DNA of 43,914 nucleotides, from assembly GCA_024635585.1 (NCBI GenBank), contig JAGXIP010000075.1:1-43914 (forward strand). The letters run 5' to 3'. A program made the position numbers and the translations under genes. This document shows positions 1-43,914 of the stretch, in pieces. The notes beneath the pieces are model-generated. The model searched no databases, was not told the origin of the DNA, and was given only the letters and a program-made list of their open reading frames with translations. Each line of letters opens with the position of its first letter. Position 1 is the stretch's first letter. Source of the DNA: Saccharicrinis sp. Lineage in GTDB: Bacteria > Bacteroidota > Bacteroidia > Bacteroidales > Marinilabiliaceae.

Positions 1-116
1 GCAGAATTGCGGGAGGCTATTAGAGTTCCTTCTCATAAGGGGAAATGACTAAGATGGCGAGTTCCCCCGAATCAAGGTAGGGGCAGGCTATGTGGCAATT
101 AAAAAACAAATTTTAG
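1..116 (+). pseudogene. possible remnant of a DUF559-type endonuclease-like gene, interrupted
   Basis: Frame 1 begins AELREAIR and meets a stop at 46-48. After about 40 bases a second short frame reads AMWQLKNKF before a stop at 114-116. These two pieces resemble the consecutive ELR...LW..LKNK segments near the start of DUF559 proteins, which are common in Bacteroidota. The bases between them (about 25-85) hold two GAGTTCC direct repeats about 36 bases apart and two weak hairpins, as if a small repeat had split the gene. The left edge of the window cuts the region, so the upstream part is unseen. The match is short and from memory; chance resemblance is quite possible. Confidence 0.22.
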
Positions 117-120
117 ACAC

Positions 121-633
121 ATGAAAGACAATTGGCAGAATATGAGCATTGAGGAGCTTATTCAGGTTTTTGGCACCGAGAGTGGGAAAGATAGGGAAGA
201 GGCACGAGATAGATTGGTTAGCAAAGGGAATGTGGCTGTATCATCGTTGGTAGATTTGTTGGATCATCCACAATATATCTATCGATGGGAAGCTATGATG
301 ACACTTAAAAATATTAAGGAAGAATCGCTAATACCTGTTTTTATTAAAAGGTTAACCGACAGAGAACAGGATATAAGATGGATTGCAGCCAAGGGGCTTA
401 TTCATCAGGGTAAAGCTACCATTAAACCTTTGCTCGATTTATTGATAGATAATTCGGAATCGGTATTTGCTATTGAAGGGGCGCATCACATTTTTAATGG
501 GTTACATAAAAACAAACAACTGCCCGATAGTTTTCCTTTTGATACTATAATGCCTTTGTTGGAAAATACACGCCATACTGAACATCTTAAAGTAGTTGCA
601 TTTAATGTTTTGCATGCAATGGGTGGCGTGTAA
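121..633 (+). CDS. HEAT-repeat protein
   Basis: 170-residue soluble protein with no signal peptide or membrane segment. Paired amphipathic helices recur roughly every 30 residues (around 25-55, 55-85, 88-120 and 135-165), with motifs such as VSSLVDLLDHP, YRWEAMMTLKNI, DIRWIAAKGL and IKPLLDLLID. This is the pattern of HEAT or PBS-lyase-type repeats, which usually act as protein-binding scaffolds. No catalytic motif is visible. It stands alone on the plus strand, convergent with tsaE, and its partner cannot be guessed from the context. The ATG at 121 follows an AT-rich stretch without a clear Shine-Dalgarno sequence. The family assignment is fairly secure; the function is unknown. Confidence 0.75.
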   Translation: MKDNWQNMSIEELIQVFGTESGKDREEARDRLVSKGNVAVSSLVDLLDHPQYIYRWEAMMTLKNIKEESLIPVFIKRLTDREQDIRWIAAKGLIHQGKATIKPLLDLLIDNSESVFAIEGAHHIFNGLHKNKQLPDSFPFDTIMPLLENTRHTEHLKVVAFNVLHAMGGV

Positions 634-936
634 CAAAAGAGAATAAGGTATTTGTTGCTTTGTTTTTCACGCAGATTTCCGCGGATACTAATTCGGGTTT
701 TATTAAGGTGGGTTGGTTTTGGGAGAACGAGAAGTTGCTTTGATATACCAACTTACTTTCTGTTATTAATTGAAACTGTTTTCCTTTTTGTGACGACCTG
801 TCCCGCAGGATTACGGGGGCAAGCCGTCAAGGAAAATAAATTTGAATACGGTGAAGTGATGTCGCTTTCCGACTTGCAGTCAAGCCGATACTCCAAATGG
901 GGACTGATAACTGATTAACTGCTAACTGCTAACTGC
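634..936. other. intergenic stretch between HEAT gene and tsaE, no convincing gene
   Basis: An ATG-less open frame runs through 652-918, but its product is rich in Arg, Phe and Trp, has no domain and ends in repeats, so it is not called. The stretch contains a CACGCAGATTTCCGCGGAT-like sequence, of a kind that recurs between genes in Bacteroidota, and a weak CCCG/CGGG hairpin near 803-822. Its right end runs into the heptad array that encodes the tsaE stop. Confidence 0.5.
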
Positions 937-964
937 TCACTGTTCATTACTAACTGTTAACTGT
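908..964. repeat. heptanucleotide array, consensus TAACTGN
   Basis: Reading the plus strand, TAACTGA, then TAACTGC three times (916-936), TCACTGT, TCATTAC and TAACTGT twice (951-964) follow one another with a 7-base period, apart from one extra base at 915. The tsaE stop codon (937-939) and its last codons lie inside the array. Confidence 0.8.
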
Positions 965-1395
965 TCCGTTACTTCAATTACTCTGGTACTGTTATCATCC
1001 AGTACGCTTATTTTTACGTCGTATCTTTTTAGGGGGAGGAGAGAGGCAATTTTTTCGGGCCACTCCACAAAGCAATAGTTATCGGAGTAAAAATAATCTT
1101 CATAACCTAAATCAAAGGCTTCGTCCTCTTCTTTTAAACGATAAAAATCGAAGTGGTAAACTTTATCTCCCTTCTCGGTGTCATACTCGTTTACAATGGA
1201 AAAGGATGGGCTGTTAACCACATCTACCACATGTAGTTGGCTGCACAGCGCTTGAATAAAAGTTGTTTTGCCTGCTCCCATGCTGCCATAAAAACAAAAT
1301 ACGGCAGGCTCGTTATAGATGGCCATAAATTCTGTGGCTACCTGATCTATTTTATCCAAGGAGGGGATTGTAAAGGTGCGGTCTTTCTTTTTCAA
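937..1395 (-). CDS. tsaE: TsaE, tRNA threonylcarbamoyladenosine biosynthesis ATPase
   Basis: 152-residue P-loop protein needed with TsaB and TsaD for making t6A37 on ANN-decoding tRNAs in the cytoplasm. The Walker A motif GSMGAGKTT lies near residue 40, followed by the family signatures NSPSFSIVNEY, YHFDFYRL and FVEWPEK, so the domain is complete. No ATG precedes the conserved region in frame; the likely start is TTG at 1395, since an in-frame stop lies 13 codons upstream. The last residues (about QLTVSNEQ) are encoded by the heptad array and look like a neutral tail. tsaE beside porX is an arrangement I recall from other Bacteroidota. The identification is secure. Confidence 0.95.
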   Translation of the reverse strand: MKKKDRTFTIPSLDKIDQVATEFMAIYNEPAVFCFYGSMGAGKTTFIQALCSQLHVVDVVNSPSFSIVNEYDTEKGDKVYHFDFYRLKEEDEAFDLGYEDYFYSDNYCFVEWPEKIASLLPLKRYDVKISVLDDNSTRVIEVTEQLTVSNEQ

Positions 1396-1448
1396 CTTAT
1401 ACGTAGTTAACTTGTTGTAGTATGCTTTCCTTTATTTGTCAAATATAT

Positions 1449-3011
1449 CTATTTTTTTGGCGATAATACCACATACGGAATCAGCATTTCTTCCATGGAA
1501 ACACCGCCATGCTGAAAGGTATCCTTATAATAGCTTACGTAGTGGTTGTAATTGTTGGGGTAAGCGAAAAAGTCCTCGTTGGTGGCAAATATATAACTGG
1601 TGGACACATTTACTTTGGGTAACTGCACTTCCTCAGGTTTGGTTATTTCAAATACCTCTTTCGATTTGTAGTTGAGGTTACGACCTTGCTTGTATCGTAA
1701 ATTGGTAGAGGTTTCTTTATCGCCAATAACCTTTACTGGATTTTTTACCCGTATGGTGCCATGGTCGGTGGTGATGATTACTTTCACCTTTTCATTTTCT
1801 AATTTGTCGAGTAAATCTTTCATCACAGAATGCAAAAACCACGATTTACTTAGCGAGCGGTAGGCTGATTCGTCATAAGCCAGTTCTTTTATCATCTTAC
1901 TCTCGGTGCGAGCGTGCGACAGCATATCTACAAAGTTGAAAACCACTACTGATAGATCATCGTTGAGCAGATTGGCATAATTGTCAATCAATTGTTTGCC
2001 GCTTTCCATGTTTGCCACTTTTTGGTACGAGTAGTTTGCCTTATGTCGGAAACGCTTAAAGAAGGTACCTGTCAGCTCGCCTTCAAACTGGTTTTTACTG
2101 CCCTCGTCATTTTCTTCGAGCCAATATTGTGGATACAGCTCTTTTATTTGTGCGGGCATCAGTCCCGAAAATAGGCTGTTGCGAGCATACTGTGTGGCGG
2201 TGGGCAATATACTGCTGTATATTTCTTCTTCATCGAGCCTATACGATTTAAGTACCTCCTGCTTTATCATGAGCCATTGGTCGAACCTAAAATTGTCGAT
2301 GACGAGTAGCACCACTTTTTCCCCCTCTTGCAACATGGGTAAGATGATTTCTTTCATCAGATGGTGCGACATGAGAGGAGCGTATTCATCAGGATTGTTT
2401 ATCCATTCGACGTAATTGCGTTTTACAAACTTTACAAAGGCATGGTTGGCTTCTGTTTTTTGCATTTTCAGCACTTCATCCATCTCACCTTTGGTGTCTT
2501 CAAGCTCAATTTCCCAGTAAACCAATTGCTTGTAAATTTCGGCCCAGTCGGCAAAACTATTGGAGTTGTTTATTTTAACTCCTATTTTGCCAAATTCGGT
2601 TTGATAGCTGCTGGTTGTTTTTTCGGCTACCAACCGTCGTTGATCCACATGTTTTTTAATGGTCAACAATATTTGTGTTGGATTGACGGGTTTTATGAGA
2701 TAATCGGCTATTTTGCTACCTATAGCCTGATCCATAATATTTTCTTCTTCGCTCTTGGTAATCATCACAACGGGCACTTCGGGCATCAGGTTTTTTAATT
2801 TACCCAGCACTTCTAACCCACTGAGTCCGGGCATGTTTTCGTCTAAAAAAATTAAATCGAAATGCTCCAGCTCTACCATGTGCAGCGCATCTTGTCCGTT
2901 GTTGGCGGTTTTAAGTTCAAAGCCTTTTTCTTGTAAATATAGGATATGAGCTTTTAACAAATCAATTTCGTCATCTACCCATAATATATTTATCTTTCTT
3001 GTATCCGCCAT
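1449..3011 (-). CDS. porX: PorX, T9SS response regulator with PglZ/alkaline-phosphatase-fold effector domain
   Basis: 520 residues. An N-terminal receiver (about 6-120) has the acidic pair in WVDDEID and the phospho-acceptor Asp57 in FLDENMPG. The C-terminal PglZ domain (about 200-515) has alkaline-phosphatase-superfamily metal-site motifs: VIDNFRFDQW, ILPTATQYAR, FVDMLSHAR, TTDHGT and QHGGVSMEE. PorX is the T9SS regulator that pairs with the PorY kinase, and published work describes zinc-dependent phosphodiesterase activity in its effector domain. The start is placed at the ATG at 3011, ahead of the conserved receiver; the frame also opens earlier at 3059, which would overlap porW. From 3011, only 10 bases separate it from the porW stop, so co-transcription with porW is likely. 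No porY is in the window. Confidence 0.94.
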   Translation of the reverse strand: MADTRKINILWVDDEIDLLKAHILYLQEKGFELKTANNGQDALHMVELEHFDLIFLDENMPGLSGLEVLGKLKNLMPEVPVVMITKSEEENIMDQAIGSKIADYLIKPVNPTQILLTIKKHVDQRRLVAEKTTSSYQTEFGKIGVKINNSNSFADWAEIYKQLVYWEIELEDTKGEMDEVLKMQKTEANHAFVKFVKRNYVEWINNPDEYAPLMSHHLMKEIILPMLQEGEKVVLLVIDNFRFDQWLMIKQEVLKSYRLDEEEIYSSILPTATQYARNSLFSGLMPAQIKELYPQYWLEENDEGSKNQFEGELTGTFFKRFRHKANYSYQKVANMESGKQLIDNYANLLNDDLSVVVFNFVDMLSHARTESKMIKELAYDESAYRSLSKSWFLHSVMKDLLDKLENEKVKVIITTDHGTIRVKNPVKVIGDKETSTNLRYKQGRNLNYKSKEVFEITKPEEVQLPKVNVSTSYIFATNEDFFAYPNNYNHYVSYYKDTFQHGGVSMEEMLIPYVVLSPKK

Positions 3012-3021
3012 GTTTTTTATT

Positions 3022-6000
3022 CTAATAATTCGATTTGTAAAATTCTTGATATAAGTCAACTGACTCCTTACCCTTTAAATGTAAATAATTATCGTTTGTG
3101 ATAGGCCACAAAAAATTATCGGTTCGCGATACCTCCCGCATGATGTAGCTATCCAGCTTCACTTTCTTTAAATATTCTTCCGCGTCGTTGGCATTTGCAA
3201 ATCCTTTTACCATCACGTAATAGTAGTTATCTTCCAAATCCTTGTGTTCCACCTCATACTTAGTTCCGTAGTTACTTTTGGTGTAGTTGGTAAATATCAT
3301 TCCTATTCGTTTGGTATCAATACTTCCTTTTTTGAATACGATAATAGCATTGTGCCTACCCTCCTGAAAAGTAAACATAGAAGCAGGTTTTTCAATGACA
3401 GGTTTTTCAAATAATGGTGCTTCAATCTTTGGCTCTTCAACAGTAGGTGTTTCAACTTCCTCGCTTCCTTGCGTATTTGTGCTTTCTTGATTTGGTGTTT
3501 CTTCTTCTGTTTTAAGCGCTGTCTCTTTTTTCAAAATTACTTCTTCAGCATTACTATCCGCTTGCTTTGTCGTTGTATTTAAAGTTTCAGCAATATCGGT
3601 GTTTGTTTCAGTAGTCTGCTTAGTTTGCGGCGTTTTTATTTCCTGATTTTCAAGTTGGGAAGCCTCTTTTTGTTTGCTCTGGAGCTCTTCGTCTCCTTTT
3701 TTAAACGCATCAGCAGCAAGATAGTTCTCGGTAAAAAAAGTATCGTATCTTTCCTTGTCGCCCGAGGAGAGTAAATACGTCATATTTTCGGTGTTGATAA
3801 CATACATCTGTTTGTATTCCAGGTTATCTACTTTAAAAATATCGGTACGTTCGCGCAGTGAGTAAAAATAATCCAGAGCTTCCAATCTGTTGCGGAAACC
3901 TGAAACACTTAAAAGAGGCGTTCCGTCGGGGAGTTGTGTTTCACCCATTTCGTAATCGTTAAGCAAAAACTTCGAAAAGTTGTAATCTGCCATATTAAAC
4001 CGAAGTCTGTTCAAGTCAGCTTCAGGGTTTACCAGAACAATTAAGGCATGTTGTGCTTTATGGTCAATGATAAAAGAACTTGGTGCTTCATCTTCACTAT
4101 TTGTGTTGCCCAACTCCCTTTGTTCCTGGGCAAAGCCCTGGGTGCGTTGTGCAATTAAATTGCTACTTACCGGGCCTGCTACGGGTGTGCGGCCTTCGGC
4201 ATATAAGCGCAGCATTTCCACTGCTAGCGGTGTGATCTCGTTTTGGGGATATTCTTTTGTAATATCCTTGAGTTCTTTCTCAAACTGCACTTGCTCCCCG
4301 GTTTTGGCATAGGACAATCCGGCTAAAAACTTGAATTTGGGCATCAATTCATTTTCTTTATCTATTTGCTTGGCTTGGGCAAGGTTAGCTATGGGTGCAG
4401 TAAAATCGTTAAATAGGTAACTGCTATAGCTTTGTTGGTACAGCTCCTCCATTTTTTTGTTGCGTGCCTCTCTTTTCTCAAAGTATTGCGGATCATTTAA
4501 AAAGGCGGTAAATTCTCCATCAGGAAACTGTCCCATTAGCTTGGCTTTTATAGAGGTCATCCCTGCTGTATTATTCTGTAACTGATATCCAAGGTAAAGA
4601 TTCATTAGGGCGTCCTCTAAATATGGGCCGTCAGGAAACCTGGTGACCAATTGGTTAAAGGCATCTATGGCATAAGGGATATTTTCTATTTGGTCTTTGT
4701 AAATCAAACCCTGGCTCAGCAGTCCTTCTTGTATTCGATTTTGAGCGGCCAGCATCATTTCGGGTGTTGATGGTAAATCCTGGAGGTACGAATCTCTCCT
4801 TAATGGATCGCTTGCCTGTTTTTTTGGCAACTCCGCTGTGAGCAGTTCATTACCTACAATGCTATCATTTTTTAGTGGATTTGGCTCAGCAAATATATCG
4901 TTCATATTTTCAAAGCTAGGCTCTTCAACTGTAACCTGTTTGTTGGATCTACGCCAATTGTCCTCCAATTTCCTGCGTCCCCAACGCTTTTCAAACTCTA
5001 ACTTGCCCATACCCACGGAAGCCTGGTTGTAAAAATACCATTTGCCTCCCTGCGCATTATTGGTTTGGGATTGACTTAAAAGCGGATCGTAAAACAAATC
5101 GCCATCTCTGGCTGTTTCTTCGGCTATTTTAAGTGCTTCCAGTCGTTCTTTTTCCTTTTCTATCAAATCGTCTATAAAAGCCAGTCGTTGCGCTTCGGGC
5201 ATGGCCATAATGGCTATCAGGCTATCTTCGCGCTCCACCATAGTTATGTTTTCAACCAAGCGTGCCAAATTTTCATGGCGCGTTTTAATAGTTTCCAGCC
5301 CCGGAAAATCTTCGTTCAGGTTAATCACAGCGGTATCTAAATAGTAATAGGCTGGTTTGTATTGCGGGCGCTCGTAATATATTTCGGAGAGTTGATAATA
5401 CGACATCCCTTTTTGATGCGTGTTGTCGGTACTTTTTTCGATGGAAAGTAATAAGTTTTCTCTAGCCAAATCTTCTTCATTTTCGGCTTTGTAGGCCAAG
5501 GCCAAAGCATAATAAATCTGATCTTCGTAATCGATATTCCGTTTGTCGCGCAATAGTTTTTTTATTTCATTTTTTACGGCTTCCAATCCGCCTTCTTCAA
5601 ACAACACGCCGGCACGGTTTACCTTGGCATTAAAAGCCATTTCGTAGGGAGGATTGGATTTAATAACTGCCAAGTAGGCATTGCTTGCGTTGGTATATTG
5701 CTTTTGTTTTTGGTACAATTGAGCCAAAATAAAGTTAAACCGGCGGTAATAATATTTTGAATTGGCTCTGGCTATTGCTTCATTTAAAAAGGGAATAGCC
5801 TCGCTGTACATGCCTTGTCGGATATAAAAATCGGCATAGGAGGCTGCAAATAGGCCAAACAAACTTGAGGGTGCCCTGCCTTCGATATCGTAGTTTTCGA
5901 GTAAGACCTTAGCTTGCCCAAAATCGCCCAGCTCAATGGCTGTGCGGGCGTTCCATATTTCGGCTTCGTACCATTCGGGTCCGGTTTGAAATTCCCTGAA

Positions 6001-6465
6001 CATATAAGCAAAGCTTTGTTGGGCCAAATAATAGTCGTGCTTATAAAAATGTGATTTGCCAATTAACAGGTAGGCATTATCTACCCACTTGTTATATTCG
6101 TTTTGACTTAAAAACTTTTTGTATTTGAGCGATTGGTCGTCGCGCTTATTTTCGGGCTTTTTACGTATAGAATGTTTTTTTATTAGCTTGGCTCCTTTTT
6201 CTATGGCCCTGTCCATTTGGCTGGAAGCCACCGATTCACTTCCTGGTTTTGATTCCGGAAAAACCGATAGTACTTGTGTATAATCGTCTTGATTCCCTTC
6301 TTCAACGGCTTCTACACCTTCTTTAAAGCTCTCTTTGCCATTAAAATAAACATTATAGTGTGCGGTTAGGTTATGATAGCCACGGCTCAAGCTGGTATTT
6401 TTTTTGGTTGAGCAGCCCCACATCAATACGAGAACAAGAAGAGTATATGTTGTTTTAAATTTCAT
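3022..6465 (-). CDS. porW: PorW/SprE-like T9SS lipoprotein with TPR repeats
   Basis: 1147 residues. It has a lipoprotein signal with Cys after LMWG (residue 18), then the family-typical YHNLTAHYNVYFNGKESF segment. TPR-like helical repeats cover about 130-480 and continue around 590-790. The C-terminus holds two related alpha/beta modules (about 800-916 and 1033-1147) joined by a Glu/Thr/Gln-rich linker of about 116 residues. PorW (SprE in gliding flavobacteria) is an outer-membrane lipoprotein required for T9SS function, reported to link the PorKN rings with the translocon. The gene lies directly upstream of porX. Its start codon lies inside a repeat shared with the cysS start region, and a short ORF ends in it with an ATGA overlap. 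The family call is firm; the exact repeat boundaries are my estimate. Confidence 0.9.
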   Translation of the reverse strand: MKFKTTYTLLVLVLMWGCSTKKNTSLSRGYHNLTAHYNVYFNGKESFKEGVEAVEEGNQDDYTQVLSVFPESKPGSESVASSQMDRAIEKGAKLIKKHSIRKKPENKRDDQSLKYKKFLSQNEYNKWVDNAYLLIGKSHFYKHDYYLAQQSFAYMFREFQTGPEWYEAEIWNARTAIELGDFGQAKVLLENYDIEGRAPSSLFGLFAASYADFYIRQGMYSEAIPFLNEAIARANSKYYYRRFNFILAQLYQKQKQYTNASNAYLAVIKSNPPYEMAFNAKVNRAGVLFEEGGLEAVKNEIKKLLRDKRNIDYEDQIYYALALAYKAENEEDLARENLLLSIEKSTDNTHQKGMSYYQLSEIYYERPQYKPAYYYLDTAVINLNEDFPGLETIKTRHENLARLVENITMVEREDSLIAIMAMPEAQRLAFIDDLIEKEKERLEALKIAEETARDGDLFYDPLLSQSQTNNAQGGKWYFYNQASVGMGKLEFEKRWGRRKLEDNWRRSNKQVTVEEPSFENMNDIFAEPNPLKNDSIVGNELLTAELPKKQASDPLRRDSYLQDLPSTPEMMLAAQNRIQEGLLSQGLIYKDQIENIPYAIDAFNQLVTRFPDGPYLEDALMNLYLGYQLQNNTAGMTSIKAKLMGQFPDGEFTAFLNDPQYFEKREARNKKMEELYQQSYSSYLFNDFTAPIANLAQAKQIDKENELMPKFKFLAGLSYAKTGEQVQFEKELKDITKEYPQNEITPLAVEMLRLYAEGRTPVAGPVSSNLIAQRTQGFAQEQRELGNTNSEDEAPSSFIIDHKAQHALIVLVNPEADLNRLRFNMADYNFSKFLLNDYEMGETQLPDGTPLLSVSGFRNRLEALDYFYSLRERTDIFKVDNLEYKQMYVINTENMTYLLSSGDKERYDTFFTENYLAADAFKKGDEELQSKQKEASQLENQEIKTPQTKQTTETNTDIAETLNTTTKQADSNAEEVILKKETALKTEEETPNQESTNTQGSEEVETPTVEEPKIEAPLFEKPVIEKPASMFTFQEGRHNAIIVFKKGSIDTKRIGMIFTNYTKSNYGTKYEVEHKDLEDNYYYVMVKGFANANDAEEYLKKVKLDSYIMREVSRTDNFLWPITNDNYLHLKGKESVDLYQEFYKSNY

Positions 6466-6587
6466 CTCATTGTAATTATTTGTTCTTTATTCGCATTCGA
6501 TGTAACTCGCCAATAATGCGTCCCCCCTGTTTGAGAGCTTAGCCTCATGGCTCGTTTCATCTTATTATAATTATTTGATCTTTATTC
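6460..6587 (-). repeat. 33-bp repeat / 62-bp core / 33-bp repeat at the porW start
   Basis: Two 33-bp direct repeats (6460-6492 and 6555-6587, 30 of 33 identical) flank a 62-bp core (6493-6554). Read on the minus strand, the core begins CGAGCCA and ends in TTGGCGAGTTACATCG plus AATGC. The proximal repeat includes the porW ATG. The same arrangement, with the core ends identical, is found at 11697-11815 before cysS. Confidence 0.85.
6462..6560 (-). CDS. candidate 32-codon leader ORF overlapping the porW start
   Basis: The ATG at 6560 opens a frame starting MKRAMRLSS and ending at a TGA that overlaps the porW ATG (ATGA). It lies in the repeated element shared with cysS. In a second frame, the same bases read IIGELHRM, the peptide present in the cysS leader ORF; the two frames meet in a run of six G at 6521-6526 (C on the plus strand). 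It may be a translated leader coupled to porW, or only an accident of a repeated DNA element. Translation is unproven. Confidence 0.25.
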   Translation of the reverse strand: MKRAMRLSSQTGGTHYWRVTSNANKEQIITMR

Positions 6588-6593
6588 TATTTC

Positions 6594-6628
6594 TTGATAC
6601 TTGTATCTTGATACTCTGTACTTGATAC
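6594..6628. repeat. heptanucleotide array, consensus TTGATAC
   Basis: Five head-to-tail heptamers without gaps: TTGATAC, TTGTATC, TTGATAC, TCTGTAC, TTGATAC. It lies immediately beyond the porW leader repeat. Confidence 0.85.
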
Positions 6629-6783
6629 TTTTCAGCCTATTCTATTTAGGCTCATCCCTATCAAGATTAAAACTAACTTTATACAAAATTATTATATCAA
6701 AATTTTAAAATACCCTTATCGCCCAAAACAATTTTATATATTGTACCATGTTTTTTTTTCGGCGTTAGGGTTTAAAAAACAAA

Positions 6784-6791
6784 TATATTTG
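6784..6791 (+). promoter_or_regulatory. possible Bacteroidota -7 box
   Basis: TATATTTG matches the TAnnTTTG -7 consensus of Bacteroidota primary sigma factor promoters and lies 25 bases before the ATG of the sigma-54 regulator. No good TTG -33 box is seen at the expected distance, so the call is tentative. Confidence 0.3.
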
Positions 6792-6816
6792 AATTATCAC
6801 AAAAAGTGAGCTATTA

Positions 6817-8172
6817 ATGAAAATTCATGTAGTAGAGGACGACCGTGTTTTTAATAAACTGATAGAACATTCGCTTTCTCTGAATCCCGATTTGGAGATA
6901 AGTACCTTTTTTGATGGGGCATCTTTTTTTAAGCATTTGCCCGACAACCCGGATGTGGTTACGCTCGATTTAGGTCTTCCGGATTATACAGGGGAGCAAA
7001 TTCTGGAAAGAATAAAGAAATATAATCCTGAAATAGAAGTCATTATTATTTCGGGACAGGATAGTATTACTGCGGCTGTTACGCTCTTAAAGCAAGGCGC
7101 CTACGATTATATTACCAAAGATGAAAATATTAAAGAGCGATTATTAAATAGCGTTAACAATATTGGTAACAAAAAAAAGCTACTGAACGAAATATCGCAG
7201 CTTAAAAGCCAAATATCAAATAAATATAGATTCGGCAATTCCATCATAGGCGATAGTCCTGCTATGAATGAGGTGTTTGCCCTATTAGAAAAGGCCGCCA
7301 AAGTGCCTAATATCAATGTATCTATTTATGGCGACACAGGAACGGGCAAGGAATTGGTTGCTAAAACCATCCATTACAACTCCATCCGTAAATCCCTGCC
7401 TTTTGTGGCAGTTAATATGGCAGCCATACCTCGCGAGTTGATTGAAAGTGAACTCTTTGGTCACGAGAAGGGGGCTTTTACAGGTGCCATCAATACCAAA
7501 AAGGGCAAGTTTGAAGAGGCAGAAGGAGGTACCATATTTTTAGATGAGATAGGAGAGATGGATGGTAACTTGCAGGTGAAATTACTTCGTGTGCTGCAAG
7601 AAAGGGAAATTACCAGGGTTGGCAGTAACGCAGTAATTAAAGTAAATGCCCGAATTGTTACAGCTACCAATAGAGACTTAATGGGTGAAGTGAAAAAAGG
7701 CAATTTCAGACAAGATTTGTATTATCGTTTGCTCGGCCTGCCTATACACTTGCCACCTTTAAAGGACAGACAAAACGACATTATAACCCTTAGCCAGTTT
7801 TTCTTGAACAGCTTTTGTAAAGAAAACAAGCTGGAACCTATGATATTTACTTCTAAAGCCAAAAAAAAGCTACTTGTTTATGCCTTTCCGGGTAATGTAC
7901 GCGAGCTAAAAGCAATTGTTGAACTAAGCGCTGTAATGGCTGGTAGCCAGGTGATTGATGAAGATAATATTATTTTCAGCTCCAGCAATGCGGAGTTGGA
8001 TATCCTGTCGGAGGAGATGACACTAAAGGAATATACAGAACGAATTATTCATCATTATTTGCGGCATTACAATAATAACGTGCTTAAGGTGGCTGCTAAA
8101 CTGGATATTGGCAAATCAACCATATACAATATTATAAAGCGCGAAAAGGAGGGGGTGGCTAATGGCGGTTAG
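6817..8172 (+). CDS. NtrC-family sigma-54-dependent response regulator
   Basis: 451 residues with three domains. The receiver (1-115) has VEDDR and the phospho-acceptor Asp51 in TLDLGLPD. The AAA+ domain (about 142-375) has Walker A GDTGTGKE, the sigma-54 contact loop GAFTGA, Walker B IFLDEIGE and the arginine-finger region FRQDLYYRL. The C-terminal Fis-type helix-turn-helix (about 410-447) reads NVLKVAAKLDIGKSTIYNIIKRE. It should activate RpoN promoters after phosphorylation. No cognate kinase is adjacent; the GAF-type kinase at 10208-11548 is a possible partner only by proximity. The stop codon lies in a heptad array. The family is secure, the regulon unknown. Confidence 0.93.
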   Translation: MKIHVVEDDRVFNKLIEHSLSLNPDLEISTFFDGASFFKHLPDNPDVVTLDLGLPDYTGEQILERIKKYNPEIEVIIISGQDSITAAVTLLKQGAYDYITKDENIKERLLNSVNNIGNKKKLLNEISQLKSQISNKYRFGNSIIGDSPAMNEVFALLEKAAKVPNINVSIYGDTGTGKELVAKTIHYNSIRKSLPFVAVNMAAIPRELIESELFGHEKGAFTGAINTKKGKFEEAEGGTIFLDEIGEMDGNLQVKLLRVLQEREITRVGSNAVIKVNARIVTATNRDLMGEVKKGNFRQDLYYRLLGLPIHLPPLKDRQNDIITLSQFFLNSFCKENKLEPMIFTSKAKKKLLVYAFPGNVRELKAIVELSAVMAGSQVIDEDNIIFSSSNAELDILSEEMTLKEYTERIIHHYLRHYNNNVLKVAAKLDIGKSTIYNIIKREKEGVANGG

Positions 8173-8211
8173 CTATTAGCTTTTGACGACTAGCTGATTT
8201 GTTAATTGTAA
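8170..8211. repeat. degenerate heptanucleotide array, TAGCTNN type
   Basis: TAGCTAT, TAGCTTT, TGACGAC, TAGCTGA, TTTGTTA and ATTGTAA follow one another with a period of 7. The first TAG is the stop codon of the sigma-54 regulator. Confidence 0.6.
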
Positions 8212-8311
8212 TCGGTAAAATTGGTATTCGGTAAATGAAGGAGTGTGGCAATCGGATTATTGATTCAATATAAATTACTGTTAAGGGCAAAAATGAAAAA
8301 ACTCACTACAA

Positions 8312-8739
8312 ATGGATACCTACTTGGATAGAAAATTAGACTATTTGCAATCCGACATTACAAATGCATATGATGAATTACCTATGTGGTCATCTGCTTT
8401 TGGATTATTACTTCTTGATAATTTCCCAATTGGTGAATATTCGAACTATCTCGATATTGGTTGCGCGACTGGCTTTCCGTTGATAGATATTGCACAAAGA
8501 CTTGGAAATAAATGTAATTCTGTGGGTATTGACCCTTGGACAGAAGCTGTTAAAAGAGCCAAAAGGAAAATCGACACATTACAACTTGATAGTATTACTA
8601 TAATTGAAGGAGATGCATCAATAATTGATTACCCCGATAATTTTTTCGATTTGAAGAGAAATTGAATGAATATTCGAAAAGACAAGGAGAGTTGAAGTTG
8701 ACAATACCAATGTTATATATTGAATGTAGAAAGAAATAA
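8312..8739 (+). pseudogene. SAM-dependent methyltransferase with large internal deletion
   Basis: The first 113 or so residues form the N-terminal half of a class I methyltransferase: motif I YLDIGCATGFP, the acidic SVGIDPW strand, and EGDA followed by YPDNFFDL. Instead of the expected continuation, the frame ends at 8665 after DLKRN. In a different frame, 8650-8739 encodes FEEKLNEYSKRQGEL, then TIPMLYIECRKK and a stop, which looks like the C-terminal end of the same enzyme family. The middle, perhaps more than 100 residues, is missing and the two ends join around GATTTGA near 8648-8654. This points to a deletion between short repeats that also shifted the frame. The substrate of the intact enzyme is not known. 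Confidence 0.75.
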
Positions 8740-8754
8740 TCTCTGCTAATAATG

Positions 8755-8770
8755 CACAGGAAACCCTGTG
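8755..8770. other. small perfect hairpin
   Basis: CACAGG and CCTGTG pair perfectly around an AAAC loop, 16 bases after the methyltransferase pseudogene. There is no T-run, so it is not a clear terminator. Confidence 0.45.
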
Positions 8771-8821
8771 ATTGAATATTTAACATGGATTATTGGGCAT
8801 GTTATTTTTCGCGGTTAAAGT

Positions 8822-8849
8822 ACTGACGACTAAAAACTGCAAACTGATT
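8822..8849. repeat. degenerate heptanucleotide array, ACTGNNN type
   Basis: ACTGACG, ACTAAAA, ACTGCAA and ACTGATT follow with a period of 7, upstream of ald. Confidence 0.55.
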
Positions 8850-8908
8850 TTTATCTAAAAAATAACTAACTTACCGCTCTATATTGTTGTTCTGTTTATT
8901 TGATACAA

Positions 8909-10129
8909 ATGGCTGGTATAAGTGATAAATCAAATTTCCCTCTGTACAATACGGTTTTGATGCCTCAGGAAGAGATGTTAGAGGTGAAAAGAATGGGTAA
9001 AAAACTGACTATCGGTATACCCAAAGAAAAATCGAAATTTGAAAATCGGATTGCATTGACACCGCAGGGGATTGAATTGTTGGTGGAGAATGGGCATACC
9101 GTGCTGTTTGAATCAGGTGCAGGTGAGCCTTCAAACTTTTCAGATCGGAATTTTTCAGAATGTGGTGCTACTATTGTCAAAAACAACAGTGAAGTATTCA
9201 GGGCTGAGGTAGTTTTAAAGATTTCTCCTTTTACACACGAAGAGTTAGATTTATTATCACCCGGACAAACTATCATATCATTGGTTCAACTCCACCAACA
9301 ATCGCGTGAGTTGATACGTAAAATGATGGATAACAAGGTAAACGCCATTGCCTTTGAATTGATTAAAGATGCCCACGACTCATATCCTGTTTCGCGTAGT
9401 ATGAGTGAAATAGAAGGTGTTGCATCTATAATGATTGCCAGCGAATATTTGAGTAAAGCGCACAATGGAAAAGGTGTGTTATTAGGCGGGATAACTGGCG
9501 TATCGCCTGCCGAGGTTATTATTTTGGGAGCAGGTACGGCGGGCGAGAGTGCCGCACGAGCCGCACTGGGTTTGGGTGCCACGGTAAAGGTTTTCGATAA
9601 CTCCCTAAAAAGTCTGCGCGAACTGGAGCTACAAGTGGGACAGAAGGTGTATACCTCGGTGCTGTATCCAAAAGCAGTAACCAAAGCTCTTAATTCAGCA
9701 GATGCTGTTATTGCCAATCTTCGCTATCTGCAATCGGGACTAAGTTACATGGTTACCGAAGAACAAGTTTCGCAAATGAAAAAGGGCTCTATTCTTATCG
9801 ATTTGAGTATGGGGCAGGGGGGCTGTTTCGAATCGTCTATCTGCACCGATTTTGCCCATCCTGTTTTTATAAAACATGGTGTAATACATTACTGTGTGCC
9901 TAATGTGGCATCGCACGTGGCCCGAACTGCATCCATTGCCCTTAGCAATATTTTTGCGCCCATGCTTTTGCAAATTGCCAATGCCGGAAATATCGATACC
10001 TTAATAAAAGAAGACAACGGGTTTAGTCACGGCTTGTATATATATAAAGGAATTTTGACCAATCATTATATTGGAGACACATTTTCGCTCCCTTCAAAAG
10101 ATATCGGGCTGCTGATGGCGGCGTTTTAA
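8909..10129 (+). CDS. ald: alanine dehydrogenase
   Basis: 406 residues from the ATG at 8909; the frame opens slightly earlier with a TTG at 8900. The enzyme catalyses NAD-dependent interconversion of L-alanine with pyruvate and ammonia in the cytoplasm. It shows the N-terminal AlaDH/PNT signature IGIPKEKSKFENRIALTP with the expected Arg and Lys, the conserved YPVSRSMSEIEG segment, the Rossmann glycine motif VIILGAGTAGESAA, and the C-terminal VPNVASHVARTAS signature. Its length is somewhat above bacterial Ald, as is usual in Bacteroidota. It is transcribed alone and converges on the downstream kinase. I recall ald near porX and tsaE in other Bacteroidota, so this may be a conserved neighbourhood with later insertions. 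Confidence 0.92.
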   Translation: MAGISDKSNFPLYNTVLMPQEEMLEVKRMGKKLTIGIPKEKSKFENRIALTPQGIELLVENGHTVLFESGAGEPSNFSDRNFSECGATIVKNNSEVFRAEVVLKISPFTHEELDLLSPGQTIISLVQLHQQSRELIRKMMDNKVNAIAFELIKDAHDSYPVSRSMSEIEGVASIMIASEYLSKAHNGKGVLLGGITGVSPAEVIILGAGTAGESAARAALGLGATVKVFDNSLKSLRELELQVGQKVYTSVLYPKAVTKALNSADAVIANLRYLQSGLSYMVTEEQVSQMKKGSILIDLSMGQGGCFESSICTDFAHPVFIKHGVIHYCVPNVASHVARTASIALSNIFAPMLLQIANAGNIDTLIKEDNGFSHGLYIYKGILTNHYIGDTFSLPSKDIGLLMAAF

Positions 10130-10207
10130 GATTTTATTAAGAGGTTGTTTAACTCAACAGTAAAAAGATGAATTATTAAACTTGGAGTTCTGTTAAAAAA
10201 AGCTGCT

Positions 10208-11548
10208 TCATCCAGCCGGAATCACGAATTTAAATAAAGCACCTTCTTTTTGATAAGGCTCGGCCCATATAATACCTCCCATACTCTCTACATATTTTTT
10301 GGCTATGGACAAACCAACGCCATTACCACCAAAATCGCGGTTCATAGTATTGTTTAACTGGCGGAACAAATCAAAAATATTTTCCTCCTCGCCCGAAGGT
10401 ATGCCGATCCCAGCGTCTTTAACAAAAAACTCAAACGTTCCGTTTTCTACTGTGTATCCAATGTAAATCAAGCCTATTTTTGTAAACTTAACGGCATTGC
10501 TAATAAGGTGATCTAAAATTTTGTATAGCGCCTCTTTGTGTGTTACCAGTGAATCCTTACCATCCTGATTACCCAATATCAGTATAAGCTTGATAGGTTT
10601 TTGTAATGTATTTATCTTGTGGGAGTAAATATTTTGCAAATCCACTAGCATGTTGTTTACCAATACCCGCTCTTTTTCTTTAAATCCTTGCTCCGTTTGT
10701 AATTTCGATATCTCTATTAAATCATCCATTACCCGTAAAAGCTGGCCGCCATTTTGAAGCACAATATCCAGATATTCATTTCTTTCCTCTTCGCCTAAGC
10801 CATTTGATCTTAGCAGTTCGGTAAAACCCAATATGGCGTTCATGGGTGTTCGTATCTCGTGGCTAAGGTTAGCTAAAAACGAAGTCTTTAACTGTTGGCT
10901 CTCCTTTGCTTTGATGTTGGCAGTTTTTAGTTGCTCCTTTGTAATGTTAAGTTGTTTGTTGGTACGCTCCAACTCTTCTTTATAAATAAGTAATTGGGCG
11001 TTTTTAAGTTTATGAATTTTTCGCTCCCTGTCAAACTCCAATTCTTTTCCCATTGAGTTTGAGAATATAAACATCAGGGCTTCAATCTTTTTTATTTCCT
11101 TTATCTTATCGCAAAATAGCGCTGTTAAAATCCCAATGGGTTCAGTATCAGAATCGAACAAAACGATGCTGCTGTATGCTTCGATATTTAAATTGTTAAG
11201 TAGTTGATTGTCTGGATAAATATCACGTGCCTTATCCTTAATAGTGAGCGTAGTTTCTAGTAAAATCTTTTCGCGTGGTGTGTTTAAATTATGAAAGAAC
11301 GAAGGAGGTAAATACTTGGCGCGGTTACAGGCGCCAACTACTTCCATTACCTCTTTATTGCTAGTGAAACGCTCAATGCAAACATAATCTGCATCTAAAT
11401 GCTTGTTAAACGACAGCAAGGTAGCTACTAGATATTCTTTTTTGGGTTTATCGTGTTTAGCGTTTAAAAGATCATAAATACACGATTCCCAAATATTGTC
11501 TGTGTGCAACGGATTCTTCAACATATTATTATATTGCTTGGCCATCAT
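10208..11548 (-). CDS. cytoplasmic GAF-type sensor histidine kinase
   Basis: 446 residues without membrane segments. An N-terminal GAF-like sensory region (about 35-170) is followed by a coiled coil (175-225). The HisKA domain has phospho-acceptor His230 in NLSHEIRTPMNAI. The HATPase domain shows the N-box LISNAVKF, DAGIGIP and GNGVGLSIAKKYV. There is no receiver domain and no adjacent response regulator. It converges on ald and diverges from cysS. Start codons at residues 1 and 2 are both ATG. The ligand is unknown; the nearby sigma-54 regulator is a conceivable but unsupported partner. Confidence 0.9.
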   Translation of the reverse strand: MMAKQYNNMLKNPLHTDNIWESCIYDLLNAKHDKPKKEYLVATLLSFNKHLDADYVCIERFTSNKEVMEVVGACNRAKYLPPSFFHNLNTPREKILLETTLTIKDKARDIYPDNQLLNNLNIEAYSSIVLFDSDTEPIGILTALFCDKIKEIKKIEALMFIFSNSMGKELEFDRERKIHKLKNAQLLIYKEELERTNKQLNITKEQLKTANIKAKESQQLKTSFLANLSHEIRTPMNAILGFTELLRSNGLGEEERNEYLDIVLQNGGQLLRVMDDLIEISKLQTEQGFKEKERVLVNNMLVDLQNIYSHKINTLQKPIKLILILGNQDGKDSLVTHKEALYKILDHLISNAVKFTKIGLIYIGYTVENGTFEFFVKDAGIGIPSGEEENIFDLFRQLNNTMNRDFGGNGVGLSIAKKYVESMGGIIWAEPYQKEGALFKFVIPAG

Positions 11549-11654
11549 ACTTGTAAATACTGGTTTGTAGCCGTGTTTGTTACATCTTTTGGGTTGATAT
11601 TATGTGAACACACCGTAACTCTTGACCAAAGCATTGTTTTGATACTATCAATTT

Positions 11655-11662
11655 CAAATATA
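11655..11662 (-). promoter_or_regulatory. possible -7 box for the GAF kinase
   Basis: On the minus strand this reads TATATTTG, matching TAnnTTTG, about 107 bases upstream of the kinase start. No clear -33 box is seen. Confidence 0.28.
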
Positions 11663-11681
11663 TATGTTGATGTATTTTTTG

Positions 11682-11689
11682 TACTTTTG
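11682..11689 (+). promoter_or_regulatory. possible -7 box for the leader ORF and cysS
   Basis: TACTTTTG matches TAnnTTTG and lies 27 bases before the ATG of the cysS leader ORF. A TTG occurs at 11667-11669, closer than the usual spacing. Transcripts from here would include the whole repeated leader. Confidence 0.35.
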
Positions 11690-11696
11690 AACCTCT

Positions 11697-11815
11697 GAAT
11701 AACAAGATGCAAATAATGAAACGAGCCACTAATATACTTCATACAAAGAGACGGGGTATTATTGGCGAGTTACATCGAATGCCGCATAAGAACAAATATT
11801 TTAAATGAGATGAAA
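11697..11815 (+). repeat. second copy of the start-codon repeat, before cysS
   Basis: A short left repeat (11697-11721) is followed by a 61-bp core (11722-11782) and a full right repeat (11783-11815; 25 of 33 bases match the porW copy). The first 7 and last 25 bases of the core are identical to the porW copy; the central 29 or so bases differ. The distance from the core end to the gene's ATG is 27 bases in both copies. Confidence 0.85.
11716..11808 (+). CDS. candidate 30-codon leader ORF ending one base before cysS
   Basis: The ATG at 11716 opens a frame beginning [14 protein letters not shown], containing IIGELHRM and ending PHKNKYFK. Its TGA (11806-11808) is followed by one base and then the cysS ATG, an arrangement suited to translational coupling. 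The peptide is very basic. The start MKRA and the IIGELHRM segment are also encoded in the porW leader copy, although there they lie in different frames. It could be a real leader peptide or a by-product of repeated DNA. Confidence 0.3.
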
Positions 11816-13282
11816 AATCAATTGTACCTATATAACACCCTCTCACGAAAGAAGGAACTTTTTGAACCGCTCATACCCGGTAGAGTAGGTTTATATGTAT
11901 GCGGCCCCACAGTTTATGGCGATCCTCATCTGGGTCATGCACGCCCGGCCATAACCTTTGATCTGCTAACCCGTTTTTTATTACACCTAGATTATAAAGT
12001 ACGCTATGTGCGTAACATTACCGATGTTGGACATCTTGAAAACGATGCCGACGAAGGCGAGGACAAAATTGCTAAAAAAGCAAAATTGGAGGAGTTGGAA
12101 CCCATGGAGGTGGCACAATATTACACCAATAGATACCATCATTACATGAGTTTGCTAATGGTGAAGGACCCCAGTATTGAACCACATGCTTCTGGCCATG
12201 TAATAGAGCAGATAGAAGTAATAAAATCAATCTTAGATAAAGGATATGCTTACGAAAGTAACGGGTCGGTTTATTTTGATGTAAAAAAATACGACGAGGG
12301 TTTTCCGTATGGAATTTTGTCGGGACGTAAAGTAGAGGATTTAATAAGTAATACCCGTACTCTGGATGGGCAAAACGAAAAGCGGAGTGCACCCGACTTT
12401 GCCCTATGGAAAAAAGCTGCACCTGAGCATATCATGCGCTGGCCCTCACCCTGGAGCGAAGGATTCCCCGGATGGCATCTGGAGTGCTCGGCTATGAGTA
12501 AAAAATATTTGGGCGAGCAGTTCGATATTCATGGTGGTGGTATGGACTTGCTGTTTCCACATCACGAGTGCGAGATTGCCCAGAGTACTGTAGATACAGG
12601 CAAAGTGCCTGCCCGATATTGGATGCACAACAATATGATTACCGTAAACGGACAAAAAATGGGCAAGTCACTGGGTAATTTTATTACTTTGGAAGAGTTT
12701 TTTACGGGCAACAACAAAAACTTGGAGCAGGCTTACGAGCCGATGACTATCCGCTTTTTTATTTTACAGGCGCACTACCGTAGCACGCTCGATTTTAGCA
12801 ACGCGGCATTGCAGGCAGCCGAAAAAGGTTTTGACCGTTTGCGCCAAGCCATCGAAAACATTAGCAAGATAAACCCATCGGATAAGTCGAGTGTTGATAT
12901 TCCTGCTTTTGAACAAAATTGCTATGCCGCCCTTGCTGACGACCTGAACAGTCCGATCCTCATTGCCCATCTTTTTGATGCAGTAAAAATGATTAACAGC
13001 CTTGTTGCGGGTAATTTAAGTATTTCGGAAAGCGATTTACTTCAGCTGAACCAACTGATGAACTTGTTTGTTTCGGATATTTTAGGACTGGATGTAAGCC
13101 TAGGACAAAGCACAAATGACAGCAGTAAGTTGGACGAAGTAATGGATTTGATGTTGCAGGTGCGTAGCGATTTAAAAAATAATAAGGACTGGGCTACAGC
13201 TGATAAAATACGTGACGAACTAAACCGCATAGGTTTTGAGATTAAGGATGGCAGCTCAAGCGCCACCTGGCAACTAAAATAA
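11810..13282 (+). CDS. cysS: cysteinyl-tRNA synthetase
   Basis: 490 residues from the ATG at 11810. This class I enzyme charges tRNA-Cys in the cytoplasm. It shows the zinc ligand Cys31 in [10 protein letters not shown], the HIGH-type motif HLGH (40-43), the second zinc cluster around [15 protein letters not shown] and [13 protein letters not shown], and a KMSKS-type motif KMGKSLGNF near residue 285. The C-terminal anticodon-binding region ends in the usual [14 protein letters not shown] segment. The frame stays open upstream to 11762, but that part lies in the repeat and has no family similarity, so the internal ATG is preferred. The leader ORF ends just before it. Confidence 0.95.
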
Positions 13283-13307
13283 ATAAGCGAAATAAAACAA
13301 CTAAACT

Positions 13308-14315
13308 ATGATATCCATAAACATATTAAAATACACTGCTTTTATAGCAATTGTTTCTTTGGTTGCCTGCAATTCGGCATCCCAAAAAAGCAGCTCGGCC
13401 GAAAAATCGAATGCAAAGGTTATCATTCTAACTCCTATATTCAATGAGGATTCAGCTTATCTTTTTGTTCAAAAGCAAGTTGACTTTGGCCCGCGAGTAC
13501 CTAATACCGATGCTCATGCCAAGTGTGCCGATTACTTGAGCGAAAAGCTGCGTGAATTTGGTGCCGAGGTAATTGTACAGGAGGCCGAAGTGGTGGCTTT
13601 TGACAACACCCTCCTTAATGCTAAAAATATTATTGGCCAATATAGACCCGAGTTAAAGGATCGCATACTGCTTTTTGCACACTGGGACACCAGACCTTTT
13701 GCTGATCATGACGAGGATGCAAGCCGAAGAAACGAGCCTATTCTTGGAGCTAATGACGGGGGGAGCGGAGTGGCTGTTTTGTTAGAGATAGCCCGACAGA
13801 TAAATAAAAATGAGCTTGACTTTGGTATTGATATTATATTTCTTGATGCCGAAGATTACGGAACGCCCGACCATATTGAAACACAAAACTACCAATCCGA
13901 TACTTGGTGTTTAGGTTCGCAATATTGGGGTAAAAACCCTCATGTAAAAAATTATTATGCCCGCTATGGTATTCTGTTGGATATGGTGGGTGCCAAAAAT
14001 GCTACATTTCATCAGGAGTTAAACTCTAAGTACTTTGCACCGCGAGTTGTTAAGAAATTCTGGAAAACAGCGGATAGAATTGGCTATGGCAATTATTTTC
14101 CGTTCAAAGATGGTGGAGCCATCACCGACGACCATGTATATGTGAACAAGTATTTAAACATTCCCTGCATCGATATAATCCATTACGATCCCAATTCTAA
14201 TACCAGCTTTGGATCTTTTTGGCATACCCATAATGATAATATGAATGTCATAGACCGCAACACACTTAAAGCAGTGGGTCAAACGGTGTTGGAATTTGTG
14301 TACAGCGAACAGTAA
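13308..14315 (+). CDS. M28-family lipoprotein, glutaminyl-peptide cyclotransferase-like
   Basis: 335 residues. A lipoprotein signal ends in LVAC (Cys21). The M28/type II glutaminyl cyclase fold follows, with FGPRVPNTDAH near the start, LLFAHWDTRPFAD, the metal-binding LGANDGGSG, FLDAEDYG, and the C-terminal HTHNDNMNVID. These supply the Asp, Glu and His zinc ligands. Bacteroidota homologues form N-terminal pyroglutamate on exported proteins, which fits an envelope lipoprotein. It lies 25 bases after cysS and 3 bases before rnhB, so the three genes may form an operon. An aminopeptidase role is the main alternative, but the HWDTRPFAD pattern favours the cyclase. Confidence 0.85.
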   Translation: MISINILKYTAFIAIVSLVACNSASQKSSSAEKSNAKVIILTPIFNEDSAYLFVQKQVDFGPRVPNTDAHAKCADYLSEKLREFGAEVIVQEAEVVAFDNTLLNAKNIIGQYRPELKDRILLFAHWDTRPFADHDEDASRRNEPILGANDGGSGVAVLLEIARQINKNELDFGIDIIFLDAEDYGTPDHIETQNYQSDTWCLGSQYWGKNPHVKNYYARYGILLDMVGAKNATFHQELNSKYFAPRVVKKFWKTADRIGYGNYFPFKDGGAITDDHVYVNKYLNIPCIDIIHYDPNSNTSFGSFWHTHNDNMNVIDRNTLKAVGQTVLEFVYSEQ

Positions 14316-14318
14316 CAG

Positions 14319-14927
14319 ATGAAGGCGCAGTTGAAGTTATTTATGCATCCGGATATTGTGGAAGCGGGGTGCGACGAAGCGGGGAGAGGATGCCTTGCCG
14401 GCCCGGTGGTGGCTGCTGCGGTGATACTGCCCAGCACCTTTAACCACCCGTTTTTAAATGACTCCAAACAATTAAGCGAAAAACAACGGAATATTCTGCG
14501 ACCCATCATCGAAGGGGAAGCCCTTGCCTGGGCTGTTTCGGTAGTTGATAATCAGGAAATAGATGAGATAAATATACTCAACGCCTCCATCATTGCTATG
14601 CAAAGAGCGGTGGCTCAGTTGCCCACAGTTCCTGAGCATTTACTCATAGATGGCAATAGGTTTAAACCCTACAAAAAAATACCGCATACCTGTGTAATTA
14701 AAGGTGATGGCAAATATATGTCTATTGCAGCAGCCAGTATTTTGGCAAAAACGCACCACGATGAATTGATGCAGAATTTAAGTAAAGAATATCCAGGGTA
14801 TGGCTGGGATAAAAACAAAGGTTACCCTACTAAAATGCATCGTGCCGGAATAGAAAGGTTAGGAACAACACCCTACCATCGATTAACATTTAGGCTGTTG
14901 GATACACAGCTGAAACTGGAATTTTGA
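14319..14927 (+). CDS. rnhB: ribonuclease HII
   Basis: 202 residues, typical length. RNase HII cleaves RNA in RNA/DNA hybrids and starts removal of single ribonucleotides from DNA. The catalytic DEAGRG motif ([16 protein letters not shown]) lies near residue 20. [17 protein letters not shown] with its acidic residue, and [17 protein letters not shown] follow, with a C-terminal [21 protein letters not shown] segment. It begins 3 bases after the preceding lipoprotein gene, so it is likely co-transcribed. Confidence 0.95.
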
Positions 14928-15261
14928 TGGGTGGGAATAGGAGTAGAAGTGTGGCTTTTTTAAATCGAAGATCGCGTTATTACCTTTTTTTATTGAACAC
15001 TTTCGGCACTATAACACATACCTATTATAGCACCCTAAAATTAACGAGATCAACATTGCTTATCTCTATCCAAGCGATTGAACTTTTTTGAAAAGGTTCG
15101 CTATAGGATGAACTTATGTATTGCATGAATAATTCTTATCCAAACTAAAATCATTGTTTTGGCTTTTATATTATTATTATATTGTACGCCGCTAAAATAT
15201 GACATGTTAAATGTAAATTGAATCTTTTGTAAAAATTAAAAAATATATTAAAACATAACAG
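14928..15261. other. gene-free stretch before the S46 peptidase
   Basis: AT-rich stretch with stops in all frames I followed. The only structure seen is a hairpin at 15080-15099 with GAACTTTT pairing to AAAAGGTTC with one wobble. It is not followed by a T-run. The promoter of the S46 peptidase must lie here, but no convincing TAnnTTTG box was found. Confidence 0.4.
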
Positions 15262-17415
15262 ATGAAGAAATTATCGATATTATTCCTCGCCTTTATAATT
15301 GGTTTCGCCGGAACCGCTAAGGCCGATGAGGGGATGTGGCTATTACCCTTGCTATCGAAGCTAAACATGAACAAGATGGAGGAGATGGGCTTGAAGCTGT
15401 CGGCAGAGGACATCTATAGTATTAACAACTCCAGTATGAAGGATGCCATTGTTATTTTTGGCGGAGGCTGTACTGGTGAGCTCATCTCGGATCAGGGACT
15501 GTTATTGACTAACCACCACTGTGGATATGGAGATATTCAGGCATTGAGCTCGGTGGAGCACAACTATTTAAAAGATGGTTTTTGGGCTAAGTCATTGGAA
15601 GAAGAATTACCCACCGCAGATTTGTCGGTCACTTTTCTTAAAAGAATGGAAGATGTTACCGAACGGGTATTCGAAGGATTAGATGAATTGGAAGATGCAA
15701 GTGAAAAAAGTGAACTGATGAGTAGAAATATCACTGCCATCACTACGGAAGCATCCGAAGGGAACGACTACACAGTTCGCGTTCAGAGTTTTTTTGAAGG
15801 AAACCAGTACTTTTTGGTGGTTTATGAAAAATACACCGATGTTCGCTTTGTGGGTGCACCCCCATCGTCCATCGGAAAATTTGGACATGATACCGACAAC
15901 TGGATGTGGCCTCGCCACACAGGTGATTTTAGCATGTTTAGGGTGTATGCCGATAAAGATGGAAAACCAGCTGATTACTCCAAGGACAATGTGCCTTTTA
16001 AACCTGCCTATCATCTGCCTATCTCTTTAAAAGGTGTCGATGATGGCGATTTTGCCATGACGCTTGGATATCCTGGAAGCACCAGTCGCTATCTTACTTC
16101 ATGGGGAATAGAAGAGCGGATGAATGTAATCAATGATGCCCGCATTGTTCCACGTGGTGTTAAGCAGGAGATTTGGCGTGAAGATATGATGGCCAGCGAA
16201 GAGGTGAACATACAGTATGCGTCGAAATACAGCCGTAGCTCAAACTACTGGAAAAATAGCATTGGCATGAATCGTGGTTTGGAGCGATTAAAAGTGGTTG
16301 ATGACAAACAAAAGTTAGAAAATGAATTTGCCAACTGGGTAGCAGCATCACCCGAACGAAGAAAGGAATACGGCGATGTTTTATCTAATTTGGAAAAAGT
16401 TTATACCAAACGAGCTGGCGACCTAAAAGCACAAAACTATTTGGTAGAGTGTATGCTACGCGGAACCGAAATAATTGCTTTAGGAACCAGAACTATTCAA
16501 CTTGAAAAAGCACTTGAAGAGGGAGACCAGGAAAAAGCTGCGGACATAGCTCAGGGGTTGTTGGAATCATTGGAAGCCTTTTACAAAGATTATAGTGTTA
16601 CAACGGATCGTAAAGTGTTTTCGGCTATGTTGAAACTTTATTATGACTCGATGGATAAAAAATATCATCCTTCGTTTCTTAAGCAAGTAGTAGAAAAAAA
16701 ATACAAGGGTGATTTCGAAAAGTATGGCGATAGGGTATTTCGCAAATCTATGTTTGTAAACAAAAGCGAACTCGAATCATTTTTAGCAGCACCAAAACTA
16801 AAGACCCTTCGTAAGGATCCTGTATTCGTTGCGGCAAAATCAACCATGGGTATGTACCGTGATATTTATAGTTCGGTAGGCGAAACAATGGCGGTGGAAG
16901 AAGAAGGCAATCGGTTATTTTTGAAAGGTTTAATGGAAATGAAACCCAATCAGGTGTTTTATCCTGATGCCAACTTTACCATGCGTTTAAGTTATGGCAA
17001 AGTAGGTGACTACAAACCCCAGGATGCAGTTATTTATGATTACTTTACTACGCTGGCCGGGGTAATAGAAAAGCATGTGCCTGGAGACTTTGAATTTGAA
17101 GTACCCGAAAAATTGATTGAACTTTATGAAAATAAGGACTATGGACAATATGCCGATGAAGATGGCACTATGCGCGTATGTTTCACTACCGATAACGACA
17201 TCACTGGTGGTAACTCGGGTAGTCCTGTAATTAATGGTAATGGCGAACTATTTGGATTGGCCTTCGATGGCAACTGGGAGGCCATGAGCGGCGATATTAC
17301 CTTTGAAACTGAACTTCAAAAGTGTATTAACGTAGATATCCGTTACGTACTTTTTATCATCGATAAATACGCAGGGGCTACAAATTTGATTGATGAGATG
17401 ACCCTTGTGAAGTAG
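15262..17415 (+). CDS. S46-family dipeptidyl-peptidase, DPP7-like
   Basis: 717 residues with a signal peptide (cleavage after about residue 21, TAKA). It is a chymotrypsin-fold periplasmic exopeptidase that releases dipeptides from peptides. His86 in TNHHCGYGD, an Asp in the TDNWMWPRHTGDF region, and Ser652 in GGNSGSP form the triad. In family knowledge, an Arg in the loop after the serine marks the acidic-specific DPP11 and a Gly marks the hydrophobic-preferring DPP7; here the loop is FDGNWEAMSGD with Gly670, favouring DPP7. No sorting domain is present. It is followed by a strong terminator at 17467-17491, so it is probably monocistronic. Confidence 0.92.
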   Translation: MKKLSILFLAFIIGFAGTAKADEGMWLLPLLSKLNMNKMEEMGLKLSAEDIYSINNSSMKDAIVIFGGGCTGELISDQGLLLTNHHCGYGDIQALSSVEHNYLKDGFWAKSLEEELPTADLSVTFLKRMEDVTERVFEGLDELEDASEKSELMSRNITAITTEASEGNDYTVRVQSFFEGNQYFLVVYEKYTDVRFVGAPPSSIGKFGHDTDNWMWPRHTGDFSMFRVYADKDGKPADYSKDNVPFKPAYHLPISLKGVDDGDFAMTLGYPGSTSRYLTSWGIEERMNVINDARIVPRGVKQEIWREDMMASEEVNIQYASKYSRSSNYWKNSIGMNRGLERLKVVDDKQKLENEFANWVAASPERRKEYGDVLSNLEKVYTKRAGDLKAQNYLVECMLRGTEIIALGTRTIQLEKALEEGDQEKAADIAQGLLESLEAFYKDYSVTTDRKVFSAMLKLYYDSMDKKYHPSFLKQVVEKKYKGDFEKYGDRVFRKSMFVNKSELESFLAAPKLKTLRKDPVFVAAKSTMGMYRDIYSSVGETMAVEEEGNRLFLKGLMEMKPNQVFYPDANFTMRLSYGKVGDYKPQDAVIYDYFTTLAGVIEKHVPGDFEFEVPEKLIELYENKDYGQYADEDGTMRVCFTTDNDITGGNSGSPVINGNGELFGLAFDGNWEAMSGDITFETELQKCINVDIRYVLFIIDKYAGATNLIDEMTLVK

Positions 17416-17466
17416 GTGTAAATACTGGTTACGGGAGGTTGACAATTTGGGATGATTATTTTGGAG

Positions 17467-17491
17467 GGGGATGTGCTAACATCCCCTTTTT
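17467..17491 (+). terminator. rho-independent terminator of the S46 peptidase gene
   Basis: GGGGATGT pairs perfectly with ACATCCCC around a GCTA loop and is followed by TTTTT. It starts 52 bases after the stop codon. Confidence 0.9.
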
Positions 17492-17502
17492 AATTCACTA
17501 CT

Positions 17503-17524
17503 TTTGTCTAATAGTCTACTATCT
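17503..17524. repeat. short heptad-like repeat, TCTA type
   Basis: TTTGTCT, AATAGTCT and ACTATCT share the TCT ending and the spacing of about 7. The same words occur at 33381-33417 upstream of zwf. It lies just before marC. Confidence 0.4.
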
Positions 17525-17536
17525 AATTTTTAACAG

Positions 17537-18136
17537 ATGAATATAGATTTTTTACAGATCCTATCGGCGTTTATTGTACTATTTGCAGTAATTGATATTT
17601 TGGGTTCCATACCCCTTATATTGAGTTTAAAAGAGCGAGGAGAAACAATAAAGCCTTTTCAGGCCGCTTTTGTTTCATTAATTATATTGCTGGTTTTCTT
17701 CTTTGTGGGCGAACCTTTATTGGGTTTGTTTGGCGTAGATATTTCTTCGTTTGCCATTGCAGGTGCTTTTGTATTGTTGGTAATGGCCTTTGAAATGATT
17801 TTTGGTGTCCATATATTTAAACACGACTCACCGGCGGGAGCCAGCATTGTGCCCATCGCCTTCCCTTTAATAGCAGGAGCAGGAACCTTTACCACACTGC
17901 TTTCATTTAGAGCCGAATTTGATGATATCAATATTATAATTGCCTTATTACTCAATATTATTTTTGTATTTTTTGTACTTAGAAATACGGATAGAGTAGA
18001 AAGAATAATTGGCAAAGGGGGCGTTTATCTTCTGCAAAAGTTTTTTGGAATCATTCTCTTGGCTATGGCCATACGTTTGTTCCTGTCCAACTTTGCAGAC
18101 TTACTTCTTCAATTTCTACCGGCGCTTAAAGGATAA
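17537..18136 (+). CDS. MarC-family inner-membrane protein
   Basis: 199 residues with six predicted hydrophobic segments (about 5-27, 43-65, 70-92, 108-125, 133-148, 168-192). Conserved MarC features include FAVIDILGSIPL near the N-terminus and FPLIAGAGTFTTLLS near residue 115. The family function is not settled; the E. coli member was once linked to multiple antibiotic resistance, a role later withdrawn. The next gene (RNase HI) begins 2 bases after its stop, so the two are probably one transcript. Confidence 0.9.
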   Translation: MNIDFLQILSAFIVLFAVIDILGSIPLILSLKERGETIKPFQAAFVSLIILLVFFFVGEPLLGLFGVDISSFAIAGAFVLLVMAFEMIFGVHIFKHDSPAGASIVPIAFPLIAGAGTFTTLLSFRAEFDDINIIIALLLNIIFVFFVLRNTDRVERIIGKGGVYLLQKFFGIILLAMAIRLFLSNFADLLLQFLPALKG

Positions 18137-18138
18137 TA

Positions 18139-18768
18139 ATGGCAAAAAAAAACAAATTCTATGTGGTATGGAATGGTTATAGTCCTGGTATTTATACCAG
18201 CTGGGATGAGTGCCAGAAAAACATTGTAGGCGTAAGTAATGTGCGTTACAAGGGCTTTAAAACCATAGAAGAAGCGGAAGTAGCTTTTGAGGAGGATTCC
18301 AGCAAGCACTGGGGCAATAAGGAAAAATCGGAGGTTCGGTTCAGTGTCATTGCGGATAACCCCAACATCATACAAAATAGCCTTTCGGTTGATGCAGCTT
18401 GCAGCGGCAATCCCGGTGTAATGGAATATCAAGGTGTTTACACCGCTACGGGTACACCAGTTTTTTTAAAGAAGTATGAGCTGGGAACCAACAATATAGG
18501 TGAGTTTTTGGCTATTGTTCATGCATTGGCTTATCAAAAGCAACAGAAACTTAACTTACCTATTTATACCGATTCTAAAATTGCTAAGGCGTGGATAAAG
18601 TCTAAAAAATGCCGGTCGAAGCTTGAGGTAAATACCAAAACAAAAGGTCTTTTTGAGGTAATAAAACGTGCCGAGGATTGGTTAAATAATAATATTTATA
18701 CCCAGCCCATCCTTAAATGGGACACCAAAAACTGGGGCGAAATACCAGCCGATTTTGGAAGAAAATAG
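18139..18768 (+). CDS. viroplasmin-domain RNase HI
   Basis: 209 residues. The N-terminal caulimovirus-viroplasmin RNA/hybrid-binding domain (about 5-55) has FYVVWNGYSPGIYTSWDEC and VRYKGFKTIEEAEVAF. The RNase HI domain (about 80-209) has the catalytic residues Asp85 in SVDAACSGNPG, Glu122 in NNIGEFLA, Asp145 in YTDSK and probably Asp205 in PADFGRK. It degrades RNA in RNA/DNA hybrids. This compact RNase H with a hybrid-binding domain is usual in Bacteroidota. It starts 2 bases after marC. Confidence 0.92.
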   Translation: MAKKNKFYVVWNGYSPGIYTSWDECQKNIVGVSNVRYKGFKTIEEAEVAFEEDSSKHWGNKEKSEVRFSVIADNPNIIQNSLSVDAACSGNPGVMEYQGVYTATGTPVFLKKYELGTNNIGEFLAIVHALAYQKQQKLNLPIYTDSKIAKAWIKSKKCRSKLEVNTKTKGLFEVIKRAEDWLNNNIYTQPILKWDTKNWGEIPADFGRK

Positions 18769-18805
18769 TTTTGGGTGGTTCTTTATCTGATTTCTACAAT
18801 GGCTG

Positions 18806-18848
18806 CGATTATCATTTAAACCTAAAAATAAGGTTTAAATGATAATCG
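18806..18848. terminator. perfect 18-bp hairpin between convergent genes
   Basis: The left arm 18806-18823 and right arm 18831-18848 are exact reverse complements (CGATTATCATTTAAACCT) around a 7-base loop. Neither side has a T-run. The words AACCT and AGGTTT recur at 18852-18876 as a weaker second pair. It probably ends transcripts from both sides or protects their 3' ends; another role is possible. Confidence 0.65.
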
Positions 18849-18905
18849 AAAAACCTGATTACCTTATTCTAAGGTTTATCAAAAGCATGCTAAAATGCAG
18901 TAATT

Positions 18906-20807
18906 TTAATTGCTACTGATATTTTTAAGCGGTATGGTAAATTGCACACGGGTGCCGCAGGTACCGTACTCGCTTCTATCGAGAACCTTTAAATCTATAT
19001 TGGATCCCGATTTCCCAAAATTAATTAGCGTGAGCCTTTCGGCGGTTATTTTAAGTGCCAAGGATTTGTGTTTTTTGGTTATCTCGCTGTCCTCATTATC
19101 TTCTTTTTTCTTTTTTGAAATCCCTATTCCGTTATCCTCGATAATATAAATCAATTTGTTATCATTTTTTTCAAACCTAACACTTATATGGCCATTGTCC
19201 TTTTTACTTAGCTCACCATGCTCAAACGAGTTTTCGATAAATGGTTGTGCCAGCATGGGTGGAATCATTATTTTGTTATCGTTAAGTTCCTTGTCGATAA
19301 TTATTTCGTAACTAACTTTATCGCCAAACCGCTTGTTTTGAAGTTTAATATAATAGTCCAATATTTCACGTTCGCGTTCCAAGGTAATAAACTCTTCTTG
19401 CGAATATTGCAGGACTAAGCGCATTAACCCGGCAAAATCTGCTAAAAAATCAACCGCATCCATGGTTTTGTTTTCTAAAATATAATACTGGATGGTAGAT
19501 AAAGAATTGAAAATGAAGTGTGGGTTCATCTGCGTCCTCAATACTTTTTGTTCCAGACTGAGTACCCTATGATTCTCTTTCATGCGCCTATTTCGCATAT
19601 AAAACCACATATATACTCCTGAGCAAATCACCAAGAATGCTCCTAACAGAAAGAAAATAACATATAAGCGATTTCTGGCTTTTAACTCGGCCACCTCATT
19701 CTGACTCTTTTGGAATTTAAATCTATTTTCGAGTTCCAATATTTTGTCCGACTGATTCATCGAGTAGATACTATCTTTAATCAGGTTATATTGTTCGTAA
19801 ACCCGCAAAGCATTCATGTTATCACCAATCTCTTTGTATGCCTTGGATAGGCTTAGTAAATTATCGCGTTGTATGTCTAACAGACCCACCTCTTGGTTTA
19901 TCGATTCACAAATCTGATACATCTCCACCGCTTGGTTTCGCTGTCCCATCGCCGCATATAAATCGCCTAGGCCAGTGTAAGCATTTATCAGACCACTTTT
20001 TTTGTCCAACGATTTAAAAACAGATATGGCAGTGTTAAAGAAATCAAAAGCCTTTTCGTAATTTTTCACTTTTATATGATAGTAGCCAATATTTGTCTGC
20101 ACAGATGCAATGCGGTCGCTATCGTTAAGTGCTTGATATGTTTTTAACGCCTCTTGGTAGTAGTTCCATCCTTGCTCATATTTTTTCTGAAATACTAAAG
20201 CAACTCCCAGATTCAGTGCAATGTCGGCAACGGAGCGCTTATCATCCATCTTTCGGTATATTTCCATTGCCCTTTTATAGTAGGATTGTTGCATTTCGTA
20301 TTTTTGTGAATTGCCAAAAATTAAGCCCATGTTTTGCAGAGATTTGGCCATTCCCAACGAATCATTTAATTGGGTTTCCAGCGCAAGGCATTTTTCGTAG
20401 TAGGATAGGGAGGTGCTGTAGTTGGCTTTGTAGTAATACATTAGTGCAATGTTGCTGTAGTTGCCTGATAAAATGGCACTATCGTTACTTTGTTCCAGAA
20501 ATGGTTGTGCCTGTATGTAGTGTTGCAGCGCCAGATTGTAATCTTCGCGATAATATTCTACATCGCCTAAAATGTAATAGGCTATGCCTTTGTATTTTAT
20601 CTGGTTATCATCGGTAAGCGTTAGCATTTGATGGGCAATACTATCGGCTCTATCAGGATTTTCAGACACAATCTGCAAGCCAATACGCTGCAATTCTTCT
20701 AATCTTTTACTGCCTTCTGATTTGTCAAGTGCTTTAGTTATATCGTCTTCGGCGGCAGCTGGCATTAACGATAAAAGAAAGAAGAACAGTAATAGTAAAT
20801 AAGGCAT
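18906..20807 (-). CDS. TPR-containing LytS-type (His_kinase) sensor kinase
   Basis: 633 residues. A signal peptide (1-19) leads to a periplasmic region of TPR units (about 70-345), then a coiled stretch, one membrane segment (381-403) and a cytoplasmic His_kinase domain with His430 in QMNPHFIFNSLS. The ATPase part shows the PPMLAQPFIENSFEHG box and EDNGIGI. Such kinases normally pair with LytTR-type regulators, but none is nearby, so it is an orphan here. A Lys/Glu-rich insert (KKKKEDNEDSEITKKH) follows the G1 box. A rho-independent terminator (20854-20887) separates it from the upstream peptide gene. Confidence 0.92.
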   Translation of the reverse strand: MPYLLLLFFFLLSLMPAAAEDDITKALDKSEGSKRLEELQRIGLQIVSENPDRADSIAHQMLTLTDDNQIKYKGIAYYILGDVEYYREDYNLALQHYIQAQPFLEQSNDSAILSGNYSNIALMYYYKANYSTSLSYYEKCLALETQLNDSLGMAKSLQNMGLIFGNSQKYEMQQSYYKRAMEIYRKMDDKRSVADIALNLGVALVFQKKYEQGWNYYQEALKTYQALNDSDRIASVQTNIGYYHIKVKNYEKAFDFFNTAISVFKSLDKKSGLINAYTGLGDLYAAMGQRNQAVEMYQICESINQEVGLLDIQRDNLLSLSKAYKEIGDNMNALRVYEQYNLIKDSIYSMNQSDKILELENRFKFQKSQNEVAELKARNRLYVIFFLLGAFLVICSGVYMWFYMRNRRMKENHRVLSLEQKVLRTQMNPHFIFNSLSTIQYYILENKTMDAVDFLADFAGLMRLVLQYSQEEFITLEREREILDYYIKLQNKRFGDKVSYEIIIDKELNDNKIMIPPMLAQPFIENSFEHGELSKKDNGHISVRFEKNDNKLIYIIEDNGIGISKKKKEDNEDSEITKKHKSLALKITAERLTLINFGKSGSNIDLKVLDRSEYGTCGTRVQFTIPLKNISSN

Positions 20808-20853
20808 TGAGCTGATATTTAGAACGGAATTAAAAGTAGAACAAAAATAGCAT

Positions 20854-20887
20854 AAAAAAAAGCCGTTCGGTTTAACTGAACGGCTTT
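20854..20887 (-). terminator. rho-independent terminator of the Lys/Cys-rich peptide gene
   Basis: AAAGCCGTTC (20859-20868) pairs with GAACGGCTTT (20878-20887). On the minus strand, the hairpin is followed by a run of eight T. It lies 23 bases after the peptide's stop codon. Confidence 0.92.
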
Positions 20888-20909
20888 GTATAAAATTAAA
20901 ATACTTGAT

Positions 20910-21110
20910 TTACTTTTTTGCTTCGCTACACTTTTTTTCACAAGCTGCTTTTTTCTCTTTAGTGCATTCTGCTTTTTTCTCTTTAGTGCATTCCTTTTTT
21001 TCAGCACATTCTTTTTTTACTGGTTCTTGAACAGTATCCATAGCCATAACAGGTGATGCGATGGCAACCATAAACATAAATAGAAACGAAATTGCAATTG
21101 ACTTCTTCAT
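20910..21110 (-). CDS. small secreted Lys/Cys-rich repeat peptide
   Basis: 66 residues from the ATG at 21110. The signal peptide MKKSIAISFLFMFMVAIASP ends in VMA, leaving a mature peptide of about 43 residues. The mature part is almost only Lys, Glu, Ala and Cys, with five Cys spaced 5, 7, 7 and 3 residues apart (KKEC, KKEC, KAEC, KAAC, EKKC). It is predicted to be helical. Two exact 24-nt tandem repeats encode the centre, unit ECTKEKKA. It has its own terminator, so it is a free-standing gene. I recognise no family. Metal binding or cross-linking through Cys is a guess from composition. A longer frame opens at 21176, but the signal peptide fixes the start. Confidence 0.8.
   Translation of the reverse strand: MKKSIAISFLFMFMVAIASPVMAMDTVQEPVKKECAEKKECTKEKKAECTKEKKAACEKKCSEAKK
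20946..20993 (-). repeat. two exact 24-nt tandem repeats in the peptide gene
   Basis: 20946-20969 and 20970-20993 are identical (plus strand TGCTTTTTTCTC followed by TTTAGTGCATTC). Each encodes ECTKEKKA, so copy-number change would keep the frame and add or remove one Cys per unit. Confidence 0.95.
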
Positions 21111-21214
21111 AATGACTGATTTTGTATTGTTAATAATTAATAATGACATAACAAATGTGATATGTTTCAGGTGCAATATATGACATTTACAGTTCTTTAG
21201 GTGTTAACGACATG

Positions 21215-21979
21215 TTAATTGCGCATAATAATTTTTGCTTTTTCGGGTAGGGCACGGTAAATGGCTTTGGCCTCGGTATCGTTGAGCCATAAATATAGCA
21301 CCGGATTATATTTTTTTGAAAAAGGATTGTCAAGTGCGTGTTTCAGTCGATAAGAGAATATATCGCTGCTTTTTTTGATGTTCATAGTTGAATCAGGTTC
21401 AAGTATTACGCCTTTTACTACAATCAACATACCGTTACTCGATTTAATTATCCAATTTAGTGCTTCCACTTTGGTCGAATCGGTTTTTATCGCTTCTTTT
21501 TCAGTGCCAATAGGTGGTGCAACCACTTTTATCAAGGCTCTTTTTGGAATGTTTGCAGCACACGTATCAATGCTTGCGGGTGTGCCAAATACCTTTAAAT
21601 ACAACTGTTTATTAATATTACTGATATATTGTGTTGGTTTTTGAGCCAATATTTTTGCCTGAAATAACACGGTTCCCTTTAAGTGCACCTGCACCAAACT
21701 ATCGTGTAGGTTAATGCCTAAACTAAAAGAGTCGGATTTAGCTAACTGTAACTGTTGCTCAAACCAAAGTTGTTGCTTTTGTAATGCTTTAATTTCGGAA
21801 TTTGGCCAATTATCGCTTATTGTCTTGATACTATCTATTTGAGCATGTAATTCACGTGAATAATTGCCGCTTTTTACAGTTGCTACAGTCAGATTTATTA
21901 TAAACAACAACAATAAAATAATCCAAAATAAAACAATTGGAGCAATCCATTTTTTATTTCTCAGCACAAAATCTTTCAT
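21215..21979 (-). CDS. uncharacterised membrane-anchored periplasmic protein
   Basis: 254 residues. A short basic N-terminus (KDFVLRNKKW) precedes one membrane segment (about 11-34), followed by a probable coiled coil (about 40-80) and a mixed alpha/beta domain. No catalytic motif or known family is recognised. It is the third gene of a minus-strand group: it starts 10 bases after the stop of the YkuD protein at 21990-22667, so it should be co-transcribed with two L,D-transpeptidases. That context suggests an envelope or peptidoglycan role, which is inference only. Confidence 0.75.
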   Translation of the reverse strand: MKDFVLRNKKWIAPIVLFWIILLLLFIINLTVATVKSGNYSRELHAQIDSIKTISDNWPNSEIKALQKQQLWFEQQLQLAKSDSFSLGINLHDSLVQVHLKGTVLFQAKILAQKPTQYISNINKQLYLKVFGTPASIDTCAANIPKRALIKVVAPPIGTEKEAIKTDSTKVEALNWIIKSSNGMLIVVKGVILEPDSTMNIKKSSDIFSYRLKHALDNPFSKKYNPVLYLWLNDTEAKAIYRALPEKAKIIMRN

Positions 21980-21989
21980 GGTATTTTTA

Positions 21990-22667
21990 TTAATAGATGA
22001 AAACTTTGGATCCTACTTGAAGATTTTTGTAAACCACTTCTAAGTCTTCGTCGGCTAAACGGATGCAGCCATGGGTGACGGGCATTCCTAGCAAACGTTG
22101 ATATAGGGTGCCATGGATAAGGTAACCATCGCCAAGGCTCAATGCATAATCGCCTAAAACACCACGTTCAAAACGCGAGTTGTGGTTGGCTGGTGGCACA
22201 GGTAGCCCTTCTTCAATAAAAGCCCAATCGGGTTTGCGCCAGATGGGATTGGTTATTTTACCTTTTACCGACAGCGCACCCCGAGGTGTTTCGAAGGTGA
22301 AGCTCTTAGTACTGTCCACTTCTAATTGTATAAGGCTTCCGGTGGAGCACAACCCTTTACGGATGATTTGGTTGTTTTTAAATAACCTATACGTATTTTC
22401 AGTAGTGTTAATGATGAGGAAAGTACCGCCGGGCGTAAGACGATCCAGTTTTTGCTCAAGACGGTCAACTTGTTTTTGAAGTTTCGCTACGTCTTCAGGT
22501 TTATCCGATGTTTCAGGTAGTTTTGTATTATCTATTACCAACGACCTAAATCGGGTATCTTGTATTTCGGGAATTAAAAAAGCGTTTGCCGCAACAAAAA
22601 GCAGCAAGCCAATTAAAATTACTAATGCGGTAAGCCCTGTTTTCAATAAAATTATTTTCCGATTCAT
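21990..22667 (-). CDS. L,D-transpeptidase (YkuD fold), membrane anchored
   Basis: 225 residues. One N-terminal membrane segment (about 8-30) is followed by a coiled coil (about 58-78), then the YkuD catalytic domain (80-225). The active-site pattern is HGTLYQ (His185) followed by VTHGCIRL with Cys201. Such enzymes form 3-3 cross-links or attach proteins to the diaminopimelate residue of peptidoglycan stems. The start overlaps the stop of the upstream YafK-like gene by 4 bases (ATGA), so translation is probably coupled. A lipoprotein with a C-terminal Lys is encoded upstream of this pair and is a possible substrate. Confidence 0.9.
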   Translation of the reverse strand: MNRKIILLKTGLTALVILIGLLLFVAANAFLIPEIQDTRFRSLVIDNTKLPETSDKPEDVAKLQKQVDRLEQKLDRLTPGGTFLIINTTENTYRLFKNNQIIRKGLCSTGSLIQLEVDSTKSFTFETPRGALSVKGKITNPIWRKPDWAFIEEGLPVPPANHNSRFERGVLGDYALSLGDGYLIHGTLYQRLLGMPVTHGCIRLADEDLEVVYKNLQVGSKVFIY

Positions 22668-23782
22668 TTTATTGCATTTAAATATTCGTCAAGTGATTTA
22701 TCACTACCTACAATAAAAACTAAAGTACCAACGGGGCACATATCATAAATAATATCCATTTCTTTATCCCTTAATGCCACGCAACCTTCTGTCCAGTGCA
22801 AACCTTTGCCACCGTGTCCATGAATTTCTATTAGGCCACCAATTTGCGCACCTTTTGAAACGCTACCGTTTTTTTTCATACGGTCAAAGCGAGCAACATC
22901 CTCATCGTTAGGGTAGTTTAGCAACAAGGCCTTATAGTATTTGGTGCTGGAATCCTTCTTCTTTTTGGTTATTTTATATATTCCCTGTGGGGTTGCACGG
23001 TCGCCTTTCATTATTTTGTCGCCCATCCAGTTGGGGCCAAACTCAGCATCAAAAGTTTTTATCACTTTTCCACCTTTTAGTACAGCGCACGTGGCCTCTA
23101 TTTTATTTACCAAAACAATAGTTTGCTTTTTTGATAAGTTAAAAGCTTGGTTAATATTTTTTTCCCAATCCGGATAATCCTCGTAAAAATTGTTCAGCTT
23201 ACTTTGCGTAGCTTTCTCTGCTAGTTCAAGTTTAGATCCTGCTTGATCAATAAGCTTCAATGCTTTTTGATAGTTTTGGTTGCTGTATTCATGCAAGGCC
23301 TCCAAGTAAAGTATTTTGCCTTTGTTGTATCTATCAAAATTTTCTCGACCAAGAGGTAAATTCTTATAATGATTCTCGAATAAATTTATCTGACTGGTTG
23401 TTTGTTGTAGTTTAAGCTCCAGCTCTTTTGTATATTTATTTTTTTGCGAATCGGCCTCACTGTGAGCATTAATGCTGATATTCAGCGATGCTTTTGCCAA
23501 GTCTTTAACATGGGTGAAGTCGCGGAAGGCAATGAACCTGGTGTTTTGAACTGTCCATTCGGACATCGCCGTATTAAATAATTTCTCTGCCTCGTGTAAC
23601 CTCTCGCTGGCATATTTGCTGGCATGGGCGCTTTTAGCCTTGGCTATAGATTCACGGGCTTTATCTATCTCTGCTACTGGTGGTTTGGTGGTATAGTATT
23701 TAAAAACCGCATACCCAATAAATAAACAACTCGTAATAGCTAATACCACTAATAGGTAGGAAATAATCCTTTTTACACTCAT
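22664..23782 (-). CDS. YafK-like L,D-transpeptidase with helical DUF4398-like N-terminal region
   Basis: 372 residues. One membrane segment (about 6-28) is followed by an Ala-rich helical region (about 38-190) whose repeating A...A..A pattern resembles DUF4398. The catalytic domain (about 205-360) has FGPNWMGDK, KGDRATPQGIYKI, EIHGHGG (His321, His323) and HWTEGCVALRD with Cys334. It belongs to the YafK/ErfK group. It overlaps the next transpeptidase gene by 4 bases. A terminator separates it from the lipoprotein gene upstream, so it may need its own promoter or arise by readthrough. Confidence 0.9.
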   Translation of the reverse strand: MSVKRIISYLLVVLAITSCLFIGYAVFKYYTTKPPVAEIDKARESIAKAKSAHASKYASERLHEAEKLFNTAMSEWTVQNTRFIAFRDFTHVKDLAKASLNISINAHSEADSQKNKYTKELELKLQQTTSQINLFENHYKNLPLGRENFDRYNKGKILYLEALHEYSNQNYQKALKLIDQAGSKLELAEKATQSKLNNFYEDYPDWEKNINQAFNLSKKQTIVLVNKIEATCAVLKGGKVIKTFDAEFGPNWMGDKIMKGDRATPQGIYKITKKKKDSSTKYYKALLLNYPNDEDVARFDRMKKNGSVSKGAQIGGLIEIHGHGGKGLHWTEGCVALRDKEMDIIYDMCPVGTLVFIVGSDKSLDEYLNAIK

Positions 23783-23793
23783 TGCAACTAATT

Positions 23794-23819
23794 AAAAAGC
23801 CGGAGCGATGGGCCCCGGC
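23794..23819 (-). terminator. rho-independent terminator of the helical lipoprotein gene
   Basis: On the minus strand, GCCGGGGC pairs with GCTCCGGC (one G-T wobble) around a 5-base loop and is followed by TTTTT. It lies between the lipoprotein stop and the YafK-like gene, so it reduces transcription into the transpeptidases. Confidence 0.88.
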
Positions 23820-23851
23820 AAATATTTCATATTTAAATCTCGTGATATTGA

Positions 23852-24442
23852 TTATTTGCGCTTATATTTTTCAAGCACAGTTTTCAATTCAGTGTTGATT
23901 TCGGCTGCTTTTTGTTGCACAGCGTTTGCTTTTGTTTGGGCAGCCATTAAATCGTTGCTAGCCAATAAAGCTGGAATTTCGTCCAAAGATGCATTGATGG
24001 CTGCTAAGTCGCTTTTGATAGCTTCAATAGCTTCTTTACCTTCTTTACCTTTTGGAGCCTTTTCAACCATTTGTTGGTTTTCTTCCATCATGGTAGCTAC
24101 TGCAGCCTGAACCATAGCAACTTCTTCTTTTACTTCTTCTTTCTTAACTTCGGTTTTGCCTACAAGCTCAGAACCTTGGGCTGTTATGGCAGCTAGTTTT
24201 TCTTTAGCGCTGTCATAGTTTCCGAACATTTTTGAATTTTGTGCTTCAATATCAGCTGTAACAGCATTCATTGAATCCTGGAGAGCCATGTATTCGGCTT
24301 CCAAATAAACATCAGCTTGCGCAGCTTTTGCTTGTTCCAATGCAGCATTAGCAGCATCTACTTCTGCTTGGGGTGCTTTAGCACAACTGCTAAATGCAAG
24401 TGTTGCAGCAATTACTGCGATAAAAACAAAATACTTTTTCAT
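23852..24442 (-). CDS. Ala-rich helical lipoprotein with C-terminal Lys, candidate peptidoglycan tether
   Basis: 196 residues. A lipoprotein signal ends in FSSC (Cys20). The mature part is almost wholly alpha-helical and rich in Ala, Glu, Lys and Gln, without Cys or Trp. Its N-terminal part (about 24-65) resembles DUF4398, as does the N-terminal region of the neighbouring YafK-like enzyme. The C-terminus is VLEKYKRK, very like the TKYRK end of E. coli Braun lipoprotein Lpp, whose final Lys is joined to peptidoglycan by L,D-transpeptidases. Two such enzymes are the next genes on the same strand. Sequence supports an abundant helical lipoprotein; covalent attachment is a hypothesis. Confidence 0.82.
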   Translation of the reverse strand: MKKYFVFIAVIAATLAFSSCAKAPQAEVDAANAALEQAKAAQADVYLEAEYMALQDSMNAVTADIEAQNSKMFGNYDSAKEKLAAITAQGSELVGKTEVKKEEVKEEVAMVQAAVATMMEENQQMVEKAPKGKEGKEAIEAIKSDLAAINASLDEIPALLASNDLMAAQTKANAVQQKAAEINTELKTVLEKYKRK

Positions 24443-24587
24443 AATTTTTACTTAATTTGTATTTATTCTCTAAATGGTTTTGATAAGAGTTTTTTCTCAT
24501 TCATGTATTTTGACGGATAATATTGGCGAAGTAACACGAGCAGCGTAAAAAAAATGTATAATTTTTAGAAATCATATCCTACAATCA

Positions 24588-25157
24588 ATGAAAAGGCTCA
24601 AATTCAGCGACTTAACAGACGAGGAAATTATTGATAAAATTATACGGGAGCATAAAAACGAACTCTACGAGGTAATTTATGATCGTTACTTTGCTAAAGT
24701 TAGAGACAAATGTTATAGCTTTTTTAAAAACAAAGCGCAATCTGAGGATTTTGCAAATGACATTTTGAGTAAGGTTTATGAAAAACTGGATGGTTTTAAA
24801 AGTAAATCGTCGTTTTCGTCCTGGCTTTATTCTATTTCCTATAATTCAATAATCGATTTCCTACGTAAGAAGAAGCAACTACACTATCCTAATTGGAATC
24901 AGGAAAATGATTTGCCCGAAATTATTGATGAGAGCGATGCCGATATTTCGGAAATCAGTTATGATAATTTCTTGATCATTTTGGATCTTATCCACCCCGA
25001 AGAAAAAGCATTATTGCTAATGAAATACCAAGATTCCCTTTCGTTAAAAGCCATTGGAGCAAGTTTGGCCATAAGTGAGGATGCGGTTAAAATGCGACTT
25101 AAAAGAGCTAGATCGCGGGTGGTATATTTGTATTTTGAGAAATTCGGAAATGATTAA
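24588..25157 (+). CDS. ECF-type RNA polymerase sigma factor
   Basis: 189 residues. Region 2 (about 25-95) has YDRYFAKVRDKCYSFF, the acidic DFANDILSKVYEKL helix and the FSSWLYSISYNSIIDFLRKKK -10-binding helix. Region 4 (about 130-180) has HPEEKALLLMKYQDSLSLKAIGASLAISEDAVKMRLKRAR. No anti-sigma factor of the FecR or zinc type is next to it; the following gene is a PepSY-like protein. Its upstream DNA carries a diverged match to the porW/cysS core. It diverges from the helical lipoprotein gene, with 145 bases between them. Confidence 0.92.
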   Translation: MKRLKFSDLTDEEIIDKIIREHKNELYEVIYDRYFAKVRDKCYSFFKNKAQSEDFANDILSKVYEKLDGFKSKSSFSSWLYSISYNSIIDFLRKKKQLHYPNWNQENDLPEIIDESDADISEISYDNFLIILDLIHPEEKALLLMKYQDSLSLKAIGASLAISEDAVKMRLKRARSRVVYLYFEKFGND

Positions 25158-25260
25158 TAAAAATACGTTACTTATTGTATTGTGCTCGTCAAAAGCAGGA
25201 GGCAGAGTAGATTGATAGCTTTGATGAGAATATTAATGAATCGAAACAAGTAAGTCTGTG

Positions 25261-25659
25261 ATGAATAAATTACTAAAAAAAATATTTCTGACACCCTCCA
25301 AGCATATTCCTGAAAAGGTGAAAGAAGCGTTGTATGCACAATTTTCCGAGGCACTCAATGTTGAATGGGATTTTAAAAAAGAGGTTTATGAAGCCGTTTT
25401 TTATGTGAATGAAATCGAATTTATTGCCATGATTTCGGAGGATATAGGAATTATAGAGTACAAACAAAATTTGAGACTCGATGAACTTCCGTCGCATATT
25501 ATTAAGGAATGCGTTAGTTCGGGAGAAATAATGAATGCCATAGCCATTACCAAAGAGGCTGCTATTTTTTTTGAAGTTATTGTACGCAATAAGAAAATGG
25601 AACGTAGCGCTCTACTGCTTAACGAATCGGGTAAGCTGTTGGAAAATAAGCTTCTGTAA
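25261..25659 (+). CDS. PepSY-like small protein
   Basis: 132 residues from the ATG at 25261; a GTG one codon earlier is also in frame. No signal peptide is seen. The central pattern, ALYAQFSEALNVEWDFKKEVYEAVFYVNEIEFIAMISEDIGII followed by LP..I, fits PepSY-like (beta-lactamase-inhibitor-like) units, which normally fold as small alpha/beta sandwiches. It lies about 100 bases after the ECF sigma factor and about 90 before a two-component pair, so it may share their regulation, possibly as a cytoplasmic partner. Function unknown. Confidence 0.65.
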   Translation: MNKLLKKIFLTPSKHIPEKVKEALYAQFSEALNVEWDFKKEVYEAVFYVNEIEFIAMISEDIGIIEYKQNLRLDELPSHIIKECVSSGEIMNAIAITKEAAIFFEVIVRNKKMERSALLLNESGKLLENKLL

Positions 25660-25690
25660 AACCCAAAGTGTAATTGTCATGCATTTTGTC

Positions 25691-25698
25691 TATTTTTG
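25691..25698 (+). promoter_or_regulatory. possible -7 box before the two-component pair
   Basis: TATTTTTG fits TAnnTTTG and lies 52 bases before the kinase ATG. A TTG at 25674-25676 is closer than ideal for a -33 box. Confidence 0.35.
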
Positions 25699-25750
25699 TT
25701 GAAATAAAGCAATTGTTTTACCACATCATTTCTGCTTTAATTACAACCGA

Positions 25751-26989
25751 ATGAAAAATAGGATAGACAAACAAGCGTTGCTTGCAATCATTACATTTAT
25801 ATTACTGATAAGCCTTATAGGTATTCAGTTTATATTTTTGATTAGGTCGGCCAAGTTGGAGCAAAAACATTTTAACCACCGGGTTGTGCTTGCGCTAAGT
25901 GAATCGCGAAATGAAATTGCCAGAGCGGCCAACGCCTGCAGCCACATGCGCAATTATGTGTGTGGCAATAAGTGTACCAAGGACATACAACAGATTAACT
26001 CTCAAAAAGCCGACAGTATTATCCGTTCAAATTTGGCAATTCACAAAGTTGATCTGGATTATACTTTTGAGTTTGTAAATGTTGATACAAACCACAGCGA
26101 GCCAGCAGGTTCTAGATGTTACGAGCAATCGTTAAACGGCTTACTAGCCGAAAATGGCATTAAACTGTTGATAAAGTTTCCGGAGCAAAGCCAATTTATT
26201 ATGGCACAAGCAGGCACCTTATTTTATATCTCCATTGGAGCTATTATTTTTGTAGCGATGTCGTTTGTATTCACCTCACGTTTATTCCGAAATCAAAAAA
26301 GAATTCTAACCAATACCAAAGATTTTATCGATAATATGGTACATGAGTTTCAAACGCCCGTGTCCAATATAAAACTTGCATCAAACCTGATAAAAAAGAA
26401 TATTGATGCTGGTTTTAATAACGAAAAGATATATAACTACGCTGGTTTAATCCAAAACGAGAATAATAAAATAGAGGATCATGTAGGTGATATTTTAAGA
26501 GTTGCCGCCATGGTAGGAAGCCGTTCAGAATCCACCGAGGTAGATATGCATCAATTGTTAAATAATTGTGCCGATAATTACCGGAGTAGCGTAGAGCAAG
26601 CCGGAGGCATTTTGACTACTGATTTATTGGCTACTCGTTTCATGGTCAAGGGGAAAAAAGAGTACTTGTACCATGCCCTTTGCAACTTGTTGGATAACGC
26701 AATAAAATATACCATTGCCAAACCAGAGATAAAAATATCGACTTATAATAAAAAAAATAAGCTTTATGTAGCCATAAGTGACAATGGAATTGGTATTGAT
26801 CCTAAACATCATCAAAATATTTTTGAAAAATACTATCGTGTAACAAACGGAAATATTCACGATTATAAGGGTTTTGGATTAGGGTTAGATTTTGTTAAAA
26901 CGGTAGCATTGCAACATGGAGCAAGCATTCAAATTAACAGCCAACTACATAAGGGAAGTACCTTTACGCTGGTTTTAAATATCGGATAG
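25751..26989 (+). CDS. membrane sensor histidine kinase with Cys-rich periplasmic loop
   Basis: 412 residues. Two membrane segments (about 10-32 and 155-177) enclose a periplasmic domain of about 120 residues that has four Cys: 63, 71, 75 and 123. The HisKA helix has a variant H-box, MVHEFQTPVSNIKL, and the ATPase domain has LLDNAIKYT, SDNGIGID and GFGLGLDFVK. It resembles RprX-type Bacteroidota kinases. The response regulator starts 6 bases downstream and is its clear partner. The periplasmic cysteines could form disulfides or bind a metal, which is inference. Confidence 0.92.
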   Translation: MKNRIDKQALLAIITFILLISLIGIQFIFLIRSAKLEQKHFNHRVVLALSESRNEIARAANACSHMRNYVCGNKCTKDIQQINSQKADSIIRSNLAIHKVDLDYTFEFVNVDTNHSEPAGSRCYEQSLNGLLAENGIKLLIKFPEQSQFIMAQAGTLFYISIGAIIFVAMSFVFTSRLFRNQKRILTNTKDFIDNMVHEFQTPVSNIKLASNLIKKNIDAGFNNEKIYNYAGLIQNENNKIEDHVGDILRVAAMVGSRSESTEVDMHQLLNNCADNYRSSVEQAGGILTTDLLATRFMVKGKKEYLYHALCNLLDNAIKYTIAKPEIKISTYNKKNKLYVAISDNGIGIDPKHHQNIFEKYYRVTNGNIHDYKGFGLGLDFVKTVALQHGASIQINSQLHKGSTFTLVLNIG

Positions 26990-26995
26990 AAATTA

Positions 26996-27679
26996 ATGAA
27001 TTTAAAAACAAAAATACTTCTGATAGAAGATGATACAGCTATGGGCTTTTTGCTAGTCGATTTTTTGGAGTCGAATGGTTTTGAAGTTAAGCTGTTTGCT
27101 GATGGAAAAGAAGGTATGAATGCTTTTTACCAATATAGTTTCGACTTCTGTATTTTGGATGTTATGCTGCCCGTGCTCGATGGGTTTACGATTGCAAAGC
27201 GCATCCGAAAGAATAACAAAACCATCCCTATTATATTTTTAACGGCCAAGTCACTTAAACAAGACAAAATAAACGGTTTTGGAATTGGTATTGACGATTA
27301 CATTGTTAAACCTTTCGATGAAGATGAGTTGCTCTGCCGCATAAATGCCATACTAAACAGGTGTGCCTCGGCAGGATCTATGCCTATGATAGCAATAGGG
27401 CGGTATAATTACGACTCCGATAACTTACTGCTAACATTAGAAAATCAGCCAAAGCGACTAACGCAAAAGGAAAACGAAGTACTGAAAATGTTGGCTTGTT
27501 CAAAAAATAACTTGGTAAAACGCGACGACATATTACTTGCTTTATGGGGTAACAACGATTACTTTAACAGCAGAAGTTTGGATGTTTTTATCGCGAAACT
27601 GCGGAAATATTTAAAAGCGGACACAGCGGTTCAAATAGAAAATGTTCCGGCGGTGGGTTATGTATTAAGAGATAAGTAA
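26996..27679 (+). CDS. OmpR/PhoB-family response regulator
   Basis: 227 residues. The receiver (about 5-118) has IEDD and phospho-acceptor Asp55 in ILDVMLPVLDG, with Lys in YIVKPFDEDEL. The winged-helix DNA-binding domain (about 132-226) has LTQKENEVLKMLACSKNNLVKRD, the recognition-helix region NSRSLDVFIAKLRKYL and a final VPAVGYVL. It is encoded 6 bases after its kinase. No autoregulatory site was identified. Confidence 0.93.
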   Translation: MNLKTKILLIEDDTAMGFLLVDFLESNGFEVKLFADGKEGMNAFYQYSFDFCILDVMLPVLDGFTIAKRIRKNNKTIPIIFLTAKSLKQDKINGFGIGIDDYIVKPFDEDELLCRINAILNRCASAGSMPMIAIGRYNYDSDNLLLTLENQPKRLTQKENEVLKMLACSKNNLVKRDDILLALWGNNDYFNSRSLDVFIAKLRKYLKADTAVQIENVPAVGYVLRDK

Positions 27680-27874
27680 GATTGAATTATCGGCATATAT
27701 TTACCATAAGTAATAGTAATTGTGTAATTTTTATTAAAATTTGTAATTCATTCACTCCCATTTAGTTAAAAAAATATTGCTTGTAAAAATAAATTAATAT
27801 ATTTGTTTGTGATAAAAAATTGCTATACAAATTCGTGTGTTTTCTGTACGATATATACATTTTTATAAAACCCA

Positions 27875-27882
27875 TAAATTTG
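27875..27882 (+). promoter_or_regulatory. possible -7 box before the TPR-PD40-SPOR gene
   Basis: TAAATTTG fits TAnnTTTG and lies 39 bases before the ATG. The surrounding 240 bases after the response regulator gene hold no gene. Confidence 0.3.
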
Positions 27883-27920
27883 CGTATTGCAGCTCCAGTT
27901 AACCTATAAAATCTTATTGA

Positions 27921-30068
27921 ATGACAAAGATATTGCATCAATTACTTTTGTCTTTACTCTGTTTTTTAACCTTTTGGTTTACAGGTGTGCAAAGCATCGG
28001 ACAATCATCAAGCAATAAAAATTCAAAGCTATTTAAAAATGCCATGCAGTTGGCCGATAATTCGGATTATCGTCATGCAATTGAGATATTTAAGGTGATC
28101 GTTAAAAACGATCCCAAGGATTTGGATGCCCTATTTAATATGGGTTTGTGTTACCTGAATACCTCTAACGGGGCCGATACTGCAGTTGTTTGCTTTAACA
28201 AAGGCATGGATATTCTTACTGAAGGAGAGAAAGAAGGATATTTGGGTCGTGAGCTGGGCTTGTCGTTAGGTAAAGCGTACCAAGTGCTTTTAAAACCTTT
28301 AAAAGCGGTATCTATCTATGAAAATTTACTGCTAAATGCCTCCGACGAAGATAGTGTTTTCATAAAAGAGATAGAACGGGAGATACAAATTTGCCATAAC
28401 GCCAATTTTTTTATCAGCAACCCCATTGAACTTAATGTGCAAAATATGGGGAGTGCGGTAAATTCTATGTACGACGACCATAGTCCCTTAATTGCAGTGA
28501 GCGAAGAACAACTTTTTTTTACCTCGCGCCGCAACTGGATAAAAATGAGTTTACTTGCCGATGGCCAATATGCCGAAAAAATTTATACTGTACCCTTGGC
28601 TGCCAAGAATTGGGAATCAGCACGCTTGTTAAAGGTTTTTTTTAGAAATAACGAACACGAAGCAGCCGCTTCTTTATCACCAGATGGTAACGACATGGTG
28701 TTATTTAGAAACGATGAACATGGTAAAAGTTTGTATATTAGTCATTATTCAGGACGAAGTTGGTCGGAGCCAGAAAAGCTGCCTTATCCAATCAATAGTC
28801 ATGCAGAAGAAACACATGGTTCTATTTCGGCCGATAAAAGCACCTTATTCTTTACCAGCGATAGGGAAGGTGGATTCGGTGCTTTAGATATCTATATGGT
28901 GAAAAAACAAGCCAACGGACAATGGGGTGAGCCGCGGAATATGGGTGCCAATATCAATACCCCATATGATGAAGAAACACCCATGATACATTATGATGGG
29001 AGAACATTGTATTTTTCGTCGGAAGGCCATAATACCATGGGGCGCTTAGATGTTTTTTATAGTCAAATGAATGCCGACTCAAGCTGGTCGGCTCCTGTTA
29101 ATATGGGCTACCCTATTAATACTCCCGATGACGATTTCTTTTTTGTGCCAACCATAGATAAAAGTCAGGCCTATTATGCATCATCCAAATTTGCCGACAA
29201 TTACGGGGGTTCTGATATTTATCGGGTTCAGTTTAAATCCAACTCCGATACCGAACTGGCTGTAGTTGAAGGTGTTGTGGATAGTAGTTTGGGAAGTAAG
29301 TTTGAGAAAGTGCGCGTGCTGGTAACCCGTACCAAAGATAATAAACTGGTTGGTGACTACCGACCCAACCCAGGCAGTGGAACCTACATGATGTTTTTGG
29401 AAAATGGCTACGAATATGAAGTAAAGCAAACGAATACGCTCCATCAGGAAAAGATAGCCTATGTGAATGTAACGGAGGATATGGTTTACACTAAAACCAG
29501 AGTGCCTATTGTACTTAATGATGTGGCCATGGGTGCCCCACTGATTAAATTAGCCAAGCCGGTAACAAACAGCAATACCCTTGCAGCAGATGTTGCTAAT
29601 GAAAAAACAGTTGGAAATGGAAAGGATTTAAATGCAGTACCTACCGTTAAAAATCTAAAGGATAATGTCTTATCTGTAAAAACAACCGTTAGCCACAGCC
29701 CTAAAACAGGTGCCCCGGCCAAACAAAAACAAATTACTTCCACAAAACCAAGCGCAGAACCTGCTTCAACTGTAAAAAAACCAATAAATTCAGGCAACGT
29801 TAAAGGTTCACCGACGAAAGGATATACAGTTCAACTTTTAGCCTTGCGTAAAGGGCCATTGTCCAACCTTACTTTTTTTAAGGAACGAAACATCCAAAAT
29901 GTTACCATTTATGATTGTACTGATGGATACACCCGTTATGCCACGGGTCAGTTTAACAGCTACAAGGCCTGCTTGCAGTTAAAAAAAGACTTGATGAAAA
30001 CAACCGGATTTGAAGGGATTTGGATACGACCCACCAAAAGTATTGAGGCGCTAGAAGTAAAGAAATAG
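27921..30068 (+). CDS. exported TPR-PD40 protein with C-terminal SPOR domain
   Basis: 715 residues. A signal peptide (1 to about 28) is followed by TPR repeats (about 35-160), then a WD40-like PD40 beta-propeller (about 175-440) with repeats such as DGNDMVLFRNDEHG, DKSTLFFTSDREGGFGALDIY and DGRTLYFSSEGHNTMGRLDVFY. A short beta domain (about 450-545), a Thr/Lys/Pro-rich linker (about 550-625) and a SPOR-type domain (about 633-705, GYTVQLLALRKGPL) complete it. The layout is like the T9SS protein PorE, but PorE ends in an OmpA-type peptidoglycan-binding domain and this ends in SPOR, which in other bacteria binds denuded glycan strands. It stands alone. An envelope anchor role is likely; a T9SS role is unproven. 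Confidence 0.85.
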   Translation: MTKILHQLLLSLLCFLTFWFTGVQSIGQSSSNKNSKLFKNAMQLADNSDYRHAIEIFKVIVKNDPKDLDALFNMGLCYLNTSNGADTAVVCFNKGMDILTEGEKEGYLGRELGLSLGKAYQVLLKPLKAVSIYENLLLNASDEDSVFIKEIEREIQICHNANFFISNPIELNVQNMGSAVNSMYDDHSPLIAVSEEQLFFTSRRNWIKMSLLADGQYAEKIYTVPLAAKNWESARLLKVFFRNNEHEAAASLSPDGNDMVLFRNDEHGKSLYISHYSGRSWSEPEKLPYPINSHAEETHGSISADKSTLFFTSDREGGFGALDIYMVKKQANGQWGEPRNMGANINTPYDEETPMIHYDGRTLYFSSEGHNTMGRLDVFYSQMNADSSWSAPVNMGYPINTPDDDFFFVPTIDKSQAYYASSKFADNYGGSDIYRVQFKSNSDTELAVVEGVVDSSLGSKFEKVRVLVTRTKDNKLVGDYRPNPGSGTYMMFLENGYEYEVKQTNTLHQEKIAYVNVTEDMVYTKTRVPIVLNDVAMGAPLIKLAKPVTNSNTLAADVANEKTVGNGKDLNAVPTVKNLKDNVLSVKTTVSHSPKTGAPAKQKQITSTKPSAEPASTVKKPINSGNVKGSPTKGYTVQLLALRKGPLSNLTFFKERNIQNVTIYDCTDGYTRYATGQFNSYKACLQLKKDLMKTTGFEGIWIRPTKSIEALEVKK

Positions 30069-30201
30069 TCTTCAGATATTCAGTTTCTCCCTGCGCCCCA
30101 AGCTCCTTGCCCTACGCCCGACGCTCCCTTCTTAAAACTTTAATCCCATAATCCTTTAATCCACTTAATCAAACCCAAAACTCTAAAACTTTAAAAGACA
30201 A

Positions 30202-30229
30202 ACTTTCAACTTTCAACTCAAAACTCTAT
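30202..30229. repeat. heptanucleotide array, ACTTTCA type
   Basis: ACTTTCA twice, then ACTCAAA and ACTCTAT, follow with a period of 7. The preceding 70 bases have looser TTTAATC and AAAACTC words of 7-9 bases. The array ends 5 bases beyond the permease stop codon. Confidence 0.65.
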
Positions 30230-30234
30230 CCCAA

Positions 30235-31437
30235 TCATAAACGTATTTGCTTTGGTTTACCTGGTAAAATTAAATTGAGTATTACCCCTACTACCGATGC
30301 CAAACCAATCCCTGCCAGCGAAAAATTTCCAAAGTCAATCGATGCGCCGCCTATACCTATACTCAATATGATAGATACGATGACCATATTTCTAGTCTTA
30401 TGAAAGTCGGCTTTTGTTTCTATCAGTGTTTTTATGCCTACGCTGGCAATCATACCAAACAGCAATAACATGATGCCGCCCAATACTTCGGTGGGTATGC
30501 TTTTTAAGAAACCACTTATTTTGCCTACCAGCGAAAATATAATGGCTGTAATGGCAGATATGCGCAGAATTTTGGGATTGGTTACCTTGGTTAATTCAAT
30601 AGCACCCGTTACTTCCGAATAGGTGGTGTTAGGTACGCTGCCAAGCATACCAGCTATTCCAGTGGCCAAGCCGTCGCCTAACATAGTTCTGTGCAGTCCG
30701 GGATTCTTTACAAAATCTTTTTCGGCCACAGCACTTATGGCATATACATCTCCCACATGTTCTATTAAAGGAGCAATAGCTACAGGTATCATATACAAAA
30801 TGGCCTCCCAGCTAAAGGTGGGAAGGGTAAATTCCGGCAACTGAAACCATGCTGCTTCTGCAATAGGTGTAAAATCTACCTTACCCATGGCTAGGGCTAA
30901 GAGATAACCTACCACAATGCCTATGAAAATGGGAATGAGCCTGATGATGCCCTTAAAATAAATAACTGCGGCAATAGCCGACAGTAGAGATACGCTTGAT
31001 ATAATCCAATTTGTTTTTGCCATACCAACACCAACCGATGCCAGCGAAAGACCTATGACCATGATAACCGGCCCTACCACAACCGCTGGAAAAAACTTGC
31101 GGATAAAACCTACCCCTCGCCATTTTACCAATGCAGAAACTACAGCATACACTACACCCACAGCCACTATGCCAGATAGCGTTCCGGACCATCCAAATTT
31201 TTCGGTGGCTGCGGTAATGGGTGCGATAAACGCAAAACTACTTCCCAAAAAAACCGGCACCATACCTTTGGTTACCAAATGAAAAAGCAAGGTTCCCACA
31301 CCTGCCGAAAACAAAGCGATGGAAGGGTTTATTCCCACCAGCAAAGGCACAAGTACAGTTGCCCCAAAGGCAACAAATAAAAACTGAACGCCCAATATTA
31401 TTTGTTTAGGCTGCGACAAATTGTTTTGTGAATTCAT
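30235..31437 (-). CDS. NCS2-family uracil/xanthine permease
   Basis: 400 residues from the ATG at 31437; the frame opens earlier at 31488 but that part is not hydrophobic or conserved. It is an inner-membrane nucleobase importer with 12 or more hydrophobic segments. Family features include GVQFLFVAFGATVLVPLL near the N-terminus, FLGSSFAFIAPI, FPAVVVGPVIMVIGLSLA, the conserved acidic helix region APLIEHVGDVYAIS, and GDGLATGIAGMLGSVPNTTYSE. These fit UraA-type proteins; uracil is the most likely substrate but xanthine cannot be excluded. It is transcribed alone. Confidence 0.9.
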   Translation of the reverse strand: MNSQNNLSQPKQIILGVQFLFVAFGATVLVPLLVGINPSIALFSAGVGTLLFHLVTKGMVPVFLGSSFAFIAPITAATEKFGWSGTLSGIVAVGVVYAVVSALVKWRGVGFIRKFFPAVVVGPVIMVIGLSLASVGVGMAKTNWIISSVSLLSAIAAVIYFKGIIRLIPIFIGIVVGYLLALAMGKVDFTPIAEAAWFQLPEFTLPTFSWEAILYMIPVAIAPLIEHVGDVYAISAVAEKDFVKNPGLHRTMLGDGLATGIAGMLGSVPNTTYSEVTGAIELTKVTNPKILRISAITAIIFSLVGKISGFLKSIPTEVLGGIMLLLFGMIASVGIKTLIETKADFHKTRNMVIVSIILSIGIGGASIDFGNFSLAGIGLASVVGVILNLILPGKPKQIRL

Positions 31438-31700
31438 TTGTATAAATTTAGATTCGTTGCGAAAATAAATAAAATGGTTAATAATCAACTATGGATTTGT
31501 TAAATTAAACCTCCTCATATCCGAACTTGACCAATAATGTTAGTATATTTTGTAATTGTTTTGCTGCTCAAATTTGCATCATAAAATAGTTTCAAACCTT
31601 TCTCATCACTTTTAGTTACTGTAACCAATTACTTCGGAGTTGACTTTAAACATTCACTTCATGATTTTTTTATAACTTAACCGAGCAAAAATAAGGTGAA

Positions 31701-32954
31701 ATGATAATCATATTTAAGTTTTTTAAGGAAAGTATTCTGTTTGCGCTCAATGCGTTAACTTCTAATAAGCTACGTACGATTTTAACACTTAGCGGTGTTA
31801 CCATCGGCATCTTTTCGATCATATCTGTTTTTACCTTGATTGATTATCTCGAAAAACAAATTCGCGACAGTGTTCAATCCTTGGGCGATAATGTGGTTTA
31901 TGTGCAAAAATGGCCATGGACACCACCCGAAGGTGAAACTGAATATCCCTGGTGGCGGTTTATGAATCGGCCACAGCCTACCATACAAGAACTTAAGGTA
32001 ATTGAACGCAAATCACAACTTTCACAAGCGGCCACATTTTCAATTTCATCGCAGAAAAAAGTGATATTTGAAGATAATTCATTTGATAATGTGCAGATTT
32101 TAGGAGTTACCCACAACTTTGATCAAAACTGGAGTTTTGAAATCAGTAAAGGACGGTATTTCTCGCCCTTTGAATCCAATAGGGGGAGTAACATAGTTGT
32201 GCTGGGTGCCGAAGTGGCCGATAAGCTCTTTAGGGATGCAGACCCTATTGGTAAGCGGGTGAAAATAGCCGGAAGAAAACTTACCGTGGTAGGCGTGTTA
32301 CTACGACAGGGTAAAGATCTTTTTGGTAATAGTTTGGATAATAACGTGGTGATGCCTTTGAATTTTGCCAAAAACATATTTAATATACGGAGTGGGAGGG
32401 TGCAACCGATGATTATTGTTAAAGCCAAAGAAGGTGTGGAAGTGGATGACTTGATGAGTGAGCTGGAAGGCATTTTGCGCGCCGAGCGGAAATTGAAACC
32501 CAAAGAAGGCAACTCTTTTGCGCTAAATAGGGTAAGTATCATACAAAAGCAATTTGATGGTCTGTTTGTAATAATTAATTTGGCGGGATGGTTAATAGGG
32601 GGCTTTTCTATTTTAGTTGGCGGTTTCGGTATTGCAAATATTATGTTTGTATCCGTTAAAGAGCGTACCCGCATTATAGGTATTCAAAAAGCGCTGGGAG
32701 CCAAACGAAGTTTTATTTTGTGGCAATTTTTATTTGAAAGTATTTTTCTTAGTGTTTTAGGTGGTGCCGCGGGTTTATTGCTTATTTTTATTCTTATCCT
32801 CATTGCTAACTCTGCTATGGATTTAGAAGTTCCACTTACCTTTTGGAATATTTTTAGAGGACTGTTTATTTCTATTTTCTTGGGTATAATTTCGGGTTTT
32901 ATACCTGCCAATAAAGCCAGTAAAATGGATCCGGTGGTGGCCATTAACCATTAG
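31701..32954 (+). CDS. MacB-like ABC transporter permease
   Basis: 417 residues. The first membrane segment (about 25-48, IRTILTLSGVTIGIFSIIS-like) is followed by a periplasmic MacB-type domain (about 50-285) and three C-terminal membrane segments in an FtsX domain (about 290-410) with the coupling motif VKERTRIIGIQKALGAKRSFIL. These permeases move no small molecules through the membrane in known cases but pass force to the periplasm for export of lipoproteins, peptides or toxins. No ABC ATPase or adaptor is adjacent, so it is incomplete locally. It is transcribed alone. Confidence 0.88.
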   Translation: MIIIFKFFKESILFALNALTSNKLRTILTLSGVTIGIFSIISVFTLIDYLEKQIRDSVQSLGDNVVYVQKWPWTPPEGETEYPWWRFMNRPQPTIQELKVIERKSQLSQAATFSISSQKKVIFEDNSFDNVQILGVTHNFDQNWSFEISKGRYFSPFESNRGSNIVVLGAEVADKLFRDADPIGKRVKIAGRKLTVVGVLLRQGKDLFGNSLDNNVVMPLNFAKNIFNIRSGRVQPMIIVKAKEGVEVDDLMSELEGILRAERKLKPKEGNSFALNRVSIIQKQFDGLFVIINLAGWLIGGFSILVGGFGIANIMFVSVKERTRIIGIQKALGAKRSFILWQFLFESIFLSVLGGAAGLLLIFILILIANSAMDLEVPLTFWNIFRGLFISIFLGIISGFIPANKASKMDPVVAINH

Positions 32955-32966
32955 AAAAAAAGCATA

Positions 32967-33160
32967 CATAGGTTAAAACCCTATGCTATTAACGGTTGAC
33001 CTTTCAGGTCATTCAGTTCCGGCATTGTGGTCAGTCGAGTTTCAGAATGTTTGCCATCTTGTAAGTATGGGCTGAAAGCCCAACACGTAAAAGCATAGGG
33101 TTTTAATCCTATGAAACTTGCGAAATCATCATAAGCGCTGAAAGTGCGTCCGTTATTTTT
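32967..33160. repeat. modular hairpin-bearing intergenic repeat element
   Basis: Two near-identical modules in opposite orientation, CATAGGTTAAAACCCTATG (32967-32985) and CATAGGGTTTTAATCCTATG (33094-33113), bound about 110 bases. Near them are three CTTTCAG or CTGAAAG hairpins: GACCTTTCAGGTC (32998-33010), GGGCTGAAAGCCC (33069-33081) and GCGCTGAAAGTGCG (33135-33148). A 70-codon minus-strand frame spans it but has no gene character. I recall similar strings between genes in other Bacteroidota, so it is probably one copy of a dispersed family without a transposase. Confidence 0.75.
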
Positions 33161-33428
33161 ATCGGCCTTAAATATGTAAAACGAAAGGTTCAAATACTAT
33201 CCGCAGTGAATATATTTCTGTTTAAACTCCAATTTAAAGCGAGTTTTTTAGTTGCAGATTAACAGCTTACTAAATACAACCAAAACTAATTCGGATTGTT
33301 AATCGTTGTGCTTTTATCTTACTTTAAATTTTTTTATCATTGACCTTTATTCATATCTGCTATAAAAAGAAAACTACTTATTAGTCTATTATCTTTTATC
33401 TAATCAGTCTATTATCTAATAAAAACAC
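33161..33428. other. upstream region of zwf
   Basis: AT-rich and gene-free. It contains a possible weak promoter (TTG at about 33297, TACTTTAA about 21 bases later) and the heptad array at 33381-33417. Confidence 0.35.
33381..33417. repeat. heptanucleotide array, ATTATCT type
   Basis: TTAGTCT, ATTATCT and TTTATCT are contiguous, then a 9-base unit AATCAGTCT and another ATTATCT. It lies 11 bases before the zwf ATG, thus within the probable 5' UTR. Confidence 0.65.
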
Positions 33429-34964
33429 ATGAAAACACCTAAAAACCATATACTTGTTATTTTTGGCGCTTCCGGCGATCTAACTTATCGTAAACTTGTA
33501 CCGGCAGTTTTTGATTTGTACGAAAAAAAGTTTTTGCCAAATAATTTTGCCATACTTGGTTTGGGCAGAACCGAATTGTCGGATAATCAGTTTCGTGACA
33601 AAATGAAAGAGGGAATTGAAAAATTCGCCTTAAAAAAAATAGATGAACACTTGAAAGTTAAAATTAGCGACTTTTTGGATAAGCTATTTTATTACGCATT
33701 TAATACCGACGAGGAGCGTGAGTATGCTGGATTTAAGGATAAATTACTGGGCTTGGATAAAGACTTGGGTACCAACAATAATTTCATCTTTTATCTTGCC
33801 ACGCCTCCAAGCATGTACACAACCATCCCTTGCCATCTGGCTAAATATGGATTAAATAGCGAAGATGAGGGTTTTAGCAGACTCATTGTGGAAAAGCCAT
33901 TCGGCTATGATTTAGAAACAGCCAAAACATTAAACGACAGTCTTTTCAGGAATTTTCGCGAAAAGCAAATTTATCGTATTGATCATTATTTGGGTAAGGA
34001 AACGGTGCAAAATCTGTTGGTAACGCGTTTCTCCAATGCAATCTTCGAACCTCTTTGGAACCGTAATTATGTGAGCCATGTAGAAATTACCTCTGCAGAG
34101 AGTATTGGGGTTGGCAGTAGGGGAGGGTATTACGAAGGCTCAGGTGCATTACGTGATATGGTTCAAAATCATCTTTTACTTTTGGCGGGATTAACCGCCA
34201 TGGAACCACCCGCCCTTATCGATTCCAATAGTATTCGTAACGAAATTGTAAAAGTGCTGCAATCCATTAGACCCATTAAGGAAGAGGAGGTAGATAAATA
34301 TGTGATACGCGGTCAGTATATCGCTTCAAGCGTAAAAGGAGAAAAAGTAAAGGGGTATCGCGAAGAACAAGGTGTTGATCCAGAATCGAGAACGGAGACT
34401 TATGTGGCCATGAAATTCTTTATCGACAATATGCGATGGGGCGGCGTACCTTTTTATATACGTACCGGTAAAATGTTGCCCACCAGAGTTACGGAGGTAG
34501 TCATTCATTTTAAACCAACTCCCCATCACCTTTTTTTGAGCCATGCGGCCATTACTCAACAGCAAAATCAATTGGTTATTCGCATACAGCCCGACGAAGG
34601 CTTACTCCTTAAATTTGGAATGAAGGTTCCAGGTTCCGGTTTTAATGTGCAGAATGTGAACATGGATTTTCATTACACCGATTTAGCCGATGTATATCTT
34701 CCCAGTGCCTACGAACGCTTGCTACACGATTGTATGTTAGGCGATTCGACTCTGTACTCCCGGGGCGATGCAGTTGAGGCTGCCTGGAAATTTGTTAAAC
34801 CCATACAAGATGCTTGGGCAAATAATAAGGGAAGTAAGGTGCATGGCTATCCTGCAGGTAGCTGGGGGCCGGATATTGCGGATGAATTAATTGAAGGCTC
34901 CGACCTTACCTGGAGATATCCATGTAAAAACTTGGCCAACGACGGTAATTATTGCGAGCTCTAA
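33429..34964 (+). CDS. zwf: glucose-6-phosphate 1-dehydrogenase
   Basis: 511 residues, the usual length. It oxidises glucose-6-phosphate to 6-phosphogluconolactone with NADP, the first step of the oxidative pentose-phosphate pathway. The nucleotide-binding motif IFGASGDLTYRKL lies near residue 12. The active-site signature RIDHYLGKE, with its catalytic His, lies near residue 185, followed by FEPLWNRNYV. The C-terminal half has the typical IRTGKMLPTRVTEVVIHF strand. 6-phosphogluconolactonase is encoded 0.9 kb downstream on the same strand, separated by an unrelated gene. No gnd is in the window. Confidence 0.96.
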   Translation: MKTPKNHILVIFGASGDLTYRKLVPAVFDLYEKKFLPNNFAILGLGRTELSDNQFRDKMKEGIEKFALKKIDEHLKVKISDFLDKLFYYAFNTDEEREYAGFKDKLLGLDKDLGTNNNFIFYLATPPSMYTTIPCHLAKYGLNSEDEGFSRLIVEKPFGYDLETAKTLNDSLFRNFREKQIYRIDHYLGKETVQNLLVTRFSNAIFEPLWNRNYVSHVEITSAESIGVGSRGGYYEGSGALRDMVQNHLLLLAGLTAMEPPALIDSNSIRNEIVKVLQSIRPIKEEEVDKYVIRGQYIASSVKGEKVKGYREEQGVDPESRTETYVAMKFFIDNMRWGGVPFYIRTGKMLPTRVTEVVIHFKPTPHHLFLSHAAITQQQNQLVIRIQPDEGLLLKFGMKVPGSGFNVQNVNMDFHYTDLADVYLPSAYERLLHDCMLGDSTLYSRGDAVEAAWKFVKPIQDAWANNKGSKVHGYPAGSWGPDIADELIEGSDLTWRYPCKNLANDGNYCEL

Positions 34965-35122
34965 CTTGCGGGGGAGGGTTGGGCATGGTGCACAGTGCCG
35001 ATGGCAAGGAGTGCGGTTCGATAGATTAAAAATAATGATATTTTTCTTACTTGTCCAGATTTGGGATTTGTTAATTTCAAAAAGATACCAATTTATGGCA
35101 AAAGTAAAAAAGCATGGTGCCT

Positions 35123-35737
35123 ATGAAAGATATAATTGAGAAATTGTCAAAAATAGAAAATGGATTTAAACCAATTGAAGCCCATGCATTAAGTATAATC
35201 AAATCAAATTCAGTTGGAGATTCTATGATTATTGCATGCGAGCTATTAAAACACGATAAGTATCAAATTCGTAGTTTAGCTGTTTTCATATTGGGGTTTA
35301 TAGCTTTAAAAGATTTGGGAGCATTGAATATTTTAAGGAATGAAGTTGGGAAAGATACAAGTTGGCAAGTTCAGGAGATATTGGCAAAAGCGTTTGACCA
35401 ATATTGTAAAGACAATGGATATGAAAATTCATTGTCAACAATAAATGATTGGTTAAGCGATGAAAATGCAAATGTATGTCGCGCAGTGACAGAAGGATTG
35501 CGAATTTGGACAAGTCGACCATATTTCATGGATAATCCTGGCGTTGCAATAAAATTAATTAGCAAACACAAAGGAAGTGATAGCGAATATTTAAGAAAAT
35601 CTGTTGGCAATTCCCTTCGTGATATTTCAAAAAAACACACTGAACTGGTAGAACAAGAAATATCAAATTGGGATTTGACAGACAAAAAAATAAGTTTCAC
35701 TTATAAGTATGTCATTAAAAAAAAACAAAAAATTTAG
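35123..35737 (+). CDS. HEAT-like protein, DNA-alkylation-repeat (AlkD-like) family
   Basis: 204 residues from the ATG at 35123; an ATG at 35114 is also in frame. It is all helical, with repeats such as QIRSLAVFILGFIA, WQVQEILAKAFDQYCKDNG, NVCRAVTEGLRIWTSRPYF and YLRKSVGNSLRDISKKH. The VCRAVTEGLRIWTSRPYF and SVGNSLRDISK segments recall AlkD-related HEAT proteins; whether the glycosylase activity is present cannot be told. It has a higher A+T content than zwf and pgl, between which it lies, suggesting a later insertion. It ends in a poly-A tract (9 A, C, 6 A) where a frameshift could hide a longer C-terminus. Confidence 0.7.
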   Translation: MKDIIEKLSKIENGFKPIEAHALSIIKSNSVGDSMIIACELLKHDKYQIRSLAVFILGFIALKDLGALNILRNEVGKDTSWQVQEILAKAFDQYCKDNGYENSLSTINDWLSDENANVCRAVTEGLRIWTSRPYFMDNPGVAIKLISKHKGSDSEYLRKSVGNSLRDISKKHTELVEQEISNWDLTDKKISFTYKYVIKKKQKI

Positions 35738-35898
35738 CAATCTCTCTTCCATTTGATAATTTAGAAGATGGTGAAAAAATCTATTCGCAAGTATTTGGTA
35801 AAGAAGCACACGATAACCACCATGCCACGTATAGTTTAGCAATTAAAATTAAAATAAAACAAAATGAGCAATATCAAGATATTCGATTCAAAACTTGA
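35719..35898 (+). other. unexplained open frame between the AlkD-like gene and pgl
   Basis: A frame of 59 codons without a usable start runs from a stop at 35716-35718 to TGA at 35896-35898, overlapping the pgl start. The part before pgl reads AISLPFDNLEDGEKIYSQVF and then GKEAHDNHHATYSL, a composition like real protein. It could be the tail of a truncated gene or the product of a frameshift in the adjoining A-run. I recognise no family. Confidence 0.35.
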
Positions 35899-36565
35899 AA
35901 TAGCCCAATTTTTCGGGAAGCTTTTAAAGGAGCGCACTGCTCAAAGTGATAAAGTGAATATAGCCTTGTCGGGAGGTAGTACCCCTAAAGCTATTTTTGA
36001 TGAGCTGGCACAAGCTTATGCCGATACTATTGATTGGGGCAAGGTGCATTTGTTTTGGGGCGATGAACGCTGCGTTCCGCCCATGGATGCAGAGAGTAAT
36101 TATAAAATGACAGTGGATCATCTCTTGTCAAAAGTGAATGTTCCTGAAACAAATGTGCATCGGGTATTGGGTGAGTTAAACCCCACGGAAGCTTGCGAAA
36201 AATATGATGAGCTTATCAACCACAAATTACCTAAGGTAGAAGGACTCCCGCAGTTTGATATTATGCTCCTTGGAATGGGCGACGATGGGCATACGGCTTC
36301 TATTTTTCCCCATGAAATAGAACTATGGAAGGCCTCAGGCAATTGCGTTGTGGCCACTCATCCGCAATCGGGACAGAAAAGAGTATCGTTGACCGGACAG
36401 CTTATTAACCATTCTAAAGAAATCTATTTTTTGGTAACAGGAGAGGGAAAAGCCCATAAGTTGGATGAGATAATAAAACAAAAACCGGGTTACGAAGAGT
36501 ATCCGGCAGCCTTGGTGATTAATCCTTTTTGGCTTATTGATAAAGAGGCTGCTGGGAAAATATAA
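35864..36565 (+). CDS. pgl: 6-phosphogluconolactonase (DevB/SOL type)
   Basis: 233 residues. It hydrolyses 6-phosphogluconolactone in the cytoplasm, the step after Zwf. Signatures are NIALSGGSTPKAIFDEL, the VHLFWGDERCVPP catalytic segment, SNYKM, and LLGMGDDGHTASIFPH. It is about 0.9 kb after zwf on the same strand and was probably once directly linked to it. It ends at a bidirectional hairpin shared with xseB. Confidence 0.95.
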   Translation: MSNIKIFDSKLEIAQFFGKLLKERTAQSDKVNIALSGGSTPKAIFDELAQAYADTIDWGKVHLFWGDERCVPPMDAESNYKMTVDHLLSKVNVPETNVHRVLGELNPTEACEKYDELINHKLPKVEGLPQFDIMLLGMGDDGHTASIFPHEIELWKASGNCVVATHPQSGQKRVSLTGQLINHSKEIYFLVTGEGKAHKLDEIIKQKPGYEEYPAALVINPFWLIDKEAAGKI

Positions 36566-36571
36566 ATAAAT

Positions 36572-36622
36572 ATTGCCTTATCTGTTTCAATTTTAAATTA
36601 AAGTATAGGCAGATAGGGCAAT
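36572..36622. terminator. bidirectional hairpin between pgl and xseB
   Basis: ATTGCCTTATCTG (36572-36584) pairs with CAGATAGGGCAAT (36610-36622), 12 Watson-Crick pairs and one wobble, around 25 bases. It lies between the stop codons of two convergent genes. No strong T-run is present. Confidence 0.65.
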
Positions 36623-36625
36623 TTC

Positions 36626-36826
36626 TTACTCTTCAATTTCCTTGAGGATATTCTCTACTTCTATTTCAGTATTGTGAAGTTTTTCTTTGCATACTTTTAG
36701 CAAAATAGAAACTCTTTTTACCTGTTCGGCCAATTCATCTACATCCAATCTGTTGTCTTCGATTTTAGCAAGTATATCTTCTATTTCGGTAATGGCCTCC
36801 ACATAGCCCATTTTTTTTTTCGTCAT
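36626..36826 (-). CDS. xseB: exodeoxyribonuclease VII small subunit
   Basis: 66 residues, a usual size. XseB forms helical hairpins that bind the large subunit XseA; the complex degrades single-stranded DNA. The pattern GYVEAITEIEDILAKIEDNRLDVDELAEQVKRVS, followed by LLKVCKEKLHNTEIEVENIL, is typical of the family. xseA is not in the window, whereas it is often adjacent. The gene starts 6 bases after the stop of the upstream histidine kinase. Confidence 0.9.
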   Translation of the reverse strand: MTKKKMGYVEAITEIEDILAKIEDNRLDVDELAEQVKRVSILLKVCKEKLHNTEIEVENILKEIEE

Positions 36827-36832
36827 ACGGTA

Positions 36833-37837
36833 TTAATTTAAACTATAGTTGGTACTCACCGGTACGGTAAACTTAAAAACACTTCCTTTTTCCAGCTTGC
36901 TTTCCACGCAAATTGTACCCTTGTTAATTTCCGCAAACTCTTTACACAAGGCCAAGCCCAGCCCTGTTCCTTTTTCGTTTAAAGTTCCCACGGTGGTAAG
37001 ATTGGCATCTACCCTAAAAATTTTGTCCAGATTATCATTACTAATACCAACGCCAGTATCGCTAACGGATACTTCTACAAAATTGGTTTTTTGAATAGCC
37101 GCTACCTTTATAACACTGCCAACTCTCGAAAATTTAATTGCATTGCTAACTAAGTTACGGAGCACGGCGCTAAACAAATCTTTGTCGGCCCATGCAATAA
37201 GATTATTATCAATATCGAGTGAAATGAGAATATCTTTTTCCTCGGCATTAATTTTTAGTATGGATACAACATTAAGTGCCAAAACCTTCACGTCTAATCT
37301 CTCGGGATTGTAATCGGTGGTGCCCAATTGCGTGCGCGACCACTGCAGCAAGGTATCAACTAACGAGTAAAGTTTTCGGGTGGAGTTGTATATTGACCTA
37401 CTATATGCCATAATTTCTTTCGGACTTTTGTTCTCTACTTGCAGGCTAAGTACCTCCGAAAAACCCATCAAAGAATTAAACGGGCTTTTTAAATCGTGTG
37501 CAATAATTGAAAAGAATTTATCCTTGGTAGCATTCAACTTTTCCATTTCGCGATATTTGTTCTTCCACTTTTTGTTTTTCCTTATGCTAAGCGCTAACAA
37601 AATGAAAAATACCACCACAAGCATTAAAAGGAAAGATATCCCAAATATATATATAGAATATCCCCCAGGTTTTGCACTCGCCATCTGACCGGTAAGTTCC
37701 AAAAAATGGTTAAAAGAATTTCCTCTTAAAAAGCTTGAAAAATTTGAAAATGAAGTGCCAAATGCTTCTTGACCATAGATTTTGACTGGTGTAAAAAGCA
37801 GCGATATCGCTATTAATACTCTAAATAGATGATCCAT
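36833..37837 (-). CDS. membrane histidine kinase with short sensor region
   Basis: 334 residues from the ATG at 37837, giving a signal-like hydrophobic N-terminus (7-22); an earlier in-frame start at 37894 would add 19 residues. A short periplasmic region (about 23-58) leads to one membrane segment (61-84). HisKA has His114 in IIAHDLKSPFNSLMGF, and HATPase has LVSNAIKFS, SDTGVGIS and GTGLGLALCKEF. No response regulator is beside it. It runs into xseB after 6 bases. The signal is unknown. Confidence 0.9.
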   Translation of the reverse strand: MDHLFRVLIAISLLFTPVKIYGQEAFGTSFSNFSSFLRGNSFNHFLELTGQMASAKPGGYSIYIFGISFLLMLVVVFFILLALSIRKNKKWKNKYREMEKLNATKDKFFSIIAHDLKSPFNSLMGFSEVLSLQVENKSPKEIMAYSRSIYNSTRKLYSLVDTLLQWSRTQLGTTDYNPERLDVKVLALNVVSILKINAEEKDILISLDIDNNLIAWADKDLFSAVLRNLVSNAIKFSRVGSVIKVAAIQKTNFVEVSVSDTGVGISNDNLDKIFRVDANLTTVGTLNEKGTGLGLALCKEFAEINKGTICVESKLEKGSVFKFTVPVSTNYSLN

Positions 37838-37943
37838 TTGTATGTTAAATCTAGGCACAGAATATCTGTAAAGATATAAAAATGATTTAAACACAAAAAT
37901 ATTACCCTACTATTCTGCTAATGCGATATCTATGTAAAGATCG

Positions 37944-38552
37944 TTAATCAAGGCCTTTGTATTTTTGTTTTAGTTTATTTAAATCACGAGCTAAGGTTTG
38001 TTCCCGTTCTAGTGCCCATTTTCTGTGGGCATCAAACTCCTCCTGTTTATCGCGTAATGCCCCCTTTGTTTTAACGGTTACCGAATTGCTGCGTTTAAAA
38101 AGAAATGCCATCACCAATAAGGCTAAAATCAATATAAATATGATAGTCCAAACCATGGTGCTGTAAGTACCCTTGGTTAAGCGTGTACCCATAAAACCAA
38201 AGCTGTCCTTTTCGTTGCTTGCTATTTCTAACTTACTATTTGTTTCTTGCAAGCTCGATTTAAGTACGTTAATTTCCTTTTGTTGTTCCTGCACATTGTT
38301 TTCTAAAGCAACAATATTATCCCGGAGTGCCTTAACCGAATCCAAGGAATTACTCTTTACTTTATATAGCCAAGTTCTTTTAACTACCTGAAATGCCTCA
38401 TACGAATTCGATTTTTTGATGATATAATCGAATTGGTCTTCTAAGTTGCCACCATCAAGACTCAATGCTTCAGTTTCCTGCGCAATTATTAAAGCATGCT
38501 GGCTAAAAAAAACTACTAATACAAAAAATGTGGATTTAAATAACTTTTTCAC
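37944..38552 (-). CDS. exported coiled-coil membrane protein of unknown function
   Basis: About 203 residues from a GTG at 38552, which yields a signal peptide (VKKLFKSTFFVLVVFFSQ, cleavage after IIAQ). The longer frame to 38660 has no ATG-led domain. The mature protein starts ETEALSLDGGNLEDQFDYII, has a coiled coil (about 75-115), one membrane segment (about 135-155) and a second basic coiled coil to the end. I recall similar Bacteroidota proteins labelled 'tRNA (guanine-N1)-methyltransferase' in databases; nothing here supports a methyltransferase. It lies between a histidine kinase and a zinc peptidase and its role is unknown. Confidence 0.7.
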   Translation of the reverse strand: MKKLFKSTFFVLVVFFSQHALIIAQETEALSLDGGNLEDQFDYIIKKSNSYEAFQVVKRTWLYKVKSNSLDSVKALRDNIVALENNVQEQQKEINVLKSSLQETNSKLEIASNEKDSFGFMGTRLTKGTYSTMVWTIIFILILALLVMAFLFKRSNSVTVKTKGALRDKQEEFDAHRKWALEREQTLARDLNKLKQKYKGLD

Positions 38553-38670
38553 TGGAGTAAAATTTATGTGTTGTGTTAAACTGACAACAAATATAACGCA
38601 AAAAAAAGCTTTATCATATATTAATGTTTTATAAAATGGGCTTAAAGTGGGATGTAACAATCGGTATTGA

Positions 38671-38709
38671 AATAAAAAAACCTCTTACCCGAGATCGAGA
38701 AAGAGGTTT
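38671..38709 (-). terminator. rho-independent terminator of the zinc peptidase gene
   Basis: AAACCTCTT (38678-38686) and AAGAGGTTT (38701-38709) pair perfectly. On the minus strand, the hairpin is followed by a run of T. It starts 21 bases after the peptidase stop. Confidence 0.88.
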
Positions 38710-38730
38710 ACTTGTTTTGATATATTTATT

Positions 38731-39426
38731 TTAGTCGTTGATACCTATATATCGAAGTATATAGAACAATAAGGTAACCAAGGATGCAAGCGCAGCCACA
38801 ACGTAGGTGTAAGAAGCCCATTTTAGTGCGTCCTTGGCTTTGTGATGAACGGCTCCAGTTGCCACACCGCTGCTATCTAACCATACCAGTGCCCTGTGCG
38901 AAGCATTAATTTCAACAGGTAGAGTAATAAATGCAAACAGTGTGAATATGGCATAACAAGCTATTATTATTTCCAAGGCCAATTTGTACGGTAAAAGCCC
39001 AGGGAGTAACAAACCACCAAATATCATAACCATAAAAATTACATTTAAAACATTAGCACTCACATTTTGAATTGGAACCAATGCTGATCGCAATTGTAAA
39101 GCAGCATATCCGTGAGCGTGCTGCACAGCATGGCCGCATTCATGAGCAGCCACTGCAGCCGATGAAACACCATATCCAGAATATACTTCGGGACTCAAAT
39201 TTACCGTTTTGTTGGCCGGGTTATAATGGTCGGTTAATTGACCCGCTACAGAAACAACCCTTACATCGCGAATGTCATTATCTCGTAGCATTTTTTCTGC
39301 CACATCTTTCCCTGTCATTCCGTAGGCCATAGGTACCTTTGAATATTCCTTAAATTTCTTTTTTAAAGTTGAATTTACTCCCCAGCTCAGCAAAAAGAAC
39401 ACACCAATAATTATCAATAAGCCCAT
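38731..39426 (-). CDS. YugP-type membrane zinc metallopeptidase
   Basis: 231 residues from the ATG at 39426, the usual family length; the frame opens earlier at 39507. An N-terminal membrane segment (2-18) is followed by a zinc-peptidase domain with HECGHAVQHAHGYA (His95, Glu96, His99) and by three membrane segments (about 118-142, 144-168, 205-228). The DHYNPANKTVNLSPEVY segment before the active site is typical. The natural substrate in Bacteroidota is unknown; a role in membrane protein quality control is a guess. It is followed by its own terminator. Confidence 0.9.
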   Translation of the reverse strand: MGLLIIIGVFFLLSWGVNSTLKKKFKEYSKVPMAYGMTGKDVAEKMLRDNDIRDVRVVSVAGQLTDHYNPANKTVNLSPEVYSGYGVSSAAVAAHECGHAVQHAHGYAALQLRSALVPIQNVSANVLNVIFMVMIFGGLLLPGLLPYKLALEIIIACYAIFTLFAFITLPVEINASHRALVWLDSSGVATGAVHHKAKDALKWASYTYVVAALASLVTLLFYILRYIGIND

Positions 39427-39507
39427 AATTTGTATTATTATTATAATTTTTAAATATTTCTGGTTTCCTGACAACAAATAAATGTAAGTAATGCACTTTT
39501 TATCCAT

Positions 39508-39733
39508 TGCGTACCACAGTAGATATACTTCTCAAAAAGTTTGCCATAACATACACATCATTAATAGCACCATTGTATTTTAACGATATATAGTAAAAAT
39601 GCTGACATTTTTGCAGACTCATACCAAGTACAAGTTTTTTGTACATAATGATTAATGTAAGAGCTATGTATATATCTTATTTCAATCTATTAAGGAGAGG
39701 GTTTTAATGTTTTAAGAGCCACCAAATGGGCTA
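39508..39733. other. region between the zinc peptidase and the M4 protease genes
   Basis: AT-rich and gene-free. Two small hairpins are present: AAAAATG/CATTTTT (39595-39612, CTGA loop) and GTACAA/TTGTAC (39627-39644). They could act in ending M4 protease transcripts or in the leader of the peptidase. Confidence 0.35.
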
Positions 39734-42700
39734 TTACCTTTTAACGACTTTATTAAGCAACTCTTTGCTGGCGGTTCGTATTTTTATAACATAAACACCT
39801 TGTTGCAAGGACGACATATTTATTTGTGCTTTATTATAATTTATACTGTACTCAGCTTCCAAATTTCTACCGTTAATGTTCAGTAGCTGAATGGTGTCAA
39901 TACGATCTTCCGACTCAATATAAAGTGCAGCACTTACCGGATTGGGATAAATCCGAACTGATTCATTTAAATTATCGCTATCTAAATTTGTACTCACATC
40001 TACAGTTCCTTCTAAAGCAATACTAACAACAGGTGTGTCGGGGTCTGACGAATGTATGAGTAGGTTTTCGTCGTAATCTTGATTTGTATTTGGGGCAAAC
40101 GTAACATCAAGCATGTATTCTTGTCCGGGAACCAGTTTTGTTGGGGCAAAATCAACAGTGAATGCATCTGAACTTGAGCTGATATCGCTAAGTGATAAAT
40201 TGCGGGTGCCTGTATTTTTAATGCTTAGAGTAGTTTTTTTCTGCGTATGAATGGGTATTGCGTTAAAGTTTAAAATACTTGCATTGGTTTCGATATGTTC
40301 AATGCCTGTAATTTTAAGTAAAACAGGAATGTTTATGGGGCCTAATTGAATGTCGTTATTATTAATTTGAATATCGGCAACGTACTCACCCTCAATTAAT
40401 CGGCTGGCGTTTATTTGGTATTTTAAACTATCGGATTTGATGCCCGACATAAATGTATAGCCTTTTTCCACATTGCATACGCTGGGATTTAAAGTGGTAA
40501 TACAATAATTTAATGCGCTGTTTAAAAACTGTAAATGACCCGTGTAATCAATGTATTGAAAGGACTCATCGCTCATGGTTAATATCTTCCCTTTGCCCCA
40601 TTCGGACAATGCAGAATAGCAATTACCCACTCTGTCGTTTATGAGCCTTATTGCAGGTGTAGTGACCTTTAGTATACACTCGGCATTGCTGCCAATAACG
40701 TACTGCTGTATAGATTCGGTAATTTTATGCGGTAGCAAAACAGCATCTCCCCATTTAGCAGTTTGCTCCTCATAGCTTATTCCGCTTCCTTGCAAAATAT
40801 CATTGTATTTACCTATTATTCCATCTCCCTGAATAATTAGGAATCCACCTTTATCGACCCATTCTCTTATCTCGGCTTTTTTAGAAACTAAAAAATCGGC
40901 AGAGTCATCCACTATTAAAACATCTAAGGAATTAATGTCAGTTGATAAGTTAGCCTCGGTAATATGGATGCAAGTCGCACCTTTGGACGTAAGTATATTC
41001 TTTAAACCGATATAATAAAATACATTTCGAGCCAGTCCTATTCTAATGCCATCATACTCGGGGGTAGAAGCATAATATCTGATTGGTTTTTGTTGGTTTC
41101 CTTTTTCGTAAATTGCCTTTAAATCACCAGCGTAAGCTAATAAACCACTGTTTAAATTATCTATATTGATAAAACTATCTACCTGTTGACCACTCAGTAA
41201 ATTAATAATAATTGTATCTGTTGTCACTGATAATTGTGGGGCGGCACTTATCACAATCTGCTTTTTAAGGGTATCTTTTGAAACACAATTATCAACCGCC
41301 AGCTGTACCTCGTAATTGCCCGGATTAGTATATCTATATTTAGGGTGCTGATCGTTTGAAGTGTCACCGTTACCGAAATCCCAATTCCAGGTGCTTGGTT
41401 TGGGCAGCGAGCTGTCCGCAAATTGCAAATTGAAATTAACAGGCAGACTTTCATCCTCAATAGTAAAATCAGCCTTTACCTGGGCTGCAGCATCAAAGAA
41501 AATGGTATTCCATCTTGCCCTAAAACCATCGGACGAAACGGTGGCATCGGAACTAAAAACAAGCAACATACTGCCCGAAGTTGCTTTAATTAGCATGGGT
41601 ACATCCAGCACTCCCTTTAACGAAGCCAGCAAAGGTGCCTCTTCGTTTTTGCCGTCATATATTTTTAATCCATCGCAACAACCTTCTGTTTCGAAGGCTT
41701 CAATGGTCAATGAAACTTCCTTTGCACAAATAGGCTCAATCAGGAATTTATGATTTGAATTGTTGGCATAGTTTCCGTTTTCGCCACCCGAATCGTAGAT
41801 ATATCCTGATGGAAATGTGGATTGCGTATGAACTCCTAACATAAAATTAGTGGCTACGCGAATTTTTTTGTTGCTGGTGGTAGATCCAAATTCATTGGTA
41901 ACAGTCAGCTCAACATTATATTTGCCATCGGTGGGATATGTTACCGTTGGGTTAGGATCGGATGAGTACTCGGGTTGGCCACCCTCGAAATGCCAACTCC
42001 TTGTGGTGGCTATATTTTCGCTAACGTCCAAATATGTTAAAGTACCATTGGTAAAGGCAATGGTATCACTCACGGTAAACATGGCGAGCGGGGCATCTGT
42101 ATTTTGTTGTAGTGTAACGGTGTAGTCTTCGTACTGACCGTATTTAGAGCTTTTTTGTGCATCCAGACTGTCCGCATAATCGTACCGGTCGCTACCCACA
42201 CGTAAACGCAAGGGGGTGTTGAAAATCTCTCCTACTGGAATTTTAATCTTAGCAGTGTGATGTGTTGTGGTCTTGGAAGTAAATATCCTTTCGTTGGCAC
42301 CGGAAAATAAGCCATCGTTGTTTATATCTAACCAAACACCAACTGCTTCTTTAAAATCGGAACCTGTACGTATGGCCAATTCATATTTTTTTCCTTCGGT
42401 CAGTATGGTTTGATAGGCGCAAGTAAAATCCGCATAGCCTTCGTCGGCACCTCGTGAGCGGTGGTCTATCTGGTTTAATTGAAAGCTGTAAATACCTCCA
42501 CTGCCTTTATTAATGCTTGTCGGTGTATGCATTGCCTGTATTGGTGTACCTTGATCCGAAACGGAAATGAAATTTTTAATTTCAGCCACATCGTTAATAC
42601 TACATCCGGATGTTCCAGAAACGGCTAATTTTATATCGTATTGGCCAGGGTAGGGCAGGGTTAAGGTGGGATTCTCGTCTGTACTAAATTCTTGGTCGTT

Positions 42701-43914
42701 TAAATACCATGTATAGGTTTGGGCATGAGTGCTGATGCTTTGCAACTCAACAATAGCCGGGGTTCCACAATAATTGGTTTGCTCGGCAACAAATGCGGAT
42801 GTAACAGCATTGTCGAAAGGCTCACCCACACCCACGGCATACCATGCATTGGTTGTCTGGATGACTTCATTGGAGCAAGAGCCATACAAATCAATAGCTG
42901 ACTGGATGGCATAATAACGGGCATCGTTGTAATTGCTGTAGCGGCCCAAATATACGGTCAGGTTGCGATAGGCGATAGCCTCGGCTGCTTCCATCCCAAT
43001 AGCCTTTACCATATAGCTGTTGCCCTTATCGTTTACACCGCTGCCGCCCTCGCATAATAAATAAAACCAATAATTCTGAACCATCGAATTGCTATGAACA
43101 CCACCATGATCGGGAAAACCAGATTTCCAAAAATCACCTTGGTAGGTACTGGGATGAAAAACACTTTTTGGCTTAGCTATATTTCGCATGTAGGATGTGC
43201 CGTCTAAATATATTTGCTCGCCCACCAAGTAGTTTGCCGTGCTAGGGTTGGCGTAAAAATCAATGGCCAATCCAAAAATATCAGAGAAGGACTCGTTCAA
43301 GGCTCCCGATTCGTTTAGGTATTCCAGTTGAGCCGTTAGTGAGGTTAGTCCGTGGGTTATTTCATGACCAACAATATCCAAGCTTGCAAATGAGCCCACT
43401 GTATGTCCATCGCCATCGCCATAAGTCATTCTGTCGCCATCCCAAAAGGCATTGTCGTACAGGTTGCCGTAATGTACGTACGACTTTAGCGCAAAGCCAT
43501 TGTCATCTATGGAGTTACGACCAAATTTATTGTAGAAGTAATCGTAGGTTTTTTGGGCACCATAGTGGGCATCATAGGCCACTTTATCGTTAGGGCTGTC
43601 CCAATGGTTATCGTCATCCATAATTTCGGATGCATCGGTATAATATTGGCTATGGTTTAAACTATAGGTGTATATGCCATTTCCGCGCGAACGTTCGTTT
43701 AAAATATATCCTTGAGGACCTAAACTGGTGGTTATTTCTACGGTTCCGCTATATTGGGTGTTGGCTGTTCCCTGATAATCAGCATGATGAATTCGAGATA
43801 TTCTTTTTACCACTTCACCCGACAGGGCATCAATATATACATACTCCCGTTGCAATGGTTGTAAAGCATAAATATCAATTTTATAGCACAAAGTCAACTG
43901 ACTGTCGCTGGGTA
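39734..43914 (-). CDS. secreted M4 (thermolysin-like) metalloprotease with PKD, GEVED and CUB-like domains and T9SS sorting domain, 5' partial
   Basis: The window ends before the start; 1393 codons are visible. The visible part begins in the end of the FTP/PepSY propeptide (YVYIDALSGEVV), followed by the M4 catalytic domain with VGHEITHGLTS zinc ligands, the third ligand in ALNESFSDIFG, and the proton-donating HGGVHSN. After about residue 360 come a PKD-like domain, a GEVED domain (GVWLDINNDGLFSGANERIF), a second PKD domain, a CUB-like domain (GGENGNYANNSNHKF, ECCDGLKIYDG-like), a third PKD (WNWDFGNGDTSND), a flavodoxin-like/GATase-like segment (LIVDDSADFL), an Ig-like choice-of-anchor unit (TNQDYDENLLIHSSDPD), and a type A sorting domain (VRIYPNPVS to KVVKR). 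It is probably exported by the T9SS. TTG at 43897 is not the real start. Confidence 0.92.
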   Translation of the reverse strand, partial: PSDSQLTLCYKIDIYALQPLQREYVYIDALSGEVVKRISRIHHADYQGTANTQYSGTVEITTSLGPQGYILNERSRGNGIYTYSLNHSQYYTDASEIMDDDNHWDSPNDKVAYDAHYGAQKTYDYFYNKFGRNSIDDNGFALKSYVHYGNLYDNAFWDGDRMTYGDGDGHTVGSFASLDIVGHEITHGLTSLTAQLEYLNESGALNESFSDIFGLAIDFYANPSTANYLVGEQIYLDGTSYMRNIAKPKSVFHPSTYQGDFWKSGFPDHGGVHSNSMVQNYWFYLLCEGGSGVNDKGNSYMVKAIGMEAAEAIAYRNLTVYLGRYSNYNDARYYAIQSAIDLYGSCSNEVIQTTNAWYAVGVGEPFDNAVTSAFVAEQTNYCGTPAIVELQSISTHAQTYTWYLNDQEFSTDENPTLTLPYPGQYDIKLAVSGTSGCSINDVAEIKNFISVSDQGTPIQAMHTPTSINKGSGGIYSFQLNQIDHRSRGADEGYADFTCAYQTILTEGKKYELAIRTGSDFKEAVGVWLDINNDGLFSGANERIFTSKTTTHHTAKIKIPVGEIFNTPLRLRVGSDRYDYADSLDAQKSSKYGQYEDYTVTLQQNTDAPLAMFTVSDTIAFTNGTLTYLDVSENIATTRSWHFEGGQPEYSSDPNPTVTYPTDGKYNVELTVTNEFGSTTSNKKIRVATNFMLGVHTQSTFPSGYIYDSGGENGNYANNSNHKFLIEPICAKEVSLTIEAFETEGCCDGLKIYDGKNEEAPLLASLKGVLDVPMLIKATSGSMLLVFSSDATVSSDGFRARWNTIFFDAAAQVKADFTIEDESLPVNFNLQFADSSLPKPSTWNWDFGNGDTSNDQHPKYRYTNPGNYEVQLAVDNCVSKDTLKKQIVISAAPQLSVTTDTIIINLLSGQQVDSFINIDNLNSGLLAYAGDLKAIYEKGNQQKPIRYYASTPEYDGIRIGLARNVFYYIGLKNILTSKGATCIHITEANLSTDINSLDVLIVDDSADFLVSKKAEIREWVDKGGFLIIQGDGIIGKYNDILQGSGISYEEQTAKWGDAVLLPHKITESIQQYVIGSNAECILKVTTPAIRLINDRVGNCYSALSEWGKGKILTMSDESFQYIDYTGHLQFLNSALNYCITTLNPSVCNVEKGYTFMSGIKSDSLKYQINASRLIEGEYVADIQINNNDIQLGPINIPVLLKITGIEHIETNASILNFNAIPIHTQKKTTLSIKNTGTRNLSLSDISSSSDAFTVDFAPTKLVPGQEYMLDVTFAPNTNQDYDENLLIHSSDPDTPVVSIALEGTVDVSTNLDSDNLNESVRIYPNPVSAALYIESEDRIDTIQLLNINGRNLEAEYSINYNKAQINMSSLQQGVYVIKIRTASKELLNKVVKR

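Follow-up and report, generated by a model that had tools for sequence, protein, structure and literature searches.

The window, a stretch of 43,914 nucleotides from Saccharicrinis sp., carries an operon that encodes a lipoprotein (LP), two YkuD-domain proteins (LdtA and LdtB) and a fourth protein, ORF4. The reading we favour, with a probability of roughly one half, is that it specifies a module that edits peptidoglycan at the outer membrane, is induced by stress and consists of a transpeptidase, a hydrolase and an outer-membrane partner lipoprotein. LdtB would make L,D-bonds on the wall, and LdtA would cut L,D-bonds, either at tetrapeptide ends or, as DpaA does, between wall and protein. LP would foremost be the partner and positioner of LdtA and LdtB, and the operon would be induced under stress through an ECF sigma factor and its promoter where the sigma gene adjoins. 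The genes are the following:

21215..21979, minus strand: ORF4, 254 aa, conserved operon neighbour without a Pfam family
21990..22667, minus strand: LdtB, 225 aa, YkuD domain (5e-20), Cys201
22664..23782, minus strand: LdtA, 372 aa, YkuD domain (2e-15), Cys334
23852..24442, minus strand: LP, 196-aa lipoprotein, first gene of the operon (open reading frame, AF2 model and lipobox)

All four genes are on the minus strand, with LP first and ORF4 last. The first-pass annotation of this DNA had described a 196-residue lipoprotein with Cys20, almost entirely helical and ending in KYKRK, and two enzyme genes overlapping by ATGA. These points held: the reading frame runs from 24442 to 23852 with lipobox AFSSC, the protein ends in EKYKRK, its model is all-helical and the LdtA and LdtB genes share the ATGA. 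The linkage of LP to YkuD enzymes that it described proved nearly exceptionless and extends beyond chance, as LP is accompanied by LdtA at 97 of 98 testable loci, by LdtB at 70 of 71 and by ORF4 at 65 of 66. Judged by this synteny, the four genes are inherited as a single unit. The interval 21215-24442 also contains a fourth operon gene, ORF4, which had been missed.

The loci analyzed include the best 80 of 197 confirmed ones, picked by the pattern AP[KR]GKEG, together with those of the best 30 of 42 genomes of the order in which LP was found; the other 12 genomes enter no sequence count. Distinct LPs number 103 in the synteny count and 104 in the C-terminus count, as duplicates were removed differently, and near-copies remain in both. 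For alignment, 93 LPs were cut at 85% identity to 70, and L028, whose start was not trimmed, was dropped to leave 69; 90 LdtAs were cut at 75% to 70, and the fragment L055 was dropped, again leaving 69. The alignments of LdtB (20 rows), ORF4 (22) and a neighbouring 133-aa protein (22) consist of rows picked for spread. Among 393 genomes of the order, 42 were found to have LP, 41 a full-length LdtA and 39 an LdtB; scoring was confined to the 5 to 8 top first-look candidates of each genome, and a genome may therefore have been missed. The three occurrences form nested sets, and no LdtA or LdtB orthologue was found without LP in these 393 genomes. The module is absent from 351 of the 393 and from 7 of 8 other genomes of the genus; this patchy distribution makes it accessory, and its absence from most genomes sampled means that it is not a tether general to Bacteroidota.

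Three sites in LP bear on its location and function:

24383..24385, minus strand: Cys20, predicted lipidation site (Cys20 in 69/69)
24038..24058, minus strand: loop APKGKEG, residues 129-135, most conserved stretch of LP
23855..23869, minus strand: basic tail KYKRK, terminal Lys not conserved

Cys20 of the lipobox and P24 are present in all 69 aligned homologues. No acidic surface-export signal follows Cys20, position +3 being Lys in 96 of 104 LPs; the rule applied is the one given in the portion of PMC5080379 consulted. We infer that LP is located in the outer membrane. The mature protein has about 177 residues, and its AF2 model (mean pLDDT 91) contains helices at 25-40, 43-46, 48-69, 77-128, 133-161 and 165-195. 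A single mature helix about three times as long as Lpp, as previously suggested, is therefore replaced by six separate helices, and LP as one long coiled coil was rejected. In a fold search with LP no hit was significant, the best, at E 0.78, being the N-domain of Borrelia BB0323 and EzrA, and a VIA search with LP gave Z values up to 11.6, a range called common for helical bundles. ABC_tran_CTD, EzrA and other Pfam families that LP matches were rejected as generic helical, the matches of the window protein all lying below the cut-offs. As the 80 loci had been picked by the loop pattern, loop conservation is quoted from the 43 homologues found without it: K133 is present in 43 of 43. The internal loop P[KR]GK is kept across homologues, unlike the terminal Lys. 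In L138 the loop reads LPRGKEG.

LP is, on alignment and tree evidence, a paralogue of the LdtA stalk across its length and the same helical bundle. LdtA consists of a hydrophobic N-terminal helix, read as transmembrane, a DUF4398-type helical stalk and a YkuD domain:

23135..23677, minus strand: LdtA stalk, about residues 36-216, paralogous to LP (hhalign; tree)
22712..23122, minus strand: LdtA YkuD domain, Cys334 at 22781-22783, Ala at Cys+2

Residues 18-190 of LP align with residues 29-196 of LdtA (hhalign probability 98.9, E 1.6e-17), and the helix order is identical in the two models. In the alignment K133 of LP pairs with Arg146 of the window LdtA, and the stalk has a 7-residue gap opposite LP residues 135-141. 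A joint tree splits LP and stalk by one branch (SH-aLRT 100); it is a quick tree, as is the LP tree, and carries long-branch and composition warnings that mostly concern LdtA rows. A common fold alone does not show that LP and stalk bind each other. The DUF4398-like start that the first-pass annotation had noticed in LP and one enzyme is thus real, and larger than it had stated. Residues 33-137 of LdtA, the first hairpin of the stalk, superpose on the solved DUF4398 protein PA2901 (PF14346; PDB 4fm3) with Z 12.6 and rmsd 2.8 over 95 of 96 residues, Z values below about 13 being common among helical bundles. PF14346 is matched at E<=0.01 by 15 of 69 LP members (best 1.4e-7) and 18 of 69 LdtA members (best 6e-6); with 22.4 bits the window LdtA falls short of the 27.9-bit cut-off, and a Pfam search gave no PF14346 match for the window LP. 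Unlike in DUF4398 proteins, the domain here is about twice as long and occurs both by itself with a lipid anchor and as a fusion to YkuD.

The active site of LdtA looks like that of a hydrolase, resembling Csd6, Pgp2 and DpaA. An Arg at Cys+2 separates transpeptidases from hydrolases according to passages of PMC8263019 and PMC10653827; at this position LdtA has Ala in 66, Gly in 3 and Arg in none of 69 sequences, even though the window protein scores 58 bits against PF03734, over the cut-off. Two transpeptidases in the operon were rejected on this ground. Of the two intact L,D-transpeptidase sites claimed earlier, the one in LdtB stands with its full motif, whereas LdtA keeps the Cys and His but has Ala at Cys+2. 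K256, corresponding to K83 of DpaA and K107 of Csd6, is present in 69 of 69, so that LdtA carries both marks of the DpaA/YafK amidases, Ala or Asn at Cys+2 (Ala in nearly all LdtAs, as in DpaA) and this Lys. The best-scoring hydrolase chains against LdtA are Csd6 (Z 16.2), Pgp2 (15.5 and 15.3), Bd1075 (14.1) and DpaA (13.3), the last on par with ordinary transpeptidases (13.9-13.0). The NCBIfam model of DpaA is matched by 68 of 69 LdtA members, but the window protein reaches 27.8 bits, far under the equivalog cut-off of 365. LdtA thus shares fold, Cys, His, Lys and Ala with DpaA/YafK, Csd6, Pgp2 and Bd1075, and differs from all of them in that its catalytic domain is carried by a DUF4398-type stalk, ahead of which lies a hydrophobic N-terminal helix. 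Its pocket is also unlike both known hydrolase types: at the place of Trp158 of Csd6, which marks the D-Ala pocket of the L,D-carboxypeptidases Csd6 and Pgp2, and of Met133 of DpaA, LdtA has Glu319 in 64 of 69 (Gln 3, Ala 2), according to the IWIHG / IEIHG alignment with Pgp2. In L025 the LdtA motif has FHG in place of IHG.

By alignment, LdtB carries the canonical L,D-transpeptidase motif. A hydrophobic N-terminal stretch, read as transmembrane, is followed by a YkuD domain with HGT...VTHGC[IV]R, in which Cys201 lies at 22065-22067 and Arg203 (Cys+2) is present in 20 of 20; against PF03734 it scores 73 bits (cut-off 23.4). ORF4 has one hydrophobic N-terminal stretch, a conserved DS...DS core and an RA[LIV]P-type end, and a Pfam search assigned it to no family.

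Stress control of the operon is indicated by a divergent ECF sigma factor, which is probably its regulator, and by a promoter whose sequence is sharply conserved. The elements are:

24508..24535, minus strand: ECF-type promoter of the operon, GTTACTT-N13-CGTC-NNAA (motif conservation across loci)
24588..25157, plus strand: divergent ECF sigma factor (Sigma70_r2 4e-12)
25167..25194, plus strand: second copy of the promoter motif, ahead of the 133-aa gene
25258..25659, plus strand: gene of a 133-aa protein, beside LP in 45/69 testable loci

The sigma protein has Sigma70 regions 2 and 4 without region 3, and the two-block promoter of fixed spacing likewise agrees with the ECF type. A divergent sigma gene adjoins LP in 58 of 97 testable loci and none does in the other 39, so sigma control is not universal. 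Where the sigma gene is present, 49 of 54 loci have the operon promoter and the remaining five have GTGACTT; where it is not, the promoter was found in 1 of 39 loci, and it was found in none of 1860 mononucleotide shuffles. The spacing of the blocks was identical in 50 of 50 matches though the pattern permitted others. Ahead of the sigma gene itself the promoter was found in none of 55 loci, and only 14 of 54 have it ahead of the 133-aa gene, two of these being one same stretch. No signal peptide was seen in the 133-aa protein, and PepSY_like is matched by 5 of its 22 homologues; it is possibly a regulator.

That both enzymes would join the C-terminal Lys of LP to the wall, the Braun-type tether put forward in the first-pass annotation, is very unlikely. 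That annotation had itself counted a common lack of this Lys against the proposal. The window LP ends in KYKRK, and among 104 distinct LPs a final Lys is present in 49 (22 among the 43 pattern-free homologues), but 55 end otherwise: Arg in 34, Ser in 8, Tyr in 4, Ile in 3, Phe in 2 and Asn, Trp, His and Ala in 1 each. In the 93%-identical sister genome LP ends in KYKR, in Mangrovibacterium marinum DSM 28823 in KKR and in Maribellus luteus XSD2 in RKK. Lys is about as frequent at -1 (0.47) as at -2 and -3 (0.44 each), and the terminal residue changes state 26 times on the tree, against a minimum of 27 and a mean of 34.7 in 300 label shuffles. Moreover, LdtA is without the transpeptidase Arg, and in Dickeya a single Lys at the extreme end was reported, in the part of PMC12274547 consulted, to be necessary and sufficient for attachment. 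A terminal-Lys tether was for these reasons rejected as the main reading. As to a tether independent of Lpp, the lack of a match to the Lpp family supports the independence: PF04728 is neither one of the 15 families that the window LP was listed with at E<=1 nor one of the 25 families shown, of 34, for 69 LP homologues at E<=0.01. The tether itself is weakened by the poor conservation of the terminal Lys.

A covalent bond that is reversible is a possibility we entertain tentatively. LdtB would join a non-terminal Lys of LP, either K133 or one in the tail, to diaminopimelate, and LdtA as a DpaA-like amidase would cut LP off again. In its favour are the nested sets in which LP, a transpeptidase and a DpaA-type enzyme occur, the constancy of K133 and the finding that 93 of 104 LPs have a Lys among their final five residues, and there are precedents: the outer-membrane lipoprotein LimB of Coxiella is joined through an internal Lys (excerpts of PMC12274547 and PMC12729407), and Lpp of E. 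coli is cut off the wall by DpaA (excerpt of PMC8263019). However, three of the eight strong homologues outside the own genome (L095, L097, L098) lack Lys throughout their final 16 residues, K133 lies at a helix start in the model and could equally be structural, and the window LdtA has Arg at the matching place. A more far-reaching version appears doubtful: a self-contained, reversible tether between outer membrane and wall, of Bacteroidota origin independent of Lpp, in which LP would derive from the eraser's stalk (or be its source), the bond would form at the internal Lys of the P[KR]GK loop, and the substrate would be co-expressed with its writer and eraser, in many species under an envelope-stress sigma factor of their own. 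We consider it unlikely that LP acts alone as a non-covalent spacer or sensor, binding wall or inner membrane through its basic tail and signalling the condition of the envelope to the sigma factor, with the enzymes merely sharing the regulon. Such a role agrees with a tail that is basic rather than Lys-specific (92 of 104 LPs carry at least 3 Lys/Arg among their final 10 residues) and with the adjoining sigma gene, but leaves unexplained both the paralogy with the LdtA stalk and the joint occurrence at loci without a sigma gene.

The favoured editing module resembles Lpp with LdtA/B/C of E. coli in combining a helical outer-membrane lipoprotein of basic C-terminus with YkuD enzymes, and in both systems there is a DpaA-type enzyme for the reverse step. 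It differs in that lipoprotein, transpeptidase and DpaA-type enzyme are in one operon and in that LP has no PF04728 match, is longer and paralogous to its enzyme's stalk. As in LimB, a terminal Lys is not required and an internal Lys is the candidate acceptor; unlike that of LimB, the attachment of LP is putative. Word searches of open-licence PMC papers found no report of a covalent tether in Bacteroidota among the titles and abstract openings listed or in passages of two papers, no paper on covalently attached lipoproteins in Bacteroidetes sacculi, none combining YkuD, Bacteroidetes, lipoprotein and sigma factor and, judged by titles, no DUF4398 literature on such a module. DpaA-like enzymes occur in many bacteria without Lpp, including Bacteroidetes, where their role was left open by their discoverers in the sections of PMC8263019 consulted. 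The operon supplies a concrete candidate partner for such an enzyme, a lipoprotein inherited one-to-one with it and paralogous to its stalk, and makes the coupling of outer membrane and wall in some Bacteroidota testable in cultured strains.

The promoter motif is moreover a handle for finding the remaining regulon. Among ten other LP genomes, five had no exact match, and a control with the pattern reversed gave a single match in each of four. In the own genome a third site precedes a PF13354 serine hydrolase, as it does in the sister genome, which fits a wall-stress regulon.

Four consecutive genes of the window, the first of which encodes the lipoprotein LP, form an operon, and two genes diverge from it:

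24442-23852, minus strand: LP, first of the four genes, 196 residues
23782-22664, minus strand: LdtA, YkuD domain over Pfam's cut-off
22667-21990, minus strand: LdtB, YkuD domain over Pfam's cut-off, ATGA overlap with LdtA
21979-21215, minus strand: ORF4, fourth gene of the row
24588-25157, plus strand: ECF sigma factor, divergent from the operon
25258-25659, plus strand: 133-aa protein, divergent from the operon, alongside the sigma gene

LP carries the lipobox AFSSC with Cys20 and ends in EKYKRK. Directly downstream of the operon (20910-21176, minus strand) lies a gene for a small secreted-looking protein made of repeated Cys/Lys/Glu-rich units, for which phmmer found a match in only two of the records searched.

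LP was also sought with a pattern-based scan, in which 197 loci were confirmed and the best 80 kept. The linkage of LP to YkuD enzymes proposed by the first-pass annotation was borne out: in distinct testable loci LP is followed by LdtA in 97/98, by LdtB in 70/71 and by ORF4 in 65/66, the lone exception in all three counts being locus L052, where a gene block separates LP from LdtA. This block (L052:3787-8897) consists of four same-strand genes, the first three with a C-terminal tail that looks secretion-type, and is the only interruption of the operon seen. ORF4, linked as tightly as the enzymes, has no Pfam family and a single hydrophobic N-terminal stretch. Among the 393 genomes of the order, 42 carry LP, and full-length LdtA (41 genomes) and LdtB (39 genomes) occur exclusively in LP carriers; matches covering only the catalytic domain were obtained in G652, G671 and G773 (E about 1e-31 to 1e-33) and as a second match in G571. 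LdtB is missing from the LP genomes G675, G750 and G796, and LdtA from G750 as well, which may be explained by the ends of draft contigs. In a Cyclobacteriaceae MAG (L055:9365-9805) the LdtA gene reads only as a short fragment.

LP was found in 9/61 near-kin genomes and, at E<=0.001, in 16/395 genomes of the phylum, 9 of these matches being strong (own genome included in both sets of nine). The sister genome G002 of the same genus has the operon, with an LP 93% identical (locus L011); the module was not found in 351/393 genomes of the order, nor in 7/8 other genomes of the genus. It is thus an accessory module of patchy distribution, which argues against a phylum-wide tether.

LP is a paralogue of the LdtA stalk. 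The suspected common N-terminal region proved extensive: in a profile-profile comparison, LP residues 18-190 match residues 29-196 of LdtA (E 1.6e-17, probability 98.9), the loop P-x-G-K facing P-L-G-R of the window LdtA and LP residues 135-141 having no counterpart. AlphaFold predicts LP helices at 25-40, 43-46, 48-69, 77-128, 133-161 and 165-195 (pLDDT 91, pTM 0.77) and, in LdtA, an N-terminal helix (2-31) followed by helices at 36-51, 54-57, 59-81, 90-139, 146-167 and 171-216 (pLDDT 96, pTM 0.83); helix order is identical in the two models. A tree built jointly from 75 rows has one branch (SH-aLRT 100) dividing LP from stalk, which fits a single old split. PF14346 matched 15/69 LPs and 18/69 LdtAs at E<=0.01, and the first LdtA hairpin matches 4fm3, a DUF4398 protein of solved structure (Z 12.6, rmsd 2.8, 95 residues), a Z that can be generic for bundles. 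Across 69 aligned LPs, Cys20, P24, A129, P130, G132, K133, G135, E185 and L186 are unchanged. Because loci from the pattern scan were themselves picked with the loop, the fair count comes from the 43 homologues found without it, all of which have P[KR]GK (APKGKEG 25, APRGKEG 13, APRGKDG 3, APKGKGG 1, LPRGKEG 1).

The two enzymes differ in active-site type. Both had been taken for intact L,D-transpeptidases, which holds for LdtB, where HGT...VTHGC[IV]R including the transpeptidase Arg is present and L,D-transpeptidase models match in 20/20 aligned members, but not for LdtA, which retains His321 and Cys334 in 69/69 and in which Cys+2 is Ala (66) or Gly (3). According to excerpts of PMC8263019, DpaA-like proteins mostly have Ala or Asn at this position and also occur where Lpp is absent, for instance in Bacteroidetes, and further substrates are still to be tested; excerpts of PMC10653827 describe the structure. 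The top sequence-profile matches of LdtA are DpaA, Bd1075, Pgp2 and Csd6, and the NCBIfam DpaA model matches 68/69 members, the window LdtA far below the model's cut-off. By fold, the closest solved structures are Csd6 (Z 16.2), Pgp2 (15.5 and 15.3), Bd1075 (14.1) and DpaA (13.3), the last level with ordinary transpeptidases. K256 of LdtA (69/69) occupies the place of DpaA K83 and Csd6 K107, whereas a Glu (64/69) stands where Csd6 has Trp158 and DpaA Met133. Just one other YkuD gene was found in the own genome (L147:1215-1817, plus strand, contig C103, 200 aa); it does not adjoin LP and its product has Arg at Cys+2 (TEGCIRL).

We propose that LdtB would make L,D-bonds, that LdtA would cut them, and that LP would dock LdtA from the outer membrane. 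Acidic residues following the LP Cys are rare among all 104 distinct LPs (six at +2, one at +3, none at +4 or +5) and form no run, in contrast to the K-(D/E)2 or SDDDD signals for surface export given in excerpts of PMC5080379; LP is probably located at the inner leaflet of the outer membrane.

That LP is instead joined to the wall through its C-terminal Lys, as in E. coli Lpp, is very improbable. This Lys is not conserved: only 49/104 LPs end in it (Arg 34, Ser 8, Tyr 4, Ile 3, Phe 2, Asn, Trp, His and Ala 1 each; in the 43 pattern-free LPs, Lys 22, Arg 10, Ser 6, Ile 2, Ala, Phe and Asn 1 each). From position -1 to -5, Lys frequencies are 0.47, 0.44, 0.44, 0.38 and 0.40 (pattern-free: 0.51, 0.56, 0.35, 0.33 and 0.30), so that the LP end is a basic tail whose last residue is not special. 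On a quick tree of the 104 rows, tail excluded, the terminal Lys/not-Lys state changes 26 times, compared with at least 27 (average 34.7) in 300 label shuffles. A covalent tether of another form, in which the acceptor would be an internal or near-terminal Lys and LdtA would be the eraser, is possible though doubtful; such acceptors have a precedent in LimB (excerpts of PMC12274547 and PMC12729407), a Lys lies within the last five residues in 93/104 LPs and K192 is Lys in 64/69 aligned LPs, but the last 16 residues hold none in L095, L097 and L098, three of the eight strong phylum-search matches outside the own genome. In L046, L050, L067, L085, L087 and L088 the tail is extended and rich in Ala, Pro and Lys, running about 6 to 27 residues past the usual length and always ending in KK.

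The operon has an ECF-type promoter. GTTACTT-N13-CGTC-NNAA lies upstream of LP in 49/54 loci with the sigma gene and 1/39 without it, 7/50 having C instead of the penultimate T in the first block; the remaining five sigma-gene loci (L007, L009, L044, L048, L055) have GTGACTT at the same place. A looser pattern was contained in 0/1860 mononucleotide shuffles. The promoter also precedes the 133-aa gene in 14/54 loci (of which L007 and L075 represent a single stretch) and the sigma gene itself in 0/55; among listed loci of at least 9 kb, two (L017, L022) showed copies elsewhere than before LP and the 133-aa gene. In ten other LP genomes, sister included, the exact pattern matched in five and not in five, and the reversed control matched once each in 4/10; the exact pattern is therefore informative beside LP and weak genome-wide outside the genus. 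In the own genome it occurs at three sites (reversed control none), before LP, the 133-aa gene and a PF13354 beta-lactamase-type serine hydrolase, and G002 has the same three. Judged by its promoter, this hydrolase (L146:1768-2751, minus strand, own-genome contig C213; L156 in G002) is the predicted third regulon member in this genus.
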